This document shows, piece by piece, positions 1-64,000 of a stretch of DNA of 64,000 nt. Within the stretch, counting starts at the first letter, position 1. Each line of letters begins with the position of its first letter. The translations under genes were made by a program, and so were the position numbers. Origin of the DNA: Gemmatimonadaceae bacterium (GTDB lineage: Bacteria > Gemmatimonadota > Gemmatimonadetes > Gemmatimonadales > Gemmatimonadaceae); NCBI GenBank assembly GCA_024710705.1, contig JANJUF010000104.1, forward strand, positions 1 through 64,000, read 5' to 3'. A model generated the notes under the pieces. It was not told the DNA's origin. It searched no databases and saw nothing but the letters and a program-made list of their open reading frames with translations.

Positions 1-138
1 GGCGACGGCGTCCGTGGCACGCTCGGCGGCGCTCACCGACGACGGCTCGTGCGTTCGCACGTCAATGCGCGTCACGACCTTGCCATCGCAGGCTGTCGCC
101 TGCGGGAGCGCTTCGACCACGTAGGGCGCGATCAGCAT
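1..138 (-). CDS. partial exported protein, possibly Omp85/BamA-like
   Basis: A minus-strand reading frame starts at the ATG at 138 and runs out of the window. The 46 visible residues begin with a hydrophobic stretch (MLIAPYVVEALPQATA) followed by CDGKVVTRIDVRTHEPSS. A signal-like segment and then Cys-Asp-Gly with a short beta-strand resembles the start of POTRA-bearing outer-membrane proteins, and the complete Omp85-like gene at 41469 begins similarly (CDRGDVEVGALSF). That family assignment is inference from a few residues. It is divergent from the gene at 234. It could be any exported protein. Confidence 0.4.
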   Translation of the reverse strand, partial: MLIAPYVVEALPQATACDGKVVTRIDVRTHEPSSVSAAERATDAVA

Positions 139-220
139 GCCTAGGGCGCGCAGTGTAGGGACGTCACGACTAAATAGTACACAGCGGCCGCGTCAGCGTG
201 CGGTGCCGCAGTGTCCGCCA

Positions 221-236
221 TATTTTCCACTGGATG
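221..236 (+). promoter_or_regulatory. possible leaderless -10 (TATTTT, 7 nt before ATG)
   Basis: TATTTT at 221-226 stands 7 nt before the ATG at 234 in a locally AT-rich patch, and no purine-rich ribosome site is visible. It fits the TANNNT-type leaderless pattern seen at other starts in this window, but it lacks the TAG core, so it is a weak example. Confidence 0.35.
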
Positions 237-698
237 AGACTCTGGATCGACGCCGACGCCGCTCCCCGCGACGTGAAGGAGATCTGCTATCGGGTCTCCG
301 AGCGGCTCGCGCTCGAGACGATCCTCGTGGCCAACCAGCGACTACAGCTTCCGCTCGGCTACCTGCATCTGAGCGCCGTCCGCGTGGATGGCGGCCCCGA
401 CGTGGCCGACCAATACATCGCCGAACACGCCGTCGCCGGCGACGTGGCCGTCACGCAAGACATCCCGCTGGCGGCGCTGCTGGTGCCGAAGGGCGTGCGG
501 GTGATCGATCCCCGCGGCGACGAGCACACTGAAGAGAGCATCGGCGAGCGGCTGTCGGTGCGGAACTTCATGGACGGGCTGCGCAGCGACGGCGTGGACA
601 CCGGAGGGTACGCGGCGTACGGGCAGAAGGAGAAGCAACGGTTCGCCAATTCCTTGGATCGCATCCTGGCTCGGCGCGCGAAAGGCGGCGCACGATGA
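234..698 (+). CDS. UPF0178 (YaiI/YqxD, DUF188) family protein
   Basis: The 154-residue product starts with MRLWIDADAAPRDVKEI, the hallmark N-terminus of the UPF0178/DUF188 family (usually I-x-V/I-D-A-D-A-C-P). The Cys of the usual ACP is Ala here. The family GDVAVTQDIPLAA segment (around residue 75) and C-terminal NSLDRIL are present, and the length is typical. The family has a PIN/NYN-like fold, but no reaction is established. I chose the ATG at 234 because the family begins there; an in-frame ATG at 198 would add 12 unrelated residues. The stop overlaps the next start as ATGA. Confidence 0.9.
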   Translation: MRLWIDADAAPRDVKEICYRVSERLALETILVANQRLQLPLGYLHLSAVRVDGGPDVADQYIAEHAVAGDVAVTQDIPLAALLVPKGVRVIDPRGDEHTEESIGERLSVRNFMDGLRSDGVDTGGYAAYGQKEKQRFANSLDRILARRAKGGAR

Positions 699-1090
699 CA
701 GACGCCCCGCGGATGCCGCGATTCTCGCCTTCCTTCGACGAAGGCCGGTACTTCGACCTGTGGATGTTGGTGCACTTCGTAGCCGGACTCGCCGGCGGCT
801 TCTCCAACATCATGTTCGCACTCGATCGGTTCTGGGTGCTCGTGCTGGCCTTCACACTGATGCTCGCGTGGGAGCTCGGGGAGTTTCTCACCGGCGTTCG
901 CGAATCGCTCTCCAATCGCGTCGTGGACATCGTCGTGGGAATGGTCGGCGTGTGGCTGGCCTTGCTGGTGTCGCAAGGCATGGCGCCCGCGTGGCGCTGG
1001 GCCTGGTTCCTGTCCATGGTTGCGCTCGGGTCCGTTGGGATGGCCCTCGGCGTGCGGGCGTATCACCGGCGGAAGGCCAGCGCGCGGTGA
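695..1090 (+). CDS. small integral membrane protein, unknown function
   Basis: The 131-residue protein has about four hydrophobic helices (roughly residues 22-40, 46-62, 75-95 and 102-122) and a basic C-terminus. Charged residues sit between and within helices: WELGEFLTG near residue 56 and ESLSNRVVDIVVG near residue 70. The spacing of Glu, Asn and Asp recalls small VanZ-like or DUF2238-like membrane proteins, but I cannot place it in a family. It overlaps the stop of the UPF0178 gene by ATGA, so the two are likely cotranscribed and translationally coupled. Confidence 0.7.
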   Translation: MTDAPRMPRFSPSFDEGRYFDLWMLVHFVAGLAGGFSNIMFALDRFWVLVLAFTLMLAWELGEFLTGVRESLSNRVVDIVVGMVGVWLALLVSQGMAPAWRWAWFLSMVALGSVGMALGVRAYHRRKASAR

Positions 1091-1240
1091 GTGCGCCCGA
1101 GTCGGTGCGGGTGCGCGATGGCGATGCCAGCGATGTCGCGGCGATGACGTCCACCACGGCCGCATTTGCGGCCTCGTCCACCGGCGCGACGCCGACCGGC
1201 ACGCCCCCGCCAATCTCCGTGACGACGACCTCCGCGCTCA
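1091..1240 (-). pseudogene. DUF167/YggU-like remnant downstream of yggT
   Basis: The minus strand has a frame beginning with a GTG at 1240 that overlaps the yggT stop and reads V-S-A-E-V-V-V-T-E-I-G-G-G, then PVGVAPVDEAANAAVVDVIA. The PVD-x-x-A-N-A-A-V core is the signature of DUF167 (YggU), commonly encoded next to yggT. The first strand (V-x-V-x-P-x-A) is missing and the frame continues without a stop into the antisense of the 695-1090 gene. I read it as a decayed or truncated DUF167 gene. A functional short form is possible but less likely. Confidence 0.4.
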
Positions 1241-1825
1241 CAGCGCCGAGGTGATGAGCCCGCGCAGAAGCATCAGCCCGAAGTAGGCCACCAGCGGTGC
1301 GATGTCCACCATCCCCACGCGCGGGAGCACCGAGCGCAGCGGCCCGAGGAACCACTCCGTCATCGCCGTCGCCAGGCGACCGATCCGCGAGTAGGTGCCT
1401 CCCACCCACGACGTGATCACCCGCACGATCAGCGCGAGCTGCAGCAGGCCGATGGTCCACTCCACCAGCAGGCGCAGGACACCGCGTGGGCCGCGCGACG
1501 TCGCGTAATAGCCGCCAATCAGGATGTCCCGCACGAACTCGAGCACGCCCACGGTGAGGGCGCCGGCGACCAACAGCGCCAGAAGTGCCCACCACGGGGC
1601 GTTCACGTGGGAGGCGCCGAACAGCGCGGCGCGTCGTTCGACCGGGGCGATCAGGGGATCCGCCACTTTCCGTGCCAGGCGGGCCATCGGACCAAACGCG
1701 TTGATCCGACGCGACCGCTCCAGCCAGGCCAGGGTCGCCAATGCCGCCCCCACCACGAGGACCACGCCGAACCCGTTGCGGAGCGCGAGGTTCAGCCGTT
1801 CGAGCGCGAGGATGAGTTCTCCCAA
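1238..1825 (-). CDS. YggT family membrane protein
   Basis: The 195-residue membrane protein carries YggT-type hydrophobic segments: an N-terminal helix (about 15-33), a pair around residues 78-105, and the C-terminal repeat with WTIGLLQLALIVRVITSWVG followed by P-L-R-S-V-L-P-R-V-G-M-V-D-I-A-P-L-V-A-Y. That P-R-x-G-x-x-D-x-x-P sequence is the family signature. YggT proteins act at the inner membrane in osmotic or division-related roles that are poorly defined. The start is a TTG at 1825 with AGGAG 6 nt upstream. Its stop overlaps the GTG of the DUF167-like remnant. Confidence 0.85.
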   Translation of the reverse strand: MGELILALERLNLALRNGFGVVLVVGAALATLAWLERSRRINAFGPMARLARKVADPLIAPVERRAALFGASHVNAPWWALLALLVAGALTVGVLEFVRDILIGGYYATSRGPRGVLRLLVEWTIGLLQLALIVRVITSWVGGTYSRIGRLATAMTEWFLGPLRSVLPRVGMVDIAPLVAYFGLMLLRGLITSAL

Positions 1826-1827
1826 CA

Positions 1828-1839
1828 GCGACTCCTGAC
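1828..1839 (-). promoter_or_regulatory. ribosome binding site fixing a TTG start of yggT
   Basis: Read on the minus strand, AGGAG is followed by TCGCTG and then TTGGGAGAA. It is a good Shine-Dalgarno site at 6 nt spacing and supports the unusual TTG initiation at 1825; no ATG or GTG exists in frame nearby. Confidence 0.6.
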
Positions 1840-2004
1840 GGGGGCCTAGGGCGTGAGTGTGAGCAACATGGCACGAAAAGTGACACCCGGGCGCGTCACC
1901 GGGTACTAGCAGGTGTGACGGTCCGCGCGATGGAGGACCCGGTTCCGGGCGGAATGGCGTGGCGAGGGGGTGCGACGAGGGGATATCCTCCCCGGACCTC
2001 GCTT

Positions 2005-2562
2005 ATGTCCGATACCCCACCGAACACCTCCATTGATCCGACCCTTCCCTTGCGCGCCAAGGCAGGGGATCGGCAGGCCTTCGCGCAGCTGGTGGACCTG
2101 ATGTATCCGCGGGCCCTGCGATTTGCCCTCCATATGGTGGGGAATCGGGAGGACGCCGAGGAGGCGGTGCAGGACACGTTCGTGCGGGTGTACCACAATC
2201 TCGGCCGGTTTCGCGACGACGCCCGGTTTGAACCCTGGCTGTTCCGGATCCTCGCGAATCGGTGCCGCACCGCGTTGGGGAAGCGGAATCGTCATACGCA
2301 ACTGATCCAGTACGGCGAGTTGCCGGATCGGGTCGGGGCGCAGTCGGACCCGGAGCGCGATTGGACCGAAGAGGTCTACAAGGTCCTCGAGACGCTGCCG
2401 GCCGAACAGAAGGAAGCGTTCCTCCTGCGACACGTGGAGGACATGGCATACGAAGACATCGCGGCGGTGACGGGTGTGGGCTTGAGCGCGCTGCGGATGC
2501 GGGTGAAACGGGCCTGCGATGTGTTGCGGGTGCGACTTACGGAGATGATGCAGGATGAGTGA
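2005..2562 (+). CDS. ECF-type RNA polymerase sigma factor
   Basis: The 185-residue protein has sigma region 2 at about residues 15-80, with the DAEEAVQDTFVRVY helix and the F-x-P-W-L-F-R-I-L-A-N-R-C-R segment that opens the -10 element. Region 4 spans about 128-180 with LPAEQKEAFLLRHVEDMAYEDIAAVTG and a recognition helix LSALRMRVKRA. There is no region 3, as in ECF factors. I chose the ATG at 2005 because upstream frame residues are unlike the family. The next gene starts inside its last codons (ATG 2555), so it probably encodes the cognate membrane partner. Confidence 0.93.
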   Translation: MSDTPPNTSIDPTLPLRAKAGDRQAFAQLVDLMYPRALRFALHMVGNREDAEEAVQDTFVRVYHNLGRFRDDARFEPWLFRILANRCRTALGKRNRHTQLIQYGELPDRVGAQSDPERDWTEEVYKVLETLPAEQKEAFLLRHVEDMAYEDIAAVTGVGLSALRMRVKRACDVLRVRLTEMMQDE

Positions 2563-3160
2563 CTCGATGCAGGACCCAGTGATTTCGCGCGTGCGGGAGA
2601 CGTTGCGCTCCGAGTCGGCCACGCGGCCGGACCCGGTGGCGGTGGCGCGCACGCTGCAGACGGTGTGGGCCGCTCCGCGCCCCGTATGGTGGCGGCGCGC
2701 ACTCGATGCGTGGCGGATGCCGGCCCTTTCGGGGCTCGCCACCAGCGCGGTCGCGGCGGCGGCGTTGTTGGTGGGATTCGTGACGCGTGGCGCGGTGCAG
2801 ACGCGCGACGCGCTCGACCCGGTGGCGGCGGCCGGTCCCGCCACCGAGGAGTTCCCCGTCCAGTTCGCCTCGTATGAGGGCGAGGAGACGGCCCGGATCG
2901 CCACGCAGTTCGTCTTCGAGCACGCGACGGCCCAGTCGGTCTCCGTGGTCGGCGACTTCAACGCCTGGGAGGCGGATGCGCTTCCGCTCACCAGGCTGCC
3001 CAACGGACTCTGGACCGTGACGGTCCCGCTTCCGCCGGGCCGGCACGTGTACGCCTACGTCATTGACGGTACATTGGTGGTGGCCGATCCCCGCGCACCG
3101 AAAGCCGGCGATGCGGACTACGGCCGCGAGGGTTCCGTCGTGATGGTCTTCGCCCGATGA
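2555..3160 (+). CDS. putative anti-sigma membrane protein with extracytoplasmic CBM48-like domain
   Basis: The 201-residue protein has an N-terminal cytoplasmic segment (about 1-52, no zinc-binding HxxxCxxC), one membrane helix (about 55-77) and a C-terminal CBM48/AMPK-beta glycogen-binding fold (about 120-200): VSVVGDFNAWEADALPL, then PPGRHVYAYVIDG and an ADPRAP segment. W138 matches the first glucan-stacking Trp of AMPK-beta (W100), but the second is Leu (L174 in DGTL), so glucan binding is uncertain. It overlaps the sigma gene by 8 nt and the next gene by ATGA. The anti-sigma role is inferred from position and topology, not from sequence. Confidence 0.75.
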   Translation: MSDSMQDPVISRVRETLRSESATRPDPVAVARTLQTVWAAPRPVWWRRALDAWRMPALSGLATSAVAAAALLVGFVTRGAVQTRDALDPVAAAGPATEEFPVQFASYEGEETARIATQFVFEHATAQSVSVVGDFNAWEADALPLTRLPNGLWTVTVPLPPGRHVYAYVIDGTLVVADPRAPKAGDADYGREGSVVMVFAR

Positions 3161-3807
3161 ACAGGCATCGAGTTCTCTTCGTCGCGCTGGTGCTCGCCAG
3201 CGTGTCCGTCGCTCCCGCGCTTCGCGCGCAGGGGACGCCGGTGCTTGGCATCGCCGATGCGAGGGCGCGGGAGGCCGTGGAGCGGGAGATTGCCCGCGCG
3301 GCTGACCGAGGGCTGCCGACTAGGTCGCTCATCGCGAAAGCCCAGGAAGGGGTCACGAAGCGGGCGGCCGGGGAGCGCATCCGGGCCGCTGTCGCCTCGC
3401 AAGCCAGGCGTCTCGAGCAGGCGCGCGACCTTCTCGCTCCCTCGCCATCGGAAGCGGAACTCGTCGCGGGTGCGGATGCACTCGCGGTGGGCGTCCCCGC
3501 CCCGATGTTGCGGCAAATCCGCGCGGCGTATCCGGCCGGACAGTCGGTGGCGATGCCACTCGACGTCCTCACGGAACTCATCGCCCGCGGGGTCCCTGCG
3601 ACGCACGCCCTCGAGCAGATCACCGACCTCATGAAGCGCGGAGCGAGCTCCGCGCAGATTGCCGGCATCGGCGCATCGGTGCAATCCGATATCGCCGCCG
3701 GTCTGACGCCTGATGCGGCGTTGGAAGTGCGGGCTCGGGGTGTGATGTCGCTACTCCCATCCCCTGCAGCCGCGTCCGCTCTCGCTCCCAGCGGTCGGAG
3801 GCCCTAG
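3157..3807 (+). CDS. secreted alpha-helical protein, unknown function
   Basis: The 216-residue protein has a clear signal peptide (MNRHRVLFVALVLASVSVAPALRAQ, cleavage after ALRA). The mature part is Ala- and Arg-rich and predicted helical, with repeated short helices such as IADARAREAVEREIARAADRG and two similar stretches near residues 135-190 (LDVLTELIARGVPATHALEQI and SSAQIAGIGASVQSDIAAG). No catalytic motif or membrane helix is visible after the signal. It overlaps the anti-sigma candidate by ATGA and lies 7 nt before the CBM48 barrel gene, so it belongs to the same operon. It may be a periplasmic linker or partner, but this is inference. Confidence 0.7.
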   Translation: MNRHRVLFVALVLASVSVAPALRAQGTPVLGIADARAREAVEREIARAADRGLPTRSLIAKAQEGVTKRAAGERIRAAVASQARRLEQARDLLAPSPSEAELVAGADALAVGVPAPMLRQIRAAYPAGQSVAMPLDVLTELIARGVPATHALEQITDLMKRGASSAQIAGIGASVQSDIAAGLTPDAALEVRARGVMSLLPSPAAASALAPSGRRP

Positions 3808-3814
3808 TGCCGGC

Positions 3815-4960
3815 GTGATCCGCCGCGCTGCGGCGCTGTTGCTCCTGTTGGCCAGCGCCGCCCGCATGGGCGGCGCGCAGCGCTTGCCCGAAGCGCGGAT
3901 GGAAGTGGGGTACGCCTCGGTGTCCCAGCGCGGATTCGACCCCGAGGCCGCCGCCTTGCTGGCGGTGTTCTGGCGCCAGCCCGCCACCAACTGGACGTTT
4001 CTCACCAGCGGCAACCTCACCTACGCACAAGACTCGCTCGCCGCGGCCCAAGGGGTCGCGGCCTTTGATTTTGAGTGGCCCGCCTCCGAGCACATGCGGA
4101 CGGAAGTCGGTGTCGCCGGCGCCTCTTTCTCCCTCCGCAGCGCCGGGCGGGGCGGGAACGGCAACGCCTTCCTCCGCCAACACTTCGTCGGGACCAGTGG
4201 CGGCAGTTGGGTCGGGACCGGACTCGGGCGCACCAATCGCGACGGCGTCGTGAGCAGCTCGGGCGCCCTGGATGCCGGACTTTGGTATCGATTCGGACCG
4301 GCGTATGTCAGCGCCTCGCTCGCCCGCACGACCTCTGCCGACTGGCCACTTCTCCGCGCCTCCGGCGTGGTCCGCGATCCCGAGGACGACCGGTTCGAAC
4401 TCCTCGATGCGCTCGCCACCATCGAGCTGCGCCGGGGTCCGCACGACATCAGTCTGCTCTTCACCGGCCGCAACGGACTCGGAGGCACCAACGCGCGCTT
4501 CCGCGCCCTGATGGGCACTGCCACCGTCCAAGCCACTGAGCGCGTGGCCGTGCTTCTCGCCGGCGGGCGCCAACTTGCCGACCCGCTGCGTGGCCTGCCA
4601 CAGGCTGACCTCGTGACCGTCTCGGCGCGCATCTCGTTGGGTCCGCAACCGCTGCCAGTGATGGAGCGCTCGGAGATCGCGCAGGCGCAGGTGATCCCCA
4701 TGGCCGGCGGCGGTGGCGAGCTTGTGGTGCGCGTCCTGGCCAACGACACGCTCTTCGTGCAGGTGGCCGGGGATTTCAGCGAGTGGCAGCCACTGCCGAT
4801 GGAACGTGACGGCGCGTTCTGGGTGGCCCGCGTACGTCTCCCACCCGGGAAGTACCGCGTGGCCGTCGCCGTGAACCAAGGGCAGTGGCGCGCCCCGCGG
4901 AACCTGGCGCGGGTGCGTGACGATTACGGGGGCGAGGCAGGCCTGCTCGTGATACCTTGA
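3815..4960 (+). CDS. outer-membrane barrel-like protein with C-terminal CBM48-like domain
   Basis: The 381-residue protein starts at a GTG and has a signal peptide ending near residue 22 (SAARMGGAQ). Residues 30-285 alternate in beta-strand fashion with aromatic girdle residues (ATNWTFLTSGNLTYA, ALDAGLWYRFGPAYVSASLA), as in a small outer-membrane barrel. Residues 300-380 form a CBM48-like domain: LFVQVAGDFSEWQPLPME, then PPGKYRVAVAVNQGQW. Both putative glucan-stacking tryptophans are kept (W324 and W358), unlike in the anti-sigma partner. It is the last gene of the sigma operon. The barrel assignment is by pattern only. Confidence 0.7.
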   Translation: MIRRAAALLLLLASAARMGGAQRLPEARMEVGYASVSQRGFDPEAAALLAVFWRQPATNWTFLTSGNLTYAQDSLAAAQGVAAFDFEWPASEHMRTEVGVAGASFSLRSAGRGGNGNAFLRQHFVGTSGGSWVGTGLGRTNRDGVVSSSGALDAGLWYRFGPAYVSASLARTTSADWPLLRASGVVRDPEDDRFELLDALATIELRRGPHDISLLFTGRNGLGGTNARFRALMGTATVQATERVAVLLAGGRQLADPLRGLPQADLVTVSARISLGPQPLPVMERSEIAQAQVIPMAGGGGELVVRVLANDTLFVQVAGDFSEWQPLPMERDGAFWVARVRLPPGKYRVAVAVNQGQWRAPRNLARVRDDYGGEAGLLVIP

Positions 4961-4985
4961 GGGCGCCCCCACCAGGAGCCCCGCG

Positions 4986-6293
4986 GTGCCCTTCACCTCA
5001 CGTCGTAGTTTCCTCACCGGACTGACCAGCGCCGCCGCCGGCGCGAGCGCGCTGCCGGTATTCAGCGAGCGCGCCTTCGCACAGCTCTTCAAGGCCGACG
5101 CCATCGCCGGAGGGCGCCCCCCGCAGGCCCTCGCCGACGACGAGCTCTACTGGGCCCAGATCCAGCGCGCCTTCGACATCGACCGCACGATGATCAACCT
5201 GAACAACGGGGGGATCTCGCCGACGCCGACGCACGTGCTGCAGCAGATGGTGCGCGACCTCCAGTTCGTGAATGAGCTCCCGGTGGAGCACAACTGGCGC
5301 GTGCTCGAGCCACGGATGGAGAGCACGCGTCGTGAGCTGGCCAAGGAGTTCGGCTGCGACACCGAGGAGATGGCGGTGACGCGCAATGCCAGCGAGGCCA
5401 TGGAGACGCTGATCCTCGGCATTGACCTCGGCCGGGGCGACGAGGTGATCATCACCAATCAGAACTACGGACGCATGATCACCACCTGGGAGCAGCGCGA
5501 GCGCCGCGACGGGATCGTGGTGAAGCGCGTCTCGTTCCCGCTGCCGCTCACCGACCCGCAGGTACTGGTGCGCCGCATCGCCGAGCAAATCACGCCGCGC
5601 ACGAAGGCCATCGAGCTCACGCACATCACCAATCTCTCGGGGCAGATCCTCCCCATCCGCGACGTGGTGCGCCTCGCGCGGCCGCGCGGGATCCAGGTGT
5701 TCGTGGACGGCGCCCACGCCTTCGGCCACTTCCCGTTCACGCGCGACGAGTTGGAGTGCGACTACTACGGCACCTCGCTCCACAAGTGGCTGCACGCGCC
5801 CATCGGTGCGGGCTTCCTCTACGTCCGCAAGGACCGCATCCCGACCATCTGGCCCCTGATGGCCGCCGACAAGAGCCGTGACGCCAACATCCGGAAGTTC
5901 GAGGAGATCGGCACGCACCCGCAGGCCAACTTCAACGCCGTGAGCGTGGCGATGACGTTCCACCGCGGCATCGGCGTGGAACGGAAAGTCGCGCGGCTGC
6001 GCTATCTCCGGGACCGGTGGGCGAATGCGTTGCTCGCCGCCAGCCCGCGGGTGAAGGTGCTGACCGAGCTGGGGCCCGAGAAGGCAGGGGCCATCGGGCT
6101 CATCAGCGTGGACGGGCTCGACCCCGTCCAGCTTGGAGGCTGGATGATGAATCGCTACAGGATTGTCAACACGCCGATCGTGCATCCCGAGTTCAGCGGC
6201 ATCCGCATCACGCCCAGCATCTACACCACCGTGGACGAGATCGACACCTTCGTGGACGCCGTCCGCACCGCCATCAGGACGGGCATCGCCTGA
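4986..6293 (+). CDS. Tat-exported aminotransferase class V / isopenicillin-N epimerase-like PLP enzyme
   Basis: The 435-residue protein begins at a GTG with AGGAG 7 nt upstream. It carries a twin-arginine signal (SRRSFLTGLTSAAAGASAL, cleavage near AFA) and then a fold-type I PLP domain. Visible motifs are NLNNGGISPTP (substrate loop), TRNASEAMETLI (phosphate cup), VFVDGAHAFG (Asp for the pyridine N) and SLHKW with the Schiff-base lysine K267. This matches the class V group with isopenicillin-N epimerases and cysteine desulfurase relatives. The substrate is unknown. Export of a folded, cofactor-loaded enzyme fits Tat use. Confidence 0.88.
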   Translation: MPFTSRRSFLTGLTSAAAGASALPVFSERAFAQLFKADAIAGGRPPQALADDELYWAQIQRAFDIDRTMINLNNGGISPTPTHVLQQMVRDLQFVNELPVEHNWRVLEPRMESTRRELAKEFGCDTEEMAVTRNASEAMETLILGIDLGRGDEVIITNQNYGRMITTWEQRERRDGIVVKRVSFPLPLTDPQVLVRRIAEQITPRTKAIELTHITNLSGQILPIRDVVRLARPRGIQVFVDGAHAFGHFPFTRDELECDYYGTSLHKWLHAPIGAGFLYVRKDRIPTIWPLMAADKSRDANIRKFEEIGTHPQANFNAVSVAMTFHRGIGVERKVARLRYLRDRWANALLAASPRVKVLTELGPEKAGAIGLISVDGLDPVQLGGWMMNRYRIVNTPIVHPEFSGIRITPSIYTTVDEIDTFVDAVRTAIRTGIA

Positions 6294-6321
6294 ACGGCGA
6301 GACCCACCCACCACACCCGAC

Positions 6322-6786
6322 GTGAACTACTGGCTGCTGAAGTCCGAACCCGAGATGTTCGGCTACCGGGATCTCGAGAAGAGCCCCAAGAAGACCACCT
6401 ACTGGGACGGCGTGCGCAACTACCAGGCGCGCAACACGCTCCGCGACCTGATGAAGAAGGGGGATCGCTGCTTCTTCTATCACTCCAACGCCGATCCCAC
6501 CGGCATCGCCGGGATCTGCGAAGTGGTGAAGGAGGGCTATCCCGATTTCACGGCCTTCGATGAAACGCACGAGCACTACGATCCCAAGTCCAAGGCCGAC
6601 GCGCCCACCTGGATGATGGTGGACGTGAAGGCCGTGCGCGCGTTTCCGCGCGTCATTACGCTGGCGGAGCTGAAGGGCGTGAAGGGGCTCGAGAAGATGG
6701 TCCTGCTCCAGCGCGGCTCTCGGCTTTCAGTGCAGCCCGTGACCGCGCGGGAGTGGGACATCGTGTGCAAGCTGGCGGGCGTCTAG
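6322..6786 (+). CDS. EVE domain-containing protein
   Basis: The 154-residue protein starts at a GTG with VNYWLLKSEPEMFGYRDL, the canonical EVE N-terminus (usually M-x-Y-W-L-x-K-S-E-P). Further family blocks are YWDGVRNYQARNTLRDLMKKGD, FFYHSN and the VV-x-E-G-Y-P-D segment, ending with LSVQPVT. EVE proteins are PUA-like folds, some of which bind modified bases; the cellular role of this type is unsettled. The start is 28 nt after the PLP enzyme. The TAG stop is shared with the convergent doxX-like gene as CTAG. Confidence 0.92.
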   Translation: MNYWLLKSEPEMFGYRDLEKSPKKTTYWDGVRNYQARNTLRDLMKKGDRCFFYHSNADPTGIAGICEVVKEGYPDFTAFDETHEHYDPKSKADAPTWMMVDVKAVRAFPRVITLAELKGVKGLEKMVLLQRGSRLSVQPVTAREWDIVCKLAGV

Positions 6787-7184
6787 CCCTTCTTGCGCAT
6801 CTCCTCGAGCGTGTAGGCCCCGCCGCCGGCGAGGGCGATGCACGCGGCGGCGGCCGCCAGCGTCAGCTCGAGCTCATAGCCGCTGGGGGCAAAGAATCCG
6901 CCCGACAGCTTGGCGAAGAAGATGGCACCGAGCACCACGCACATCTGCAGCGCCGCCGCGATGCGGTGCTGGAAGCCGACGATCACCAGGATGCCGCCCA
7001 CGAGTTCGATCGTGGCGACGGCCGGCGCGGCCACGCTCGCCAGTGGGATGCCGAGACTGCCGAAGAATCCGGCGACGCCGGAAATGCCCATTTGGAAGAA
7101 CTTCTGGTAGCCGTGCATCGTGAACACGATGCCGACGACGACGCGCAGGATGGCGAGCCCGAGTGCCGGACGGAGTGCAAACAT
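6783..7184 (-). CDS. DoxX family membrane protein
   Basis: The 133-residue protein has four hydrophobic helices (about 8-27, 48-68, 74-91 and 103-122). The DoxX pattern includes LRVVVGIVFTMHGYQKFF near the N-terminus, then IELVGGILVIVGFQHRIAA. The His-Gly-x-x-K-F segment is the family hallmark. Members are quinone-linked or redox-associated membrane subunits; the specific partner is not encoded nearby. The start ATG at 7184 has a strong AGGAGG site 4 nt upstream. It is divergent from the 74-residue basic protein at 7327 across a 142-nt spacer in which I see no clear regulatory motif. Confidence 0.88.
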   Translation of the reverse strand: MFALRPALGLAILRVVVGIVFTMHGYQKFFQMGISGVAGFFGSLGIPLASVAAPAVATIELVGGILVIVGFQHRIAAALQMCVVLGAIFFAKLSGGFFAPSGYELELTLAAAAACIALAGGGAYTLEEMRKKG

Positions 7185-7326
7185 GCGACCTCCTGGATTT
7201 GGGGGAACCACATCCCGAACATACGCTCCCCAATCTCGCTCCGCTCGCCCGGCCATTCGCGTCGCTGCGGGGTACAATCCGAGGTGAACGGCGAGGCGTG
7301 CCGCTCCATCGCTCCCCGGAGGGAAC

Positions 7327-7551
7327 ATGTCCAAGGTCACGAAGAAGGCGGCGCGCAAGGCGCGCGCGGCAGTGTCGGAGCTCGAACTGCGCGTGATGGC
7401 GATGGAAGGTCGCCGATCGGTGCGCGGGAAGGTCGCGACCGTCAAGCGCGTCGCCAAGGCAGCGCTCAAGGCGGCCGCCGTGGCCGGCGCGGTTGCCGTG
7501 GTCACCTCGGTCGCGCGCGAGCGCTCGGCGCGCTCCAAGCGCTTGGGCTAG
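7327..7551 (+). CDS. small basic Lys/Ala/Arg-rich protein
   Basis: The 74-residue product starts MSKVTKKAARKARAAVSELELRVMAM and has a very basic, helix-forming first half. The C-terminal half contains a 20-residue Ala/Val-rich stretch (AALKAAAVAGAVAVVTSVAR) that could be a weak membrane helix. A GGAGG site lies 5 nt before the ATG and codon use matches its neighbours, so I think it is real. The composition recalls histone H1-like or other nucleic-acid-binding proteins, but I cannot assign a family. Confidence 0.6.
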   Translation: MSKVTKKAARKARAAVSELELRVMAMEGRRSVRGKVATVKRVAKAALKAAAVAGAVAVVTSVARERSARSKRLG

Positions 7552-7557
7552 GCCTGT

Positions 7558-7576
7558 GCGGCGCGATCAGCGCCGC
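7558..7576. terminator. short GC hairpin between convergent genes
   Basis: GCGGCGC and GCGCCGC form a perfect 7-bp stem with a 5-nt loop (GATCA), 7 nt after the plus-strand stop at 7551 and overlapping the minus-strand stop at 7567. No U-tract follows on either strand, so it is at best a weak bidirectional terminator. Confidence 0.3.
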
Positions 7577-9027
7577 GCGAGCTCGCGTCCCAGTCGCAGC
7601 ACTCCCGCCACGAGCGCGTCGAAGTCGTCCTCGCGCGAACGATGGTTGGTGATGGCCACCCGAATGGAGAAGGCGCCGCGGATCGTCGTGCCTGAGGGCA
7701 CGGCCACGCCATCCTCCTGCAGCCGCACGAGGATTTCCTTGTTGAGCGCGTTCAGCTGCTCGGCGGAGTGTCCCGGCGCGACGTAGCGGAAGTTCACGAG
7801 GTTGAGCGGCACCGGCGCGAGCAGTTCCAACTCGGGCTCGGCGCGCACCAACGTCGCGAGATACGCGGCCTGATCGATGTTCCGCGCGATGTGCTGGCCG
7901 AGCAAGTCGGTGCCCTGCGCCCGCATCGTCATCCAGACCTTCAGCGCCTTGAAGCTGCGCGTGAGCTCGATGCCGCGGTCGGCGAAATGGATCCCCCCGG
8001 TGGACATCAGCCCGCGCGCCTCGGCGGCGAGGTAGGCCGCCTGCATCGCGAAGGTGTCGGTGAGCGCCTTGTCCTCGCGCGTGAGCAACACCGCCACGTC
8101 GAAGGGGAGATAGCCCCACTTGTGGAGGTCGAAGGCAACGGAGTCGGCACGGTCCATGCCGCGCACGGCGGCGCGGGCTGCCTCGTGTGGCGCCAGGGCC
8201 GCCATCGCGCCGAAGGCGCCGTCCACGTGGAACCAGAGCGATTCGCGCGTGGCGAGGTCGGCGAGCGCGACGAGATCATCGCTGGCGCCGGTCTGCACCG
8301 TGCCTACGGTCCCGATCACGCAGAAGGGACGCAGTCCGGCGGCGCGGTCCTCCGCAATCATGGCGGCCATCGCCGGAACGTCCACCGTGAAGTCGTCCCG
8401 CACGGGCACGCGCCGGAACGCGGTCTCGCCGAGCCCAAGGAACTCGCAGGACTTCTTGAGCCAACCGTGGGTCTCGGTGCTGCCGTACACCGTGAGCGCC
8501 GGGCCCGCCCGCAGCCCCTCCGTGCGCACATCCCAGCCGGCGCGGGCCGTCCGTGCCACGGCCAGGCCGAGCACGTTCGCCATCGTCCCGCCGCTCACGA
8601 GGATCCCACCGGCGGTCGCCGGGAACCCCATCAGCTCGGCGTACCAGCGGACCACTTGCTGCTCCACCAACACCGGCGCCTGATCGAAACCGCCGACGTT
8701 GGGATTCACCACCGCCGAGAGGAAATCGGCCATCGCCGACTGCGGCGAGCCCGTGCCCATCACCCAGCCCCAGAAGCGCGGGTGGATGTTGCCGTTGGGG
8801 TAGGGCCGCACGAGCTCCAGGAAGTCGTCGTAGGCCGCTGCGTCGCCGCGCCCGCTGCGCGGGATGGCGGTGTCGGCGAGCGTCCTGCGGACCGCGTCCG
8901 GCATCTTCGTCCAGGTCGGCCGCGCGCGGACGTCGCGCAGGTAGTCCAGCGACTCATCGAGCATGCGATGGGCCAAGGCGCGGTATTCGTCCCAGTTGGC
9001 TGGGTCAATCGGTGGGAGGTCTGTCAT
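7567..9027 (-). CDS. PLP-dependent group II decarboxylase family protein
   Basis: The 486-residue protein matches aromatic-L-amino-acid/glutamate decarboxylase-like enzymes: RPYPNGNIHPRFWGWVMGTG near residue 85, GGILVSGGTMANVLGLAVAR near 150, WFHVDGAFGAM (Asp for the pyridine ring) and SVAFDLHKWGY with the Schiff-base lysine K303. The substrate cannot be read from sequence. I prefer the ATG at 9027 (MTDLPPIDPANWDEYRALAH) to the longer frame from 9081 because the family begins there. A TACTTT hexamer stands 8 nt upstream as a possible leaderless promoter. Confidence 0.9.
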   Translation of the reverse strand: MTDLPPIDPANWDEYRALAHRMLDESLDYLRDVRARPTWTKMPDAVRRTLADTAIPRSGRGDAAAYDDFLELVRPYPNGNIHPRFWGWVMGTGSPQSAMADFLSAVVNPNVGGFDQAPVLVEQQVVRWYAELMGFPATAGGILVSGGTMANVLGLAVARTARAGWDVRTEGLRAGPALTVYGSTETHGWLKKSCEFLGLGETAFRRVPVRDDFTVDVPAMAAMIAEDRAAGLRPFCVIGTVGTVQTGASDDLVALADLATRESLWFHVDGAFGAMAALAPHEAARAAVRGMDRADSVAFDLHKWGYLPFDVAVLLTREDKALTDTFAMQAAYLAAEARGLMSTGGIHFADRGIELTRSFKALKVWMTMRAQGTDLLGQHIARNIDQAAYLATLVRAEPELELLAPVPLNLVNFRYVAPGHSAEQLNALNKEILVRLQEDGVAVPSGTTIRGAFSIRVAITNHRSREDDFDALVAGVLRLGRELARR

Positions 9028-9091
9028 AACCTGAGAAAGTATGCGCACCGAACACTGCTGGCCCGACACCGTCCGGGCCACCCGATTCCTG

Positions 9092-9883
9092 TCAGATCAG
9101 CCCAAAGAGCATGGCGAGCCCCGCCGAGAGTCCGATGAGCACGATGACCCGCCGGACCCAGACCTGCCCGACTCGCTGGGCGAGCAGGGATCCGCCGATG
9201 CCGCCGACGCCGGCGCCTATGGCCATCGCCAGTGCCACCGACCAGATCACCACCCCGGAGAACGCGAAGATGATCACGGCCACGAGGTTCATCACCCCGC
9301 CGCCCCAGTTCTTCAGTCCGTTCATCTGGTGGATGTTGGTGAGCCCCATCAGGCCGAGCGAGGCCAGCATCAGGATGCCGGCCCCGGCGCCGAAGTAGCC
9401 GCCGTAGACGCTCACCGCGAACTGGTAGACCAGGAAACTGGCGCTCGGGGGCAGCAGATGTCCGTCGGCGCCGGCGATCTCACGACGGACGCTGCCGGCG
9501 TCGGCCAGCATCCGCATCAAGGGGCGTTGCGCCATGAACAGGGTCGTGGCGCCGAGGATGAGCCAGGGGACGATGGCAGCGAAACGCTGCTCGGGGGTGC
9601 GGAGCAGCAGGATGGCCCCAACGATGCCGCCGGCGAAGGACGGCACCGCGAAGGCGACGGCCCATCGGCGTGCGCCGCCGAGCTCGCGGCGATAGCCCCA
9701 CATGGACGACATCGTCCCCGGCCAGAGGGCCACCGTGGAGGTGGCATTGGCGGCGATGGGCGGGACGCCTAGGGCGACCAGGGCGGGGAAGGTAATCAGG
9801 GTGCCGCCCCCGGCCACGGCGTTCACCATCGCCCCGAGGGCGGCGGCGACGGCGACAATCAATAGGAAGAGCGGGGATTCCAC
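9092..9883 (-). CDS. TSUP family (TauE/SafE-like) permease
   Basis: The 263-residue membrane protein has about eight hydrophobic segments. The duplicated TSUP motif appears as GAMVNAVAGGGTLITFPALVALGVPPIAANATS in the first half and VYGGYFGAGAGILMLASLGLMGLTNIHQMNGLKN in the second. The family exports or imports sulfur-containing and organic anions such as sulfite or sulfoacetate; the substrate here is unknown. I place the start at the GTG at 9883 (VESPLFLLI). A GTG at 9940 would add 19 polar residues, so the N-terminus is uncertain. It is divergent from citrate synthase. Confidence 0.85.
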   Translation of the reverse strand: MESPLFLLIVAVAAALGAMVNAVAGGGTLITFPALVALGVPPIAANATSTVALWPGTMSSMWGYRRELGGARRWAVAFAVPSFAGGIVGAILLLRTPEQRFAAIVPWLILGATTLFMAQRPLMRMLADAGSVRREIAGADGHLLPPSASFLVYQFAVSVYGGYFGAGAGILMLASLGLMGLTNIHQMNGLKNWGGGVMNLVAVIIFAFSGVVIWSVALAMAIGAGVGGIGGSLLAQRVGQVWVRRVIVLIGLSAGLAMLFGLI

Positions 9884-9975
9884 GGCCGAGGAGGTGTGCG
9901 GGGACGAGGGCGCCGGCTGCGCCCGCCGAAGGATACTCACCCTCGCCGACGGGTGCTTCGATGGGTGCACTTTGC

Positions 9976-9981
9976 TAGATT
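9976..9981 (+). promoter_or_regulatory. candidate -10 element upstream of citrate synthase
   Basis: GCTAGATT (TAGATT at 9976-9981) repeats the exact -10-like octamer found directly before several starts in this window, but here it lies 65 nt before the ATG. This would give a leader of about 60 nt. No convincing -35 is visible. Confidence 0.4.
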
Positions 9982-10046
9982 CAGGGCACCCGGTCGGCGC
10001 GATGCCACGGTCCGGGTGTTCACCCCCCAGACGGAACCACGACAAC

Positions 10047-11390
<1,344 letters not shown>

Positions 11391-11470
11391 ACGGAAGACG
11401 GAGGACGGAAGGGGCGCCAGGCTGAGCTTGGCGCCCCTTCCGTCTTTCGTCTTCCGTCTTGCGTCTCCCT
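11391..11470 (+). terminator. strong hairpin with GACGGAA repeats after citrate synthase
   Basis: A perfect 16-bp inverted repeat (11404-11419 and 11429-11444, 9-nt loop) begins 13 nt after the gltA stop. It is flanked by imperfect GACGGAA heptamers on the left and TTCCGTC/TTCGTC copies on the right. Only short T-runs follow, so it is either a terminator shared with the convergent gene at 11472 or a dispersed palindromic repeat. A related copy is at 61250-61288. Confidence 0.6.
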
Positions 11471-11471
11471 T

Positions 11472-12284
11472 TTAGTGCTCCCGGTTGATCGCCATCTTGC
11501 TCTCGGCAATCAGGAGCATCACGAGCGCGGCGATGCGCTCGCGGCGTTCCTCGGCGGCGATGCCGCTCGGGATCCAGGCCCGCGCGTCGTTGGCACCGAG
11601 CAAACCACCACCGGCGCTCTGCACGACGCCTAACGGCCGCTCGCCGTCCTGGATCAACCAACCCTCGGCCACCGGGCTGAGGAGCGATCGTGGGGCGCTC
11701 GGTGCCGTCGGGCCCCACGGCGACACCGGAACGACCGTGAGTTCCCGCGGGCCACGCCGCAGCCGGTGCGTCGAGGTGGCGAGCGAGCTCCCCGGTGCGA
11801 GCTGGACGGTGTGACGGTCCAGGGTCCACCACCGCGACGTGTCGGCGGCGAGGGCGAGGCGCTGGACCGAACGGAACTCCTGACGGTTCACGACGCGGCG
11901 CTCGTCGTCGGGGTTGCTGCGGCCGATCCCCGCGGGCGGCGTGACGTCGGACTCCAGGATGTACTCCACGGTCGCGGTTGCCCGCCAGCCATCCGGTCCG
12001 TGCAGCTGATACGTCAGGTCCACGCTGTCGCGCTTCGTGAACTGGTTCCGGAAGAAGCCGGCGTCACCATCGCTCCGCCGCGCCCGCACGCGAGCGACGT
12101 CGCGTACGGCGAGACCGTCGACTCGATATCGCGGCAGGTGTGTGGACGCACCCAGCTCGATCATCACCTCCTGCCACTCCCCCTCGGGAGACTCCACCCA
12201 GGTCGGGCGCACCGATGGCGCATTGGTGCGCGAGACGCAACCGGCGAGGAGCAGGGTTCCGAGGGCAATCCCGAGAGTCCGCAT
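11472..12284 (-). CDS. putative lipoprotein, unknown function
   Basis: The 270-residue protein has a lipoprotein signal with lipobox L-L-A-G-C (Cys16). The mature part is mostly beta-type and polar: EWQEVMIELGASTHLPRYRVDGLAVR, a DLTYQLHGPDGWRATATVEYIL segment and WWTLDRHTVQLAPGSSLATSTHRLR. The C-terminal 40 residues are helical (AEERRERIAALVMLLIAESKMAI). I do not recognise the family. A TAGAGT hexamer 6 nt before the ATG suggests a leaderless message. It is divergent from the SUMF1-like gene and convergent with citrate synthase. Confidence 0.75.
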   Translation of the reverse strand: MRTLGIALGTLLLAGCVSRTNAPSVRPTWVESPEGEWQEVMIELGASTHLPRYRVDGLAVRDVARVRARRSDGDAGFFRNQFTKRDSVDLTYQLHGPDGWRATATVEYILESDVTPPAGIGRSNPDDERRVVNRQEFRSVQRLALAADTSRWWTLDRHTVQLAPGSSLATSTHRLRRGPRELTVVPVSPWGPTAPSAPRSLLSPVAEGWLIQDGERPLGVVQSAGGGLLGANDARAWIPSGIAAEERRERIAALVMLLIAESKMAINREH

Positions 12285-12296
12285 GACAAGACTCTA
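12284..12296 (-). promoter_or_regulatory. leaderless -10 (TAGAGT, 6 nt before ATG)
   Basis: On the minus strand TAGAGT (12291-12296) is followed by CTTGTC and then the ATG at 12284. With a transcription start 7 nt after the hexamer, the mRNA would begin at the A of ATG. No Shine-Dalgarno is present. Confidence 0.5.
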
Positions 12297-12412
12297 CGGC
12301 GCCGTTGGGAAACGCGGGAGGAACGCCCTAGGGCTCCTCCCGCCTTGGCAGGCTCGCTGGGGCGGGACATCTTGCGCAGTACCGATCGCCACGCCTCCCT
12401 CGGACGGGATCA

Positions 12413-13207
12413 TTGCTCGACACCACTCGCCTCGTCGTTGTCGCCTGTCTCGCGCTGGCGCTGCTCGTCGCTCCGGCGCGCGCGCAGGAGATCGTCACTG
12501 ACTCCCTCCCTGGCCAACGTCTCTCGTGGGAGCTGGTGCGCGTACCGGGCGGGGTGGTGACCGTGCCGGGCGTGGATGGCCCCATCCAACGACGCGTCGA
12601 GAGCTTCCTTATCGGACGCACCGAGGTGCCGTGGGAGCTGTACGACGTCTTCTACCTCCGGCTCGACGTGCCGCGCGCCGAGCGCCAGCAGGTGGACGCG
12701 AGCGCGCGTCCGTCGCGGCCGTACGGCGCGCCGGACCGGGGCTTCGGACACCGTGGCTACGCAACGATCTCGCTCACCCACACGAGCGCGGTGCGCTTCG
12801 CAGCGTGGCTTTCCGCGCGCACCGGACACCGCTACGCCGTGGCGAGCGAGGCCCAGTGGCAGCGTGCCGCCGACCTCGCCTTCGTCGGCATCGAGCCAGC
12901 GGCGTTGCGCGAGTACGCCTGGTTCGCTGCCAACGCCGAGGGAACGCCGCACCCGATCGCCACGCGTGCGCCAGACAAGCTCGGACTCTTCGACCTGCTC
13001 GGCAACGTCGGCGAGTGGGCCACCGCCGAGGACGGGACGCCGATCCTGCGGGGAGGAAGCTTCCTCACACGCAGCGAAGACCTCGCGCCCACGTACCGCG
13101 AGCGGCAGATTCCCAACTGGAACCAGACCGACCCGCAGGACCCGAAGAGTCGGTGGTGGCTTTCCGATGGCCCATTCGCTGGACTTCGTCTCGTGAGGAT
13201 CCCTTGA
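12413..13207 (+). CDS. exported SUMF1/FGE-sulfatase-fold protein without catalytic cysteines
   Basis: The 264-residue protein starts at a TTG and has a signal peptide ending APARAQ. The mature part has the SUMF1 (formylglycine-generating enzyme-like) layout: FLIGRTEVPWELYDVF, HTSAVRFAAWLSARTGHRYAVASEAQWQRAA, LGLFDLLGNVGEWATAEDG and a terminal AGLRLVRIP. True FGE needs a Cys pair, and the mature chain contains no cysteine at all. It is therefore more likely a binding or structural member. The TTGA overlap couples it to the next gene, an exported oxidoreductase, with which it presumably works in the periplasm. Confidence 0.85.
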   Translation: MLDTTRLVVVACLALALLVAPARAQEIVTDSLPGQRLSWELVRVPGGVVTVPGVDGPIQRRVESFLIGRTEVPWELYDVFYLRLDVPRAERQQVDASARPSRPYGAPDRGFGHRGYATISLTHTSAVRFAAWLSARTGHRYAVASEAQWQRAADLAFVGIEPAALREYAWFAANAEGTPHPIATRAPDKLGLFDLLGNVGEWATAEDGTPILRGGSFLTRSEDLAPTYRERQIPNWNQTDPQDPKSRWWLSDGPFAGLRLVRIP

Positions 13208-14502
13208 GCATCTCGCGTCGTACCTTCGCCCACATCGCCGGCGCCGCTGCTGCGGCGGCCGCCTTTCCCTCCAAGGCCTTCGCCATCGGCCGCAAGCGTA
13301 ATGCCGATCCCATCCGCATCGGCGTGATTGGCTGCGGTGGTCGCGGCACGGGAGCGGCCCGCAACGCCGTGGAGGCCAGCGAGAACGTCTTCATCACCGC
13401 CTTGGGCGATCTCTTTCCCGACCGCATGGCCGACGCGCGTCGCGGGTTCGAGGCCGCGGCGTCGCGATCGCCTGCCTTCGCGGCCGCCTACAAGGTGACG
13501 GACGACACCAGCTTCGTTGGCTGGGACGCCTACACGAAGGTGTTGGCCACGGACTGCGACCTCGTCATTCTCGCGGCGCCGCCGGCCTTCCGCTCGATGC
13601 ACCTGCTCGCGACGGCCAACGCCGGCAAGCACGTCTTCGCCGAGAAGCCGGTGGCGGTGGACGTGGCCACGGCCATCGAGGCCATCCGCGCGGCTGACAT
13701 CTTCACCGCCAAGGGATTGGGCTACGTCGCCGGCACACAGCGTCGGCACGACCCGCGCTATGTGGAGACGATCAAGCGCATCCACGACGGGGCCATCGGC
13801 GAGGTGCTCAACGCCCACGTCTACTGGAACCAGGGCGGCCTGTGGAGCCACCAGCGCAAGCCGGAATGGAGCGACATGGAGTTCCAGCTCCGCAACTGGC
13901 TGTACTACACCTGGGCCTCGGGGGACCACATCGTCGAGCAGCACGTGCACAACATCGACGTCGCCAACTGGGTCTTCGGCGGCTATCCCGTGCGGGCCAC
14001 GGCCATGGGCGGGCGCCAGACCCGCACCGATCCGGTGTACGGACACATCTTCGACCACTTCGCGGTGGAGTTCGAGTACGCCGACGGCCGGCGCGTGACC
14101 TCGTGGTGCCGCCAGCAGGACGGCACCGCCAGCAAGGTGGCCGAGTGGTTCCACGGGACGCGCGGGCGCTCGAACGCCTTCGACACCATCGAAGGCGCGA
14201 ACGCGTGGAAGCACGAGCGACTCGAGGGGATGAACCCGTACGTGGAGGAGCATCGCAACCTGGTGGCGAGCATCCGCGCCGGCACGCCGCTCAATGAAGG
14301 ACGGCAGATCGCCAGCTCGAACCTCGCCGCCATCCTCGGGCGCGAAGCGGCGTATACCGGACAGAGTATCACGATGGATGAACTGATGGCATCCAACCTG
14401 TCGATCCTCCCGACCACGTGGGAGTTTGGCAGCCTGGCGACGCCGGCCGTTCCCACGCCGGGCGAGACGACCCTGCAGCGCACCTTCAGCGAGGGATGGT
14501 GA
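13204..14502 (+). CDS. Tat-exported Gfo/Idh/MocA family oxidoreductase
   Basis: The 432-residue protein starts at a TTG (13204, TTGA overlap with the previous stop). It has a Tat-type signal ISRRTFAHIAGAAAAAAAF, then a Rossmann NAD(P) motif IGVIGCGGRGTGAAR near residue 40. The EKPVAVD segment with the catalytic-site lysine lies around residue 145, and the family GSHIxD-like SGDHIVEQHVHNIDVANWVF near 240. Such enzymes oxidise or epimerise sugars and inositols using tightly bound NAD(P), which suits Tat export. The substrate is unknown. It is followed 1 nt later by a second Tat protein, so the set forms an exported carbohydrate-processing operon. Confidence 0.9.
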   Translation: MSISRRTFAHIAGAAAAAAAFPSKAFAIGRKRNADPIRIGVIGCGGRGTGAARNAVEASENVFITALGDLFPDRMADARRGFEAAASRSPAFAAAYKVTDDTSFVGWDAYTKVLATDCDLVILAAPPAFRSMHLLATANAGKHVFAEKPVAVDVATAIEAIRAADIFTAKGLGYVAGTQRRHDPRYVETIKRIHDGAIGEVLNAHVYWNQGGLWSHQRKPEWSDMEFQLRNWLYYTWASGDHIVEQHVHNIDVANWVFGGYPVRATAMGGRQTRTDPVYGHIFDHFAVEFEYADGRRVTSWCRQQDGTASKVAEWFHGTRGRSNAFDTIEGANAWKHERLEGMNPYVEEHRNLVASIRAGTPLNEGRQIASSNLAAILGREAAYTGQSITMDELMASNLSILPTTWEFGSLATPAVPTPGETTLQRTFSEGW

Positions 14503-14503
14503 G

Positions 14504-15421
<918 letters not shown>

Positions 15422-16356
15422 TCGCGATGCCGTAGCGCGCGGACAACTCGGGCCAGCGTGCGCGGGGGAGCAGGGGAAGGGCGGTGGCGAGGGCGTCGGT
15501 GACGGCTGCCCTCGCGCCGACGACGGTCACCTGGGGCGTATCGGTGGCGCCGCGGCCGTCGGTGGTGCGGAAGACGTGCCCTTCTTCGCTGCCGCGAGCC
15601 GGCGTGCTCATCTGGGCGCGCGTGCTCGAGGTACTGACCGCCCCGTCACGCACTGCGACGGTGGAATCCCCGCGCGCGGTGCGCACCGCGATGCGCCATC
15701 CGTCGCCCTCTCCGGGAGCGCCGCGCGCGACGATGTCTCCGCCAGCCTCGAGGAGCACGCCTGCTGCCTCCTCCGTGGCAATCGTGCGCAGCGCCTCGTC
15801 GAGGATCCAGCCCTTCGCGATGCCGCCAAGGTCGAGTCGAGTTCCGGCGCGGTGAAACCGAACGCGCGAGCCGGCACTGTCGAGCTCGACGCTCCCGTAC
15901 CCCACCGACGCCATCGCCCGCGCGCGCGCGCTGTCGGCAATCGGCAGTCCGGTTCGGACGGACTCGCGCCAGAGCGCCGTCAGCGCGCCGACCGTCGGAT
16001 CGAAGGCGCCCTCGGTCTCGCGCGCGAGGACAAGTGCGATGGCAAGCACATCGCGCAGCGGCGCGGAGATGGAGATCCACTCACCGGCGGGAGCGTGCTC
16101 GAGGTGACGCAGCTCGCTCCGCGGGTTCCAGTCTGAAAGGATTGCCTCAAGCGCCGCGATGCGCGCGAAGGCGCGATCGGCGAGCGAGTCCGCGTCTGGC
16201 TGCGTCGCGTTGATGGCGATGCGCACGTCCATCCCCATGTGCACCTGCCGGAACTCCGCCACGGCAGACTCGCGGTGCGAAGGGCCAGGGCACGCGGCAA
16301 CGGTGGCGACGAGTGCTGCGACAAGGGCCGCACGGAACGGCAGGCCCCTGAGTCTT

Positions 16357-17061
16357 TCACGCATCCGACGACCTGCAAACCATCCGCACCGGGCAGGCAT
16401 CGCATCGCTTCACCCGGGCCGTGCACACCAGCGCACCAAGCTCCATCAGCGCCTGATTGTGCGTCCACGTCGCCTTGCCGGTACGCGGCAGCGTGGCTTC
16501 GGCGATGGCCCAGATGCGTTTCTGGTCGCGGGAGCGCTTGGGCTGCAGCCGCGGGGCGAACACCCGGGTGAGCACGCGGGCCACATTGGTATCCACCAAC
16601 GACGCGCGCCTCTCGAAGGCGAAAGTCGCGACCGCACCCGCGGTATAGGCGCCGATGCCAGGAAGACGGCGCAGCTTCGCGGGCTCGGCGGGCAGTAGCG
16701 GTCCGGTGTCGTCACCCCAGGCACGCGGCCCCTCCCGCACCACGGCGCGAGAGAGCTTGTGTAGGTTCCGCGCCCGCGCGTAGTAGCCGAGCCCGGCCCA
16801 GGCGTCGAGGACCTGGCGCTCCTTCGCATCCGCCAGCGCGTGGAGGGTCGGGAATCGCGTAAGGAATCGCGTCCAGTAGTCCAGCACACGGCTCACCTGC
16901 GTCTGCTGGAGCATCAGCTCCGAGACGAGGATCGCGTACGGGTCGCGCGTGTGGCGCCACGGAAGGTCACGGGCGTTGCGGCGATACCAAGCCCGGAGTT
17001 TGCTGCCGAAGGTCCGGATGCGCTGCGGGTCGAGCCGGAGCGCACTCAGTGCGGTTGCCAC
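16357..17061 (-). CDS. mutY: MutY-type A/G-specific adenine glycosylase, short form
   Basis: The 234-residue HhH-GPD protein has the catalytic Glu in SELMLQQTQV, a MutY-type Tyr in LPGIGAYTAGAVATFAF (endonuclease III would have Lys), catalytic Asp in VDTNVARVLTR, and the 4Fe-4S ligands C-x6-C-x2-C-x5-C in CTARVKRCDACPVRMVC. It ends there: the C-terminal NUDIX-like domain that reads 8-oxoG in ordinary MutY (about 350 residues) is absent. It removes A opposite 8-oxoG, or could be a MIG-like mismatch glycosylase. Start GTG at 17061, overlapping the upstream permease stop by 16 nt. Confidence 0.85.
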   Translation of the reverse strand: MATALSALRLDPQRIRTFGSKLRAWYRRNARDLPWRHTRDPYAILVSELMLQQTQVSRVLDYWTRFLTRFPTLHALADAKERQVLDAWAGLGYYARARNLHKLSRAVVREGPRAWGDDTGPLLPAEPAKLRRLPGIGAYTAGAVATFAFERRASLVDTNVARVLTRVFAPRLQPKRSRDQKRIWAIAEATLPRTGKATWTHNQALMELGALVCTARVKRCDACPVRMVCRSSDA

Positions 17062-17687
17062 GTGGGTGCCGCGGAAAAGAGGCCGCCATCAACAATCAGC
17101 TCGCGTGCGAGGAGCAGTCCGAACACGATGCTCAGCGTCCCGGCGGCCAAGCGCACGCCGGTGCGCATGCGATGCACCCGCGAGGTGGCGTAGCGTGCCG
17201 GGACCGCGAGCAGCAGCGTCACCAACATCATCCCGAGAATGGTACCGATGCCGAACATCACGAGATACGCCGCCGCCGCCATCGGGGCGCGGATCGTCGC
17301 CAGCACCAGGAGCGCCACCGCCGCCGAGCCGGCGAGTCCGTGCACGACGCCGATGAGCAACGGACGCGCAAGCGTCGGCGCCGCCTCGGAATCCTTCACG
17401 CGCAGATTGGCGTAGCCGAGGCCGATCAGCATCAGGGCCACGCCAAACTCCAGCGCCAACCCCACGCGCGGTGGAATCACCAATCGGAAGGCGATGATCG
17501 CGCCGCCGAACAACAGCAACGTGAGCGTGTGCCCCACTCCCCACACTGCCCCGATGCGCGCCGCGCGCACCAGTGAACGCTCGCGCGCGACGATGGTGGT
17601 CACGGCGACCACATGGTCGGCGTCGGTGGCGTGGCGGAGTCCAAGCAGCACTCCCAGCAGGATCGGCGTCAATGATTCGGCGAGCAT
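17046..17687 (-). CDS. nickel/cobalt transporter family (NiCoT/UreH-like) permease
   Basis: The 213-residue membrane protein has six to seven hydrophobic helices. The first helix holds LLGLRHATDADHVVAVTTIV, the NiCoT signature H-A-T-D-A-D-H that binds the metal. A second short signature GVVHGLAGSAAVALL lies near residue 113. It likely moves Ni2+ or Co2+, although short UreH-like members vary. The ATG at 17687 lies 9 nt after the tetR-like stop, whose TAG is part of a TAGATT hexamer. It may therefore have its own leaderless promoter despite the tight spacing. Confidence 0.85.
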   Translation of the reverse strand: MLAESLTPILLGVLLGLRHATDADHVVAVTTIVARERSLVRAARIGAVWGVGHTLTLLLFGGAIIAFRLVIPPRVGLALEFGVALMLIGLGYANLRVKDSEAAPTLARPLLIGVVHGLAGSAAVALLVLATIRAPMAAAAYLVMFGIGTILGMMLVTLLLAVPARYATSRVHRMRTGVRLAAGTLSIVFGLLLARELIVDGGLFSAAPTWQPH

Positions 17688-17699
17688 CCGCGGAATCTA
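17687..17699 (-). promoter_or_regulatory. leaderless -10 (TAGATT) made from the upstream TAG stop
   Basis: On the minus strand CGCTAGATT is followed by CCGCGG and the ATG at 17687. TAG at 17699-17697 is the stop codon of the TetR gene and the first half of the hexamer (17694-17699). The spacing of 6 nt places transcription start at the A of ATG. Confidence 0.55.
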
Positions 17700-18359
17700 G
17701 CGGCTCGCTGTCCCGCCGCCTCGTCCGTACTTGGCGTCCAGCGCCGAGTAGTGCGCCACCAGCATGGTGTGCGATTCCCGAATCGCCAGCTCGCGGAACT
17801 CGGGTGGCAGGCGGCTCGCCAGATCCACCACCGCATGCACCGTGGCCACCGAGACCATCGCCGAGGCCGCGCGCATCGGCTCGGGCATCGCTGGGTAGCG
17901 CAGGGCCAGGAACCGCCCCACGTGACCCACCAGCGCCTGGTTCAACGCATCGTAGATCGCCGGACAGTTCCGATGCACGGCCGCGTGCACGGCGTTGAAG
18001 GCCGGCGTGCGCTCGATGAACGTCACCTGTGCCCCAAGGATCCGGTCGAACAGCTCGGGCGCGGGCAGGTGCACGGTCTCGAGCGGCATCGCCTGCTCGT
18101 TTGTCTCGCGGACGGCGTCGGCATAGCGCGCGCCCAGCGCCTCGACGATGGCGTCTTTGTTCGGGAAGAAGTGATAGAGAGACCCCATCGAGGCTGCCGC
18201 CCGATCGGCAATCATCTGCATCGTCGCCTCGCCCACCCCATTCTCGACAAACACCTGTTCGGCGGCGTCGAGGATCTGCTCCACGCGCCGCTGGCCACGC
18301 TCCTGCTGCGGCGCACGAGGAGCCCGGTCGGGCCCGGCGGTCACTGGGGGTTCAGCCAT
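17697..18359 (-). CDS. TetR/AcrR family repressor
   Basis: The 220-residue protein has an N-terminal TetR helix-turn-helix (about 22-70): RRVEQILDAAEQVFVENGVGEATMQMIADRAAASMGSLYHFFPNKDAIVEAL. The remaining helical ligand domain is variable. It is divergent from a tolC-adaptor-RND operon. The 112-nt spacer carries two inverted repeats with the same GAGG-N4-CCTC core, one inside its own promoter and one at the pump promoter. It is therefore very likely an autoregulated repressor of the pump. Start ATG 18359; a longer frame to 18398 would run into its own operator. Confidence 0.92.
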   Translation of the reverse strand: MAEPPVTAGPDRAPRAPQQERGQRRVEQILDAAEQVFVENGVGEATMQMIADRAAASMGSLYHFFPNKDAIVEALGARYADAVRETNEQAMPLETVHLPAPELFDRILGAQVTFIERTPAFNAVHAAVHRNCPAIYDALNQALVGHVGRFLALRYPAMPEPMRAASAMVSVATVHAVVDLASRLPPEFRELAIRESHTMLVAHYSALDAKYGRGGGTASR

Positions 18360-18368
18360 ATGTAACCA

Positions 18369-18398
18369 ATAATGGAGGATCACCTCTACTATTGACAA
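18369..18398 (-). promoter_or_regulatory. tetR-like gene promoter with embedded operator
   Basis: Read on the minus strand, TTGTCA (18393-18398) and CATTAT (18369-18374) are separated by 18 nt. The inverted repeat GAGG-ATCA-CCTC (18375-18386) lies within this spacer. The -35 overlaps that of the divergent pump promoter. The inferred start would leave only a few leader bases before the ATG at 18359. Confidence 0.55.
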
Positions 18399-18419
18399 GT
18401 AGTGGAAACCCTCTAATAC
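18392..18419 (+). promoter_or_regulatory. promoter of the tolC-RND operon
   Basis: A consensus TTGACA (18392-18397) and TAATAC (18414-18419) are separated by 16 nt in an AT-rich island. The predicted start is near 18426, immediately before or within the large palindrome at 18429-18450. The -10 is only moderately close to consensus. Confidence 0.55.
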
Positions 18420-18428
18420 TTGTGTCCA

Positions 18429-18450
18429 TTCTAGAGGACGTCCTCTAGAA
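18429..18450. promoter_or_regulatory. 22-bp perfect palindrome, probable TetR-family operator
   Basis: The 20-bp core TCTAGAGGACGTCCTCTAGA is a perfect palindrome, extended by one more T/A pair on each side. It sits at the predicted start of the pump transcript. Its GAGG-ACGT-CCTC centre has the same spacing as the second site at 18375-18386, 59 bp away centre to centre. Binding here would block the pump operon. Confidence 0.7.
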
Positions 18451-18471
18451 AGTCCCTAAGCCAACCGTTCC

Positions 18472-19809
18472 ATGCGCCATCTCTGGATTGCACTTCTCCT
18501 CGCCGCGCCGGTGCTGGCCGACGCGCAGGGCCCACTCGACGAGTACGTCGCGCAGGGTCTCCGCCAGAACCTCGGTCTACGCCAACAGGCGCTCGTCGTC
18601 ACGCAGCGGGAGGCCGCGCTCCGCGAGGCGCGCGGAAACTTCCTTCCCTCGGCCACACTCAACGCGCGCCACACGAACGTGAGTGGCCAGGTGGTGAACC
18701 TGGGCGAGCTGATCAACCCGGCGTTTGCGGCGCTCAACCAGCTCACGGGCACCCAGGACTTCCCGACCGACATCGACCTGCGGCTGCCGCTGCGACAAGA
18801 GACGGCGATCCGGGTCGCCCAGCCAATCTTCCAGGCGGAGCTCGTCGCCGGCTATCAGGCGGCGTCCGCGGCGCGCGATGCGCAGGCGGCGAACTTCGGT
18901 GCCGCCGAGCGTGGACTCGCGGCCGAGATCCGCTCCGCCTACGTGAACCATCTCAAGGCCCTTCGCCTCGTCGAACTGCGCGCGGCCACCCGCGCGGTGC
19001 TCGAGGAGCAGGTGCGCGTGATGTCCCGTCTCGTGGACGCCGGGCGTGCGACACCGGACGCGCTGTCCCGGGCGCGCGGCGAACTGAGTGAAGCGCAACA
19101 GCGTGAGGCCGAGGCGGCGCAGATCGTCAGCGCGAGCGCCCAGAGCTTCAACATGATCGTGGGACGCGACCTCGTCGAACCGGTCGAGGTGCTGTCGGAT
19201 TCGGCGCTCGGCCTCGATGCGCTTCCATCATTGGACGAGGCGCTCGCGGCTGGCCGCGGCGGGCGCGAGGAACTGCGCGCGCTCGAGGCCGCCGGGCGAG
19301 CGGCCGACGCCCAGCGTCGGGTGGCCCGCGGAAGCTTCCTGCCGAATCTCGCCGTCGCCGTGGACTATGGCATTCAGGGCAACGAGTACCGCTTCACCAG
19401 CGACGCCGACTTCACGCTGGTGAGCGTGGTGGCGTCGTGGAATCTCTTCAACGGTGGCCGCGACAATGCGCGCGTGCAGCAGGCGCGGCTCGAGGCCGAG
19501 CGCTACGCACTGCAGAGTCAGGACGCCGAGCGTGGCGTGGAACTGCAGGTGCGCCTCGCGTGGCAGGCGGCGGCGGTGGCGCGGCAAGCGATCGGCACTG
19601 CCGAGGCGCAGCGCGACGCAGCGGACCGCACCTGGCAGTTGGTGAGCCGGCGCGCGGAGGAGGGGTTGGCGTCGCCACTGGAGCTCAGCGAGGCGCGCGT
19701 CGCCCGCACCGCCGCGCAACTCAACGCCCTGTTCACCACCTACGACTACTACCTGCGGCGCGTCGAGCTCGACCGCGCGGCCGCGCTCTATCCGAGGACT
19801 ACGCCGTGA
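18472..19809 (+). CDS. TolC family outer-membrane efflux protein
   Basis: The 445-residue protein has a signal peptide (MRHLWIALLLAAPVLADAQ) and two outer-membrane efflux repeats of long coiled coils: QGLRQNLGLRQQALVVTQREAALREARG early, and VQQARLEAERYALQSQDAERGVELQVRLAWQ late. Beta segments such as PSATLNARHTNVSGQVV contribute to the barrel. It forms the outer-membrane duct of the tripartite pump encoded with the next two genes. The stop overlaps the adaptor start as GTGA. No good ribosome site is seen before the ATG. Confidence 0.93.
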   Translation: MRHLWIALLLAAPVLADAQGPLDEYVAQGLRQNLGLRQQALVVTQREAALREARGNFLPSATLNARHTNVSGQVVNLGELINPAFAALNQLTGTQDFPTDIDLRLPLRQETAIRVAQPIFQAELVAGYQAASAARDAQAANFGAAERGLAAEIRSAYVNHLKALRLVELRAATRAVLEEQVRVMSRLVDAGRATPDALSRARGELSEAQQREAEAAQIVSASAQSFNMIVGRDLVEPVEVLSDSALGLDALPSLDEALAAGRGGREELRALEAAGRAADAQRRVARGSFLPNLAVAVDYGIQGNEYRFTSDADFTLVSVVASWNLFNGGRDNARVQQARLEAERYALQSQDAERGVELQVRLAWQAAAVARQAIGTAEAQRDAADRTWQLVSRRAEEGLASPLELSEARVARTAAQLNALFTTYDYYLRRVELDRAAALYPRTTP

Positions 19810-20855
19810 CCAGCCGCCTTCCGCTCGCCGCAATCCTGACCGCCACGCTCGCCTGCGCCGGTGGCGACGCTACGCCGACGCCCGAGGACGCAATCATCAT
19901 CCCGGTTCGCGTGGTGACGCCGCAGCTGCGCAGCACCGAGCCACAGATTGTGCTGACCGGCATCCTCGGTGCGAAGGAGGAGATCCCCCTCGGCTTCAAG
20001 GTCGGCGGCGTCGTGGCGCGCGTCGCCGCCGATGTCGGGGATCGTGTACGCGCGGGGCAGTTGCTCGCCGCACTCACCCTGACCGAGATCGAGGCGCAAG
20101 TGTCGGCCGCGCGCGAGGGACGCGACAAGGCGCGCCGTGACCTGGCCCGCGCCGAGGCCTTGCACGCCGACAGTGTCGCCACGCTCTCGCAGCTGGAGGA
20201 TGCGCGTACGGGCGCCGAGGTGGCGGACGCGCAGTTGCGAGCCGCCGAGTTCAATAGGCAGTACGCCGAAGTCCGTGCGCCTGCCGATGGTGTGATCCTG
20301 CGGCGGCAGTTGGAAGCGGGGCAGCTCGTGGCACCGGGCGCGCCAGTGTTCGCGTTGCGGGTGGAGCGCGAGGGGCTCGTGTTGCGGGCTGGTGCGCCCG
20401 ATCGCGACGCGGTGCGCTTGGGCGAGGGGATGCGTGCCTCCGTCCGCTTCGACGCCTTCCCCGGTGACGCGTTCAACGGCGAGGTGCGACGGGTCGCCGT
20501 CGCCGCCTCGCCGATGACCGGAACGTATGAAGTGGAGATTGCGGTGGATCCGGCGCGCCGCAGCCTGGCCTCGGGGCTGATTGGCCGGGCGACCATCTCG
20601 CCACGGGCGGATGAACCTGTGGTGACGGTTCCCACCGAAGCGCTGATCGAGGTGGACGGTGCCTGGGCCTCGCTCTTCGTGCTCGACGAGTCGGGCGAGC
20701 GGGTGACGCGCCGTCGGGTCCGCGTCCTGTGGATGGATGGGCCGGCCGCCGCGCTTGCCGGTGGCGTGGACTCCACCTCGCGCGTGGTGAGCGCCGGCGC
20801 GACGCGCCTCAGCGATGGCTCACGCGTGCGGGTCGCCGCGGAGCGGACCCCGTGA
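19806..20855 (+). CDS. RND efflux periplasmic adaptor (HlyD/MFP family) lipoprotein
   Basis: The 349-residue protein starts at a GTG with a lipobox-like TATLAC (Cys17). It contains the biotinyl-lipoyl-like hairpin halves (IPLGFKVGGVVARVAADVGDRVRAGQLLAAL and VRAPADGVILRRQLEAGQLVAPGAPVF) around a helical coil (EAQVSAAREGRDKARRDLAR), followed by beta-barrel and membrane-proximal domains. It bridges the RND pump and TolC. It is coupled by GTGA overlaps on both sides. Confidence 0.93.
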   Translation: MTSRLPLAAILTATLACAGGDATPTPEDAIIIPVRVVTPQLRSTEPQIVLTGILGAKEEIPLGFKVGGVVARVAADVGDRVRAGQLLAALTLTEIEAQVSAAREGRDKARRDLARAEALHADSVATLSQLEDARTGAEVADAQLRAAEFNRQYAEVRAPADGVILRRQLEAGQLVAPGAPVFALRVEREGLVLRAGAPDRDAVRLGEGMRASVRFDAFPGDAFNGEVRRVAVAASPMTGTYEVEIAVDPARRSLASGLIGRATISPRADEPVVTVPTEALIEVDGAWASLFVLDESGERVTRRRVRVLWMDGPAAALAGGVDSTSRVVSAGATRLSDGSRVRVAAERTP

Positions 20856-23800
20856 GCGTCGTCGGCTTCAGCGTCCGCAATCGGCAGTTCATGCTGGTGT
20901 CGTTCGTCGCCCTCCTGGCGATGGGCGCCTTCTCGATGCTCACGATCCCGCGCGCCGAGGATCCGACCTTCCCCATCCCGGTCTATCCCATCGTCGCCGT
21001 GTATCCCGGCGCGAGCCCGACCGACATGGAGCAACTGGTCGTGGATCCCATCGAGAATCGCGTGCGCGCGCTCGAAGGCCTCAAGTTCGTGAAGGCGAGC
21101 ATCGAGGACGGGCTCGCCGTGATCGTGCCGGAGTTCGAGGTGTCGGTGGATGCCGACCGCAAGTACGACGAGATCCTCCGCGAGGTCAACGCGTTGCGCG
21201 GAACGCTGCCAGCCGACCTGGCCCGGCTCGACGTGCAACGCATCAACGCGTCGGACGTGAATATCGCGCAGTTCGCGCTGGTATCGGAGACGGCGCCGTA
21301 CCACGAACTCGACAAGGCGGCGCGCGCGCTCCGCGACGACCTCGCGCGCCTGCCGGGCGTGAAGAAGGCCGAGACCTGGGGCTACCCCAGCCGCGAGGCC
21401 CGGGTGGCGCTCGACGCCGGTCGCCTCGCCGAGCTGGGGATCCCCCTGACGCAGGTGCTGCAGGCCGTCGGCGGGGAGAGCGCCAACATTCCCGGTGGCA
21501 GCGCCGATGCCGGGCTGCGGCGCTTCAACGTGAAGACCAGCGGAGGCTACCGCACGCTCGAACAGATCCGCAGCACGGTGATCGGCGGTGGGCCCGGCGC
21601 GACCGTACGGCTTGGCGACGTCGCGCAGGTGGAATGGGACTATGAGGTGGCCTCGGCGACGGCGCGGCTCAACGGACGCCGCGCCGTGTGGATCACCGCC
21701 GCGATGCAGGAGGACCAGAACATCATGGCGGTTCGCGATGCCCTTTGGGACTCGGCCGACGCCTTCGAGGCGGGGTTGCCGGCATCAATGGCGCTCGAGC
21801 GTCCGTTTGACCAATCGCGGAACGTGCGGGATCGCCTCGCACGCCTGACGACCGATTTCATGATTGCCATCGGGCTCGTGATCCTCACCTTGCTCCCGCT
21901 CGGGTTCCGCGCGTCGGGCATCGTGATGGTCTCGATTCCGCTCTCGCTGGCCATCGGCGTCACGGCGCTCAAGGCCTTCGGTTATTCCATCAACCAGCTG
22001 TCCATCGTCGGATTCGTCATCGCGCTCGGCCTGCTGGTGGACGACTCGATCGTGGTGGTGGAGAACATCGCGCGCTTCCTGCGCGACGGGTACTCGCGGG
22101 TGGAGGCGGCCATCAAGGCCACCAACCAGATCCTGGTCGCGGTACTCGGCACGACGGCAACGCTCGTGTTCGCCTTCCTTCCGGTGCTGATGCTGCCCGG
22201 GACGGCGGGGAAGTTCATCCGCTCGCTGCCGGCCGCGGTGGTCTTCACGATCCTCGCGTCGCTCCTCGTCTCCATCACGATCATTCCATTCCTGGCCGCC
22301 GCCTTTCTCCGCGAGGAGAAGGACGAACGCGGCAACATCTTCCTGCGCGCGCTGAACCGCGGCATCGACCTCAGCTACGCCAAGGTCCTGCATCGGGCGC
22401 TGGCCCATCCAAGGCGCACGTTGGTGGTGGCGCTGGCCCTGTTCGTCGGCGCGCTCGCACTGGTGCCGTCCATCGGCTTCTCGCTCTTCCCGAAGGCCGG
22501 GACGCCGCAGTTCCTGGTGACGGTCACTGCTCCGGAGGGAAGCGCCCTCCGCGTGGTGGATTCGGCCGTGGCCTTCGCCGAACGTGCGCTGCTGCGGCGC
22601 GAGGCGGTGCGGTACGTCTATGCGAATGTCGGGCGCGGGAATCCCAAGATCTATTACAACATCCAGTCGCTGGCCGAGCGATCGACGCTCGGCGAGCTCT
22701 TCGTGCTCGTGGACCGGTACGACGCGGACCGGACGCCGGCCTTGCTCGACTCGCTGCGGACCGAGCTCGACGCCTATCCGGACGCGCGGATCCAGGTGAC
22801 TGAGTTCGAGAATGGCCCGCCGATCGACGCGCCGATTGCGATGCGCATCGCCGGCGACGACCTCGATACCCTTCGTGCGATCGCGGCGCGGGTGGAAGGC
22901 GTGATGCAGGGCGTCCCGGGTACGCGCGACGTGGTGAACCCGGTGCGTGTGTCGCGCACCGACCTGCGCCTGCGCACCGACCGCGCCAAGGCCGGCCTCC
23001 TCGGCGTGCCCACGGTGGAGGTCGATCGCGCCGTCCGCTTCGGGCTCGAGGGATTGCCGGCCGGACGCGTGCGCGACACCGATGGCGAGGAGTACGCGGT
23101 GATGCTCCGGCTCCCCGGTCCGCCGCGGAAGGGCCCAGAGGCGCTCGATGCCATCTACGCCGGTTCCGTGACGGGAGCGCAGGTGCCGGTGCGCCAACTC
23201 GCCACGCTTTCCTTTGAGACCTCGGCACCCGTCATCCAGCACTACGATGGCGAGCGCACGGTGACGGTGACGTCGCAGGTGCGCACCGGCTTCAATACTG
23301 ACCGCGTGACGCGCGAGGTGCTGGCGCGGCTGGATGCGCTGGACCTGCCCGGCGGCTACGATATCACTGCCGCAGGCGAGATTGAGAGCCGGCAGGAGAG
23401 CTTTGGCGGGCTCGGCGCCGCCATCCTCATCGCCGTCTTCGGCATCCTCGCCATCCTCATCCTCGAGTTCAAGACTTTCCGCGGGATGCTCATCGTCTCG
23501 TCGGTGATCCCGCTCGGTGTGATCGGCGGACTCGTCGGCCTCTGGGTCACCGGCTACACGCTGAGCTTCAGCTCGGTGATCGGCTTCGTGGCGCTGATCG
23601 GGATCGAGATCAAGAGCTCGATCCTGCTGGTGGATTTCACCAACCAGCTGCGCGCCGAGGGGCTTGGGCTCGACGAAGCCATCGAGAAGGCGGGGAAGAT
23701 CCGCTTCGTCCCGATCGTGTTGACGTCCATGACGGCGATCGGTGGGCTCATCCCGCTGGCGATCCAGGGCAGCTCGCTCTACTCGCCGTTGGCGATCGTG

Positions 23801-23926
23801 ATCATCGGCGGGTTGGTAAGCTCCACGCTGCTCTCGCGCCTCGTGACGCCGGTGCTCTACAAGCTCTTGCCGCCCACGGAAGACCAGGTGCGGATGACGG
23901 GTGAGTTTGCGGTGGTCGAGGGCTAG
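20852..23926 (+). CDS. RND family inner-membrane efflux transporter (AcrB/MMPL-like)
   Basis: The 1024-residue proton-driven pump has the standard plan: TM1 near residues 11-30, a large porter loop, TM2-6 (about 340-525), a second loop and TM8-12 (about 850-1010). The TM4 proton relay is visible as LGLLVDDSIVVVENIARFL. The loop starting FKVSxE-like sequence and the VYPGASPTDMEQLVVDPIE block are typical of the hydrophobe/amphiphile RND group. The substrate is unknown. Start GTG 20852 overlaps the adaptor stop. The stop is shared with the convergent VWA gene as CTAG. Confidence 0.95.
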   Translation: MSVVGFSVRNRQFMLVSFVALLAMGAFSMLTIPRAEDPTFPIPVYPIVAVYPGASPTDMEQLVVDPIENRVRALEGLKFVKASIEDGLAVIVPEFEVSVDADRKYDEILREVNALRGTLPADLARLDVQRINASDVNIAQFALVSETAPYHELDKAARALRDDLARLPGVKKAETWGYPSREARVALDAGRLAELGIPLTQVLQAVGGESANIPGGSADAGLRRFNVKTSGGYRTLEQIRSTVIGGGPGATVRLGDVAQVEWDYEVASATARLNGRRAVWITAAMQEDQNIMAVRDALWDSADAFEAGLPASMALERPFDQSRNVRDRLARLTTDFMIAIGLVILTLLPLGFRASGIVMVSIPLSLAIGVTALKAFGYSINQLSIVGFVIALGLLVDDSIVVVENIARFLRDGYSRVEAAIKATNQILVAVLGTTATLVFAFLPVLMLPGTAGKFIRSLPAAVVFTILASLLVSITIIPFLAAAFLREEKDERGNIFLRALNRGIDLSYAKVLHRALAHPRRTLVVALALFVGALALVPSIGFSLFPKAGTPQFLVTVTAPEGSALRVVDSAVAFAERALLRREAVRYVYANVGRGNPKIYYNIQSLAERSTLGELFVLVDRYDADRTPALLDSLRTELDAYPDARIQVTEFENGPPIDAPIAMRIAGDDLDTLRAIAARVEGVMQGVPGTRDVVNPVRVSRTDLRLRTDRAKAGLLGVPTVEVDRAVRFGLEGLPAGRVRDTDGEEYAVMLRLPGPPRKGPEALDAIYAGSVTGAQVPVRQLATLSFETSAPVIQHYDGERTVTVTSQVRTGFNTDRVTREVLARLDALDLPGGYDITAAGEIESRQESFGGLGAAILIAVFGILAILILEFKTFRGMLIVSSVIPLGVIGGLVGLWVTGYTLSFSSVIGFVALIGIEIKSSILLVDFTNQLRAEGLGLDEAIEKAGKIRFVPIVLTSMTAIGGLIPLAIQGSSLYSPLAIVIIGGLVSSTLLSRLVTPVLYKLLPPTEDQVRMTGEFAVVEG

Positions 23927-25206
23927 TTGACCGTGCTGGTCTTCCGCTTGAGGAAGTCCATAAGGATGAACTGGCCGAGCGTCATGGTGTTGGTGAAGTA
24001 GGCGCGGCCGCGCGTGATGGCGGAGACCATCTTCACGAACTCCACCAGCGCGCGGTCGCGCGCAAGCATGAAGGTGTTCACCGGGATTCCGCTTTTGCGG
24101 CAGGCCGCCACCTCGGTGAGCGTCTCCTGCAGCACGAAGGCGTCGAGTCCCATCGCGTTCTTGTAGATGCGGCCGTCGGACATCGTGAGCGCCGAGGGTT
24201 TGCCATCGGTGATCATCACGATCTGGCGCATATCCTTCTTCTGCGCCATCAGGATCCGCCGCGCCATCTTGAGCCCTTCGGCGGTGTTGGTGTGGTAGGG
24301 CCCCACCTGTGCCTTGGCCAGCGCGCCCATCGGGATCTCCTCGGCCGAGTCGTGGAAGAGGACGATCTTGATCGTATCGCCGGGGAACTGCGTCTGGATG
24401 AGGTGCGTGAGCGCAAGTGCGACCTTCTTGGCCGGCGTGAAGCGGTCTTCGCCGTAGAGGATCATCGAGTGCGAGCAGTCGAGCATCAGCACCGTGGCGC
24501 AGCTTGACCGGTACTCGCTCTGTCGCACCATCAGGTCGGAGTACTCGAGGTCCATCGGCACGTCGAGCGATCCGGTGCGCAGCATCGCGTTCCGGAGCGT
24601 CTCGTTCACGTCGAGATTGAGCACGTCGCCGAACTCGTAGGGCCTGGAACCGGCATCGGCCTCGATGCCAGTGGAGAGGTGTGGCGTGTCGTGCGAGCCG
24701 AAGTTGCTCTTGCCGAGTCCCCCGAGGATGCCCTTGAGCGCCTTGTGGCCGAGGAAGTCGATGCCCTTGGAGGTGAGGTCGAACTTCACGTCCTGGGCCG
24801 CGGCTTGCGCCAGCCCGCCGGGCCCGAACATGGGTTGGTGCCCAGCCGGCGCTTGCGGCGGGGCGTCGGCCTTCAGGAACCCCTCGGCCATGAGGCGCTG
24901 AACGATGTCGTCCAGCAGTCTCGCCAGCTTGTCCTCGGAGATGTCGTCGCCGTCGCCGCGAAGGGCCTCGAGCATCTCGGGCGTGAACTGCCCACTCTTG
25001 ATGAGTGCGTCGAGGATTGCCTGCTTGAGGGCGTCCAGGGAGCGGTCGCCGCTGGGCTCATCGTCCTCGAAGCCCCAGGGGTTGGCGGGGCCGCCGCCGG
25101 CGAAGCCGGATTGGAGGAGGAAGTCGGCCAGCTTGTCCAGCAACGCCTGCAGGTCCACCGCGTCGGCGGACTCGGGGCTGAACTTCTTGTAGGTGTGGAA
25201 CCGCAT
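23923..25206 (-). CDS. VWA domain protein, chelatase-D/CoxE-like
   Basis: The 427-residue protein has an acidic helical N-terminal half (about 1-200) with Gly/Ala/Pro linkers, and a C-terminal von Willebrand A domain from about 240. The MIDAS metal site is intact: [10 protein letters not shown] (D-x-S-x-S), a Thr near [13 protein letters not shown] and [11 protein letters not shown]. Such proteins act with MoxR/chelatase-type AAA ATPases to remodel or insert metal in target proteins. A candidate ATPase is encoded at 27451-28914 on the same strand, two genes away. The ATG at 25206 has GGAGG 5 nt upstream. Confidence 0.85.
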
Positions 25207-25232
25207 CGCTGCCTCCGGGCGTCCTCTGGAAC

Positions 25233-26207
25233 CTATCGATTGAACGCCAGCAGGGTGAGATAGGTGCCGTAGGCGAGCATGAGTAGTGCCCCCTCGACGC
25301 GGCTGACCACGGCGCGGCTCCGCATCATCGGGAAGAGCGCCAACGACAGCGCCAGCATCCACCAGAGGTCGCCGCCGAGCATCTCGGGCGACACTGGGAG
25401 GGGTCGGATAAGCGCGGTGATCCCGAGGATGCCGAGCACGTTGAAGATGTTGCTGCCGATGACGTTGCCGAGGGCGATCTCGCTCTGACCGCGGCGTGCC
25501 GCGACGATGCTGGTCGCGGCCTCCGGGGCCCCGGTCCCCGCGGCGACGATGGTGAGTCCGATGAGGCGCTCGGTCATGCCGAGCGATCGCGCCAGCGATA
25601 CCGCGCCGCGTACCAGCAGCTCGCCTCCGACGATCAGCAGCAGGATGCCGAGGACGATGAGCGCTCCCGCAGCGCCGACTGAACGGAGGCCCGCACGCGG
25701 CGCGAGGCGCGAGACCTCGGCGGCCAGGTCCGCGGCTTCCTCCCCGTGGACGGCCTCGCGCCCGATCACGACGGCGTAGCCGGTGAACAGCACCAATCCC
25801 ACCACGAAGAACCCGCCTTCAAGCCGGTCGAGTCCGCCATCGCGGGCCAAGAGCAGCAGTTGGAAGCTGGCAAGGAACATGAACGGCCATTCGAGCTTCA
25901 CGGCGCTTCCGTGGACTCGCATCGGCAGAATCAGCGCCGAGAGCCCGAGCACCGCACCGATGTTGAAGATGTTGGAGCCGACGACATTTCCGAGACTGAG
26001 GTCGGCGGCGCCGCGGAGCGACGCCGCGACGCTCACCGTCAGTTCCGGAAGCGAGGTGCCCATCGAGACGATGGTGAGGCCGATGACCGCGGCGGAAACC
26101 TTGGCAGCCCGCGCAAGCGTGACGGCGCCGCGGACCAGGCGATCGGCGCCGTAGACCAGGAGGGCGAGGCCGGAGCCCAGGAGACCGATGTCGAGCAGTA
26201 GGCGCAT
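25233..26207 (-). CDS. calcium/sodium antiporter (CaCA family, YrbG-like)
   Basis: The 324-residue protein has ten to eleven hydrophobic helices in two inverted repeats. Each repeat carries the CaCA alpha motif: VSMGTSLPELTVSVAASLRG with GNVVGSNIFNIGAVLG in the first, and VAAGTGAPEAATSIVAARRG with GNVIGSNIFNVLGILG in the second. These Glu-, Ser- and Asn-rich helices bind the cation. It probably exports Ca2+ in exchange for Na+ or H+. It lies 26 nt before the VWA gene and is divergent from the MFS gene. Confidence 0.93.
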   Translation of the reverse strand: MRLLLDIGLLGSGLALLVYGADRLVRGAVTLARAAKVSAAVIGLTIVSMGTSLPELTVSVAASLRGAADLSLGNVVGSNIFNIGAVLGLSALILPMRVHGSAVKLEWPFMFLASFQLLLLARDGGLDRLEGGFFVVGLVLFTGYAVVIGREAVHGEEAADLAAEVSRLAPRAGLRSVGAAGALIVLGILLLIVGGELLVRGAVSLARSLGMTERLIGLTIVAAGTGAPEAATSIVAARRGQSEIALGNVIGSNIFNVLGILGITALIRPLPVSPEMLGGDLWWMLALSLALFPMMRSRAVVSRVEGALLMLAYGTYLTLLAFNR

Positions 26208-26277
26208 GGCACAAAGGTCGCATCGCGCGCCCCCACCTGTCACGGGGCGCGGCCGCCGGCGAGATTGCATCACCTCC

Positions 26278-27504
26278 ATGTCCGCCCTCGGCTCCCTGAA
26301 CCCGTTTCGGGTCCTGCTGAAGTACCGGAACTTCCGGATCTTCTGGACGGGACAGGCCATTTCGCTCGTCGGATCGTGGATGCAGCAGGTGGCAGTGGGG
26401 TGGCTGGCGCTGGAACTGTCCAACGATCCGTTCCTCGTGGGTGTGGTTGCGGCCGCGGGGACGTTGCCCATCCTCGTGTTCTCCCTGCCTGGCGGCATGC
26501 TTGCCGACCGGATGAACAAGCTGCGCGTGATCCGCGTGGCGCAGTCGCTGATGCTGCTCGAGGCCACGGCGCTCTGGTGGTTGGCCTGGACCGGGCACCT
26601 GACCATCGGGTGGCTGATTGCCCTCACGAGCATCGGTGGATTGCTTGCCGCGTTCGAGATCCCGGCGCGCCAGGCGCTGTTCGTGGAGCTCGTCGGGCGC
26701 GAGGATCTGCCGCAGGCGATCGGGCTCAACTCCACCGCGTTCAACCTGGCGCGCGTGATCGGGCCGACGATGGCAGCGGTCGTGATCGCGCGTGCCGGGA
26801 TCGAATGGACCTTCGGGCTCAACGCACTCAGCTTCCTCGCCGTGCTCATTGGCTTGCTGATGTTGCACGCCGCTCCGCACAATCGGGCCGCGCTGAACCC
26901 GCAGGGCGTGATCGAGGGCATGGCCGAGGCGGTGCGCTACGTGCGCGACACGCCGCCGCTTCCCGCCTTGATGCTCGTGGCCTGCGTGTTCTCGATCCTC
27001 GGCGTCCCCGTAATCACGCTGCTGCCGGTGGTCTCCCGCGACCTGCTCGGCCTCGGTCCCGAGGGCTACGGGGCGCTGATGGCGGCCATCGGCGTCGGGG
27101 CGATGTTGGGTGCCCTGGCGATCGCGGCCACCGGCGGCGGCGCGCGGAAGGGCCGCACGCTGCGCATCGCCTCGCACGCCTTCCCGCTGCTGTTGCTGGC
27201 CTTCTCCCTCGTGCGCGCGCCGCTCCTCAACGGCGTCCTGCTCTTCGCCATCGGCGTCACGATGATCGTGAACAACGCACTGGTGAACGCGCGGCTGCAG
27301 GAGGTCGTCTCCGATTCCCTGCGCGGCCGCGTGATCTCGCTCTACGTAATGGTGTACATCGGCGGGTCGCCGATCGGCAGCTTCGCCGCCGGTGTGGTGG
27401 CGAAGTGGTTCGGTGCTGCCTGGGCGATCGGCGGCACCGCGGCGCTGATGCTACTCTTCGCGCTCTGGGTGTTCCGGCGGGAACCCGCCCTGTCGGCGCA
27501 CTGA
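26278..27504 (+). CDS. MFS transporter (EntS/DHA3-like)
   Basis: The 408-residue protein has twelve predicted helices. Family features are FRIFWTGQAISLVGSWMQQVAVGWLAL at the N-terminus and the loop 2-3 motif LPGGMLADRMNKLRV. The MFS_3 segment AFNLARVIGPTMAAVVIARAG is also present, as is DSLRGRVISLYVMVYIG in the second half. EntS-type members export siderophores or drugs; the substrate is not readable. I use the ATG at 26278. The 3' end overlaps the convergent ATPase gene by 54 nt. Confidence 0.9.
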   Translation: MSALGSLNPFRVLLKYRNFRIFWTGQAISLVGSWMQQVAVGWLALELSNDPFLVGVVAAAGTLPILVFSLPGGMLADRMNKLRVIRVAQSLMLLEATALWWLAWTGHLTIGWLIALTSIGGLLAAFEIPARQALFVELVGREDLPQAIGLNSTAFNLARVIGPTMAAVVIARAGIEWTFGLNALSFLAVLIGLLMLHAAPHNRAALNPQGVIEGMAEAVRYVRDTPPLPALMLVACVFSILGVPVITLLPVVSRDLLGLGPEGYGALMAAIGVGAMLGALAIAATGGGARKGRTLRIASHAFPLLLLAFSLVRAPLLNGVLLFAIGVTMIVNNALVNARLQEVVSDSLRGRVISLYVMVYIGGSPIGSFAAGVVAKWFGAAWAIGGTAALMLLFALWVFRREPALSAH

Positions 27505-28914
27505 GCGCCCGTACTGCCCACCCTCCGAGCGCGTGAGCTTCCGCCGCGCCACGAGGGCCTCGAGCACCAGTTCGCAGGCCGCCACCAGCGCATCGTCATC
27601 CTCGCTCGGCAGCGAGGAGGCGACGATCATCTCGATGAGGCCCGGCACCGTGGCGAAGCCAGCGCGCGCGCCGGCCCCGGTGGCATCGTCGCTCACCTGC
27701 AGCGCCGACCCGGTGTCGAACCACATCACGATCTCGTCGAGATTGAGGCGGCTCTCGCGCTCCTTGAGCGTGGCGTCGGCGGCGCGCCGGATCAACTCGC
27801 GGGCGATCACCGCGCCGCCCACGAGCTCGCCTTCGTACTCGAGCTCAATCTTCCCGGTGATGGCCGGCAGCGCCGCGTAAAGATCGGCCAGGCGCGGCAC
27901 CACCGCCTTCTCGCCGAGGCGCACCGCCCGCCGCTCGGCGTTGGACACGATGTTCTCCAGCAGCGTGATGGAGAGTCGCTGCGAGACTCCCGAGCGCTGG
28001 TCCACCCGCTTCTCCTTGCGCGCCTCGAAGGCCACGCGCTCGGCCACCTCGGCCACCAGCTCCGGCACGCGCACCGGGAGGCCATCGCGCTGCGTCCACG
28101 CTTCCTGCTGCGTGATCTCCAGCGCCAGGTCCACGGTCGCCGGATAGTGCGTCTGGATCTCCGACCCGATGCGGTCCTTGAGCGGCGTGATGATCTTGCC
28201 GCGCGCCGTGTAGTCCTCGGGGTTCGCCGTGAAGGCCAGGACCACGTCGAGGGCGAGGCGCACGGGGTAGCCCTTGATCTGCACGTCGCCTTCCTGCATC
28301 ACGTTGAAGAGTCCCACCTGCACCTTGCCGGCGAGATCGGGGAGCTCGTTCAGCGCGAAGATCCCGCGGTTGGCCCGCGGGAGCATGCCGTAGTGGATCG
28401 AAAGCTCGTCGGAGAAGAGGTGCCCGCCGCGCGCGGCCTTGATGGGATCGAGGTCGCCGATGAGGTCGGCCACGGTCACGTCCGGCGTGGCGAGCTTCTC
28501 GACGTAGCGCTGGTCTGGCGAGAGCCAGGCGATGGGCGTGTCCTCACCGGCCTGCGCGATCAGGTCGCGCCCGAACTTGGAGATCGGCGCGAAGGGGTCG
28601 TCGTTCACTTCGCTGCCGGCGATCACGGGAATCGCCGAATCGAGCAGCGTGGTCAGCGCCCGCAGGATGCGCGACTTGGCCTGCCCGCGCGTGCCGAGCA
28701 GGATGAAGTGATGCCGCGAGAGCAGGGCGTTCACGATCTGCGGCATGACGGTGTCCTCGTAGCCGAGGACGCCCTTGAAGAGCGGCTGGCCGTCGCCAAT
28801 GCGCGCGAGGAGGTTGGCGCGCAGCTCGTCCTTCACGGAGCGTCCGCGCCTGGGGGCCCTGCCGTACTCCGAGGCGCGCAGGGCGCCGAGGGTCTTCGGG
28901 AGCGTCTTCGTCAC
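27451..28914 (-). CDS. MoxR/magnesium-chelatase-type AAA ATPase with degenerate Walker motifs
   Basis: The 487-residue protein begins at a GTG. It has a chelatase-I/MoxR-like AAA core: HHFILLGTRGQAKS as Walker A (G74 to S81, with Ala where the last Gly of GxxGxGK normally is), and GIFALNELPDLAGKVQVGLFNVMQEG as Walker B and pre-sensor region (N189 E190 instead of Asp-Glu). It continues with LAFTANPEDYTARGKIITPLKDRIG as sensor 1 and arginine-finger region. Helical C-terminal domain follows. It likely partners the VWA protein at 23923. Altered Walker residues may slow or abolish ATP turnover. Confidence 0.82.
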   Translation of the reverse strand: MTKTLPKTLGALRASEYGRAPRRGRSVKDELRANLLARIGDGQPLFKGVLGYEDTVMPQIVNALLSRHHFILLGTRGQAKSRILRALTTLLDSAIPVIAGSEVNDDPFAPISKFGRDLIAQAGEDTPIAWLSPDQRYVEKLATPDVTVADLIGDLDPIKAARGGHLFSDELSIHYGMLPRANRGIFALNELPDLAGKVQVGLFNVMQEGDVQIKGYPVRLALDVVLAFTANPEDYTARGKIITPLKDRIGSEIQTHYPATVDLALEITQQEAWTQRDGLPVRVPELVAEVAERVAFEARKEKRVDQRSGVSQRLSITLLENIVSNAERRAVRLGEKAVVPRLADLYAALPAITGKIELEYEGELVGGAVIARELIRRAADATLKERESRLNLDEIVMWFDTGSALQVSDDATGAGARAGFATVPGLIEMIVASSLPSEDDDALVAACELVLEALVARRKLTRSEGGQYGRSVRRQGGFPPEHPEREE

Positions 28915-29144
28915 TGTCTTTGCGTCTCGTTTCGTGAGGGCGTTGCTGATACTAACGCTTTGCGCTGCTCGCTAGTTCTCCTTCAGCGCGTGTGGTCGGG
29001 GGCGGCCCCCCGGTTTCGGGCCCAACGCCTTAGACGCTGCGAGCCTCGCCAAACTGCGGCGAGGCTCGCAGCGTGTAAGCGCGTGGGCTGAGCGAATGGG
29101 GGCTCGGCTGACCGACCGCGCGTGCTGTAGTTCAGCCGTAAAGG
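28915..29144. other. 230-nt intergenic region with hairpins and no gene
   Basis: I find no convincing coding frame in this stretch. It holds a 69-nt imperfect palindrome (29020-29088, separate entry), a small C/G hairpin around 28998-29013 and TTAGTATCAG near 28950 on the minus strand. It separates the Mo oxidoreductase operon end from the ATPase promoter region on the same strand. Confidence 0.5.
29020..29088. repeat. long imperfect palindrome, terminator or attC-like
   Basis: Two 31-nt arms (29020-29050 and 29058-29088) flank a 7-nt loop. The inner 17 bp are perfect; the outer part has five mismatched positions, and 26 of 31 pair. The ends read GCCCAACGC on one side and GCGTGGGC on the other. 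This resembles integron attC R boxes with one base missing. It lies 57 nt after the Mo oxidoreductase stop, so it may simply terminate that operon; there is no U-tract. Confidence 0.5.
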
Positions 29145-31238
29145 CTAAGAAACCGACCGAACCTCGACGAGATTGTCGTAGAACACCGGCCCGCCGCCCA
29201 TGTCGGTCAACCGCTGCGAGGTGGTCGCGTTCACGTTGCGCCCGTCGCTCGAGAGCTTCGCCCACCACACGCCAGGCGCCCAGGCCACGCCTTCGCGGAT
29301 CCCTTCGCGAATCCGCGCCCGCGCCTTGAAGTGCCCGCGGTCGTTCTGCACCACCACCATCGCCCCCTCGGCGATGCCGCGCTTCTCGGCGTCGCGCGGG
29401 TGCAGGGCCAGTTCCGGCTCACGCGCCGCGCGCTGCAGCGAGCCCACGTTCACGAACGAGGAGTTCATGAACTGGTGCGCCGGCGAACTCACCAGCGCCA
29501 ACGGATACTTCGCCGCGAGTTCCGGCACGTTCTCGGGGAACTCGTGCGGCGGCGTGAACGTCGGCACGGGGTCGAGCCCCATCTGTGCCATCCGCTCCGA
29601 GTAGAACTCGCACTTGCCGCTCGGCGTCAGGAAGCCGCCGTTGGCAAAGGGCGCGAACGGTCGCGGCAGGTTGAGGCGCGCCCATCCGTGCTCGGAGAGC
29701 GACTCCCAGGTCACCGTGGCCATCCGCGGGTCCTTTCCGCTCACCGCCTGCTTCACCAGGGTGACGTCGTCATCCTGCAGCGCCGGATGATCGAGCCCCA
29801 TGCGCGCCGCGAGTCGGCGGAAGATCTCGGTGTTCGGCAGGGCCTGCCCCAACGGCGCCACGGCCGGCGTGTTCAGCGTCGCATAGAGATGGCCGTAGGA
29901 AAAGTGCACATCCCAGTGCTCCACCTGCGTCGTCGCCGGCAGGACCCAGTCGGCGTGGTCGGCAGTGTCAGTGCGGAAGTGCTCGAGCACCACGAGGAAC
30001 AGATCCTCGCGCCGCATCCCCTCAGTCACCTTCAGGTGGTCGGGCGCGATGGCGGCGGGATTCGAGTTGTAGACGACCATCGCCATCACCGGCGGTCCGC
30101 CCACGCCCGCATCGGGCTTGGTGAGCGCATCGCCGAGCAAGGACATGTTGACGGTGCGCGTGCCAGGAGGCGAGAGGTCCTCGCGGTGCAGTGCCGGCCG
30201 GTTGAAGGCGAAGTTGGCGCTCGAGCTGAGCTGTACGCCGCCCCCGGGTCGGCGCCAGTGTCCGGTCACCGCCGGCAGGCAGGCGATGGTGCGCACCGCC
30301 ATCGCGCCGCCGCCGTGTCGCTGCAGTCCGTAGTTGATGCGCACGAAGGCCGATTTGGCGCGCCCGTACTGGCGCGCCAGCGCGACGATCCGTTCCGCCG
30401 GGATGCCGGTGATCTGCGCGACCTTGGCCGGCGGATACTCCAACACCCGCGTGCACAACGCTTCCGAACCGACCGTGTGCTGCGCGATGTACTCGTCGTC
30501 CTGCAGGCCCTCAGCGAAGATGACGTGCATCATGCCAAGAGCCAGCGCGGCGTCGGTGCCCGGCCGGATGGAGATCCACTCATCGCACTGCTCGGCGGTG
30601 CGGGTTCGGATGGGATCGATGCACAGTACCGGCGCGCCGTTGGCGCGCGCCTCGAGCACGTGGGGCCAGAGGTGCGGATTGGACGTCAGCGTGTTCGTGC
30701 CCCAGAGGATGACCAGATCGCTGTTGCGCACCTCCTCGGCGTCGGCGCCGATGCTCGCGCCCACCGTCATGCGCATGCCCATCATCCCGGCCGTCGCGCA
30801 GATGGTGCGATCGAGCTTGGACGCGCCGATCAGGTGGAAGAAGCGCCGATCCATCGATTCGCCCTGCAGCAGCCCCATCGTGCCCGCGTACGAGTAGGGG
30901 AGGATGCTCTGCGGGCCATGCTTCGACGCGCGAATGGCGTTGAGCTTCTCGGCGATGGCCGCCAGCGCCTCGTCCCACGAGGCCTCAACGAACTGTCCGC
31001 TGCCCTTTGGCCCAACGCGCCGCAGCGGCGTGAGGACGCGGTCGGGATGGTAGGTGCGCTCGAGGTAGCGATTCACCTTCGTGCAGAGGAATCCCTGCGT
31101 GAAGGGATGCGCCTTGTCGCCTTGGATTCTCGTGGCCTTCCCGTCCTCGACGGTGATCAGCGTGGCGCAGCAGTCGGGACAGTCGAGCGGGCAGGAGCCG
31201 CGCACGACGGTGGCGCCGGGGGCGAGGGTCGCGCTCAT
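29145..31238 (-). CDS. molybdopterin-dependent oxidoreductase with N-terminal 4Fe-4S site
   Basis: The 697-residue protein belongs to the DMSO reductase superfamily. N-terminal cysteines C16, C20, C24 and C52 (CPLDCPDCC and GFLCTK) form the 4Fe-4S site. C147 in TICATAG lies where family members place the Mo ligand (inference). Later blocks ILWGTNTLTSNPHLWPHV, ADWVLPATTQVEHWDV and the C-terminal molydopterin-dinucleotide domain (LVSSPAHQFMNSSF) fit. There is no Tat signal, so it is probably cytoplasmic. The substrate is unknown. Its ATG overlaps the ygfZ stop (ATGA), an informative neighbour because YgfZ supports Fe-S enzymes. Confidence 0.9.
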   Translation of the reverse strand: MSATLAPGATVVRGSCPLDCPDCCATLITVEDGKATRIQGDKAHPFTQGFLCTKVNRYLERTYHPDRVLTPLRRVGPKGSGQFVEASWDEALAAIAEKLNAIRASKHGPQSILPYSYAGTMGLLQGESMDRRFFHLIGASKLDRTICATAGMMGMRMTVGASIGADAEEVRNSDLVILWGTNTLTSNPHLWPHVLEARANGAPVLCIDPIRTRTAEQCDEWISIRPGTDAALALGMMHVIFAEGLQDDEYIAQHTVGSEALCTRVLEYPPAKVAQITGIPAERIVALARQYGRAKSAFVRINYGLQRHGGGAMAVRTIACLPAVTGHWRRPGGGVQLSSSANFAFNRPALHREDLSPPGTRTVNMSLLGDALTKPDAGVGGPPVMAMVVYNSNPAAIAPDHLKVTEGMRREDLFLVVLEHFRTDTADHADWVLPATTQVEHWDVHFSYGHLYATLNTPAVAPLGQALPNTEIFRRLAARMGLDHPALQDDDVTLVKQAVSGKDPRMATVTWESLSEHGWARLNLPRPFAPFANGGFLTPSGKCEFYSERMAQMGLDPVPTFTPPHEFPENVPELAAKYPLALVSSPAHQFMNSSFVNVGSLQRAAREPELALHPRDAEKRGIAEGAMVVVQNDRGHFKARARIREGIREGVAWAPGVWWAKLSSDGRNVNATTSQRLTDMGGGPVFYDNLVEVRSVS

Positions 31239-32203
31239 GCGATGGCCGCCGTGCGTGCGCGGATCTCGCCGTCGGGCGTCCGCACCACCACTTCGCTGCC
31301 CGGCTCGACTTCGCGACGCAGCATCGCGAGCGCCAGGGGCCCGCGCGTGGCCGAGACGACGCTCGAACGTACGTCCCCGACTTCCTTGCCTTCGGCGTCC
31401 ACCACGCGGGCGCCCGTGGGCAGGCGTTGGGCGGCGCTCAGCCAGCGCAGGTGACGGTTCACGTGCCCACGGAAGTGGATGCGCGCGACGACTTCCTGTC
31501 CGGTGTAGCAGCCCTTATTGAACGAGATGGCGCCGAGCACGTCGAGATTCGCTTCCTGCGGGATCGTCTCCGCGTCCATGTCCACGCCGAAGCGGGGAAG
31601 CCCACGCTCCACCCGCGCCGCTTCGACCACCTCCTCGCTCGCTTCGGCGAGACCTGCGCGTCCGAGCGCGGCACGCAGCGACGCCACCGCATCGGGTGCG
31701 CCGATCACGTCGAATCCCGGCACGCTGAAGTCAGCGGAGCGCACGACGTCGAACGTTCCGTCAGGCGAGCGCAGGATGCCGACAGGCGAGCGCAGGATGC
31801 CGAATGGCGACAGCGCCTCGAGCGCCGCCGCGTCCACACCGACGGCAGGGGCAAGTTGCGCCGCCACGGCCGGACCATATACACCCAGGCACGCGGTGGC
31901 GTCGGTGACGGTCGCGTACTTGGCCATGCGCGGATTCACGAACTTGCGGATCATCGCCACGAAAGGCTCGCCGGAACTGGCCTCGCCATCCACCAGCAGG
32001 TCCGCGCCGCGATCGAACACGCGCAGCATCGCGATCACGCGCCCTTTCGGCGTGAGCGCCACGGCGCGCTGCCCCTGTCCGGCCGCGAGCGACAGCACGT
32101 CACTGGTCACGAGACCGCCGAGGGCCTCCTTGGCCTTCTCGCCGGCGAAGGTGATGCGAAAGCGGGCGCTGCGGTCCACCAGGAACGTCGGCATCGCGCT
32201 CAT
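31235..32203 (-). CDS. ygfZ: YgfZ/GcvT-fold folate-binding protein
   Basis: The 322-residue tetrahydrofolate-binding protein helps maintain Fe-S clusters. The YgfZ signature K-G-C-Y-x-G-Q-E is intact in FNKGCYTGQEVVARIHFRG, preceded by VERGLPRFGVDMDAETIPQEANLD. The N-terminal domain starts AMPTFLVDRSARFRITFAGEKA. A 7-residue in-frame tandem duplication is present (GILRSPVGILRSPD, from a 21-bp DNA repeat). It is coupled by ATGA overlaps to the HAD gene upstream and the Mo/Fe-S oxidoreductase downstream. Confidence 0.92.
   Translation of the reverse strand: MSAMPTFLVDRSARFRITFAGEKAKEALGGLVTSDVLSLAAGQGQRAVALTPKGRVIAMLRVFDRGADLLVDGEASSGEPFVAMIRKFVNPRMAKYATVTDATACLGVYGPAVAAQLAPAVGVDAAALEALSPFGILRSPVGILRSPDGTFDVVRSADFSVPGFDVIGAPDAVASLRAALGRAGLAEASEEVVEAARVERGLPRFGVDMDAETIPQEANLDVLGAISFNKGCYTGQEVVARIHFRGHVNRHLRWLSAAQRLPTGARVVDAEGKEVGDVRSSVVSATRGPLALAMLRREVEPGSEVVVRTPDGEIRARTAAIA
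31762..31803 (-). repeat. perfect 21-bp tandem duplication inside ygfZ
   Basis: Two identical adjacent 21-nt units (31762-31782 and 31783-31803) encode GILRSPV and GILRSPD on the minus strand. The duplication keeps frame, and no third copy is present. Confidence 0.9.
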
Positions 32204-32877
32204 TTGGCGGCGTGGGTGACCAGCGTCCGCACGCGCTCGGGGGTGAGGTCGGCCAGCGACTCCACCCAGCTGTCGGCTTCCATGGCGTCCTGGGGCTGGA
32301 CCGGCCCGACGATCACCGAGCCGAGTCCGGCGGCGCGCGCCGCGCGCACGCCCACGACGCTGTCCTCCACCGCCAGCCCGCGCAGCACCTGGCCCGGAAA
32401 CAGCTCGGCCACGCGTTTCAGCGCTGCCTCGTAGGGGGCCGCAGCAGGCTTCGGTGCCGCATCCTCGATGGTGATCACCGGACGGAACAGCGCATCGAGT
32501 CCGCCAAGGCCGAGCACGAATTCCACCTCGCGGCGCGAGGCACGGGTGACGATCGCGAGCCGCGCCACGCTGGAAAGCCGCTCAAGCGCCGCGCGAGCGC
32601 CGGGCTGTAGCGCCAATCCCTTCCCGGCGCGCTCGGCGAAGGCGCGCTCGGCGCGAAGGCGGCAGAGCTCCGCGGCTGTCGGGTCATCGGCGGCGTCCAC
32701 CGCGGCGCGGATGCGTGTCACGCCGTCCTCCACGCTGCGCCCATCGGCGAGGCGGAACAGGTCAGCCGTCAGGACGATCCCGTCGGCGGCCATTGCTTCG
32801 GTAAGCGCGCTCGCGCGGAGGGCGGCGGTATCGGCCAGCACCCCCTCGAACTCCACGAGCAGCACGGGGACCTCCAT
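32200..32877 (-). CDS. HAD-superfamily protein with Glu replacing both motif I aspartates
   Basis: The 225-residue protein has the HAD subfamily I layout of phosphoglycolate phosphatase-like enzymes: a helical cap (about 18-85), motif II LAIVTRASRREVE, a motif III lysine in AAPKPAAAPYEAAL and motif IV VLRGLAVEDSVVGVRAARAAG. Motif I, however, reads VEFEGVLADT rather than the D-x-D-G-T/V-L consensus. E9 and E11 replace the nucleophile and the acid/base Asp. Ordinary phosphoaspartyl chemistry is therefore unlikely. It sits between glycolate oxidase genes and ygfZ. Its ATG is 9 nt after the glcF stop, with a leaderless-type hexamer across the stop. Confidence 0.85.
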   Translation of the reverse strand: MEVPVLLVEFEGVLADTAALRASALTEAMAADGIVLTADLFRLADGRSVEDGVTRIRAAVDAADDPTAAELCRLRAERAFAERAGKGLALQPGARAALERLSSVARLAIVTRASRREVEFVLGLGGLDALFRPVITIEDAAPKPAAAPYEAALKRVAELFPGQVLRGLAVEDSVVGVRAARAAGLGSVIVGPVQPQDAMEADSWVESLADLTPERVRTLVTHAAK

Positions 32878-32889
32878 ACCCGAATCCTA
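32877..32889 (-). promoter_or_regulatory. leaderless -10 (TAGGAT) made from the glcF TAG stop
   Basis: On the minus strand GTTAGGAT is followed by TCGGGT and the ATG at 32877. The glcF stop codon (32887-32889) is the first half of the hexamer (32884-32889). It could give HAD, ygfZ and the Mo oxidoreductase their own transcript. Confidence 0.5.
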
Positions 32890-34176
32890 ACGGGTCGTGG
32901 GGTCCTGCGCGTAGGCGGCGTCGAGGAGCTCCACCGGGTGACGGGTGATCACCTGACTGCCCGAAAGCAGCAGCCCGCCGCCGATCTGCATCAGGCAGCC
33001 GGGATTGGCGGTGGTCACGGTACGCACCCCGGCCTGGGCGATCTCTTTCAGCTTCGGCGCCAGCACCCGGGCGGCCACCTCGGGTTGGACGAGGTTGAAG
33101 ATCCCGGCGCTCCCGCAACATTGGTCGCTGGCGGGAAGGGGACGGGCCGTGACGGACCCGGTGGCTTCCAACACCTGCAGCGGCGGCGCGGTAATCCGTT
33201 GCCCATGCTCGAGGTGGCAGGGCGCGTCCCAGGCCACGGCCTCAGGATCGGACGCGCGCGGGGTGGGGCGCGGGCCGGCTGCGGCGAGGAGCGCGTGCAC
33301 ATCCTGCACGCGTGCGCTGAACGCCGCGGCGCGCCGCGCCCAGCGCCGGTCGCTGGCGAGCAGATGCCCGTAGCTCCGGCACATCGCACCGCAGCCAGCC
33401 GAATTCATGACGACCACCTCGGCGCCGCTGGCCTCGAACGCGGCGATGTTGGTCTTCGCCAACTCGCGCGCCGTGTCGGCATCACCCGCGTGCGCGTGGA
33501 GCGCACCGCAGCAGACTTGCCCCTCGGTGGCATGCATCCGGTACCCATTCACCGTCAGCACGCGTTCCGTGGCACGGTTCAGTTCGGGGAAGAGTCCTTC
33601 CATCACGCAGCCGGAGAGCAGCGTGGCCGTGCCCCCTGTATGCTGGTGGCGCGGCACCCACGGCTCCGCGGGCGGCCGGGAGGTGCTAGCGAGCATGGCG
33701 GCCGGCATCGCGAGTCGGGGCGGGAGCAGTCGCGTGGACAACCGCGCCAGGCCGCTCTCGCGCAGTGCGCGCGCCAGCAGCAACGCAGGCCGCAGCAGCC
33801 ACTCGTGCGCGAAGACCGCCAACACCGCGCGTGCCATCCACGGCAGGGGGCGGTGTGCCGCGATGGTCTCGCGCGCGGCCTCGAGCACTGCGCCGTACGG
33901 CACGCCGCTGGGGCAGGCCGTCTCGCAAGCGCGGCAGCCGAGGCAGCGGTCGAGGTGGCGCGTGGCATCGGCATCGTCCGGTGCGACGCGACCCTCGAGC
34001 ATCGCGCGCATCAGAACGAGCCGTCCGCGCGGCGAGTCGTTCTCATCCTCCAGCGCGAGGTAGGTCGGGCAGGCGGGCAGGCAGAATCCGCAGTGCACAC
34101 AGGCGTCAATGCCTGACTTCGCCTGCTCCAACGGCGAGCCAGGCAGCGCGCAGTGCGCCATCGTTTGCGCGCTCAT
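32887..34176 (-). CDS. glcF: glycolate oxidase iron-sulfur subunit
   Basis: The 429-residue protein has two 4Fe-4S ferredoxin motifs near the N-terminus (CVHCGFCLPACP and CLGCRACETACP). Two CCG/cysteine-rich domains follow: LLSGCVMEGLF with VCCGALHAHAGD, and DAPCHLEHGQR with QCCGSAGIFNL. This is the GlcF plan for passing electrons from the flavoprotein subunits to the quinone pool. The ATG at 34176 overlaps the glcE stop (ATGA). It is part of glcD-glcE-glcF. Confidence 0.95.
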   Translation of the reverse strand: MSAQTMAHCALPGSPLEQAKSGIDACVHCGFCLPACPTYLALEDENDSPRGRLVLMRAMLEGRVAPDDADATRHLDRCLGCRACETACPSGVPYGAVLEAARETIAAHRPLPWMARAVLAVFAHEWLLRPALLLARALRESGLARLSTRLLPPRLAMPAAMLASTSRPPAEPWVPRHQHTGGTATLLSGCVMEGLFPELNRATERVLTVNGYRMHATEGQVCCGALHAHAGDADTARELAKTNIAAFEASGAEVVVMNSAGCGAMCRSYGHLLASDRRWARRAAAFSARVQDVHALLAAAGPRPTPRASDPEAVAWDAPCHLEHGQRITAPPLQVLEATGSVTARPLPASDQCCGSAGIFNLVQPEVAARVLAPKLKEIAQAGVRTVTTANPGCLMQIGGGLLLSGSQVITRHPVELLDAAYAQDPTTR

Positions 34177-35054
34177 GCCAGCTCGCCCAGGAGGCCGCGG
34201 TTGAGCACCTGCCGCGGGTCGAACGCCGTCTTCAGTCGCCGTGAGAGGTCGTTCCAGCGCCAGTGCGTGGCGCGCGGCGGTGGGCCTCCCTCGGCGCGCA
34301 CGATCGCCCACTCCGAGGCATCGCGTGTTTCACAGCGCCCGAGGGCGAAGAGCGCCCGCCGCGATGCCGCCACGAACTCAGCGTTGCCGCCGAGCCGCAC
34401 CAGCCACGCGGTGCCCTGGGCACCCATCCCGAAGGGCACGCAGGCGAGGGGCGCGAGCGGCGCACCGAGCCAAGCGGCGACCGCATCGTCGTCTGCGACG
34501 TGAAGCAGCCAGGTCTCATCCACCGCCGGCCGCGCGCGCAGCCGTAGGTGTACGTCGGTGATGACGCCGAGCGTGCCCCACGCGCCGGTCATCAGGCGGG
34601 TAAGATCGAAGCCGGCCACGTTCTTCACGACGCGGCCTCCGGCGCGGAGGATCCGTCCGTGGCCATCCACGCACTCGAGGCCGAGCACAAGATCGCGCGG
34701 GCGTCCGAGTGTGGCGGCGAAGGGCCCGCTCGTAGCCGTGGCGATGGTCGCACCGACGGTCGCATTGTCGGTGCCCCACGGGAGGAGGGGACACCACTGG
34801 CCGTGGGCCGCCGTGACCGCGTCCAGCTCGCGCAACGTGGTGGCCGCGCCGACGCTGATGGTGAGGTCGTCAGGCACATAGGCGCGCACGCCGCGCAGGG
34901 CGTCGAGATGCAGCTCGTGCGCCGCCTGCACCGGGTGCCCGGCATCCAGCCAGGTCCCAGCGGCGCAGATCCGCAGGCCGTCGTCGGCGCCACGCACGAT
35001 CTCGGCGAGTTCCTCCACGGACCGCGGCGCGATCACGCCCGAAATCGCGCTCAT
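34173..35054 (-). CDS. glcE: glycolate oxidase FAD-binding subunit GlcE
   Basis: The 293-residue protein has a compact PCMH-type FAD domain: VRAYVPDDLTISVGAATTLRELD, then LPWGTDNATVGATIATATSGP, and GGRVVKNVAGFDLTRLMTGAWGTLGVIT. The short C-terminal part ends RRLKTAFDPRQVLNRG, as in GlcE. It works with GlcD and GlcF to oxidise glycolate to glyoxylate. It overlaps both neighbours by ATGA. Confidence 0.94.
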   Translation of the reverse strand: MSAISGVIAPRSVEELAEIVRGADDGLRICAAGTWLDAGHPVQAAHELHLDALRGVRAYVPDDLTISVGAATTLRELDAVTAAHGQWCPLLPWGTDNATVGATIATATSGPFAATLGRPRDLVLGLECVDGHGRILRAGGRVVKNVAGFDLTRLMTGAWGTLGVITDVHLRLRARPAVDETWLLHVADDDAVAAWLGAPLAPLACVPFGMGAQGTAWLVRLGGNAEFVAASRRALFALGRCETRDASEWAIVRAEGGPPPRATHWRWNDLSRRLKTAFDPRQVLNRGLLGELA

Positions 35055-36475
35055 GCCTGCGCGCCTGCCACCCGCGCGCTCACCGCGCCCAACCACTCCC
35101 GGCACGCGCGCACGGGGACCACCTTGCCCGGATTCGCCCGCCGGCGCGGATCGAACACGTCGCGCAGCGTGCACATCGCGTCGAGCGTCTCGGCGGTGAA
35201 GAGCGCTTCCATATACGGGAGTTTGTCGAGTCCCACGCCGTGCTCGCCGGTGATGGTGCCGCCGACGGCAATGCAGCGCGCCATGATCTCTGCCATCGCC
35301 GCGTGCACGCGCCCCGCTTCGTCGGGGTCGTCGGCATCGTAGGGGATGTTGGGGTGCAGGTTGCCGTCCCCGGCGTGGAAGACGTTGCACACCCGCACGC
35401 GGTGCCGCGCGCCGATGGCGGCAATCTCCTCCAACAGCTGGGCCAGCTTGGTCCGCGGCACCACCGCATCCTGCACCACCAAGTGCGGGGACACACGGCC
35501 CATCGCACCGAAGGCCTTTTTGCGTCCCTGCCAGAGCTTGGCGCGTGCGGCGGGGTCGGTGGCGCTGCGCACCGAACGCGCCCCCGCCTCGCGCACGAGG
35601 CGGTCCACGGCTGCGGCGTCGGCGTCGAGCCCGGCGGCCGCGCCGTCCAGCTCGATCAGCAGCACCGCCGCCGCGTCAATCGGGTATCCGGCCGCATAGA
35701 TGCTCTCTTCCACCGCGCGGATCGTCGCCTGGTCCATGAGTTCGAGTGCGGCCGGCAGGATGCCCGCGGCGATGATGCCCGACGTGGCCTGCGCCGCCGC
35801 ACGGACGGTTTCGAAGTCGGCGAGGAGCGTGATCACCCGCTCGGGGTCAGGCAGCAGCCGCACCGTGAGGTCCACCGCGACGCCGAAGCAGCCTTCGCTG
35901 CCAGTGAAGGCGCCGAGGAGGTCGTAGCCGCCGTCGTCGCCGCGATCGAGGGTCACGATCTCGCCCTCGGGGAGCACGACCGTCGCGCGAAGCATGTGGG
36001 TGAGCGTCACGCCCGCCTTCAGGCAGTGCGGTCCGCCGGCGTTCTCGGCGAGGTTCCCGCCCAGCGTGCAGGCCGACTGGCTGGAGGGATCTGGCGCATA
36101 GTGCAGGCCGTGTGCGGCGACCGCGCGCGAGAGGGTGGCGTTCACCACGCCGGGCTCGACCGTGGCCGTGCGCGCGGCGACGTCCACGGCGAGGATGCGC
36201 TTGAGGCGGTGCAGGCCGAGCAGCACGGCGCCGTCGGCCAGTGCCCCGCCCGAGAGGCCGGTGCCGGCACCGCGCGCCACGAAGGGCACGCCATCCTGTG
36301 CCAGCCTCCGCAGTACCGCGATGAGTTCGTCGCGGGTACCCGGAAACACTGCCAAGGACGGCCGCTTCCGGTACCCCGGCAGCGCATCCGATTCATAGGC
36401 CAGCAGTGCGCTCGCGCGCGTGATCACGTGCGCGGGACCCACGAGTGCGGAGAGGTCCGTCGCCAAGGAAGCCAC
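35051..36475 (-). CDS. glcD: glycolate oxidase catalytic FAD subunit GlcD
   Basis: The 474-residue FAD-linked oxidase has a PCMH domain (PFVARGAGTGLSGGALADGAVLLGL, YAPDPSSQSACTLGGNLAENAGGPHCLKAG) and the VAO C-terminal cap (CNVFHAGDGNLHPNIPYD, GTITGEHGVGLDKLPYM). It oxidises glycolate or a related 2-hydroxyacid; D-lactate is possible, but glcE and glcF beside it favour glycolate. The start is a GTG at 36475 with no ribosome site but with TAGCTT 6 nt upstream, so the operon message is probably leaderless. Confidence 0.94.
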   Translation of the reverse strand: MASLATDLSALVGPAHVITRASALLAYESDALPGYRKRPSLAVFPGTRDELIAVLRRLAQDGVPFVARGAGTGLSGGALADGAVLLGLHRLKRILAVDVAARTATVEPGVVNATLSRAVAAHGLHYAPDPSSQSACTLGGNLAENAGGPHCLKAGVTLTHMLRATVVLPEGEIVTLDRGDDGGYDLLGAFTGSEGCFGVAVDLTVRLLPDPERVITLLADFETVRAAAQATSGIIAAGILPAALELMDQATIRAVEESIYAAGYPIDAAAVLLIELDGAAAGLDADAAAVDRLVREAGARSVRSATDPAARAKLWQGRKKAFGAMGRVSPHLVVQDAVVPRTKLAQLLEEIAAIGARHRVRVCNVFHAGDGNLHPNIPYDADDPDEAGRVHAAMAEIMARCIAVGGTITGEHGVGLDKLPYMEALFTAETLDAMCTLRDVFDPRRRANPGKVVPVRACREWLGAVSARVAGAQA

Positions 36476-36487
36476 AGGGAGAAGCTA
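36475..36487 (-). promoter_or_regulatory. leaderless -10 (TAGCTT) of the glcDEF operon
   Basis: On the minus strand TAGCTT (36482-36487) is followed by CTCCCT and the GTG at 36475. It lies just downstream of the sigma-factor terminator (36530-36568). A fresh promoter is therefore required here, which supports a promoter reading of this motif. Confidence 0.6.
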
Positions 36488-36529
36488 CCAGCGGGGAGCG
36501 AGGGGAGGGAATCGCGGCGAGGGCCCGCC

Positions 36530-36568
36530 AACGAAAACAGGGGCCCGGACTCGCGTCCGGACCCCTGT
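36530..36568 (-). terminator. rho-independent terminator after the sigma-70 gene
   Basis: A 14-bp stem (36537-36550 with 36555-36568, TCGC/GCGA loop) includes one G-U pair when read on the minus strand and is followed there by TTTTCGT. It lies 54 nt after the sigma gene stop and before the glcD promoter. Confidence 0.75.
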
Positions 36569-36622
36569 CGTCGTCACCACGCGATCACCGGGCGCGAGGT
36601 GGCGACGCTTTCCTCGTGCCGA

Positions 36623-37513
36623 TCAGGCCACGCCCCAGAAGCCGGCCAGCGCGCGCCCCTCGGGCGACGTGCGCAGCTTGTCGAAGGCGCGCTCGCGGAT
36701 CTGCCGGATGCGTTCGCGGGTCACGCCCATCAGCGCGCCGATCTTTTCCAGCGTCATCGCCTCGGCCCCTTCGTCGAGCCCATAGTACAGGTTGAGGATC
36801 TTGCGCTCGCGCGGGGTGAGGTAGTCGCGGAAGACCTTGTCAATGCACTCGCGCATCAACTTGAAGTCGGTGCGTTCCTCGATCTCCACACCATCGGCGC
36901 CGGCGAAGCGCTCGCCCAGCGTGCTGGCCTCGCGGTCGGAGCGGTCCACCGGCGCGTCGAGCGACACCTCGGTGGAGGACATGGACTTCGAGGCGCGGAC
37001 CTGCTCCGGGGTCTCATCGAGGAGACGGCCAATTTCGGAGTCGGTGGGGTCGCGCTTGAGGACCTGCGAGAGCACCGTCTCGGCGCGCGAGAGCCGGATC
37101 AGTTGCGAGTTCTGGTTGAGCGGGATGCGCACCGAGCGCGTCTGCTCGGCCAGCGCCTTGAGGACGGCCTGGCGCACCCACCACACGGCGTAGGAAATGA
37201 ACTTCACGCCTTGGTCGGGATCGAACTTGCGGACCGCCTTGAGCAGGCCCTCGTTCCCGATGGCGACGAGCTCGGAGAGGTCGAGGCCGTGGCCCTGGTA
37301 CTTCTTCACATAGGAGATGACAAAGCGGAGGTTCGCTGTCACGAGGCGCTCGGCGGCGGCCTCATCTCCCTTCTGCGCCAGTCGCGCGAGACGCCGCTCT
37401 TCGGCGGCGTCGGTGATCAGGGGGAGCTTCTGGATGTCCTGCAGGTACTGGTCGAATGCGGATGACGGCGACGAACGGAAATACTTGCCTCTGGGCTCGG
37501 ACGCGTGCTGCAT
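36623..37513 (-). CDS. sigma-70 family factor, RpoD/primary-like
   Basis: The 296-residue protein lacks region 1.1 but has region 1.2 (FDQYLQDIQKLPLIT), region 2 (LVTANLRFVISYVKKYQGHGLDLSELVAIGNEGLLKAVRKFDPD, then FISYAVWWVRQAV), region 3 and region 4 (LTPRERKILNLYYGLDEG, TLEKIGALMGVTRERIRQIRERAFDKLR). Region 2.4 and 4.2 match primary sigma factors, so it should read standard -10/-35 promoters. It may be the housekeeping factor or a second RpoD-like copy. ATG at 37513 with a GGGGTGG-type ribosome site. Confidence 0.94.
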   Translation of the reverse strand: MQHASEPRGKYFRSSPSSAFDQYLQDIQKLPLITDAAEERRLARLAQKGDEAAAERLVTANLRFVISYVKKYQGHGLDLSELVAIGNEGLLKAVRKFDPDQGVKFISYAVWWVRQAVLKALAEQTRSVRIPLNQNSQLIRLSRAETVLSQVLKRDPTDSEIGRLLDETPEQVRASKSMSSTEVSLDAPVDRSDREASTLGERFAGADGVEIEERTDFKLMRECIDKVFRDYLTPRERKILNLYYGLDEGAEAMTLEKIGALMGVTRERIRQIRERAFDKLRTSPEGRALAGFWGVA

Positions 37514-37571
37514 AGCCACCCCATACCTGCGTGTGAAGGAAGTCAACCTACCTTCTGGCACCGGCGCGAAG

Positions 37572-37599
37572 GCTATATGTGGGGCGGCGAAACGGTCAA
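37572..37599 (-). promoter_or_regulatory. promoter of the sigma-70 gene
   Basis: On the minus strand TTGACC (37594-37599), a 16-nt spacer and TATAGC (37572-37577) form a good sigma-70 promoter about 60 nt before the ATG at 37513. Confidence 0.5.
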
Positions 37600-37646
37600 C
37601 AGCCAAGAAGCATGCCAAGTCGGCACTGGCGCGCCAGCATCGCGAT

Positions 37647-37669
37647 ATCTCGTTGATTCACAACGAGAT
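37647..37669 (-). terminator. 9-bp hairpin after aroB
   Basis: ATCTCGTTG and CAACGAGAT pair around a 5-nt loop, 8 nt after the aroB stop. No U-run follows, so it is a weak or factor-dependent terminator candidate. Confidence 0.35.
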
Positions 37670-37677
37670 GCGAAATC

Positions 37678-38799
37678 TCACAAATGTTGGAGCGACTCGA
37701 GTACCGCGGCCTCGGGGACGGCGATTCCGTAGCTCGACCCCGCTCCAGCCATCTCTCCGAGCTGCGCGGGCAGGGCGTATTCAACCTGACCAGCGCGCGT
37801 TTTCTTGTCGGTGCGGGTCGCCATCACCACATCGGCCGGATCGATGCCCTCGGGCAGTCGCACCGGGAGTCCCGCCGCATCGCAGACCGTCGCGATCGTG
37901 TCGGCCAGGCCCATGCGCGCGATGCCGAGCCGCTCGGCCAACGCCGCCTCCGCCACCATGCCGATGGACACGGCATCGCCGTGCGGGACGCCGTAGCCCG
38001 TCACGTGCTCGAGGGCGTGGCCGATGGTATGGCCGAAGTTCAGGATCTTGCGGACGTCCGATTCCTTCTCGTCGCGCGAGACCACCTCCACCTTGATCTC
38101 CACCGAGCGTTGCACGAGCCGGACGGCGGTTTCCTCGTCCGTCTCCGCCATGTCCAGGATCTCGCGCAGTGAGCTGGCGATCCATCCGAAGTAGGCGGCG
38201 TCGGCGATGACCCCGTGCTTGATGGCTTCGGCGAGTCCGGCGCGCAGGTGCTCGGCGGGCAGCGTGCGGAGGAGGTGCGGATCGATCAGCACCAGCGAGG
38301 GCTGGTGGAAGGCGCCGACGAGATTCTTGCCAGCCGCCGTGTCCACGCCCGTCTTGCCGCCGATGCTGGCGTCAATCATCGCGAGCAGCGAGGTCGGGAC
38401 CTGCACGAAGGGCACCCCGCGCAGGTAGGTCGCGGCCACGAAACCCACGAGGTCGCCGGTGACGCCGCCGCCGAGTGCGACGAGGACGGTGTCGCGTCGA
38501 TGGCCCGCCGTGATGAGTTGATCGGTCAGCGTGGCCCAGGTGGCGCGAGTCTTGTGCTGTTCGCCTGCGGGGAAACTGAACATGCCCGGCGCGACGGTAC
38601 CGCCCACGGTCGTGCCAAGCTTGAGGCCGGCCGCCAGCACCGACGCCAGCGCCTTGGCCCCGTAGAGCTGACTGACCTGCTGGTCGGCGATGATGGCGAT
38701 GCGGCAGCCCGGGTGCCGCTCCACGATGCTCGGACCAATGGAGGCCAGCGCGCCAGGCGCGATGTTGATGGACGAGCCGTGGAGCTCGAGCGTGGTCAC
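37678..38799 (-). CDS. aroB: 3-dehydroquinate synthase
   Basis: The 373-residue enzyme converts DAHP to 3-dehydroquinate in the shikimate pathway using NAD+ and a divalent metal. Visible blocks are VLVALGGGVTGDLVGFVAATYLRG, VPTSLLAMIDASIGGKTGVD, LAEAIKHGVIAD (metal Glu), RKILNFGHTIGHALE (metal His) and YGVPHGDAVSIGM. The GTG start at 38799 is 10 nt after the adenosyltransferase stop on the same strand, with TAGCAG across that stop (a weak version of the leaderless hexamer). Confidence 0.96.
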   Translation of the reverse strand: MTTLELHGSSINIAPGALASIGPSIVERHPGCRIAIIADQQVSQLYGAKALASVLAAGLKLGTTVGGTVAPGMFSFPAGEQHKTRATWATLTDQLITAGHRRDTVLVALGGGVTGDLVGFVAATYLRGVPFVQVPTSLLAMIDASIGGKTGVDTAAGKNLVGAFHQPSLVLIDPHLLRTLPAEHLRAGLAEAIKHGVIADAAYFGWIASSLREILDMAETDEETAVRLVQRSVEIKVEVVSRDEKESDVRKILNFGHTIGHALEHVTGYGVPHGDAVSIGMVAEAALAERLGIARMGLADTIATVCDAAGLPVRLPEGIDPADVVMATRTDKKTRAGQVEYALPAQLGEMAGAGSSYGIAVPEAAVLESLQHL

Positions 38800-38809
38800 G
38801 CGGCGGCTG

Positions 38810-39361
38810 CTACCAGGTGACTTCGCCGGCGCCGGCGCGCTTGTTGGCGACCCGGGCGAGGACGAAGAGCAGGTCCGAGAGCCGATTGAGGTACACGATC
38901 ACGATCTGGGGCACCTCGGTGTCACGCTGCAGGGTGATCACCGCCCGCTCGGCGCGGCGGCAGACCGTGCGCGCCACGTGCAGCGCGGCCGCCTTGGGCG
39001 TTCCGCCCGGCAGGATGAAGGCCTTGAGCGGCTCCAGCTCGGCCTCGCCGTCATCGATGGCCTGTTCCATCTGGGCGATTCGGGCGTCGGAGATGCGCGC
39101 CTTCTCGAGCTGCTCCTTCATCTTGTCCATGTCGGGCGTGGCGAGCATGGCGCCGAGCGCGAAGAGGTCGCGCTGCACCGGCGCCAGCACCTCGTCGATG
39201 CGCGGCATCATCTCCACCGAACGGGCCATGCCGATCACGGCGTTGAGCTCGTCCACTTCTCCATAGGCGGAGACGCGCGGATGGTCCTTCGCCACGCGTC
39301 CACCGCCGAACAGACCGGTGTCGCCGGCGTCGCCCGTCTTGGTGTAGATCTTGAGAGTCAT
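38810..39361 (-). CDS. PduO-type cob(I)alamin adenosyltransferase
   Basis: The 183-residue protein has the PduO/MMAB N-terminus KIYTKTGDAGDTGLFGGGRVAKDHPRV (ATP loop), then the helical bundle with YGEVDELNAVIG and FILPGG, and RTVCRRAERAV (ATP arginines) and YLNRLSDLLFVLAR. It transfers adenosyl from ATP to cob(I)alamin, giving coenzyme B12. The ATG is 9 nt after the kinase stop with TAGATT across the stop. Confidence 0.95.
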   Translation of the reverse strand: MTLKIYTKTGDAGDTGLFGGGRVAKDHPRVSAYGEVDELNAVIGMARSVEMMPRIDEVLAPVQRDLFALGAMLATPDMDKMKEQLEKARISDARIAQMEQAIDDGEAELEPLKAFILPGGTPKAAALHVARTVCRRAERAVITLQRDTEVPQIVIVYLNRLSDLLFVLARVANKRAGAGEVTW

Positions 39362-39373
39362 CGCCGAAATCTA
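39361..39373 (-). promoter_or_regulatory. leaderless -10 (TAGATT) made from the kinase TAG stop
   Basis: On the minus strand CGCTAGATT is followed by TCGGCG and the ATG at 39361. The kinase stop codon 39371-39373 forms the first half of the hexamer (39368-39373). The octamer GCTAGATT is identical to that before the 17687 and 57189 starts. Confidence 0.55.
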
Positions 39374-40378
39374 GCGGGCCCGGGGGCGCGTGTCCGGGAT
39401 GTCGGCGCTCCGGATCTCGCGCGTGCGACGCGTCGGCGGCTGGTAGCTCTCCGGGAAGAGCGCCGCGAGATGTTGTTGGAGCCGTTCCGGCGACCCGGGC
39501 GTGCCCTGCGCCATGTTCCACTTGTCGAGCGAGAGGCCGAGGACCGCCGCGCTGGGTCGTGACTTCGGGTCCTTGGAAATCGCCCCGCCGATGATCCCCC
39601 GTACGCCGATGTCCACCATCGGCAGCAGGGGATCAAGGTCCGGCGTGGGGCTCACGACCACTTCCTCGATGGCCGCCAGCGTCTCGTTCTCCGTGAACAG
39701 GGTGCGCAGCGCGAAGAGCTCGAAGAGGACGACGCCCATCGAGAAGACGTCGGCGCGCGAATCCACCGCGCGCCCGAGTAGCTGCTCCGGCGCCATGTAG
39801 TGCTTCTTGCCGAGCAGCAGCGGCTTGCTGGCGGAGGGATCGAACATCGTCCGCGCCTTGGCGATGCCGAAATCGGCGAGCTTCACGTGGCCGTCCCAGG
39901 TGAGCATCACGTTGCCCGGCGACACGTCGCGGTGCACGATCTCGAGGCGCTCGCCGTCGTCGTTCACGTAGTGGTGCGCGAAGTCGAGGGCTCGGCACAC
40001 GCGGCTGGCGCAGTAGGCGGCGATGTCGGGCGGCAGCGGCTCGCGCCGCTTGCGGTGCGTGTTGATCAGCGTCCGCAGCGTGATGCCCTTGATGAACTCC
40101 ATGGCGATGAATGGCCCGCTGGCCGACTGCCCCAGGAAGTAGATCTGGACGATGTTGCCGTGCACGAGGTTGGCCGAGAGCTTGGCTTCGTCGATGAACA
40201 GCTGGAGCCACTCCTCGTGCTCGGCGAATCGGTCGTGGATGATCTTGACCGCCATGCGCTTGGAGAAGCCGGAGGCCCCGAGCTGCTCGGCCTCGTAGAC
40301 GGTGGCCATGCCGCCGCGGGCGACCTCTCGGAGGAGCCGGAAGCGCGTTTCGGTGACGAGGTCCTTGGAGTCGGCCAT
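39371..40378 (-). CDS. Ser/Thr protein kinase (Hanks type), cytoplasmic
   Basis: The 335-residue kinase has the glycine loop (VARGGMATVYEAE), the lysine in MAVKII, catalytic loop HRDVSPGNV, LADFGIAKA, MAPEQLLG and the subdomain IX Asp in DSRADVFSMGVVLFEL. All residues for activity are present. The HRDVSPGN variant is common in large-genome soil bacteria. No membrane helix or sensor domain follows; the C-terminal tail is only about 60 residues, so input is unknown. It is divergent from the FNR gene at 40445 across 66 nt. Confidence 0.95.
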   Translation of the reverse strand: MADSKDLVTETRFRLLREVARGGMATVYEAEQLGASGFSKRMAVKIIHDRFAEHEEWLQLFIDEAKLSANLVHGNIVQIYFLGQSASGPFIAMEFIKGITLRTLINTHRKRREPLPPDIAAYCASRVCRALDFAHHYVNDDGERLEIVHRDVSPGNVMLTWDGHVKLADFGIAKARTMFDPSASKPLLLGKKHYMAPEQLLGRAVDSRADVFSMGVVLFELFALRTLFTENETLAAIEEVVVSPTPDLDPLLPMVDIGVRGIIGGAISKDPKSRPSAAVLGLSLDKWNMAQGTPGSPERLQQHLAALFPESYQPPTRRTREIRSADIPDTRPRAR

Positions 40379-40444
40379 GCAGTGAGGAGGGTCTCGGGGG
40401 GTCGGGCGTTGCTCGAAGGGCCGCCTGCCAGCGATTTTATATGG

Positions 40445-41464
40445 ATGGCAACTCATGACATCCGTGACATCACGATCATCGGCGGAGGCCCCACGGGGCT
40501 GTTCGCCCTCTTCTACGCTGGCATGCGCGGGGCCACGGCGCAAATCGTGGACGCGCTTTCCCAGCCCGGCGGCCAGCTCTCCGCCCTGTATCCGGAAAAG
40601 TACATCTTCGACGTCGCCGGCTTCCCGAAGATCCTGGCGAAGGATCTCGTCACCCAGTTGATGCAGCAAGCCGGACAGTTCGGGCAACCGATCCACTGCG
40701 GCCAGAACGTGATCGGCCTCGAGGAGCAGGATGGGCACTTCGTGCTCGTCACCGAGACCGACCGCTTCCCGACGCGTTCGGTGATCATCGCCGCCGGCAT
40801 CGGGGCGTTCTCGCCGCGCCGACTGCCGCAGGCCTGCGCCGGGCCCTGGTACGGCAGGGGCATCGAGGACATGGTGCTCGAGCCGCGGAAATTCGCCGGC
40901 CAGCGCGTGGTGATCATCGGCGGCGGGGACTCGGCGTTCGACTGGGCGCACCAACTCGAGGGCATCGCCGCCGGCATCACGCTGGTGCACCGCAGCGACC
41001 GCTTCCGCGCCCATCAGGCCACGGTGGATGCCGTGATGCAGTCGGCGGCGCTGGGCAAGACGGCCATCCACACGTTCCACGAGCTCGCCGAGGTGCACAG
41101 CACGGACGGCCGGCTCACCGGCATCGAGCTCAAGGACATCAAGGCCAAGACGACCCGCCGCGTGGACTGTGATGTCGTCCTCCCGATGCTGGGGTACGTC
41201 TCCGATATGGGCGCACTGACCACGTGGGGCCTCACGGTGGAGAAGGATGAGATTGTCGTGAACCAGCTGATGGAGACGGGGCGGGCGGGCCTCTGGGCGG
41301 CCGGCGACGTCAACACGTATCCGGGCAAGCTCAAGCTCATCGCGGCCGGCTTCGCCGAGGCGGCGATCGCGGTGAACCAGGCCGTGCACTGGATCTATCC
41401 CGAGAAGAAGGTGAATCCCGGGCACTCGTCCAACCTGGCCGTCTTCGGACAGAAGGACGAGTGA
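40445..41464 (+). CDS. ferredoxin/flavodoxin-NADP+ reductase, thioredoxin-reductase-like
   Basis: The 339-residue flavoprotein has an FAD motif ITIIGGGPTGLFALFYAGMRG, the FNR-type QPGGQLSALYPEKYIFDVAGFP block, an NADP motif VVIIGGGDSAFDW and the C-terminal FAD contact GLWAAGDVNTYPGKLKLIAAG. It lacks the CxxC disulfide of thioredoxin reductase, so it fits TrxB-like ferredoxin:NADP+ reductases. The ATG at 40445 follows an AT-rich TTTTATATGG stretch, which may act as a promoter close to the start. Confidence 0.93.
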   Translation: MATHDIRDITIIGGGPTGLFALFYAGMRGATAQIVDALSQPGGQLSALYPEKYIFDVAGFPKILAKDLVTQLMQQAGQFGQPIHCGQNVIGLEEQDGHFVLVTETDRFPTRSVIIAAGIGAFSPRRLPQACAGPWYGRGIEDMVLEPRKFAGQRVVIIGGGDSAFDWAHQLEGIAAGITLVHRSDRFRAHQATVDAVMQSAALGKTAIHTFHELAEVHSTDGRLTGIELKDIKAKTTRRVDCDVVLPMLGYVSDMGALTTWGLTVEKDEIVVNQLMETGRAGLWAAGDVNTYPGKLKLIAAGFAEAAIAVNQAVHWIYPEKKVNPGHSSNLAVFGQKDE

Positions 41465-41468
41465 CCCG

Positions 41469-43715
41469 GTGACATTGCGGCGCGCACTCCTCCTCGCCTT
41501 CGCACTGGTCGCGCCGCCGCTGTCCGCGGTCGGGGCGCAGGAGACGCGATGCGACCGCGGCGACGTCGAGGTGGGGGCGTTGAGCTTCGCCGGCAACGAG
41601 GCCTTCTCCGACGCCGTGCTGGCCAGCGGCATCGTCACCACGGCGTCGTCGCGCGCGCGCCGCCTCTTCCGCTTCGTCGGCGCGCGCCGCTGCCTCGACC
41701 AGTCCGAGTTGCCGCTGGACGTGCTCCGGCTGCGGCTCTGGTACCGCAACCACGGATTCATCGACGCCACGGTGGACACGGTCGTGGCGGACATGGGACG
41801 GTCACGCGTGGAGGTGCGCTTCCTGATCAACGAGGGCGAGCCAGTCCGCGTGGACACGCTGCGCGTGAACGGGCTCGACGACGTACCCGAGCGTGCGCGG
41901 ATCATCGACGACCTGCCGACGCGACTCGGCGGCTGGTTCAACCGCTATGCCAACGCGGCCACCCGCGACACCCTCACCCGCCGCCTGCGCGACAATGGCT
42001 ACCCCGACGCCGAGGCCTTCCTTGGCTACGACCTGCGCGGCGGGGAGCGGCGGGCGACGGTGGAGTTCACGGTGGTGCCGGGGCCACGGCGGCGCATCGG
42101 CCGCATTGACCTGGTGCAGGAGGGACTCGACGGCGGCGAACCGGAGGTGCGCGCCAGCGCCGTGCGCCGGCTCGCCGGGCTGCGCGAGGGCGATCTCTAT
42201 CGGGAGCGGCAGCTCGAGCGCGCCAAGCGCACACTCTACCAGAGCGAAGCCTTCACCCAGGTGTTCGTCGAGCCGGGGATCGAACTCGGCGATTCCCTCA
42301 TCGCCATCAACGTGGCGGTGCGCGAAGGCTACCTGCGCTCGGCGCGCCTCGGTGGCGGCTGGGGCTCGCTCGACTGCTTCCGCACCACCGGTGACCTCAC
42401 GCAGTACAACCTGCTGCAGTCCGCCACCCGGCTCGAGCTGCGAGGGCGCGTCTCCAAGATCGGCATCGGCGATCCCCTCGGCGGCGCGGCGGCACTCTGT
42501 CCGCAGGCCCAGGACGACATCTACAGCGAGAACCTCAACTACTACGTCGGGGCCACACTCTCGCAGCCGGCGGTGCTCCGCACGAGCTTCGTGCCGACGC
42601 TCTCGCTCTACTCGGAGCGCCGCTCCGAGTACAACGCCTACCTGCGCACGACGCCCGGCGGCGGCAGCCTCGCCCTCAGCCGCAGCAGCGGCGGCCGCTC
42701 CAACGCCATCGGCTACACGCTCGAGTACGGACGCACCGAGGCGCAGCCGGCGCTGTACTGTGCCGTGTTCAATGCCTGCGAGGCGGAGGACCGGGCGCGC
42801 CTGCAACGTGACCAGCGGTTGGCCGTGCTCAGTGCCTCCACGAGTTTCGAGCGCACCGACGACCCCTTCGCCCCGTGCCGCGGGGTCGTCACGCGCGCCG
42901 AGGTGCGCACCGCCGCCCGCTTCGTCGGGGCCGAGGCGGATCTCCGATTCACGCGCATCACGCTCGACGGCTCGGCCTACGTGCCGCTGGGATCGGACGT
43001 CGTGTTCGCGGCCCGGTTGCGCCTCGGGGCGGTGTTCGGGGCCACGCTCGGCCTCGGCGACATCGCGCAGTTCGTGCCGCCACAGGAGCGCCTCTTCGCC
43101 GGCGGCCCAACCTCGGTGCGCGGATTCCGGCAGAACGAACTCGGCCCGGCCGTGTACATCCCCACCGGGTTCGACACCGTCAACACCGACGGCACGCAGG
43201 CGAACAGCGTCGGTCCCGGCGACGTGGTGTACCTCCGGTCGGATCCGACGCTGGTGTCGGAGCGCGCCGTGCCCACTGGGGGCAACACGATGCTGGTCGG
43301 CAACGCGGAACTGCGGGTGGCCTCCCCCTTCCTCGCCAACCTTCTCACCTGGACGCTCTTCGCCGACGTCGGTGAACTCTGGAACCGCGGTGCCGGCGTC
43401 AGGAGCCTCGGGTTCAAGGGGCTCAAGTTCACGCCCGGGCTCGGCATCCGCATTCGTACGCCCATCGGATACATGCGCGCCGACCTCGCCTACAACCAAT
43501 ACGATCGGCCGGGAGGCGCGGCGTACTTCGATGCGCCGGTCTCGGCCGGTGGCGCCCTGTACTGCGTGAGTCCCACCAACACGATTCCCACGACGCTGGA
43601 GAACGGGATTCTCGTGCAGGAGTCGGCGAGTTGTCCCGGCTCCTACGCGCCGGGCGCGCGCCGCGGGTTCTTCGGGCGCTGGACGCCGTCCATCGCCATC
43701 GGGCAGGCCTTCTGA
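41469..43715 (+). CDS. Omp85/BamA-TamA family outer-membrane protein
   Basis: The 748-residue protein starts at a GTG with a signal peptide ending SAVGAQ. POTRA-type repeats follow (VEVGALSFAGNEAFSDAVLAS, VDTLRVNGLDDVPERARIID, RIGRIDLVQEGLDGGEPEVRASAV), then a barrel from about residue 300. The Omp85 motif appears as FAGGPTSVRGFRQNELGP, followed by LGIRIRTPIGYMRADLAYN at the end. It sits 1 nt before a TamB-like gene, so it is best read as the TamA-like half of a translocation pair rather than the essential BamA. Confidence 0.9.
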   Translation: MTLRRALLLAFALVAPPLSAVGAQETRCDRGDVEVGALSFAGNEAFSDAVLASGIVTTASSRARRLFRFVGARRCLDQSELPLDVLRLRLWYRNHGFIDATVDTVVADMGRSRVEVRFLINEGEPVRVDTLRVNGLDDVPERARIIDDLPTRLGGWFNRYANAATRDTLTRRLRDNGYPDAEAFLGYDLRGGERRATVEFTVVPGPRRRIGRIDLVQEGLDGGEPEVRASAVRRLAGLREGDLYRERQLERAKRTLYQSEAFTQVFVEPGIELGDSLIAINVAVREGYLRSARLGGGWGSLDCFRTTGDLTQYNLLQSATRLELRGRVSKIGIGDPLGGAAALCPQAQDDIYSENLNYYVGATLSQPAVLRTSFVPTLSLYSERRSEYNAYLRTTPGGGSLALSRSSGGRSNAIGYTLEYGRTEAQPALYCAVFNACEAEDRARLQRDQRLAVLSASTSFERTDDPFAPCRGVVTRAEVRTAARFVGAEADLRFTRITLDGSAYVPLGSDVVFAARLRLGAVFGATLGLGDIAQFVPPQERLFAGGPTSVRGFRQNELGPAVYIPTGFDTVNTDGTQANSVGPGDVVYLRSDPTLVSERAVPTGGNTMLVGNAELRVASPFLANLLTWTLFADVGELWNRGAGVRSLGFKGLKFTPGLGIRIRTPIGYMRADLAYNQYDRPGGAAYFDAPVSAGGALYCVSPTNTIPTTLENGILVQESASCPGSYAPGARRGFFGRWTPSIAIGQAF

Positions 43716-43716
43716 A

Positions 43717-46700
43717 ATGATGAGCCGTCGCCGCCTCGTCGCGCTGATCAGCGCCGCCCTGATGCTGGCCATCGGTGCGGGCGCCGTCGGCGTGTTCGTC
43801 GCGGCCACGCAGAGCGAAGGGGGGCGCGAGTGGATCCGCCGGTTCGCCGAGGCCCAACTCGCGCGGGCGGTGCAGGGACGGGTGCATCTCGGCACGCTGA
43901 GCGGGTCGTTCCTCACGGACCTGCAGGTGGATTCCCTGCGGATCGCTGACCGCAACGACTCGCTCTTCGTGGCCAGCGGGCCGCTGCGCGTGACCTTCGA
44001 TCCCCGCGACCTGGCCGACGGCCGCATCATCTTCCGCACCGTGTCGGTGACGCGCCCGCACGTGACCCTGCGGCGCGAGATCGGCGGCGTCTGGACGCAC
44101 CGGAAGCTCTTCCCGCGCAGCAGTGTGCGCCGTCAACTGCGGCGCCGGTCGGCCTTCGGCGCGGTGTTCCTGATCGAGCAGGCGACCGTGCGCGACGGGG
44201 AAGTGGCGCTGCTCCTGCCCTGGGCCCCCGACAGTGCGCCGCGCGACGTCGGCACCAGGGCCTGGCGGTGGACCGCGCTGCAGCTCGACGTGCCTCGCGC
44301 GCGGCTCGCGTATCCGGATTCGAGCGGCATGCACTTCCAGATCGTGCGCCTCGACGTGGACGAGAGCGATCCGCCCTTCGCGTTCCGCGACGTGGTGGGG
44401 GATGTCCGCATCCTCCGCGACACGCTCTTGGTGGACCTCGCGCACTTCGCCCTGCCCGGCTCGGCCGGACGCGCCGCCGGGCGCGTGACCTGGTCCCGCG
44501 GCCAGCCGGCACGGTACAGCTTCCACATCGAGGGCGACTCGGTGGCGCTCCAGGACGTGGCGTGGATCAATCCCGCCATTCCCACCGAGGGCGGCGGGCG
44601 CCTGCTCCTGGACATCCGCAACACGACTGGGGACGCGCGGGCCATCGAGTACCAGATCACGCAGATGGACGTGCGCTCGCACCGCTCGCGGTTGAGCGGA
44701 CGCATGACCTGGGGCGTGGAGGATCGTGACGTGTCGCTGCGGGACGTGGACCTCGAGATGCAGCCGCTCCACAGCGACCTGTTGGCCCGGTTCAATCAGG
44801 GCCCGTTGCCCATTCCGCTCCGCGGGGTGTTCACCGGTCGCCTCCGTGGCCGCGGCGGCCCCCTCTCGGCCTTCGTGGTGGACGACGCCACCGCCACCTT
44901 CCGTGATGGCAATGTGGACGGTGCGATGGCGCGTCTGCGCGCCAGCGGAACCGTTGACCTCTCCGTCCCTGCGTACCCGGTGTTTGCCGGCATGCTGCTC
45001 GACGTGAGCGCGTTTGACCTGCGCACGGCGCAGGCCCTGGATCCGGCCTTCCCGCGCCTCAACGGACAGCTCACCGGCACCGCGAAGCTCGACTCGGTCT
45101 GGGGCAACCTCAGCATCTCCGACGCCGATCTCACGCACCGTGACGGCGATGCGCCCGAGTCGCGCCTGCGCGGTGGGATGCGCCTGCGATGGGACGAAGG
45201 ACCGTTGCGCTGGGACGCGGATGTCGCCGCCCTCCCGCTCTCGTTCACCACCATGGCGCGTTCCTTCCCTGCGCTCCCGTTGCGCGGGGAGTTCAGCGGT
45301 CCGCTGCGCACCGTCGGCTCGGCAGGCGACATGACGCTGCTGGCGGACCTGATCGGCGCGGCCGGACGCGTCGAGACCGACCTGCGGCTCGATCCGCAGA
45401 CCCCACGCGTGGCGCTCACCGGCCGCGCCAACCTCACGGCGGTGGATCCACGCCTGCTCTTCGATGATCCCCGCGCGCCACAGGGAGAGCTCACCGGGCG
45501 CGTGCAGGTGAATGCCGTGGGCGATTCCCTCGCCGATCTCAGCGGCGACGCGCAGCTCACGCTCGACCGCTCCCTGCTCGAGGGTGCGCGCATCTTCACC
45601 GGCACCATGCAGCTGCGCTTCGGCGATGGCCGCGCGGTGCTCGACACGCTGTATCTCGAATCCTCGGCCGTGGACCTGGCTGGCCGTGGGGCAATCGGGC
45701 TGCGCGAGGGAATCTCCGACACGCTCACGCTGCGCGCGCGGATGGATTCGCTTGGCGGACTCCGCCCGTTCCTGAACCGGGCCGCTGGCGATTCGCTCGC
45801 CGGCTCCGCCCTGTTGGACGCGCGCGCCGTCGGCTGGGTGCGCTCCTTCGCCGTGCACACGGAGGCCACCGCGAGCGGCGTGCACTACCTCGGGAGCACG
45901 GTCGTCGCGCTCACGGGGGACGCTGAACTCACCGACCTGCCGTCGGCGATGGCCGGTCGGCTCTCGATCGGCGGCGACACGCTGCGTCTTGGTGGACTGG
46001 CCTTGCTCGACGCCCGCCTCGACGCTGCCGTCCGCTCGGACTCGACCACCGCGCTGGCACTCGTCGCGCGGGGGAATCGCGGCACCCGGCTGCGCGCTAC
46101 CGCCGACCTCGCACAGGACGGGGACTCCACGGCGATTCGCCTCGACTCGATGGTCCTCGGGACGGCGCTCCATCAGTGGAGGCTGTCGGCGCCGGCGCGC
46201 CTCCGGTTCGCCGACGGCGGCTTCGCGGTGGACTCCCTCGAGTTGCGCGCCGATGAGCGCGCCCTGCTCGCCCTCGCCGGCGCATTCCCGGCGACCGGCG
46301 CGCTCGACCTGCGCCTCCGGGCCCGCGAAGTGCCGGTGGCGGACATCGCCGAGCTGTTGCAGCTGGAGGGCACACAGGTGGGACGCGTGGACCTCACCTC
46401 TCGCCTCACAGGCACACGCGCGGCACCGCGCCTCGATGCCGACGCCGAGTTGCGCAGTGGGCTCGTGCGCGGCGTCCGGCTCGACACGCTGCGCATGCGG
46501 GCGCTGGCCGTATCCGACCGCCTTGACCTGCGCTTGGCAATCGGTCCCTCCGCGCGGCCGGCGGCGCTGGCGGAAGTGCAGCTGCCGTTTGCCCTCGGCT
46601 TCGATGCGGCGGGTTCATCCATGAATCCCGACGGGCCGGTGCGTGGTCGCATCTCGGCCGACTCCCTCGGGCTTGAGATTTTCGAGTCGCTCACGCGCGG

Positions 46701-48180
46701 CACGAGTGGCGCGCGCGGCACACTGAGTGTGGCCGTCGAACTCGGCGGCACCTGGCGACGCCCCACCACCGACGGGAACCTGCGCGTGCGCAACGGATTC
46801 CTCGCCCCCGCCGCCCTCGGCGACGTGCGCTGGCGCGGCGTGGAGGCCGACATCGGATTCGCGGGCGATTCCATCGCCGTGCGCACGCTCTCGGCGACCT
46901 CGGGGGCGACCCGGACGGGGCGCGTCGGCGTCACAGGGTGGATCCTCGTGGCCGATCGCGAGAATCCTCGGATGGACCTTCGCGCGACGAGCCGCGAATT
47001 CAATCTGTTCGCGCGTCCCGGCGTTGCCGACGTCGACCTCTCGGGGGACCTGCGCCTGAGCGGGGCCTGGCGGAATGCGACGCTGCGCGGTGCGCTCGTC
47101 GCCGACCGCGCCATCATCGCGATCCCCGAACTCGCCAGCAAGGACGTGATCTCGCTCGCCGGACCCGATCGCTTCGCCGCGGTGGACACGCTGGCCATGG
47201 CCGAAGCCCGCGTCCTGGCGAGCGCGCCTCCTGTCTTCGTGGACAACCTCACCATCGCCGGCGTGCCCATCCGCATGGGGCGCGACGTGTGGATCCGCTC
47301 GTCGGAGGCGAACATCAACCTCGGCGGCGAACTGAACGTGACGCGCGGACGCGCGACGCGCGGTCCCAATGCCGGCCAGCTGCAGCTCGCCGTGGACGGC
47401 CCCTTGCAGACCGTGCGCGGCACCTATCGCCTCAATCTCGGCCCGGTGCAGCGCACCTTCACCGTGGAGCAGGGCGAAATCCGCTTCTTCGGTGATCCCG
47501 AGTTCAACCCCACCATCAACATCAGCGCACTGCACACGGTGCGGCAGTACAGCCAGCAAGGCGTGCGTCCCGACGTGCGGGTACGTGTGCATCTCGGCGG
47601 CACGCTGCAGCAACCCACCGCCGAGCTGTCCACCCCCGATTCGGTGCGGGTGACCAACGCCGATCTCATCTCGTACCTCGTGACCGGTGGACCGAGCTAT
47701 GAGATCGGTGGCCGTGACGGCGACATCTCGGCCACCGCGGCACGCGTGCTGCTGGGATCGCTCGGCACCGTGCTCGGCGGCAAGGCGGCGGGCGGGCTCT
47801 GCGACGACGCGCAACTCTCCACCGCCGGACTCGAGGGCTACGGCGGGCGCCTGCGTGACGTCGGCGGCGGCATCCTCGCCGGCACGCGCTTCAACTGCGC
47901 CAAGCAGGTCGGCGACCGGGCCTTCGTGCGTCTCGACGCCGGACTCTGCCAGGTCGGCCAGCTCATGACGCAGGGCGCGGGCGGTGACCCCCTCTCCTTT
48001 ACCGACGCGCTCGGCCTCAAGCTCGACTACCTCCTCGGATCCGGCTACTCGGCCTCCGTCGGTGTGGAGCCGCCCACCAGCGCCGTACTCTGTGCGGTCA
48101 ACGCCAACGCCAGTGCACGCGGATTCGTCCCCACACCGCGTCAGGTGGGTCTCGACATCTTCCGCGTCTGGCGTTTCTGA
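43717..48180 (+). CDS. TamB/DUF490 translocation-module protein
   Basis: The 1487-residue protein has one N-terminal membrane anchor (about 8-30) and a very long array of beta-strand repeats typical of AsmA/TamB lipid-bridge proteins. The DUF490 domain occupies about the last 350 residues (VRGTYRLNLGPVQRTFTVEQGEIRFFGDPEFNPTINI, then VRVRVHLGGTLQQPTAELS and ADLISYLVTGGPSYEIGG). It likely spans the periplasm and works with the Omp85 protein just upstream in outer-membrane assembly or lipid transport. Confidence 0.92.
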   Translation: MMSRRRLVALISAALMLAIGAGAVGVFVAATQSEGGREWIRRFAEAQLARAVQGRVHLGTLSGSFLTDLQVDSLRIADRNDSLFVASGPLRVTFDPRDLADGRIIFRTVSVTRPHVTLRREIGGVWTHRKLFPRSSVRRQLRRRSAFGAVFLIEQATVRDGEVALLLPWAPDSAPRDVGTRAWRWTALQLDVPRARLAYPDSSGMHFQIVRLDVDESDPPFAFRDVVGDVRILRDTLLVDLAHFALPGSAGRAAGRVTWSRGQPARYSFHIEGDSVALQDVAWINPAIPTEGGGRLLLDIRNTTGDARAIEYQITQMDVRSHRSRLSGRMTWGVEDRDVSLRDVDLEMQPLHSDLLARFNQGPLPIPLRGVFTGRLRGRGGPLSAFVVDDATATFRDGNVDGAMARLRASGTVDLSVPAYPVFAGMLLDVSAFDLRTAQALDPAFPRLNGQLTGTAKLDSVWGNLSISDADLTHRDGDAPESRLRGGMRLRWDEGPLRWDADVAALPLSFTTMARSFPALPLRGEFSGPLRTVGSAGDMTLLADLIGAAGRVETDLRLDPQTPRVALTGRANLTAVDPRLLFDDPRAPQGELTGRVQVNAVGDSLADLSGDAQLTLDRSLLEGARIFTGTMQLRFGDGRAVLDTLYLESSAVDLAGRGAIGLREGISDTLTLRARMDSLGGLRPFLNRAAGDSLAGSALLDARAVGWVRSFAVHTEATASGVHYLGSTVVALTGDAELTDLPSAMAGRLSIGGDTLRLGGLALLDARLDAAVRSDSTTALALVARGNRGTRLRATADLAQDGDSTAIRLDSMVLGTALHQWRLSAPARLRFADGGFAVDSLELRADERALLALAGAFPATGALDLRLRAREVPVADIAELLQLEGTQVGRVDLTSRLTGTRAAPRLDADAELRSGLVRGVRLDTLRMRALAVSDRLDLRLAIGPSARPAALAEVQLPFALGFDAAGSSMNPDGPVRGRISADSLGLEIFESLTRGTSGARGTLSVAVELGGTWRRPTTDGNLRVRNGFLAPAALGDVRWRGVEADIGFAGDSIAVRTLSATSGATRTGRVGVTGWILVADRENPRMDLRATSREFNLFARPGVADVDLSGDLRLSGAWRNATLRGALVADRAIIAIPELASKDVISLAGPDRFAAVDTLAMAEARVLASAPPVFVDNLTIAGVPIRMGRDVWIRSSEANINLGGELNVTRGRATRGPNAGQLQLAVDGPLQTVRGTYRLNLGPVQRTFTVEQGEIRFFGDPEFNPTINISALHTVRQYSQQGVRPDVRVRVHLGGTLQQPTAELSTPDSVRVTNADLISYLVTGGPSYEIGGRDGDISATAARVLLGSLGTVLGGKAAGGLCDDAQLSTAGLEGYGGRLRDVGGGILAGTRFNCAKQVGDRAFVRLDAGLCQVGQLMTQGAGGDPLSFTDALGLKLDYLLGSGYSASVGVEPPTSAVLCAVNANASARGFVPTPRQVGLDIFRVWRF

Positions 48181-48181
48181 G

Positions 48182-49117
48182 ATGTCGCCGCCGCTGTTGA
48201 TCGTGAATCCGGCCGCCCGTGGCGGGCGTTCGGCGGAAGCCGAGGCGCTCGCCGCCTTCGCCTCGCTCGGCGTGCAGGTCGCCGTGCACCGCACCAACGG
48301 GCCGGGCGATGCCGGGCGGATCGCCGCCGCCAAGGGCCAAGGCCCGCAACTCTTCGTGCTCGGCGGCGACGGCACCGTAATGGAAGTCGTCTCGGCGCTC
48401 GTCGGCCGGGGGATCTCGGTCGGCGTGCTGCCCGGGGGCACGGGCAATCAACTCGCGCGCCAGTTGGGGATTCCGCTGCAGGTGCGGCACGCCGTCGCGG
48501 CCCTCGCAGGTGCGCCGAGCGCGCCGCTCGACCTCGGGCGGCTCGCCGATGGCAGGCACTTCGCCCTCACCGCCGGCTTCGGCCTCGACGCGGCGATGAT
48601 CCGCGGCGCCTCGCCGGCGCTCAAGCGCCGCTTCGGCGTGGGCGCGTACTTCTGGAGTGCCACCCGGGCGGTGATGGCGCTGCGGCCATTCGCCGTGCGC
48701 ATCGAGGCCGATGGTCAGCGCTTCGAGCGCGAGGCCGGCCTCGCGATGATCGCCAACGTCGGCGTGGTGATGGGTGGCCGGTTCGGACTCGGTCCGGGGG
48801 TGCGGCCTGATGATGGCTGGCTCGATGTGTGCGTCGTGTCACCGCGGGGCTTGGTGGACGGCCTCACCTTGGCGGCCCGCATGGCCCGTCGCGATTTCCG
48901 GGACGACCCTCGGATGTTCTTCATCCGGGCGCGAGCGGTCCGGCTGGAAGTGGCGGCGGGCATTCCGGCGCAGGCCGATGGCGAGCTGCTCCCGGTGACC
49001 CGCCTGGACGCCCGCGTGGTCCCCGGAGGTGCGCAGTTCCTTGCGCCGTTCCGTCCGACGCGCATCTTCCAGCGCACCAGTTCACCGACTTCCGCAGAGA
49101 CATGGCAAGCATCCTGA
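48182..49117 (+). CDS. diacylglycerol kinase catalytic-domain lipid kinase
   Basis: The 311-residue protein has the DAGK/YegS fold: LLIVNPAARGGRS at the N-terminus, the nucleotide motif LFVLGGDGTVMEVVSAL, LPGGTGNQLARQLGIP, and a C-terminal beta domain with DDGWLDVCVV and AQADGELLP (the usual D/Q-x-D-G-E). It phosphorylates a lipid, possibly diacylglycerol or a sphingoid or glycolipid base. It starts 1 nt after tamB; its 3' end overlaps the regulator gene by 16 nt. Confidence 0.92.
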   Translation: MSPPLLIVNPAARGGRSAEAEALAAFASLGVQVAVHRTNGPGDAGRIAAAKGQGPQLFVLGGDGTVMEVVSALVGRGISVGVLPGGTGNQLARQLGIPLQVRHAVAALAGAPSAPLDLGRLADGRHFALTAGFGLDAAMIRGASPALKRRFGVGAYFWSATRAVMALRPFAVRIEADGQRFEREAGLAMIANVGVVMGGRFGLGPGVRPDDGWLDVCVVSPRGLVDGLTLAARMARRDFRDDPRMFFIRARAVRLEVAAGIPAQADGELLPVTRLDARVVPGGAQFLAPFRPTRIFQRTSSPTSAETWQAS

Positions 49118-50451
49118 TCATCGACGACGAGGTGGCCATCGCGACCGCCTTCGCGATGTTCTTCCGACACGATGGCCAGCACACCGTCGCCGAGGCCTAC
49201 ACCGGCGCCGAGGGCATCGCCGCGTACGAGCGCCTGCGTCCCGATCTCGTGTTGCTCGACGTCCGCCTCCCCGACATGACCGGTTTCGACGTGCTCGCGG
49301 CGATTCGCGAACACAACCCGGTGGTGATCATGGTGACGGCCTACGGCGACGTGCCGATGGCCGTGGATGCGCTGCACAAGGGCGCCGAGAACTTCCTCAC
49401 CAAGCCGGTGGACCTGAGCCACCTGAAGGCCGCCGCCGAGCGCGCCCTGGAGAAGGCACAGCTTCGGCGGCTGAGCCGGTGGCTCACCGAGAAGCGCGGC
49501 GCCGAGCGCGGCCTGGTGTTCGGCTCGTCGCCGGCCATGCGCGAGCTGCAGGCACAGATCCAGTTGCTCGGCGCCAGCGACCGCACCACCGCACTGGTCC
49601 TCGGCGAGAGCGGGGCCGGGAAGGGGCGCGTGGCGGAACTGCTGCACGCGCAGAGTCCGCGGGCCGGGAAGGCCTTCGTGGAGGTGAATTGCGCCACGCT
49701 CCGCCCCGAGTCGCTCGACAGCGAACTGTTCGGGGTGGAGGCTGGCCAGGAGCCAGGGGCGGTGTCGAAGCCGGGCGCCTTCGAGATCGCCGATGGCGGG
49801 ACGATCTTCCTCGACGAGATCGGGGACCTCGATCCGGCCCTGCAGCCCAAGCTCGTGCGGGTGCTGGAGGGGAAGGGCTTCCGTCGCGTGGGCGGGCGCG
49901 AGGAGATCACGCCGAACGTGCGCGTGGTGGCGGCATCGTCGTCCGACTTGTCGGCGGCGGTGTCGGCGGGCCGGTTCCGCGAGGATCTCTACTATCGCCT
50001 GGCGGTGATGCCGATCCAGTTGCCGCCGCTGCGGCAGCGGGTGCGCGAGGATCTCCTGGAACTGGTGGCCGCGGTGCAGGACGCGCTGCTGCCCTCGTTG
50101 CCGGGGGCGCCGACCGCACTCACCGATGCCGCACTCAATGCGATCCTCCGCTACAGCTGGCCCGGGAACATCCGCGAATTGCGCAACGTGCTCGAGCGAG
50201 CGATGCTGATGGCGCGTGGCCTCCCGGCGGTGGACGTGATGCATCTGCCGCGCGAGGTGCAGAACGCGAGCGGGGCCGAGGTGCTGCACCACGAGCCGCG
50301 GTCGCTGAGCGAGGTGGAGCGGGCGCACATTGACCGCACGCTGCGCGCGCACGCGCACAACCGGACGCACGCGGCCAAGGAGCTTGGCATCTCGCGGGCC
50401 ACGCTCATCAAGAAGATCCGCGAGTACGAACTCGCGGACCGGCCGCGCTGA
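49102..50451 (+). CDS. NtrC-family response regulator lacking the GAFTGA loop
   Basis: The 449-residue protein has a receiver domain with phospho-acceptor D53 (LVLLDVRLPDMTG), an AAA+ sigma-54-type domain with Walker A LGESGAGKGR and Walker B GGTIFLDEIGDL, and a Fis-type helix-turn-helix (RTHAAKELGISRATLIKKIREYEL). Where activators have GAFTGA, it reads GQEPGA (residues 215-220). It therefore probably cannot contact sigma-54 and may act as a sigma-70 regulator or repressor. No histidine kinase lies in the window. The ATG lies inside the lipid kinase gene end. Confidence 0.93.
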   Translation: MASILIIDDEVAIATAFAMFFRHDGQHTVAEAYTGAEGIAAYERLRPDLVLLDVRLPDMTGFDVLAAIREHNPVVIMVTAYGDVPMAVDALHKGAENFLTKPVDLSHLKAAAERALEKAQLRRLSRWLTEKRGAERGLVFGSSPAMRELQAQIQLLGASDRTTALVLGESGAGKGRVAELLHAQSPRAGKAFVEVNCATLRPESLDSELFGVEAGQEPGAVSKPGAFEIADGGTIFLDEIGDLDPALQPKLVRVLEGKGFRRVGGREEITPNVRVVAASSSDLSAAVSAGRFREDLYYRLAVMPIQLPPLRQRVREDLLELVAAVQDALLPSLPGAPTALTDAALNAILRYSWPGNIRELRNVLERAMLMARGLPAVDVMHLPREVQNASGAEVLHHEPRSLSEVERAHIDRTLRAHAHNRTHAAKELGISRATLIKKIREYELADRPR

Positions 50452-50463
50452 CGAGGAGGACTC

Positions 50464-50649
50464 ATGGCCGAGACCGATAGGATGATCTGCCGGGCGTGCG
50501 GGAACGAGGAGCGCGCCTCCGAGGGATCCCCTTGCGCGAACTGCGGGACGTTCGTCTGCCAGATCTGCACCTTGCGCGGCGTGACGCTCTGTGCGTCGTG
50601 CCAGCTGCTCGAGGACGCCAAGGGCGAGGGCGACGGGAAGTCGTCGTGA
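50464..50649 (+). CDS. zinc-ribbon/B-box-like microprotein
   Basis: The 61-residue protein has four C-x2-C pairs: CRAC, CANC, CQIC and CASC within about 40 residues, so it can hold two zinc ions in a cross-brace like a B-box or double zinc ribbon. It has a strong GAGGAGG site 4 nt before the ATG. It follows the regulator by 12 nt and overlaps the peptidase start by GTGA. The function is unknown; a protein- or nucleic-acid-binding adaptor is plausible. Confidence 0.85.
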   Translation: MAETDRMICRACGNEERASEGSPCANCGTFVCQICTLRGVTLCASCQLLEDAKGEGDGKSS

Positions 50650-51584
50650 GCGCAGTTGGCGGCGTGGCGCCTTCGCTGGCGCGCTTCGGGCTGGCGATCG
50701 GGCACGCCACCGACTCGGTGGGCGTCACCGGATGCACGGTGGTACGGGGCATCTCGGCGCCGCACCGTGCCGCCGGAGTGGTGATCGGCCGCGCCACCGG
50801 CTCGCGTGAGCTCGCGCTGTTGGAGCCCGGCCACCTCGTCGAGCGCGTGGACGCCGTCCTGCTCACCGGGGGTTCGGCCTATGGCCTCGATGCCGCCGCC
50901 GGCGTGATGCGGTGGATGGAGGAGCGCGGACGCGGATTCCCCGTCGGCGCCGGCGTCGTTCCCATCGTGCCGGCGGCCGTGATCTTCGACCTTGCCCCGC
51001 TCGGACGCTTCGACGCGCGGCCCACGCCGCAGATGGCCTATGAGGCCTGCGAGTCGGCGACCAGCGAGGGGGTCGCCGAAGGGAGTGTCGGTGCGGGCAC
51101 CGGCGCGACGGTCGGCAAGCTACGCGGACCCAGCGGCGCCATGAAGGGCGGGCTCGGCATCGCGGTCGTGGAAGGCGAGGGCTGCGCGGCCATGGCCTTG
51201 GCTGTCGTGAACGCCTTCGGCGACGTGCGTGACGCGGAGGGTCGCATCATCGCCGGGGCGCGCGAGCCCGACGGCCGTTTCGTGGACAGCGCCCGCGCCA
51301 TCGCCGAGGGCGCGAAACCCGGTGGCTTCGTGGCCGGCACGCAGACGACGCTCATCGTGGTTGCGTTGGACGCTGCGTTCTCCCGGGTGGACCTCAAGGC
51401 CATCGCCCAACGGGCCGGGGAGGGCCTGCTGCGTCGCATCACGCCGGCCGGCACCCTCGCCGACGGGGACATCGTCTTCGCGCTCGCGCCAATGGAGGGA
51501 AAGTCCGCGGCACTCGCGCTGGGCGAGCGCCTCGCGGCCGAGGCGGTGGAAGCGGCGATCGAGCGTGCAGTGCGGCTGGCCTAG
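50646..51584 (+). CDS. P1 family (S58, DmpA-like) peptidase
   Basis: The 312-residue protein belongs to the self-processing N-terminal nucleophile P1 family: VGVTGCTVVRG, LTGGSAYGLDAAAGVMRWMEERGRGF, GSVGAGTGATVGKLRGPSGAMKGGLG and the final DGDIVFALAP segment. DmpA relatives are aminopeptidases or esterases; the shorter bacterial form seen here often lacks a signal, as this does, so it is cytoplasmic. The GTG start overlaps the microprotein stop. The end shares CTAG with the convergent DUF6941 gene. Confidence 0.9.
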   Translation: MSAVGGVAPSLARFGLAIGHATDSVGVTGCTVVRGISAPHRAAGVVIGRATGSRELALLEPGHLVERVDAVLLTGGSAYGLDAAAGVMRWMEERGRGFPVGAGVVPIVPAAVIFDLAPLGRFDARPTPQMAYEACESATSEGVAEGSVGAGTGATVGKLRGPSGAMKGGLGIAVVEGEGCAAMALAVVNAFGDVRDAEGRIIAGAREPDGRFVDSARAIAEGAKPGGFVAGTQTTLIVVALDAAFSRVDLKAIAQRAGEGLLRRITPAGTLADGDIVFALAPMEGKSAALALGERLAAEAVEAAIERAVRLA

Positions 51585-52003
51585 CTGACCATTCCGCCCA
51601 CGGGCATCACCGGGGCGCCGGCACGGACATGCAGGAGCAGTTCGGCGCAAAGGTCGCCATCGAGGGCGACGCGCATCACGTGCGTCCCGGCCTCCTGGAT
51701 GGGCAGGTCAATCGCGGCGATCACGGGCACGTCCAGCTCGGCCGCGCCCGGCGGGGGTGCCCCGACCTCGAGTTCGCCCGACGACGACCACATCTCGGTG
51801 CCGCCCGGGCCAAGCCAGACGAAGGCCAGCGTGTGCCGACCGGCGTCGTCCGGCAGGGCCTTGAGGCGCACGACCATCGTGGCCCGCGGATGGACCGCCG
51901 GCAGCTGCGCCACCTGGAGGGCATCGAACACCCCGAGGATGTTCAGCTTGCCTTCCTGCGAGATGTTGGCGGCGTCGGCGAAAAGCGCGAAAGAGACGTG
52001 CAT
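51581..52003 (-). CDS. DUF6941 family protein
   Basis: The 140-residue protein starts VSFALFADAANISQEGKLNILGVFD, the typical DUF6941 N-terminus, followed by a beta-rich domain (ATMVVRLKALPDDAGRHTLAFVWLGPGG, VMRVALDGDLCAELLLHV). There is no signal or membrane helix. The function is unknown. TAGCTT stands 5 nt before the ATG as a leaderless promoter candidate. It is divergent from the DMT carrier. Confidence 0.8.
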   Translation of the reverse strand: MHVSFALFADAANISQEGKLNILGVFDALQVAQLPAVHPRATMVVRLKALPDDAGRHTLAFVWLGPGGTEMWSSSGELEVGAPPPGAAELDVPVIAAIDLPIQEAGTHVMRVALDGDLCAELLLHVRAGAPVMPVGGMVS

Positions 52004-52014
52004 CCCGGAAGCTA
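52003..52014 (-). promoter_or_regulatory. leaderless -10 (TAGCTT, 5 nt before ATG)
   Basis: On the minus strand CGCTAGCTT (hexamer 52009-52014) is followed by CCGGG and the ATG at 52003. It shares the CGCTAG start with the other leaderless sites in the window. Confidence 0.5.
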
Positions 52015-52061
52015 GCGCGGCATCGCCGGGGGCGCATCCGCGTGCGACGCTGATCCCCCGC

Positions 52062-52067
52062 TAGATT
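52062..52067 (+). promoter_or_regulatory. -10 element (CGCTAGATT) of the DMT operon
   Basis: TAGATT at 52062-52067 is preceded by CCGC and lies 9 nt before the ATG at 52077, giving a leader of about 3 nt. An in-frame GTG at 52071 is only 3 nt away and would precede the expected transcript start, so the ATG is the better start. Confidence 0.5.
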
Positions 52068-52076
52068 GCAGTGCCT

Positions 52077-52955
52077 ATGACTGCATCGCCGCGCGCTTCG
52101 CGCGCCACCGAACTGACGCTGGTCGCGATGGCGGTCATCTGGGGCGTGAACTTCTCGGTCGTGAAGTACGGCACACAGATGATGTCGCCGATCGCGTTCA
52201 ATACGCTGCGCATGGCCATCGGCTGCGCCGTGCTCTTCGCGATCGCCTATGCGCGTCCGGGGCGCCGTCCCTCCGTCGCCGACCGCAACCGGTTGCTGGC
52301 GCTCGGCGTGCTCGGCCACTGCGTGTACCAACTGCTCTTCGTGCAGGGGCTCGCGCTCACGCGCGCCGGGACTGCATCGCTGGTCGTGGCAGCCAGTCCG
52401 GCGGCGGTGGCCATCGTCGCCCGTGCCTTCGGGCACGAGCGCCTGCCGATGAAGGCGGTCGTGGGGATCGCCCTGTCCATCAGCGGCGTGATGCTGGTGG
52501 TGGGTGGTACCCTGAAGGCCGACGGCACGGGACACCTTCTGGGAGACCTGCTCATCCTCGGCGCGGTGGTGGTCTGGGCGTTCTATACCACCGGGCTCGT
52601 GCCGCTGGCCCAACGGGTGGAACCCGCACAGGTCGCCGCCTGGACGCTCGTCGGTGGCGTCGCGCCACTCGCCCTGCTCGCGGCGCCGTCCCTGCTCGCC
52701 ACCGACTGGGGAGCCGTCGCACCGCTCACCTGGGGGGCCATCGCCTACTCCGGACTGCTCGCGATGGTGGTGGCCTACCTCATTTGGTACCACGGCGTGC
52801 GGGAGATCGGCCCCACCCGGACGGCGATGTTCGCCAATCTACAACCCATCGTCGCGGTACTCGTGGCCTGGGCCATGCTCGGCGAGGTGCCGACGATCTT
52901 CCAAGGCACCGGCGCCACGGCGGTGCTCGGCGGACTCTACCTGGCGCGGCGATGA
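52077..52955 (+). CDS. EamA/DMT family transporter
   Basis: The 292-residue protein has ten hydrophobic helices in two EamA repeats: LVAMAVIWGVNFSVVKYG at the start of the first and GDLLILGAVVVWAFYTTGLVPL at the start of the second. Typical family features are ALTRAGTASLVVAASPAAVAIVA and TRTAMFANLQPIVAVLVAWAMLGE. It likely exports metabolites or amino acids. It opens a plus-strand operon with HAD, CYTH, an orphan and acpS, and overlaps the next gene as ATGA. Confidence 0.92.
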   Translation: MTASPRASRATELTLVAMAVIWGVNFSVVKYGTQMMSPIAFNTLRMAIGCAVLFAIAYARPGRRPSVADRNRLLALGVLGHCVYQLLFVQGLALTRAGTASLVVAASPAAVAIVARAFGHERLPMKAVVGIALSISGVMLVVGGTLKADGTGHLLGDLLILGAVVVWAFYTTGLVPLAQRVEPAQVAAWTLVGGVAPLALLAAPSLLATDWGAVAPLTWGAIAYSGLLAMVVAYLIWYHGVREIGPTRTAMFANLQPIVAVLVAWAMLGEVPTIFQGTGATAVLGGLYLARR

Positions 52956-53644
52956 AGATCGTGCTCTTCGACATCGATGGCACGCTGCTGCTCTCCGATG
53001 GGGCCGGACGCAGCGCCATGGAGATGGCCCTCGCGGCGGTCTTCGGGACCGCCGGTCCGCGCAGCTATCGCTACGGGGGCAAGACTGACCGGCTCATTGT
53101 GCGCGAGACCATGCGTCTCGCGGGCTTCAGCGATGCCCAGATCGACGCACGCATGGACGAAGTGCTCTCGCTCTACCTCGGCGGGCTGCGGGCGCATCTC
53201 GCCGGTCCGGACCACGGGGCGCGCGCCCTGCCAGGTGTGGCGCGCCTCTTGGATGCCGTCGAGGCGCACGACGAGCTCGTGCTTGGGCTGCTCACCGGCA
53301 ACATCGTCGAGGGTGCAGACACCAAGCTGCGAGCCGTGCGATTCGATCCCGCCCGATTCCGGGTGGGGGCGTTCGGCTCCGACCACGAGGAGCGACCGAT
53401 GCTCCCGCCCATCGCCCGCGAGCGCGCCAGCGCGCTGCTCGGGCGCGAGGTTCCGGGAGACCGGCTGGTGATCATCGGCGACACGGTGCATGACATGACC
53501 TGCGGGAAGGGTGTTGGGGCCCGCGCCATCGGTGTCGCGACGGGGGGCGTCGCCCTCAGCGAGCTGGCACCGCACGGACCGTCGGCGCTGTTCGACGACC
53601 TGTCCGACACCGACCGCGTGCTCGAGGCGATCCTCCATGCGTGA
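52952..53644 (+). CDS. HAD family hydrolase
   Basis: The 230-residue phosphatase-type protein has intact motif I VLFDIDGTLL, a helical cap, motif II LGLLTGNIVEGADTKLRA and motif IV VIIGDTVHDMTCGKGVGARAIGVATGG. This contrasts with the degenerate HAD at 32200. The substrate is probably a small phosphate ester. It is coupled to the DMT carrier by ATGA and overlaps the CYTH start by 8 nt. Confidence 0.9.
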   Translation: MKIVLFDIDGTLLLSDGAGRSAMEMALAAVFGTAGPRSYRYGGKTDRLIVRETMRLAGFSDAQIDARMDEVLSLYLGGLRAHLAGPDHGARALPGVARLLDAVEAHDELVLGLLTGNIVEGADTKLRAVRFDPARFRVGAFGSDHEERPMLPPIARERASALLGREVPGDRLVIIGDTVHDMTCGKGVGARAIGVATGGVALSELAPHGPSALFDDLSDTDRVLEAILHA

Positions 53645-54236
53645 AGTCGAACTGAAAGGCATCGCCTTCACCGACGCCGAGGCCGACGCCGCCCGCGGCC
53701 GCCTCCTCGCTGCAGGAGCGGACGAGGTCTACGTGGGACGCCTCGAGGATCGGCGCTATGACCTGCCCGACCGTGCGCTGGCACTGCGCGACCATGTGCT
53801 GCGCCTGCGGGTCTATCGCGACCACCGCGTGCGGACTTCACTCGACTTCAAGGGTCCCACCACCTACGTGGACGGCTTCAAGGTGCGCGAGGAGCAGACC
53901 GTGGGCGCGGACGACCCGGACGCGCTCGCTCGGATCCTCGAGGCCATGGGCTACGTGATCACGAGGGAGATCGATCGGCAGATCGCGCAGTACACGCTGG
54001 CTGGCGCGACGATCCGGTTCGAGCGATATCCTCGTATGGATGTGTTGATCGAGGTGGAAGGTGAGCCGGAGGCCATCGAGCGCGCGATTGCGGCGCTCGG
54101 GCTTCCCCGTGAGCGGTTCACTACCGAACGCCTTCCCGATTTCGTCCTCAAGTTCGAGGCACGCACCGGCCAGCGCGCGGCACTGTGCGACCGCGAACTG
54201 GCAGGTGACTACCGGTACTCGGCCAGTGACGCCTGA
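53637..54236 (+). CDS. CYTH domain protein (class IV adenylate cyclase/thiamine-triphosphatase-like)
   Basis: The 199-residue protein begins MREVELKG with the E-x-E-x-K metal and triphosphate motif, followed by beta-strand pairs rich in Arg, Lys and Glu (LRLRVYRDHRVRTSLDFKGP, VREEQTV, IRFERYPRMDVLIEVEG) that line the CYTH tunnel. Such proteins act on triphosphates: cAMP synthesis, ThTP or PPPi hydrolysis. Sequence alone does not decide which. It overlaps the HAD gene and, by 11 nt, the orphan gene. Confidence 0.88.
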   Translation: MREVELKGIAFTDAEADAARGRLLAAGADEVYVGRLEDRRYDLPDRALALRDHVLRLRVYRDHRVRTSLDFKGPTTYVDGFKVREEQTVGADDPDALARILEAMGYVITREIDRQIAQYTLAGATIRFERYPRMDVLIEVEGEPEAIERAIAALGLPRERFTTERLPDFVLKFEARTGQRAALCDRELAGDYRYSASDA

Positions 54237-54726
54237 CTATCCGCTGCCGGAGTTCACGCGCTCGCTGCGGGCGCTCGGCGTCCCGTCCGAGCGCGGGTCG
54301 GACCACGACGTGGTCTTCGCGCCGCTGCTCGACGCCCGTCGGGCCGCCGAGCGCGCGGGGTCGGTGGAGCAGCAGCTGGCGGCCTTCGATGCGGGCAAGC
54401 TCGAGCGGGCCTGGCGCTCCGGCATCGCCACACTCGCCGAGCGTCGGCAGCGGATGTCGCCGGCGGACCGCCGGGCACTGAGCGCCGAGTTGGAGCTGTT
54501 GGCCGCACCGCTGTGGCAGGCGCTGGCCGACCTGAAGCGCGCCGCCGAGGCCACCCGCCTCGCGCGTCCCGACGAGCGTCGTCAGGCGTGGGAGCGGTGG
54601 GTGGAAGAGGTGCGCCGCGTGTTCCGTGCCGCCGACGACTGGTGGGGTCACGCCCTCCCGGCGCTGGCCGATCCGCAGGGAGAACGCGGGGCGTTCTGGC
54701 GTCGGGTGCTCAGGAGCGCCCGATGA
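54226..54726 (+). CDS. helical orphan protein between CYTH and acpS genes
   Basis: The 166-residue product starts at a GTG (VTPDYPLPEFTRSLRALGV). It is almost all helical, rich in Ala, Arg and Glu with heptad-like stretches (SVEQQLAAFDAGKLERAWRSGIATLAERRQRM, LKRAAEATRLARPDERRQAWERWVEEVRRVF). There is no signal, membrane helix or cysteine. I do not recognise it. It overlaps CYTH by 11 nt and acpS by ATGA, so it is cotranslated with them. Confidence 0.7.
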   Translation: MTPDYPLPEFTRSLRALGVPSERGSDHDVVFAPLLDARRAAERAGSVEQQLAAFDAGKLERAWRSGIATLAERRQRMSPADRRALSAELELLAAPLWQALADLKRAAEATRLARPDERRQAWERWVEEVRRVFRAADDWWGHALPALADPQGERGAFWRRVLRSAR

Positions 54727-55106
54727 TCGTCGGCATCGGATTTGACCTCGTCGCGATCGCGCGCGTGGAAGGCATGCTCGAGCGGAAGGAGCAGCGCGCG
54801 CTGGACCGGCTGTTCACCGCGCACGAACAGGAGTACGCCCTGTCGCGGGCGCGTCCGGCGATGCACCTGGCCGCCCGCCTGGCGGCGAAGGAGGCGGTGT
54901 TCAAGGCACTGACCGGCTCCGACGACGCCAAGCTGATTGGCTGGAAGGAGGCCGAGGTTCGGCGGGGGGCCGAGGGACCACCGGTCCTGCACTTCTCGGG
55001 GCGGGCCGAGGCGCGCGCCCGGGAGTTGGGCGTGACGCGGGTACATCTGACGCTGAGCCACACGGACGAGATCGCCGGCGCGGTGGTGGTACTGGAGCGG
55101 CTGTAA
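54723..55106 (+). CDS. acpS: holo-[acyl-carrier-protein] synthase
   Basis: The 127-residue enzyme transfers 4'-phosphopantetheine from CoA to ACP in fatty acid synthesis. Signature motifs are GIGFDLVAIARVE (Mg-binding Asp8) and RLAAKEAVFKAL (Glu and Lys), with HLTLSHTDEIAGAVVVLE at the end. Length is typical. The start overlaps the orphan stop as ATGA. It ends the operon started by the DMT carrier. Confidence 0.95.
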   Translation: MIVGIGFDLVAIARVEGMLERKEQRALDRLFTAHEQEYALSRARPAMHLAARLAAKEAVFKALTGSDDAKLIGWKEAEVRRGAEGPPVLHFSGRAEARARELGVTRVHLTLSHTDEIAGAVVVLERL

Positions 55107-55145
55107 AGTCTTCCGTTTCACTCGGGATTCGCGCTAATTCCGGGT

Positions 55146-57179
55146 GTGATTCAATTGAGAACGACTTTCATTTGCGTCGCGACCCTGATGATGGTCGCCC
55201 TCAGCGCTCCCGCAGCGCTCGACGCCCAAGACTCTCCCGCACGGCGGCTCGGCAACATCGTCGGTGTCGCACTCGACGAGTACGGCAAGGGCGTGGATGC
55301 GTCCGGCGCCATCGTGCTCCAGCTTGAGTACGACGAAGCGGTCGCCTTCCTCGACGACGCGTTCGCCCTCGCTGCGCGAGTGGACGATGCGCGCTCCGCG
55401 CCGTTGGTCGCCCTCGTTGGCCGCCTGCGGAGCCACGTCGCGCGCCGCGCGCCACCATCGGACCTCAGCGCCATTCACGCCGAGTTCGTAGCGCTGCTTG
55501 GTCCCGATGCCTCGCTTGACTATCCCACGCAGCCGGTGGACGTGGCGGAGGGGCGTGCACTCTACGAGATGCGCTGCGCCTCCTGCCATGGTGACCGCGG
55601 CGCGGGGGATGGCTTCGCCGCCGTCGGCATGGACCCCGCACCTCCGGCGTTCGCTGATCGCAGGCTGATGGCCGACGTCACGCCTGCCCTGATGTACCGC
55701 GTGGTCTCGGTGGGGATTCGCGGCACGGCCATGGGCGGATTCCCCGATCTCACGCCGGCGCAGCGCTGGGCGGTGGTCACCTACGTCACCACGCTGCGCA
55801 GCACAGCCGCCGACGTCATGCGCGGGCGTGCGCTGCTCGCCGAACACTGCGTCCTCTGCGCGGACTCCCTTCCCCCAACCGGCCATACTTTCGGCTGGCT
55901 TGCCGAGCGACACGACCAACAACTGCGCGCCGCGCTTGCCGTCGGCGACGCCTCGCTCGGGCTCGACGCCCAGCACCCGGTGCGCGGTCCGGACGCCGAC
56001 GCCGTGGTCGCCGCGCTCCGGGCCGAGCCCCGCGTGATCGCGGTGCCGGTACGCACCCCGGCGGTGGTCGCCGCGGACGTGCTGGCAATGCTCGACCGTG
56101 CCCTGGAGAGCGCACGCGCCGGCGAGTCGCATGCGTCGGACCTGGCCTTCGATGCCTACGTGGCGTTCGAGCCTCTCGAGTCGCAGGTGCGGACGCGCGA
56201 TCCGGGGCTGGTGGCCCTGCTCGAGTCGCAGTTCGCCGACTTCAGGGGCGCGGTCGCGGCGCGCGACATCACCGGTGCCACCAGTGCGCGCGCGCGCATC
56301 GCCAGCGGCCTGCCGCCGCTCGTGGATCTGGCGTCGCGCCCCGCCACCGGCTGGGGTGCCTTCCTCGAGTCGCTGCTGATCATCGTGCGGGAGGGGTTCG
56401 AGGCCATCCTCATCCTCGGCGCGGTCATCGCATTCCTCGTTCGCACCGGCAACCAGGCGCGCGTGCGCGAAGTGTGGTTCGGCGCCGGTGCCGGGCTCTT
56501 GGCGTCAGTTGCCCTCGCGGTGGTGCTACGCACCGCGCTCGCGAACGCGCCCGCCAGCCGCGAGGTCATCGAGGGGGCGACGATGCTCCTCGCCGTGGGC
56601 GTCCTCTTCTCGGTGAGCTACTGGCTGTTGACCAAGGTGGAAGTCGCCAAGTGGAAGGCGTTCATCACGGCACAGGTCGGGGCCGCGCTCACGTCGTCGC
56701 GCGCAACGGCCCTCGCCGTGGTCGCCTTCCTCGCCGTGTTCCGCGAAGGGGCCGAGACGGCACTCTTCTACCAGGCCCTCCTCGCGCGTGGACCGCAGGT
56801 GGTCCCTCCGGTGCTGGGCGGGTTCGCCGTCGGCGCGCTGCTGCTGGTCGTCGTGTGGATCGGCATCCAACGATTCGGCCTGCGCCTTCCGCTGCGCGCC
56901 TTCTTCGGCACCACGAGCGCCATGCTCTACGCCCTGGCCTTCATCTTCATGGGGAAGGGGCTCCGCGAGCTCCAGGAGGGGAGTGCCCTCTCGATCACGC
57001 CGCTCGAGCACGGACCATACGTCGGCTGGCTCGGCATCTTCCCGAGCGTCGAGACCCTCCTGGGCCAGGGCGTCCTGGTGGCGCTCGCGCTCGTCGCGCT
57101 CTGGCGGACCGTGTGGGTCGGGGCACGTGCGTCGGCGCTGGTGGTACCGCGCGGAGCGGAGGCCGAGCACGGCGGCTAG
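55146..57179 (+). CDS. cytochrome c-FTR1 iron permease fusion
   Basis: The 677-residue protein starts at a GTG with a signal peptide (to SAPAALDAQ). The N-terminal 360 residues are periplasmic and include one c-type heme site CASCHGDRGAGDGF and distal QxxAVVTYV-type helices. A second cysteine pair, CVLC, has no following His. The C-terminal 290 residues are an FTR1 permease of seven helices with both iron motifs: IIVREGFEAILILGA and AVFREGAETALFYQ. It probably imports Fe with coupled oxidation. CTAATTC lies just before the start. Confidence 0.92.
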   Translation: MIQLRTTFICVATLMMVALSAPAALDAQDSPARRLGNIVGVALDEYGKGVDASGAIVLQLEYDEAVAFLDDAFALAARVDDARSAPLVALVGRLRSHVARRAPPSDLSAIHAEFVALLGPDASLDYPTQPVDVAEGRALYEMRCASCHGDRGAGDGFAAVGMDPAPPAFADRRLMADVTPALMYRVVSVGIRGTAMGGFPDLTPAQRWAVVTYVTTLRSTAADVMRGRALLAEHCVLCADSLPPTGHTFGWLAERHDQQLRAALAVGDASLGLDAQHPVRGPDADAVVAALRAEPRVIAVPVRTPAVVAADVLAMLDRALESARAGESHASDLAFDAYVAFEPLESQVRTRDPGLVALLESQFADFRGAVAARDITGATSARARIASGLPPLVDLASRPATGWGAFLESLLIIVREGFEAILILGAVIAFLVRTGNQARVREVWFGAGAGLLASVALAVVLRTALANAPASREVIEGATMLLAVGVLFSVSYWLLTKVEVAKWKAFITAQVGAALTSSRATALAVVAFLAVFREGAETALFYQALLARGPQVVPPVLGGFAVGALLLVVVWIGIQRFGLRLPLRAFFGTTSAMLYALAFIFMGKGLRELQEGSALSITPLEHGPYVGWLGIFPSVETLLGQGVLVALALVALWRTVWVGARASALVVPRGAEAEHGG

Positions 57180-57191
57180 ATTCGCTGCATG
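57177..57191 (+). promoter_or_regulatory. leaderless -10 (TAGATT) made from the FTR1 TAG stop
   Basis: GGCTAGATT is followed by CGCTGC and the ATG at 57189. The FTR1 stop codon TAG (57177-57179) forms the first half of the hexamer (57177-57182). Spacing is exactly as at 17687, 32877 and 39361. Confidence 0.55.
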
Positions 57192-57758
57192 GATGCGCTC
57201 TTCGCCTCTCCCTGGGGGGCCCTTTTCATCTTTCTCGCGCGCATCGTGGACGTCTCGTGCGACACGATGCGCGTGCTCTTCACGGTGCGCGGCAAGCGCG
57301 GCATCGCTGGAGTCCTCGGCTTCACGCAGGCACTGGTATGGATCTTCGCGGTCGGTGCCGCCATCCGGCATCTCGATAGCTGGATGCACGTCATCGCGTA
57401 CGCCGCCGGGTATGCGGCCGGTACCATCAGCGGCATTACCATCGAACGCTTCGTGGCCTACGGCGTGGCGCAGGTCCGGATCATCACACGCGGCACCGGC
57501 GAGGCCATCGCCCTTGCGCTCCGCGACCTGGGCTTCGGCGTGACGCAGACGCGGGGCGAAGGACGCTCGGGTGGCGTGGATATCCTCCACACCATCGTGC
57601 AGCGCTCGCAGGTGGATGATGTGCTCTCGGTGGTGGACCGCATGGACCGCGCGGCGCTCGTGACGGTGGAGGAACCCCGCGCGGTACGCGGCGGGTTCGT
57701 GGATACACGCGAATGGCGCGTTCCCCTGCCGTGGGAGAAGTCGCGCCAGCGGGTCTGA
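57189..57758 (+). CDS. DUF2179/UPF0316 (DUF5698) membrane protein
   Basis: The 189-residue protein has three hydrophobic helices (about 8-25, 41-60 and 66-83), including FLARIVDVSCDTMRVLF and AYAAGYAAGTISGITIERF, then a soluble DUF2179 domain (VRIITRGTGEAIALALRDLGFGVTQTRGEGRSGGVDILHTIVQRSQVDDVLSVV). The C-terminal domain resembles those of YitT-type proteins and may bind a small ligand. The function is unknown. It sits 9 nt after FTR1 with a leaderless-type hexamer between. Confidence 0.85.
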   Translation: MDALFASPWGALFIFLARIVDVSCDTMRVLFTVRGKRGIAGVLGFTQALVWIFAVGAAIRHLDSWMHVIAYAAGYAAGTISGITIERFVAYGVAQVRIITRGTGEAIALALRDLGFGVTQTRGEGRSGGVDILHTIVQRSQVDDVLSVVDRMDRAALVTVEEPRAVRGGFVDTREWRVPLPWEKSRQRV

Positions 57759-57838
57759 CACCCGGGCGGGACGGGTCGTACAACCCTTTGGACCGATCGG
57801 CTGTCGAATGGGCGGTCCCCCCTCCCCCGGCACTCGAC

Positions 57839-60430
57839 ATGCTCCGATCCCTGCTGTTCGCGGTCCTCGCACTCGGCGTGGCCGCTCCGGCGTCCCAAGC
57901 CCTCCAAGGCCCGCCGGGCTCCCTCGCGGACCCCGCCGACGCAGGCCGCGCCGGCCCCATCCGGCGCGCCACCGCTACCAATGCCGGCGCGGCGCGCACC
58001 GCCACGGCGCCGACCATCGACGGACGCGACGATGACCTCGTATGGCGAGACGCCCCGGTCATCGACCGGTTCCTCGAGTACGAGCCCAATACCGGCGCCG
58101 AGCCGCGCTTCCGCACCGAAGTGCGCATCCTCTACGACGACCGCTACCTGTACATCCTCGGGCGCATGTACGACCCCGCGCCCGATTCCATCATCTCGCT
58201 CCTCAGCCGGCGAGACGTCCGCACTGAGAGCGAGCAGCTCAAGCTGGTGATCGATTCGTATCACGACCGTCGGACCGCCTACCAGTTCATCGTCAATCCG
58301 GCGGGAGTGAAGCGCGACTTCTACGTCTATAACGACCAGACGGAGGACGGAACCTGGGACGCGGTCTGGGACGTCGGCACGAGCATTGACTCGCTCGGGT
58401 GGGTGGCGGAGTTCCGCATCCCGTTCAGCCAGATGCGCTTCGCCGACCGCGAGGAGCACACCTTCGGCCTGTTGATCGTGCGCGATGTGGCCCGCACGCG
58501 GCAGCGGATCTCCTGGCCGCTCTATCACCGCGACCGGCAGGGCTATGTCTCGCAGGCGGGAGAGGTGGCCGGCATCACCCGCATTCCGCAGCCGCGCCGG
58601 CTGGAGATCATGCCCTACGCCGTGACCAAGAACGTCACGGTCCCGACCGCTGGTGGATGGTCGCATCCGCAACAGCAGGCACTGGGTGCGGACGTGAAGT
58701 GGGGCCTGACCTCGAACCTCACGGTGGACGCCACGCTGAATCCCGACTTCGGCCAGGTCGAGGCGGATCCGGCGGTGCTCAATCTCTCCGCCTTCGAGCA
58801 GTTCTTCGAGGAGCGGCGGCCCTTCTTCCTCGAGGGCGCCGGGATCTTCAATTTCCGCACGGCCTGCGGCGACATCGACACCGGCTGCCGCGGGCTCTTC
58901 TATTCGCGGCGCATCGGTCGGTCGCCACAGCTGGGCTTCCTCTATCCGGATGCCGGCAACGCCACGTCGTCGCGCGTCCTCGGCGCGGCCAAGCTCTCCG
59001 GACGGCTCGCGAACGGCCTGAACATCGGGGTGCTGAATGCCGTGACCCACCTGGAGACGGGTTCGCTCGGCCGCACCATCGAGCCGCAGTCCAACTATGC
59101 CGTGGTGCGCATCCTCCAGGACCTCGGCGACGGACAGGGCGGACTCGGGGCGATGCTGACCGCCGTGAACCGTTCGCTCGACGACGACACTCGCGACTTC
59201 CTGCGCGCCGAGGCGTACACCGGAGGGCTGGACTGGCGCCAGCGCTTCGCCGATTCGAAGTACGAGGTGACGGCCTCGCTCTCGGGCAGTCTCATCCGCG
59301 GCTCGGAGAGTGCCATTGCCGCCACGCAGCTCGATGGCGTGCACCGCTACCAACGGCGCGACGACGGCATCGCGTTCGATCCCACGCGCACGGAGCTCGC
59401 GGGAAATGCCCAGCGGTTCACCATCTCCAAGTTCGGCGGGGGCATCACCCGCTTCCAGACCGTCCTGCAGCGCTTCTCCCCTGGGTTCGAATCGAACGAC
59501 CTTGGCTTCCAGGCGCGCGCCGATGAGCAGATGCTCCGCAACTGGTTCGCCCTCCAGTTCAACGACCCGACCAGGTACTACCGGCGGGCCTTCCTGAACT
59601 TCAACACCTTCAACACCTGGACCACGGAAGGGCTGCCGACGAACTTCTCGCTGAACACGAACTGGCATGTCGAACTGCCGAACACGCATTGGCTGCACGG
59701 CGGCGTGAACGGACAGCTGCCCGGTACCTTCGACGACCGCGGAGCGCGCGGTGGCGTGGCCTTCCGACGTTCGGCGAGTGTTGAGGGCTGGCTGGGCTGG
59801 GAGGGCGACCGTCGTCCCTGGTACACGCCCGTCCTCTTCGGCGGCGTGTGGCGCAGTGATGAGTGGGCCAGCCGCGGTGGCTGGGTGGACGCGGGATTCC
59901 AGTTCCGCGCCGGTGCGCAGTTCAGCGGGAGCCTGGGCCTCAACGTGAACCGTAGCCTCAACGATTCACAGTGGCTCCAGAACTTCGGCGACGTCATGAC
60001 CGACACGGCGCACATCACCTTCGCCCAGCTCGATCAGTGGACCGTCGGCATCACCACGCGCCTCAACTACACGATGACGCCGGAGCTCTCGCTCCAGGTC
60101 TATGCGCAGCCCTTCGCGTCGGTTGGCGACTACTCGGAGTGGACGGAGCTCTCCGACACGCCGCGCGCCACGCGCTATGCCGACCGCTTTCAGCCCTATG
60201 GCGGCGGCGCCGATCCGGGCGGCGTGAACTTCAAGCAGCTGCGCACGAATACCGTCCTCCGCTGGGAGTACCGGCCGGGCTCGATCCTCTTCCTTGTCTG
60301 GCAGCAGGGGCGCGATGCCTTCGCCCAGACGCCCACCGACTTCTCGTTCCGGCGCGACATGGGGGAGCTCGTGGAGCTTCACCCCAACAACACCTTCCTG
60401 CTCAAGATGTCGTACTGGTTCAATCCCTGA
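57839..60430 (+). CDS. DUF5916 outer-membrane protein with N-terminal CBM9-like domain
   Basis: The 863-residue protein has a signal peptide (LLFAVLALGVAAPASQA), then a carbohydrate-binding family 9-like beta sandwich at about 55-260 (APTIDGRDDDLVWRDAPVI, EVRILYDDRYLYILGRMYD, WVAEFRIPFSQMRF). From about 270 a DUF5916 barrel follows: WGLTSNLTVDATLNPDFGQVEADPAVLNLSAFEQFFEERRPFFLEGAGIF is diagnostic. It ends in Phe-Asn-Pro after a strand. Probably an outer-membrane porin or binding protein of unknown ligand. Its stop abuts the convergent lgt stop (TGATCA). Confidence 0.9.
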   Translation: MLRSLLFAVLALGVAAPASQALQGPPGSLADPADAGRAGPIRRATATNAGAARTATAPTIDGRDDDLVWRDAPVIDRFLEYEPNTGAEPRFRTEVRILYDDRYLYILGRMYDPAPDSIISLLSRRDVRTESEQLKLVIDSYHDRRTAYQFIVNPAGVKRDFYVYNDQTEDGTWDAVWDVGTSIDSLGWVAEFRIPFSQMRFADREEHTFGLLIVRDVARTRQRISWPLYHRDRQGYVSQAGEVAGITRIPQPRRLEIMPYAVTKNVTVPTAGGWSHPQQQALGADVKWGLTSNLTVDATLNPDFGQVEADPAVLNLSAFEQFFEERRPFFLEGAGIFNFRTACGDIDTGCRGLFYSRRIGRSPQLGFLYPDAGNATSSRVLGAAKLSGRLANGLNIGVLNAVTHLETGSLGRTIEPQSNYAVVRILQDLGDGQGGLGAMLTAVNRSLDDDTRDFLRAEAYTGGLDWRQRFADSKYEVTASLSGSLIRGSESAIAATQLDGVHRYQRRDDGIAFDPTRTELAGNAQRFTISKFGGGITRFQTVLQRFSPGFESNDLGFQARADEQMLRNWFALQFNDPTRYYRRAFLNFNTFNTWTTEGLPTNFSLNTNWHVELPNTHWLHGGVNGQLPGTFDDRGARGGVAFRRSASVEGWLGWEGDRRPWYTPVLFGGVWRSDEWASRGGWVDAGFQFRAGAQFSGSLGLNVNRSLNDSQWLQNFGDVMTDTAHITFAQLDQWTVGITTRLNYTMTPELSLQVYAQPFASVGDYSEWTELSDTPRATRYADRFQPYGGGADPGGVNFKQLRTNTVLRWEYRPGSILFLVWQQGRDAFAQTPTDFSFRRDMGELVELHPNNTFLLKMSYWFNP

Positions 60431-61240
60431 TCAGGCGGCTGCGGCGTCACTGCGGCGGGCGCGCGTGGCCATCCACGCCGCACCGCCCACCGCGAACCCG
60501 ATGGCAATGACCTGCGCCACGGTGAGCGGGCCGAAGAAGCGATCGTCCTTGGCGCGGAAGAACTCGACGACGAATCGCTCGAGTCCCGCCAGCACGCAGT
60601 AGGCTCCGAAGAGCCAGCCGGCCGCGTGATGGTGGCCGCGCAGGCGCCAGAGGAGGGCGAACATCGCCAGCCCCATGGCCGTCTCGTAGAGCTGCGTGGG
60701 ATGCACGGCGAGCACCTGACTGGCGGGCAGGCTCTCGAGCCCGGAGGCCCCGAACGCGCGCAGGTTCTCCACCGTGCTCGGCGGTGCCCCATCGGGAAAC
60801 GCCACGGACAGAGGGCCATCCCAGGGACGGCCGTAGTCGTCGCCGACGGCCCAGCAGCCCGAGCGACCCACCGCGTAGGCCGCGGCCAGACCCGGCGCTG
60901 CCGCATCGGAGACGTCGGTGAACTTCGCCTTCTTGTACAGGATGGTGGCCGCGCTGGCGACGATGCCACCGATCAGTCCGCCCCAGAACACAAAGCCGGC
61001 CCGGCTGAAGATCGCGCCAATGTCTCCTACCAGAAGTGCATAGTAGAGCTTGGCTCCCCCGAGCCCGCCGATGACGGCCGCGACGGTCACGTCGCCCATG
61101 ATCTCGGCATCGAGGCCACGCGCCTCCAGGATCTCGCTCGCCACCATCTGCCCGATCACGAAGGCCAGCAACATGGCCACACCGAAGCCGGTGAGCTGGA
61201 GGGGGCCGAAGTCGTAGGCGAATGGGATGTGGGTGAACAT
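60431..61240 (-). CDS. lgt: prolipoprotein diacylglyceryl transferase
   Basis: The 269-residue integral membrane enzyme has about seven helices and transfers diacylglycerol to the lipobox cysteine. Features are FVFWGGLIGGIVASAA (the usual GGLxGG), AVGRSGCWAVGDDYGRPWDGPLSVAFP (divergent GRxGNFxNxExxG signature) and VHPTQLYETAMG (the usual HPxQLYE). Lipoproteins in the window (11472, 15390, 19806) are expected substrates. The ATG at 61240 lies just downstream of a GACGGAA hairpin. Confidence 0.9.
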   Translation of the reverse strand: MFTHIPFAYDFGPLQLTGFGVAMLLAFVIGQMVASEILEARGLDAEIMGDVTVAAVIGGLGGAKLYYALLVGDIGAIFSRAGFVFWGGLIGGIVASAATILYKKAKFTDVSDAAAPGLAAAYAVGRSGCWAVGDDYGRPWDGPLSVAFPDGAPPSTVENLRAFGASGLESLPASQVLAVHPTQLYETAMGLAMFALLWRLRGHHHAAGWLFGAYCVLAGLERFVVEFFRAKDDRFFGPLTVAQVIAIGFAVGGAAWMATRARRSDAAAA

Positions 61241-61249
61241 CAGACTCGA

Positions 61250-61288
61250 GACGGAAGACGGAAGACGGAAGGGGGGCTGCTTCCGTCT
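61250..61288 (-). repeat. GACGGAA tandem repeat and hairpin
   Basis: Three GACGGAA heptamers in tandem (61250-61270) run into a 9-bp hairpin (61263-61271 with 61280-61288). The arrangement matches that after citrate synthase at 11391. On the minus strand it lies between tsaD and lgt, so it could terminate tsaD or be a dispersed palindromic element. Confidence 0.6.
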
Positions 61289-61348
61289 AGTGTAACGCGG
61301 GAACCTCTTGATACACAGAGAGGATGACGGGTTCGGCCCTTTGGGGCG

Positions 61349-62389
61349 CTACCTGGCGACCAGGCCCGGGATGGGGCGGGAGGAGTGGGCGTTCAGGGTT
61401 GGGCCGTCTTGGCGGCCTTGCTCCAGGTGAAACAGGCCGGCAGCGGCGATCATGGCCGCATTGTCGGTGGCGAGGCGTGGGGTCGGGGCGAAGACCTCGG
61501 CGTTGAGCTCCGCTGCCGCTTCGCGCATGGCGGCGACCAAGGCGCCGTTGCAGGCGACGCCTCCGCCGAGCACGATGCGCCGACGGCCATGTGCCTGCGC
61601 CGCGCGCTTCGTCTTCGCCACTAAGGTATCTACCACGGCGTCCTGGAAGCTGCGGGCGATGTGGGACTTCTCCGCGTCGAGGTCCGTCGCGGCCTGGGTG
61701 GCCACCAGCACGGCCGTCTTGAGGCCGCTGAACGAGACGTCATAGTAGTCGGGGTCGCCGAGCCGTTGTCCGCCGTTGAGCATCGGACGCGTGAAGCGGT
61801 GGCGCTTGGGGTCGCCATCACGCGCGAGGGCTTCGAGGTGCCGGCCGCCAGGGTAGGGAAGGCCTAGCAGCTTCGCCGCCTTGTCAAACGCCTCGCCGGC
61901 CGCGTCGTCGCGGGTGCGGCCGAGGAGGCGATAGCGGCCCCAGGCCTCCACGTCCAGCAGCAGCGTGTGCCCGCCGGAGACGAGCAATGCGGCAAAGGGC
62001 GGCACGGCGTCCGGATGCTCCAGCGCGGTGGCGAAGAGATGCCCCTCCATGTGGTGCACGCCGACCACCGGCTTGCCGGTGGCGAAGGCCAGCGCCTTGG
62101 CGTAGCTCACCCCGACCAATAGCGCGCCGACAAGGCCGGGCGCGTGCGTCACCGCGATCGCATCCACCTCGGCGAGGGAGACTCCCGCCTCGGCGAGGGC
62201 GCGTTTCGTCACCGGGACGATGGCGGTGAGATGCTCGCGCGAGGCGATCTCCGGCACGACGCCGCCGAAGATCGCGTGGATGTCCTGCGATAGGATCACG
62301 AGCGAATCGAGCGTCGGTCGCGAGGACGGACCTCGCACCACTGCGGCCGAAGTCTCGTCGCAGGAGCTCTCGATCCCGAGGACGCGCAT
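61349..62389 (-). CDS. tsaD: tRNA N6-threonylcarbamoyladenosine transferase
   Basis: The 346-residue enzyme makes t6A37 in tRNAs reading ANN codons. It has the ASKHA fold with VLGIESSCDETSAAVV at the N-terminus, the metal site HHMEGHLFA, ALLVSGGHTLLL, GEAFDKAAKLLGLPYPGG and RRIVLGGGVACNGAL. Length is typical. It follows the YbbR-like gene by 2 nt on the minus strand, with tlpA and rpe upstream. Confidence 0.97.
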   Translation of the reverse strand: MRVLGIESSCDETSAAVVRGPSSRPTLDSLVILSQDIHAIFGGVVPEIASREHLTAIVPVTKRALAEAGVSLAEVDAIAVTHAPGLVGALLVGVSYAKALAFATGKPVVGVHHMEGHLFATALEHPDAVPPFAALLVSGGHTLLLDVEAWGRYRLLGRTRDDAAGEAFDKAAKLLGLPYPGGRHLEALARDGDPKRHRFTRPMLNGGQRLGDPDYYDVSFSGLKTAVLVATQAATDLDAEKSHIARSFQDAVVDTLVAKTKRAAQAHGRRRIVLGGGVACNGALVAAMREAAAELNAEVFAPTPRLATDNAAMIAAAGLFHLEQGRQDGPTLNAHSSRPIPGLVAR

Positions 62390-62391
62390 CG

Positions 62392-62820
62392 TCAGCGCTC
62401 GGCGGCGGGCGGCATCGGGCGGAAACGTAGCGTGAACACGTTCGGGCGCACTTCACGCGCCGTCGCCTCCACGCCGAGCGGAAACTCCACGTCGGCTGCG
62501 ACGAGCGTGACGCGCAGGCGCGCCGGCGTGCTCTCGTCGAATCGGCGCCGCACGATCGGCGGCTGGCTCCGCAGCTTGAGCAGCTCGCGCGTGCGGCCCG
62601 AAACCACCACCTGCACCGAGTCCGGCGCCCCGGCGGTGAGCTCGATGGCCCCGTCCATCACGGGGACGAAGCGGGCAGCCATCACCAGTTCGGTGGGCTC
62701 CTCGCCGCGCACGATGGCCCAGAGCAGCACCGCCAGCATCAGCGCCGCGATCTTCGTGGGGACGCGCTCCGTGAAGGCAGCCGCGAGCCGCCCGCGGCGC
62801 GGCGCGGGCACCGGGTTCAT
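62392..62820 (-). CDS. short YbbR-like domain protein
   Basis: The 142-residue protein has one N-terminal membrane helix (TKIAALMLAVLLWAIVRGEE) and a single beta-rich YbbR-like domain (FVPVMDGAIELTAGAPDSVQVVVSGRTRELLKL, then VTLVAADVEFPLGVEATAREVRPNVFTLRF). Ordinary YbbR/CdaR proteins have several repeats and are cut shorter here. Elsewhere CdaR regulates c-di-AMP cyclase, but no cyclase gene is beside it in this window. The ATG overlaps the tlpA stop. Confidence 0.75.
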   Translation of the reverse strand: MNPVPAPRRGRLAAAFTERVPTKIAALMLAVLLWAIVRGEEPTELVMAARFVPVMDGAIELTAGAPDSVQVVVSGRTRELLKLRSQPPIVRRRFDESTPARLRVTLVAADVEFPLGVEATAREVRPNVFTLRFRPMPPAAER

Positions 62821-63371
62821 CGCGGTGCCGGCTCCGCGAGCAGGCGCTCGAGGAAGGCCACGTTGGCCGGGCTCGCCCAGTCGTCTGCGCCGATCACGCG
62901 ACGGCGCACCTTGCCGTCGCGGCCGATGATGAACGTCTCCGGCACGCCGGTGGTCTGGTAGATGCGCTGGATGGAGCCTGGTGCGTCGTGCAGGATCTCG
63001 AAGCTGAGCTGCATCTCCTCCACGAATTCGTTGATGCGCGGTTCCATGCCCGACACATCCACGCTCACCGCGACGATGCGCAGGCCCTTCGGTCCCAACT
63101 GCTGCTCGAGTCGCTCCATCGACGGCATCTCGACGCGGCAGGGCCCGCACCAGGTGGCCCAGATGTTGAGCAGCACGACCTGGCCGCGATAATCGTCGAT
63201 GCCCTTCGGCGCCGCCCCCGGCGCCATCGGCAGCGCCGTGAAATCCGGCGCGTCGGAGCCGATTCGCAGCGGGAAGAGCTCGGCACCCAGCTGGGCCCGC
63301 GCCGACCACACGCCAAGTCCCAGCAGCGAGACCAGGGCGGCGATGATCACCCACTGGACCTTCGAGCTCAC
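62817..63371 (-). CDS. TlpA-family thiol:disulfide oxidoreductase
   Basis: The 184-residue protein starts at a GTG with an N-terminal signal anchor (VQWVIIAALVSLLGLGVWSARAQ). The thioredoxin fold carries the active site NIWATWCGPCRVEMPSM and the cis-Pro loop TGVPETFIIGRDG. It acts in the periplasm as a reductant, typically for cytochrome c maturation or other extracytoplasmic thiols. It is coupled to rpe and the YbbR gene by ATGA/GTGA overlaps. Confidence 0.93.
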   Translation of the reverse strand: MSSKVQWVIIAALVSLLGLGVWSARAQLGAELFPLRIGSDAPDFTALPMAPGAAPKGIDDYRGQVVLLNIWATWCGPCRVEMPSMERLEQQLGPKGLRIVAVSVDVSGMEPRINEFVEEMQLSFEILHDAPGSIQRIYQTTGVPETFIIGRDGKVRRRVIGADDWASPANVAFLERLLAEPAPR

Positions 63372-64000
63372 ACCCGCTCCGAGCAGAGGGCGCGCAGGGC
63401 CGCAATCTCGGCGCGCGGATCCTTGGCCGAGAAGATCGCATTGCCCGCCACGAAGGTATCGGCGCCGGCGCGCCAGCAGGCGGCGATGGTCTCGCGGGAG
63501 ATGCCGCCGTCAATCTCCAGCACCGCGTGCGAGCGGGCATCGTCCAACAACAGCCGCGCCCGCGCCACCTTCTCCACCGCGCCAGGAATGAACCGCTGCC
63601 CGCCGAAGCCCGGATTCACGCTCATGATGAGAAGCAGATCCAGATCAGCAGCCACTTCGCGCAGCGTCTCGAGCGAGGTGGACGGATTGAGCGTCGCCCC
63701 CGCCTTGGCGCCGAGCTCCTTGATGCGCATCACCTGGCGATGCAGGTGCGGCGCCGCCTCCACGTGGATCGTGATGGTGTCGGCGCCGGACTTCACGAAG
63801 CTCTCGAAGTACTTCTCCGGCTCCACCACCATCAGGTGACAGTCGAGCGGCAGCTTCGTGAGCTTCTTGCAGGTCTCAATCACCTTTGCGCCGAACGTGA
63901 GGTTGGGCACGAACACGCCGTCCATCACGTCCACGTGCAACCAATCGGCGCCGCCGGCCTCGAGCATCGCCAAATCCTCGGCGAGCTTGCCGAAGTCCGC
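63368..64000 (-). CDS. rpe: ribulose-phosphate 3-epimerase, N-terminus beyond window
   Basis: The visible 210 codons encode nearly all of a ribulose-5-phosphate 3-epimerase. Visible motifs are the start-proximal ADFGKLAEDLAMLEAGGADWLHVDVMDGVFVPNLTFG, then DCHLMVVEP, IMSVNPGFGGQRF and LEIDGGISRETI. Together they hold the metal His and Asp pairs and the phosphate loop. It links the oxidative and non-oxidative pentose phosphate branches. Only the first few residues (usually about 10) are missing. Its stop overlaps the tlpA start. Confidence 0.96.
   Translation of the reverse strand, partial: ADFGKLAEDLAMLEAGGADWLHVDVMDGVFVPNLTFGAKVIETCKKLTKLPLDCHLMVVEPEKYFESFVKSGADTITIHVEAAPHLHRQVMRIKELGAKAGATLNPSTSLETLREVAADLDLLLIMSVNPGFGGQRFIPGAVEKVARARLLLDDARSHAVLEIDGGISRETIAACWRAGADTFVAGNAIFSAKDPRAEIAALRALCSERV

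Follow-up and report, generated by a model that had tools for sequence, protein, structure and literature searches.

TAG stop codons that probably serve as half of the putative -10 element of the next gene in a Gemmatimonadaceae genome

The present analysis indicates that, in this Gemmatimonadaceae genome, the TAG stop codon of an upstream gene probably often doubles as the first half of the putative promoter box of the next gene. In the window (the whole stretch of 64,000 nt that was analyzed), four same-strand junctions carry the pattern TAG-N9-ATG: 57177-57191 on the plus strand (TAGATTCGCTGCATG, the lead junction) and, on the minus strand, 17699-17685 between a tetR gene and a transporter gene (TAGATTCCGCGGATG), 32889-32875 between a glcF-like gene and a HAD hydrolase gene (TAGGATTCGGGTATG) and 39373-39359 between a kinase gene and a cobalamin adenosyltransferase gene (TAGATTTCGGCGATG). 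At all of them, this TAG is the end of the upstream ORF and this ATG the start of the downstream one. The hexamer, TAGATT at three sites and TAGGAT at the fourth, begins at position -12 and is followed by 6 nt and the ATG, and the TAG opens it as the initial annotation had described. The best explanation, to which we give a probability of about 85% from sequence comparisons, is that each site would be a leaderless promoter of the sigma-70 type belonging to the downstream gene, whose -10 element shares TAG with the upstream stop.

Stop codons and gap lengths

The features of the four junctions are listed in Table 1. Pfam backs FTR1 plus cytochrome c, DUF5698/DUF2179, TetR, a GlcF-like Fe-S protein, HAD, the kinase and the cobalamin adenosyltransferase, in agreement with the product names initially proposed; the exception is the product named NiCoT, for which only a sub-threshold HupE/UreJ match was found. 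Among the genome contigs searched, the DUF2179 protein matched only a Gemmatimonadaceae MAG (58% identity), from which the organism is taken to belong to Gemmatimonadota.

Table 1. Coordinates of the shared hexamers, of the genes around them and of one hexamer without a shared stop
Feature	Positions	Strand	Support
TAGATT: proposed -10 hexamer of the DUF2179 gene, opened by the FTR1/cytochrome c stop (57177-57179)	57177..57182	+	
FTR1 iron permease/cytochrome c gene, whose stop is the shared TAG	55188..57179	+	Pfam
DUF5698/DUF2179 gene, ATG 6 nt past the hexamer, proposed leaderless start	57189..57758	+	Pfam
TAGATT: tetR stop and proposed -10 of the HupE/UreJ-like transporter gene	17694..17699	-	
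Putative transporter gene, proposed leaderless start	17046..17687	-	weak HupE_UreJ_2 match
TAGGAT: proposed HAD hydrolase -10, opened by the glcF-like stop	32884..32889	-	
HAD hydrolase gene, proposed leaderless start	32200..32877	-	Pfam
TAGATT: proposed cobalamin adenosyltransferase -10, opened by the kinase stop	39368..39373	-	
Cobalamin adenosyltransferase gene, proposed leaderless start	38810..39361	-	Pfam
TAGAGT hexamer at -12, upstream of the gene 11472-12284 (-); divergent neighbour, hence without a shared stop	12291..12296	-	

A 9-nt gap separates four of the 42 same-strand pairs of the window, and these are exactly the four junctions, all with TAG. The survey was extended to 826 kb of the same genome (a draft of 3.0 Mb in 137 contigs, with about 69% GC) and to 400 kb from the complete genome of a congener, G011. 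Genes were called with a codon-pair model, and their starts were chosen from the coding score and a small start-codon bonus, without any use of upstream motifs; all gene starts mentioned here are calls of this analysis. The sample from the draft genome includes 540 same-strand pairs and 737 starts and stops, and that from G011 includes 329 starts.

In the draft genome, 488 of the 737 stops are TGA, and TAG makes up 20% overall. Thirteen of the 540 same-strand pairs have a gap of 9 nt, and they display 12 TAG, one TAA and no TGA. The peak of TAG at this distance, which the initial annotation had expected from a tabulation of stops against gaps, is therefore present, and the mix of stops differs from that of other gaps (Fisher P = 2e-8 with the window included). 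With the window left out, the TAG excess is still found, with P = 1.2e-5 in this genome and P = 3.7e-7 when G011 is added. The nine gap-9 pairs of G011 end in TAG (n = 6) or TAA (n = 3), some of them being overlaps with a Shine-Dalgarno (SD) sequence (e.g., TAGGAGG) and not with a -10 element. A T is present at -7 in 12 of the 13 gap-9 junctions of the draft genome. A test independent of start calls gave the same picture: NN-T-N6-ATG follows 11 of 249 TAG or TAA stops compared to one of 488 TGA stops in the draft genome (P = 5e-5), and five of 150 compared to none of 179 in G011 (P = 0.02).

The hexamer and the putative leaderless promoter

Upstream of the called starts, the counts of TANNNT rise sharply when the initial T is at -12 (47 of the 737 starts of the draft genome and 22 of the 329 starts of G011); smaller counts are found at -11 and from -13 to -15, over a background of approximately one to three per position. 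Among the 69 motif-bearing starts of both genomes, position -8, which was not a selection criterion, is T in 53, and the third base of the hexamer (-10) is G in 48. A weak T at -35 (25/69) and a G at -33 (37/69) are at the distance expected of a -35 box spaced 17 nt from the -10, an element that is optional in promoters of this class, and TTGN is found at positions -35 to -37 in eight of the 47 starts of the draft genome. No SD-like match precedes any motif-bearing start (0/47 and 0/22), compared to 20% and 17% of the other starts of the two genomes, and no purine-rich SD lies beside the stop at any of the four window sites. In the draft sample as a whole, an SD-like match lies within 17 nt upstream of only about one fifth of the called starts, and SD use in this genome seems modest.

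The motif is also more frequent at divergent starts (10.4% in the draft genome and 9.4% in G011) than at same-strand ones (5.0% and 5.4%). The initial annotation had mentioned that the same hexamer occurs before genes devoid of an adjacent upstream stop, and this is borne out by 20 of the 47 motif-bearing starts of the draft genome, which are divergent to their neighbour and have no upstream stop; TAGATT is the commonest hexamer among them (6/20). The third base is G at 10 of these 20 divergent starts, at eight of 10 in G011 and, when all starts that lack a shared stop are pooled, at 33 of 52. Since G prevails in hexamers without a shared stop, it is a preference of the promoter and not a requirement of the stop. 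In the whole genome, TAGATTN(1-18)ATG has 51 matches compared to four for the reversed control, and the distance from hexamer to ATG is exactly 6 nt in 22 of the whole-genome TAGATT matches. Taken together, the position of TANNNT at -12, the absence of SD and the enrichment at divergent starts are the signature of putative leaderless promoters. A strict sigma-70 scan, which demands a near match to TATAAT/TTGACA, returned no promoter at the lead site, and no RNA family was found at the lead junction in Rfam.

In the reading that we prefer, the -10 element would be TAGNNT (consensus TAG[AC]TT) at -12 to -7, and a weak -35, marked by the T at -35 and the G at -33, would lie within the last part of the preceding coding sequence. 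RNA polymerase would use this hexamer and start transcription at the A of the start codon or right beside it, and translation of the mRNA would not involve an SD. Because the genus favours G as third base, the -10 element would contain TAG, which terminates one of the three reading frames. Any upstream gene running into it in that frame would end there, so that the same bases would be the stop of the first gene and half of the -10 element of the second, and the distance from hexamer to ATG, preferably 6 (or 7) nt, would set the gap at 9 (or 10) nt.

When an upstream gene reaches a motif-bearing start, its stop lies inside the hexamer in 17 of 19 cases, while one third would be expected from a random frame (P = 6e-7). 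Furthermore, the -12 hexamer was found in none of the 262 overlapping pairs (gaps from -60 to -1) of the two genomes. Both results suggest that leaderless promoters hardly occur within upstream coding sequences, and a shared stop would therefore be the tightest layout that keeps a promoter of its own for the downstream gene. The promoter alone does not explain why sharing exceeds the expectation of a random frame, and selection for compactness may be needed. It is possible, although we advance it only tentatively, that stop/-10 sharing has been selected in this genus as a way to build compact strings of genes that can each be transcribed independently, the TAG of the promoter acting as a backstop that fixes the ends of upstream genes and the junction being also usable for reinitiation on a read-through mRNA.

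Orthologous junctions and phylogenetic extent

The comparison of orthologous junctions indicates that promoter and stop can come apart. Upstream of the cobalamin adenosyltransferase gene, TANNNT is present at -11 or -12 in all 17 congeners and is TAGATT in 16. The kinase stop is the TAG of the hexamer in 10 of these 17, one other being at a contig edge. In three congeners (L028, L033, L036), the kinase gene ends 22-46 nt upstream and the hexamer is kept. In three others (L030, L037, L039), the kinase gene is missing and the neighbour is divergent, and the hexamer is again kept. More distant relatives from the family and the order include five loci with a hexamer and no shared stop (L042, L044, L047, L052, L053) and seven others without hexamer. 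Upstream of the DUF2179 gene, the stop is shared in the congener G015 (TAGCTT, gap of 9 nt), while L021 keeps TAGTTT with an FTR1 stop that is TGA and lies 32 nt upstream. Similarly, the stop is shared at four transporter junctions (L095, L096, L098, L104), and the hexamer is kept at three others where the TetR stop is 46-112 nt away (L102, L105, L107). At the HAD junction, the glcF TAG is shared at all 16 loci of the genus, with a gap of 9 nt at nine and of 10 nt at seven, the hexamer shifting together with the stop.

Since the hexamer persists where the stop moves or where the upstream gene is missing, the conserved unit is, judging from these junctions, the putative promoter, whose TAG often provides the upstream stop. 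This persistence, together with the placement at -12 to -7 and the enrichment at divergent starts, supports the proposal of the initial annotation that a stop and a promoter share bases. Its constant gap of 9 nt holds for the four sites of the window; elsewhere 9 nt is only the mode, orthologous pairs having also gaps of 10 nt and occasionally of 11-12 nt.

The motif extends far beyond the genus. In seven genomes of the genus, TAGATTN6ATG has 116 matches compared to two for its reversed control; the counts are 434 and 16 in the family (47 other genomes) and 319 and 16 in the order (37 genomes), and the excess is weaker in 53 genomes of the class (257 to 58) and in six of the phylum (45 to 17). 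The -12 peak is also present in a family relative (G020) and an order relative (G029), from which 400 kb each were analyzed. In these samples, only one shared stop was found in G020 (gap of 10 nt) and none in G029. The third base is less strict in the few -10 elements of these two relatives, and fewer of them are therefore able to act as stops. Stop/-10 sharing is thus limited to a lineage: our survey shows it to be frequent in two members of one genus, and the orthologous junctions extend this to the genus. Because outgroups carry the hexamer without a shared stop, we infer that the promoter usually came first and that the stop moved onto it later. The same pipeline applied to a Deinococcus deserti plasmid detected the -12 peak in 17 of 347 genes and no shared stop at gaps of 7-12 nt, in a sample that includes few close pairs.

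Alternative explanations and related systems

The initial annotation had also considered a reinitiation signal. In such a case, the ribosome would stop at TAG, rescan 9 nt and restart at the ATG, the stop and its spacing being selected rather than a promoter. The tight link between gap and stop identity would fit such a process, coupled genes are typically separated by short gaps, and the -4/-1 overlaps found in 165 of the 540 same-strand pairs of the draft genome are probably translationally coupled genes. However, we consider this reading improbable, as it explains neither the near-constant T at -7 nor the complete lack at gap 9 of TGA, which represents two thirds of all stops. Nor does it account for the hexamer before divergent genes, for the six adenosyltransferase loci that keep the hexamer where the kinase gene ends elsewhere or is missing, or for its absence from overlapping pairs in two genomes. 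A dual use, in which TAG-N9-ATG would be a promoter and would also allow reinitiation on read-through mRNA, would complete the leaderless promoter explanation and not replace it. The 17 of 19 reached promoters with a stop exactly in the hexamer and the HAD junction that retains its shared stop in all 16 congeners speak for this addition. We nevertheless find it doubtful, since the shared stop has been lost at adenosyltransferase (CobO) and transporter junctions where the hexamer remains, and read-through transcription would itself be an assumption.

A 9-nt gap leaves, by simple arithmetic, both ORFs in the same frame, and the spacing could be imagined to serve a programmed read-through of TAG that fuses them into one protein. 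This is very improbable: no functional link is evident between the paired proteins, the hexamer is present without any upstream ORF, and the 10-nt gap at seven of the 16 orthologous HAD junctions breaks the frame, for which reason in-frame read-through was rejected as the cause of the spacing. A small-sample coincidence in one window, with four cases only, would deserve even less credence; chance is ruled out by the TAG excess that holds outside the window, also with G011 added, and by the 51 matches compared to four in the reversed control. The reading as leaderless promoters whose -10 element contains the upstream stop is thus the one that we retain.

Promoters with a -10 element at the ATG are known from leaderless genes of Actinobacteria and Deinococcota (PMC3160421, PMC3898074, PMC12340547): the -10 element adjoins the start codon and transcription begins there. 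Such genes carry TANNNT about 12 bp before their start codon, as described by Zheng et al. (2011, PMC3160421) and in the TSS map of M. tuberculosis (PMC3898074). The sites described here resemble them by the TANNNT core, the T about 12 bp before the start, the absence of SD and the high-GC genome, but differ by the preference for G as third base and by the capacity of the hexamer to hold the upstream stop; the text of PMC3160421 mentions neither Gemmatimonadota nor "stop codon". In Deinococcus-Thermus, reporters and RpoD binding demonstrated that a -10 motif directly before the ORF is the promoter of a leaderless mRNA (PMC12340547). The motif has the same position here, and the -12 peak was also found on the D. 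deserti plasmid, in a sample that, unlike our genome, has no shared stops at gaps of 7-12 nt. The text of PMC12340547 does not include "stop codon" or name Gemmatimonadota; its scan covered all bacterial phyla, and its supplementary figures may include this one.

The nearest analogue is the overlap between a stop and the SD of the next gene, which biases stop usage and gap length, e.g., TAGGAGG with a gap of 10 nt in B. subtilis (PMC2784483). In both cases, the stop shares bases with a start signal of the next gene; however, the SD acts in translation, whereas the signal here, which has T at -7 and lacks an SD, would belong to a promoter. Translational coupling by termination-reinitiation (PMC6728339) involves ATGA/TGATG overlaps and likewise concerns same-strand neighbours at very short distance; our junctions differ by the lack of TGA at the 9-nt gap and by a signal that persists without an upstream gene. 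Within a partial coverage of the literature, where absence is weak evidence, we found no report that joins Gemmatimonas with leaderless genes, no description of a -10-at-ATG promoter in Gemmatimonadota and none of a -10 element that overlaps a stop codon; one co-mention of Gemmatimonadetes and leaderless genes (PMC10783764) concerns anti-SD types.

If the leaderless promoter explanation is correct, genes that appear by distance to be operon members would carry their own promoters, and operon prediction from distance and strand would therefore fail at these junctions. The motif can also aid the annotation of start codons in Gemmatimonadota. More generally, this work suggests that a promoter preference can set stop codon choice and intergenic distance, as SD overlap does in other bacteria.

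Three other features of the window should be mentioned. The 856-aa ORF of the minus strand (39371-41941) is over-extended: the kinase itself occupies approximately 39371-40378 (-), the segment to which it was trimmed in the orthologue scan of the adenosyltransferase junction, and what looks like its N-terminal part lies antisense to a conserved divergent gene (40445-41464, plus strand). A terminator-like stem-loop with a T-rich tail lies at 57197-57220 (+), just inside the DUF2179 coding sequence (two found compared to 0.1 in shuffles). Finally, a TAGATT is separated from an ATG by a 9-nt spacer at 52062-52079 (+); eight such N9 sites exist genome-wide, and they possibly represent a second spacing class beside N6/N7.
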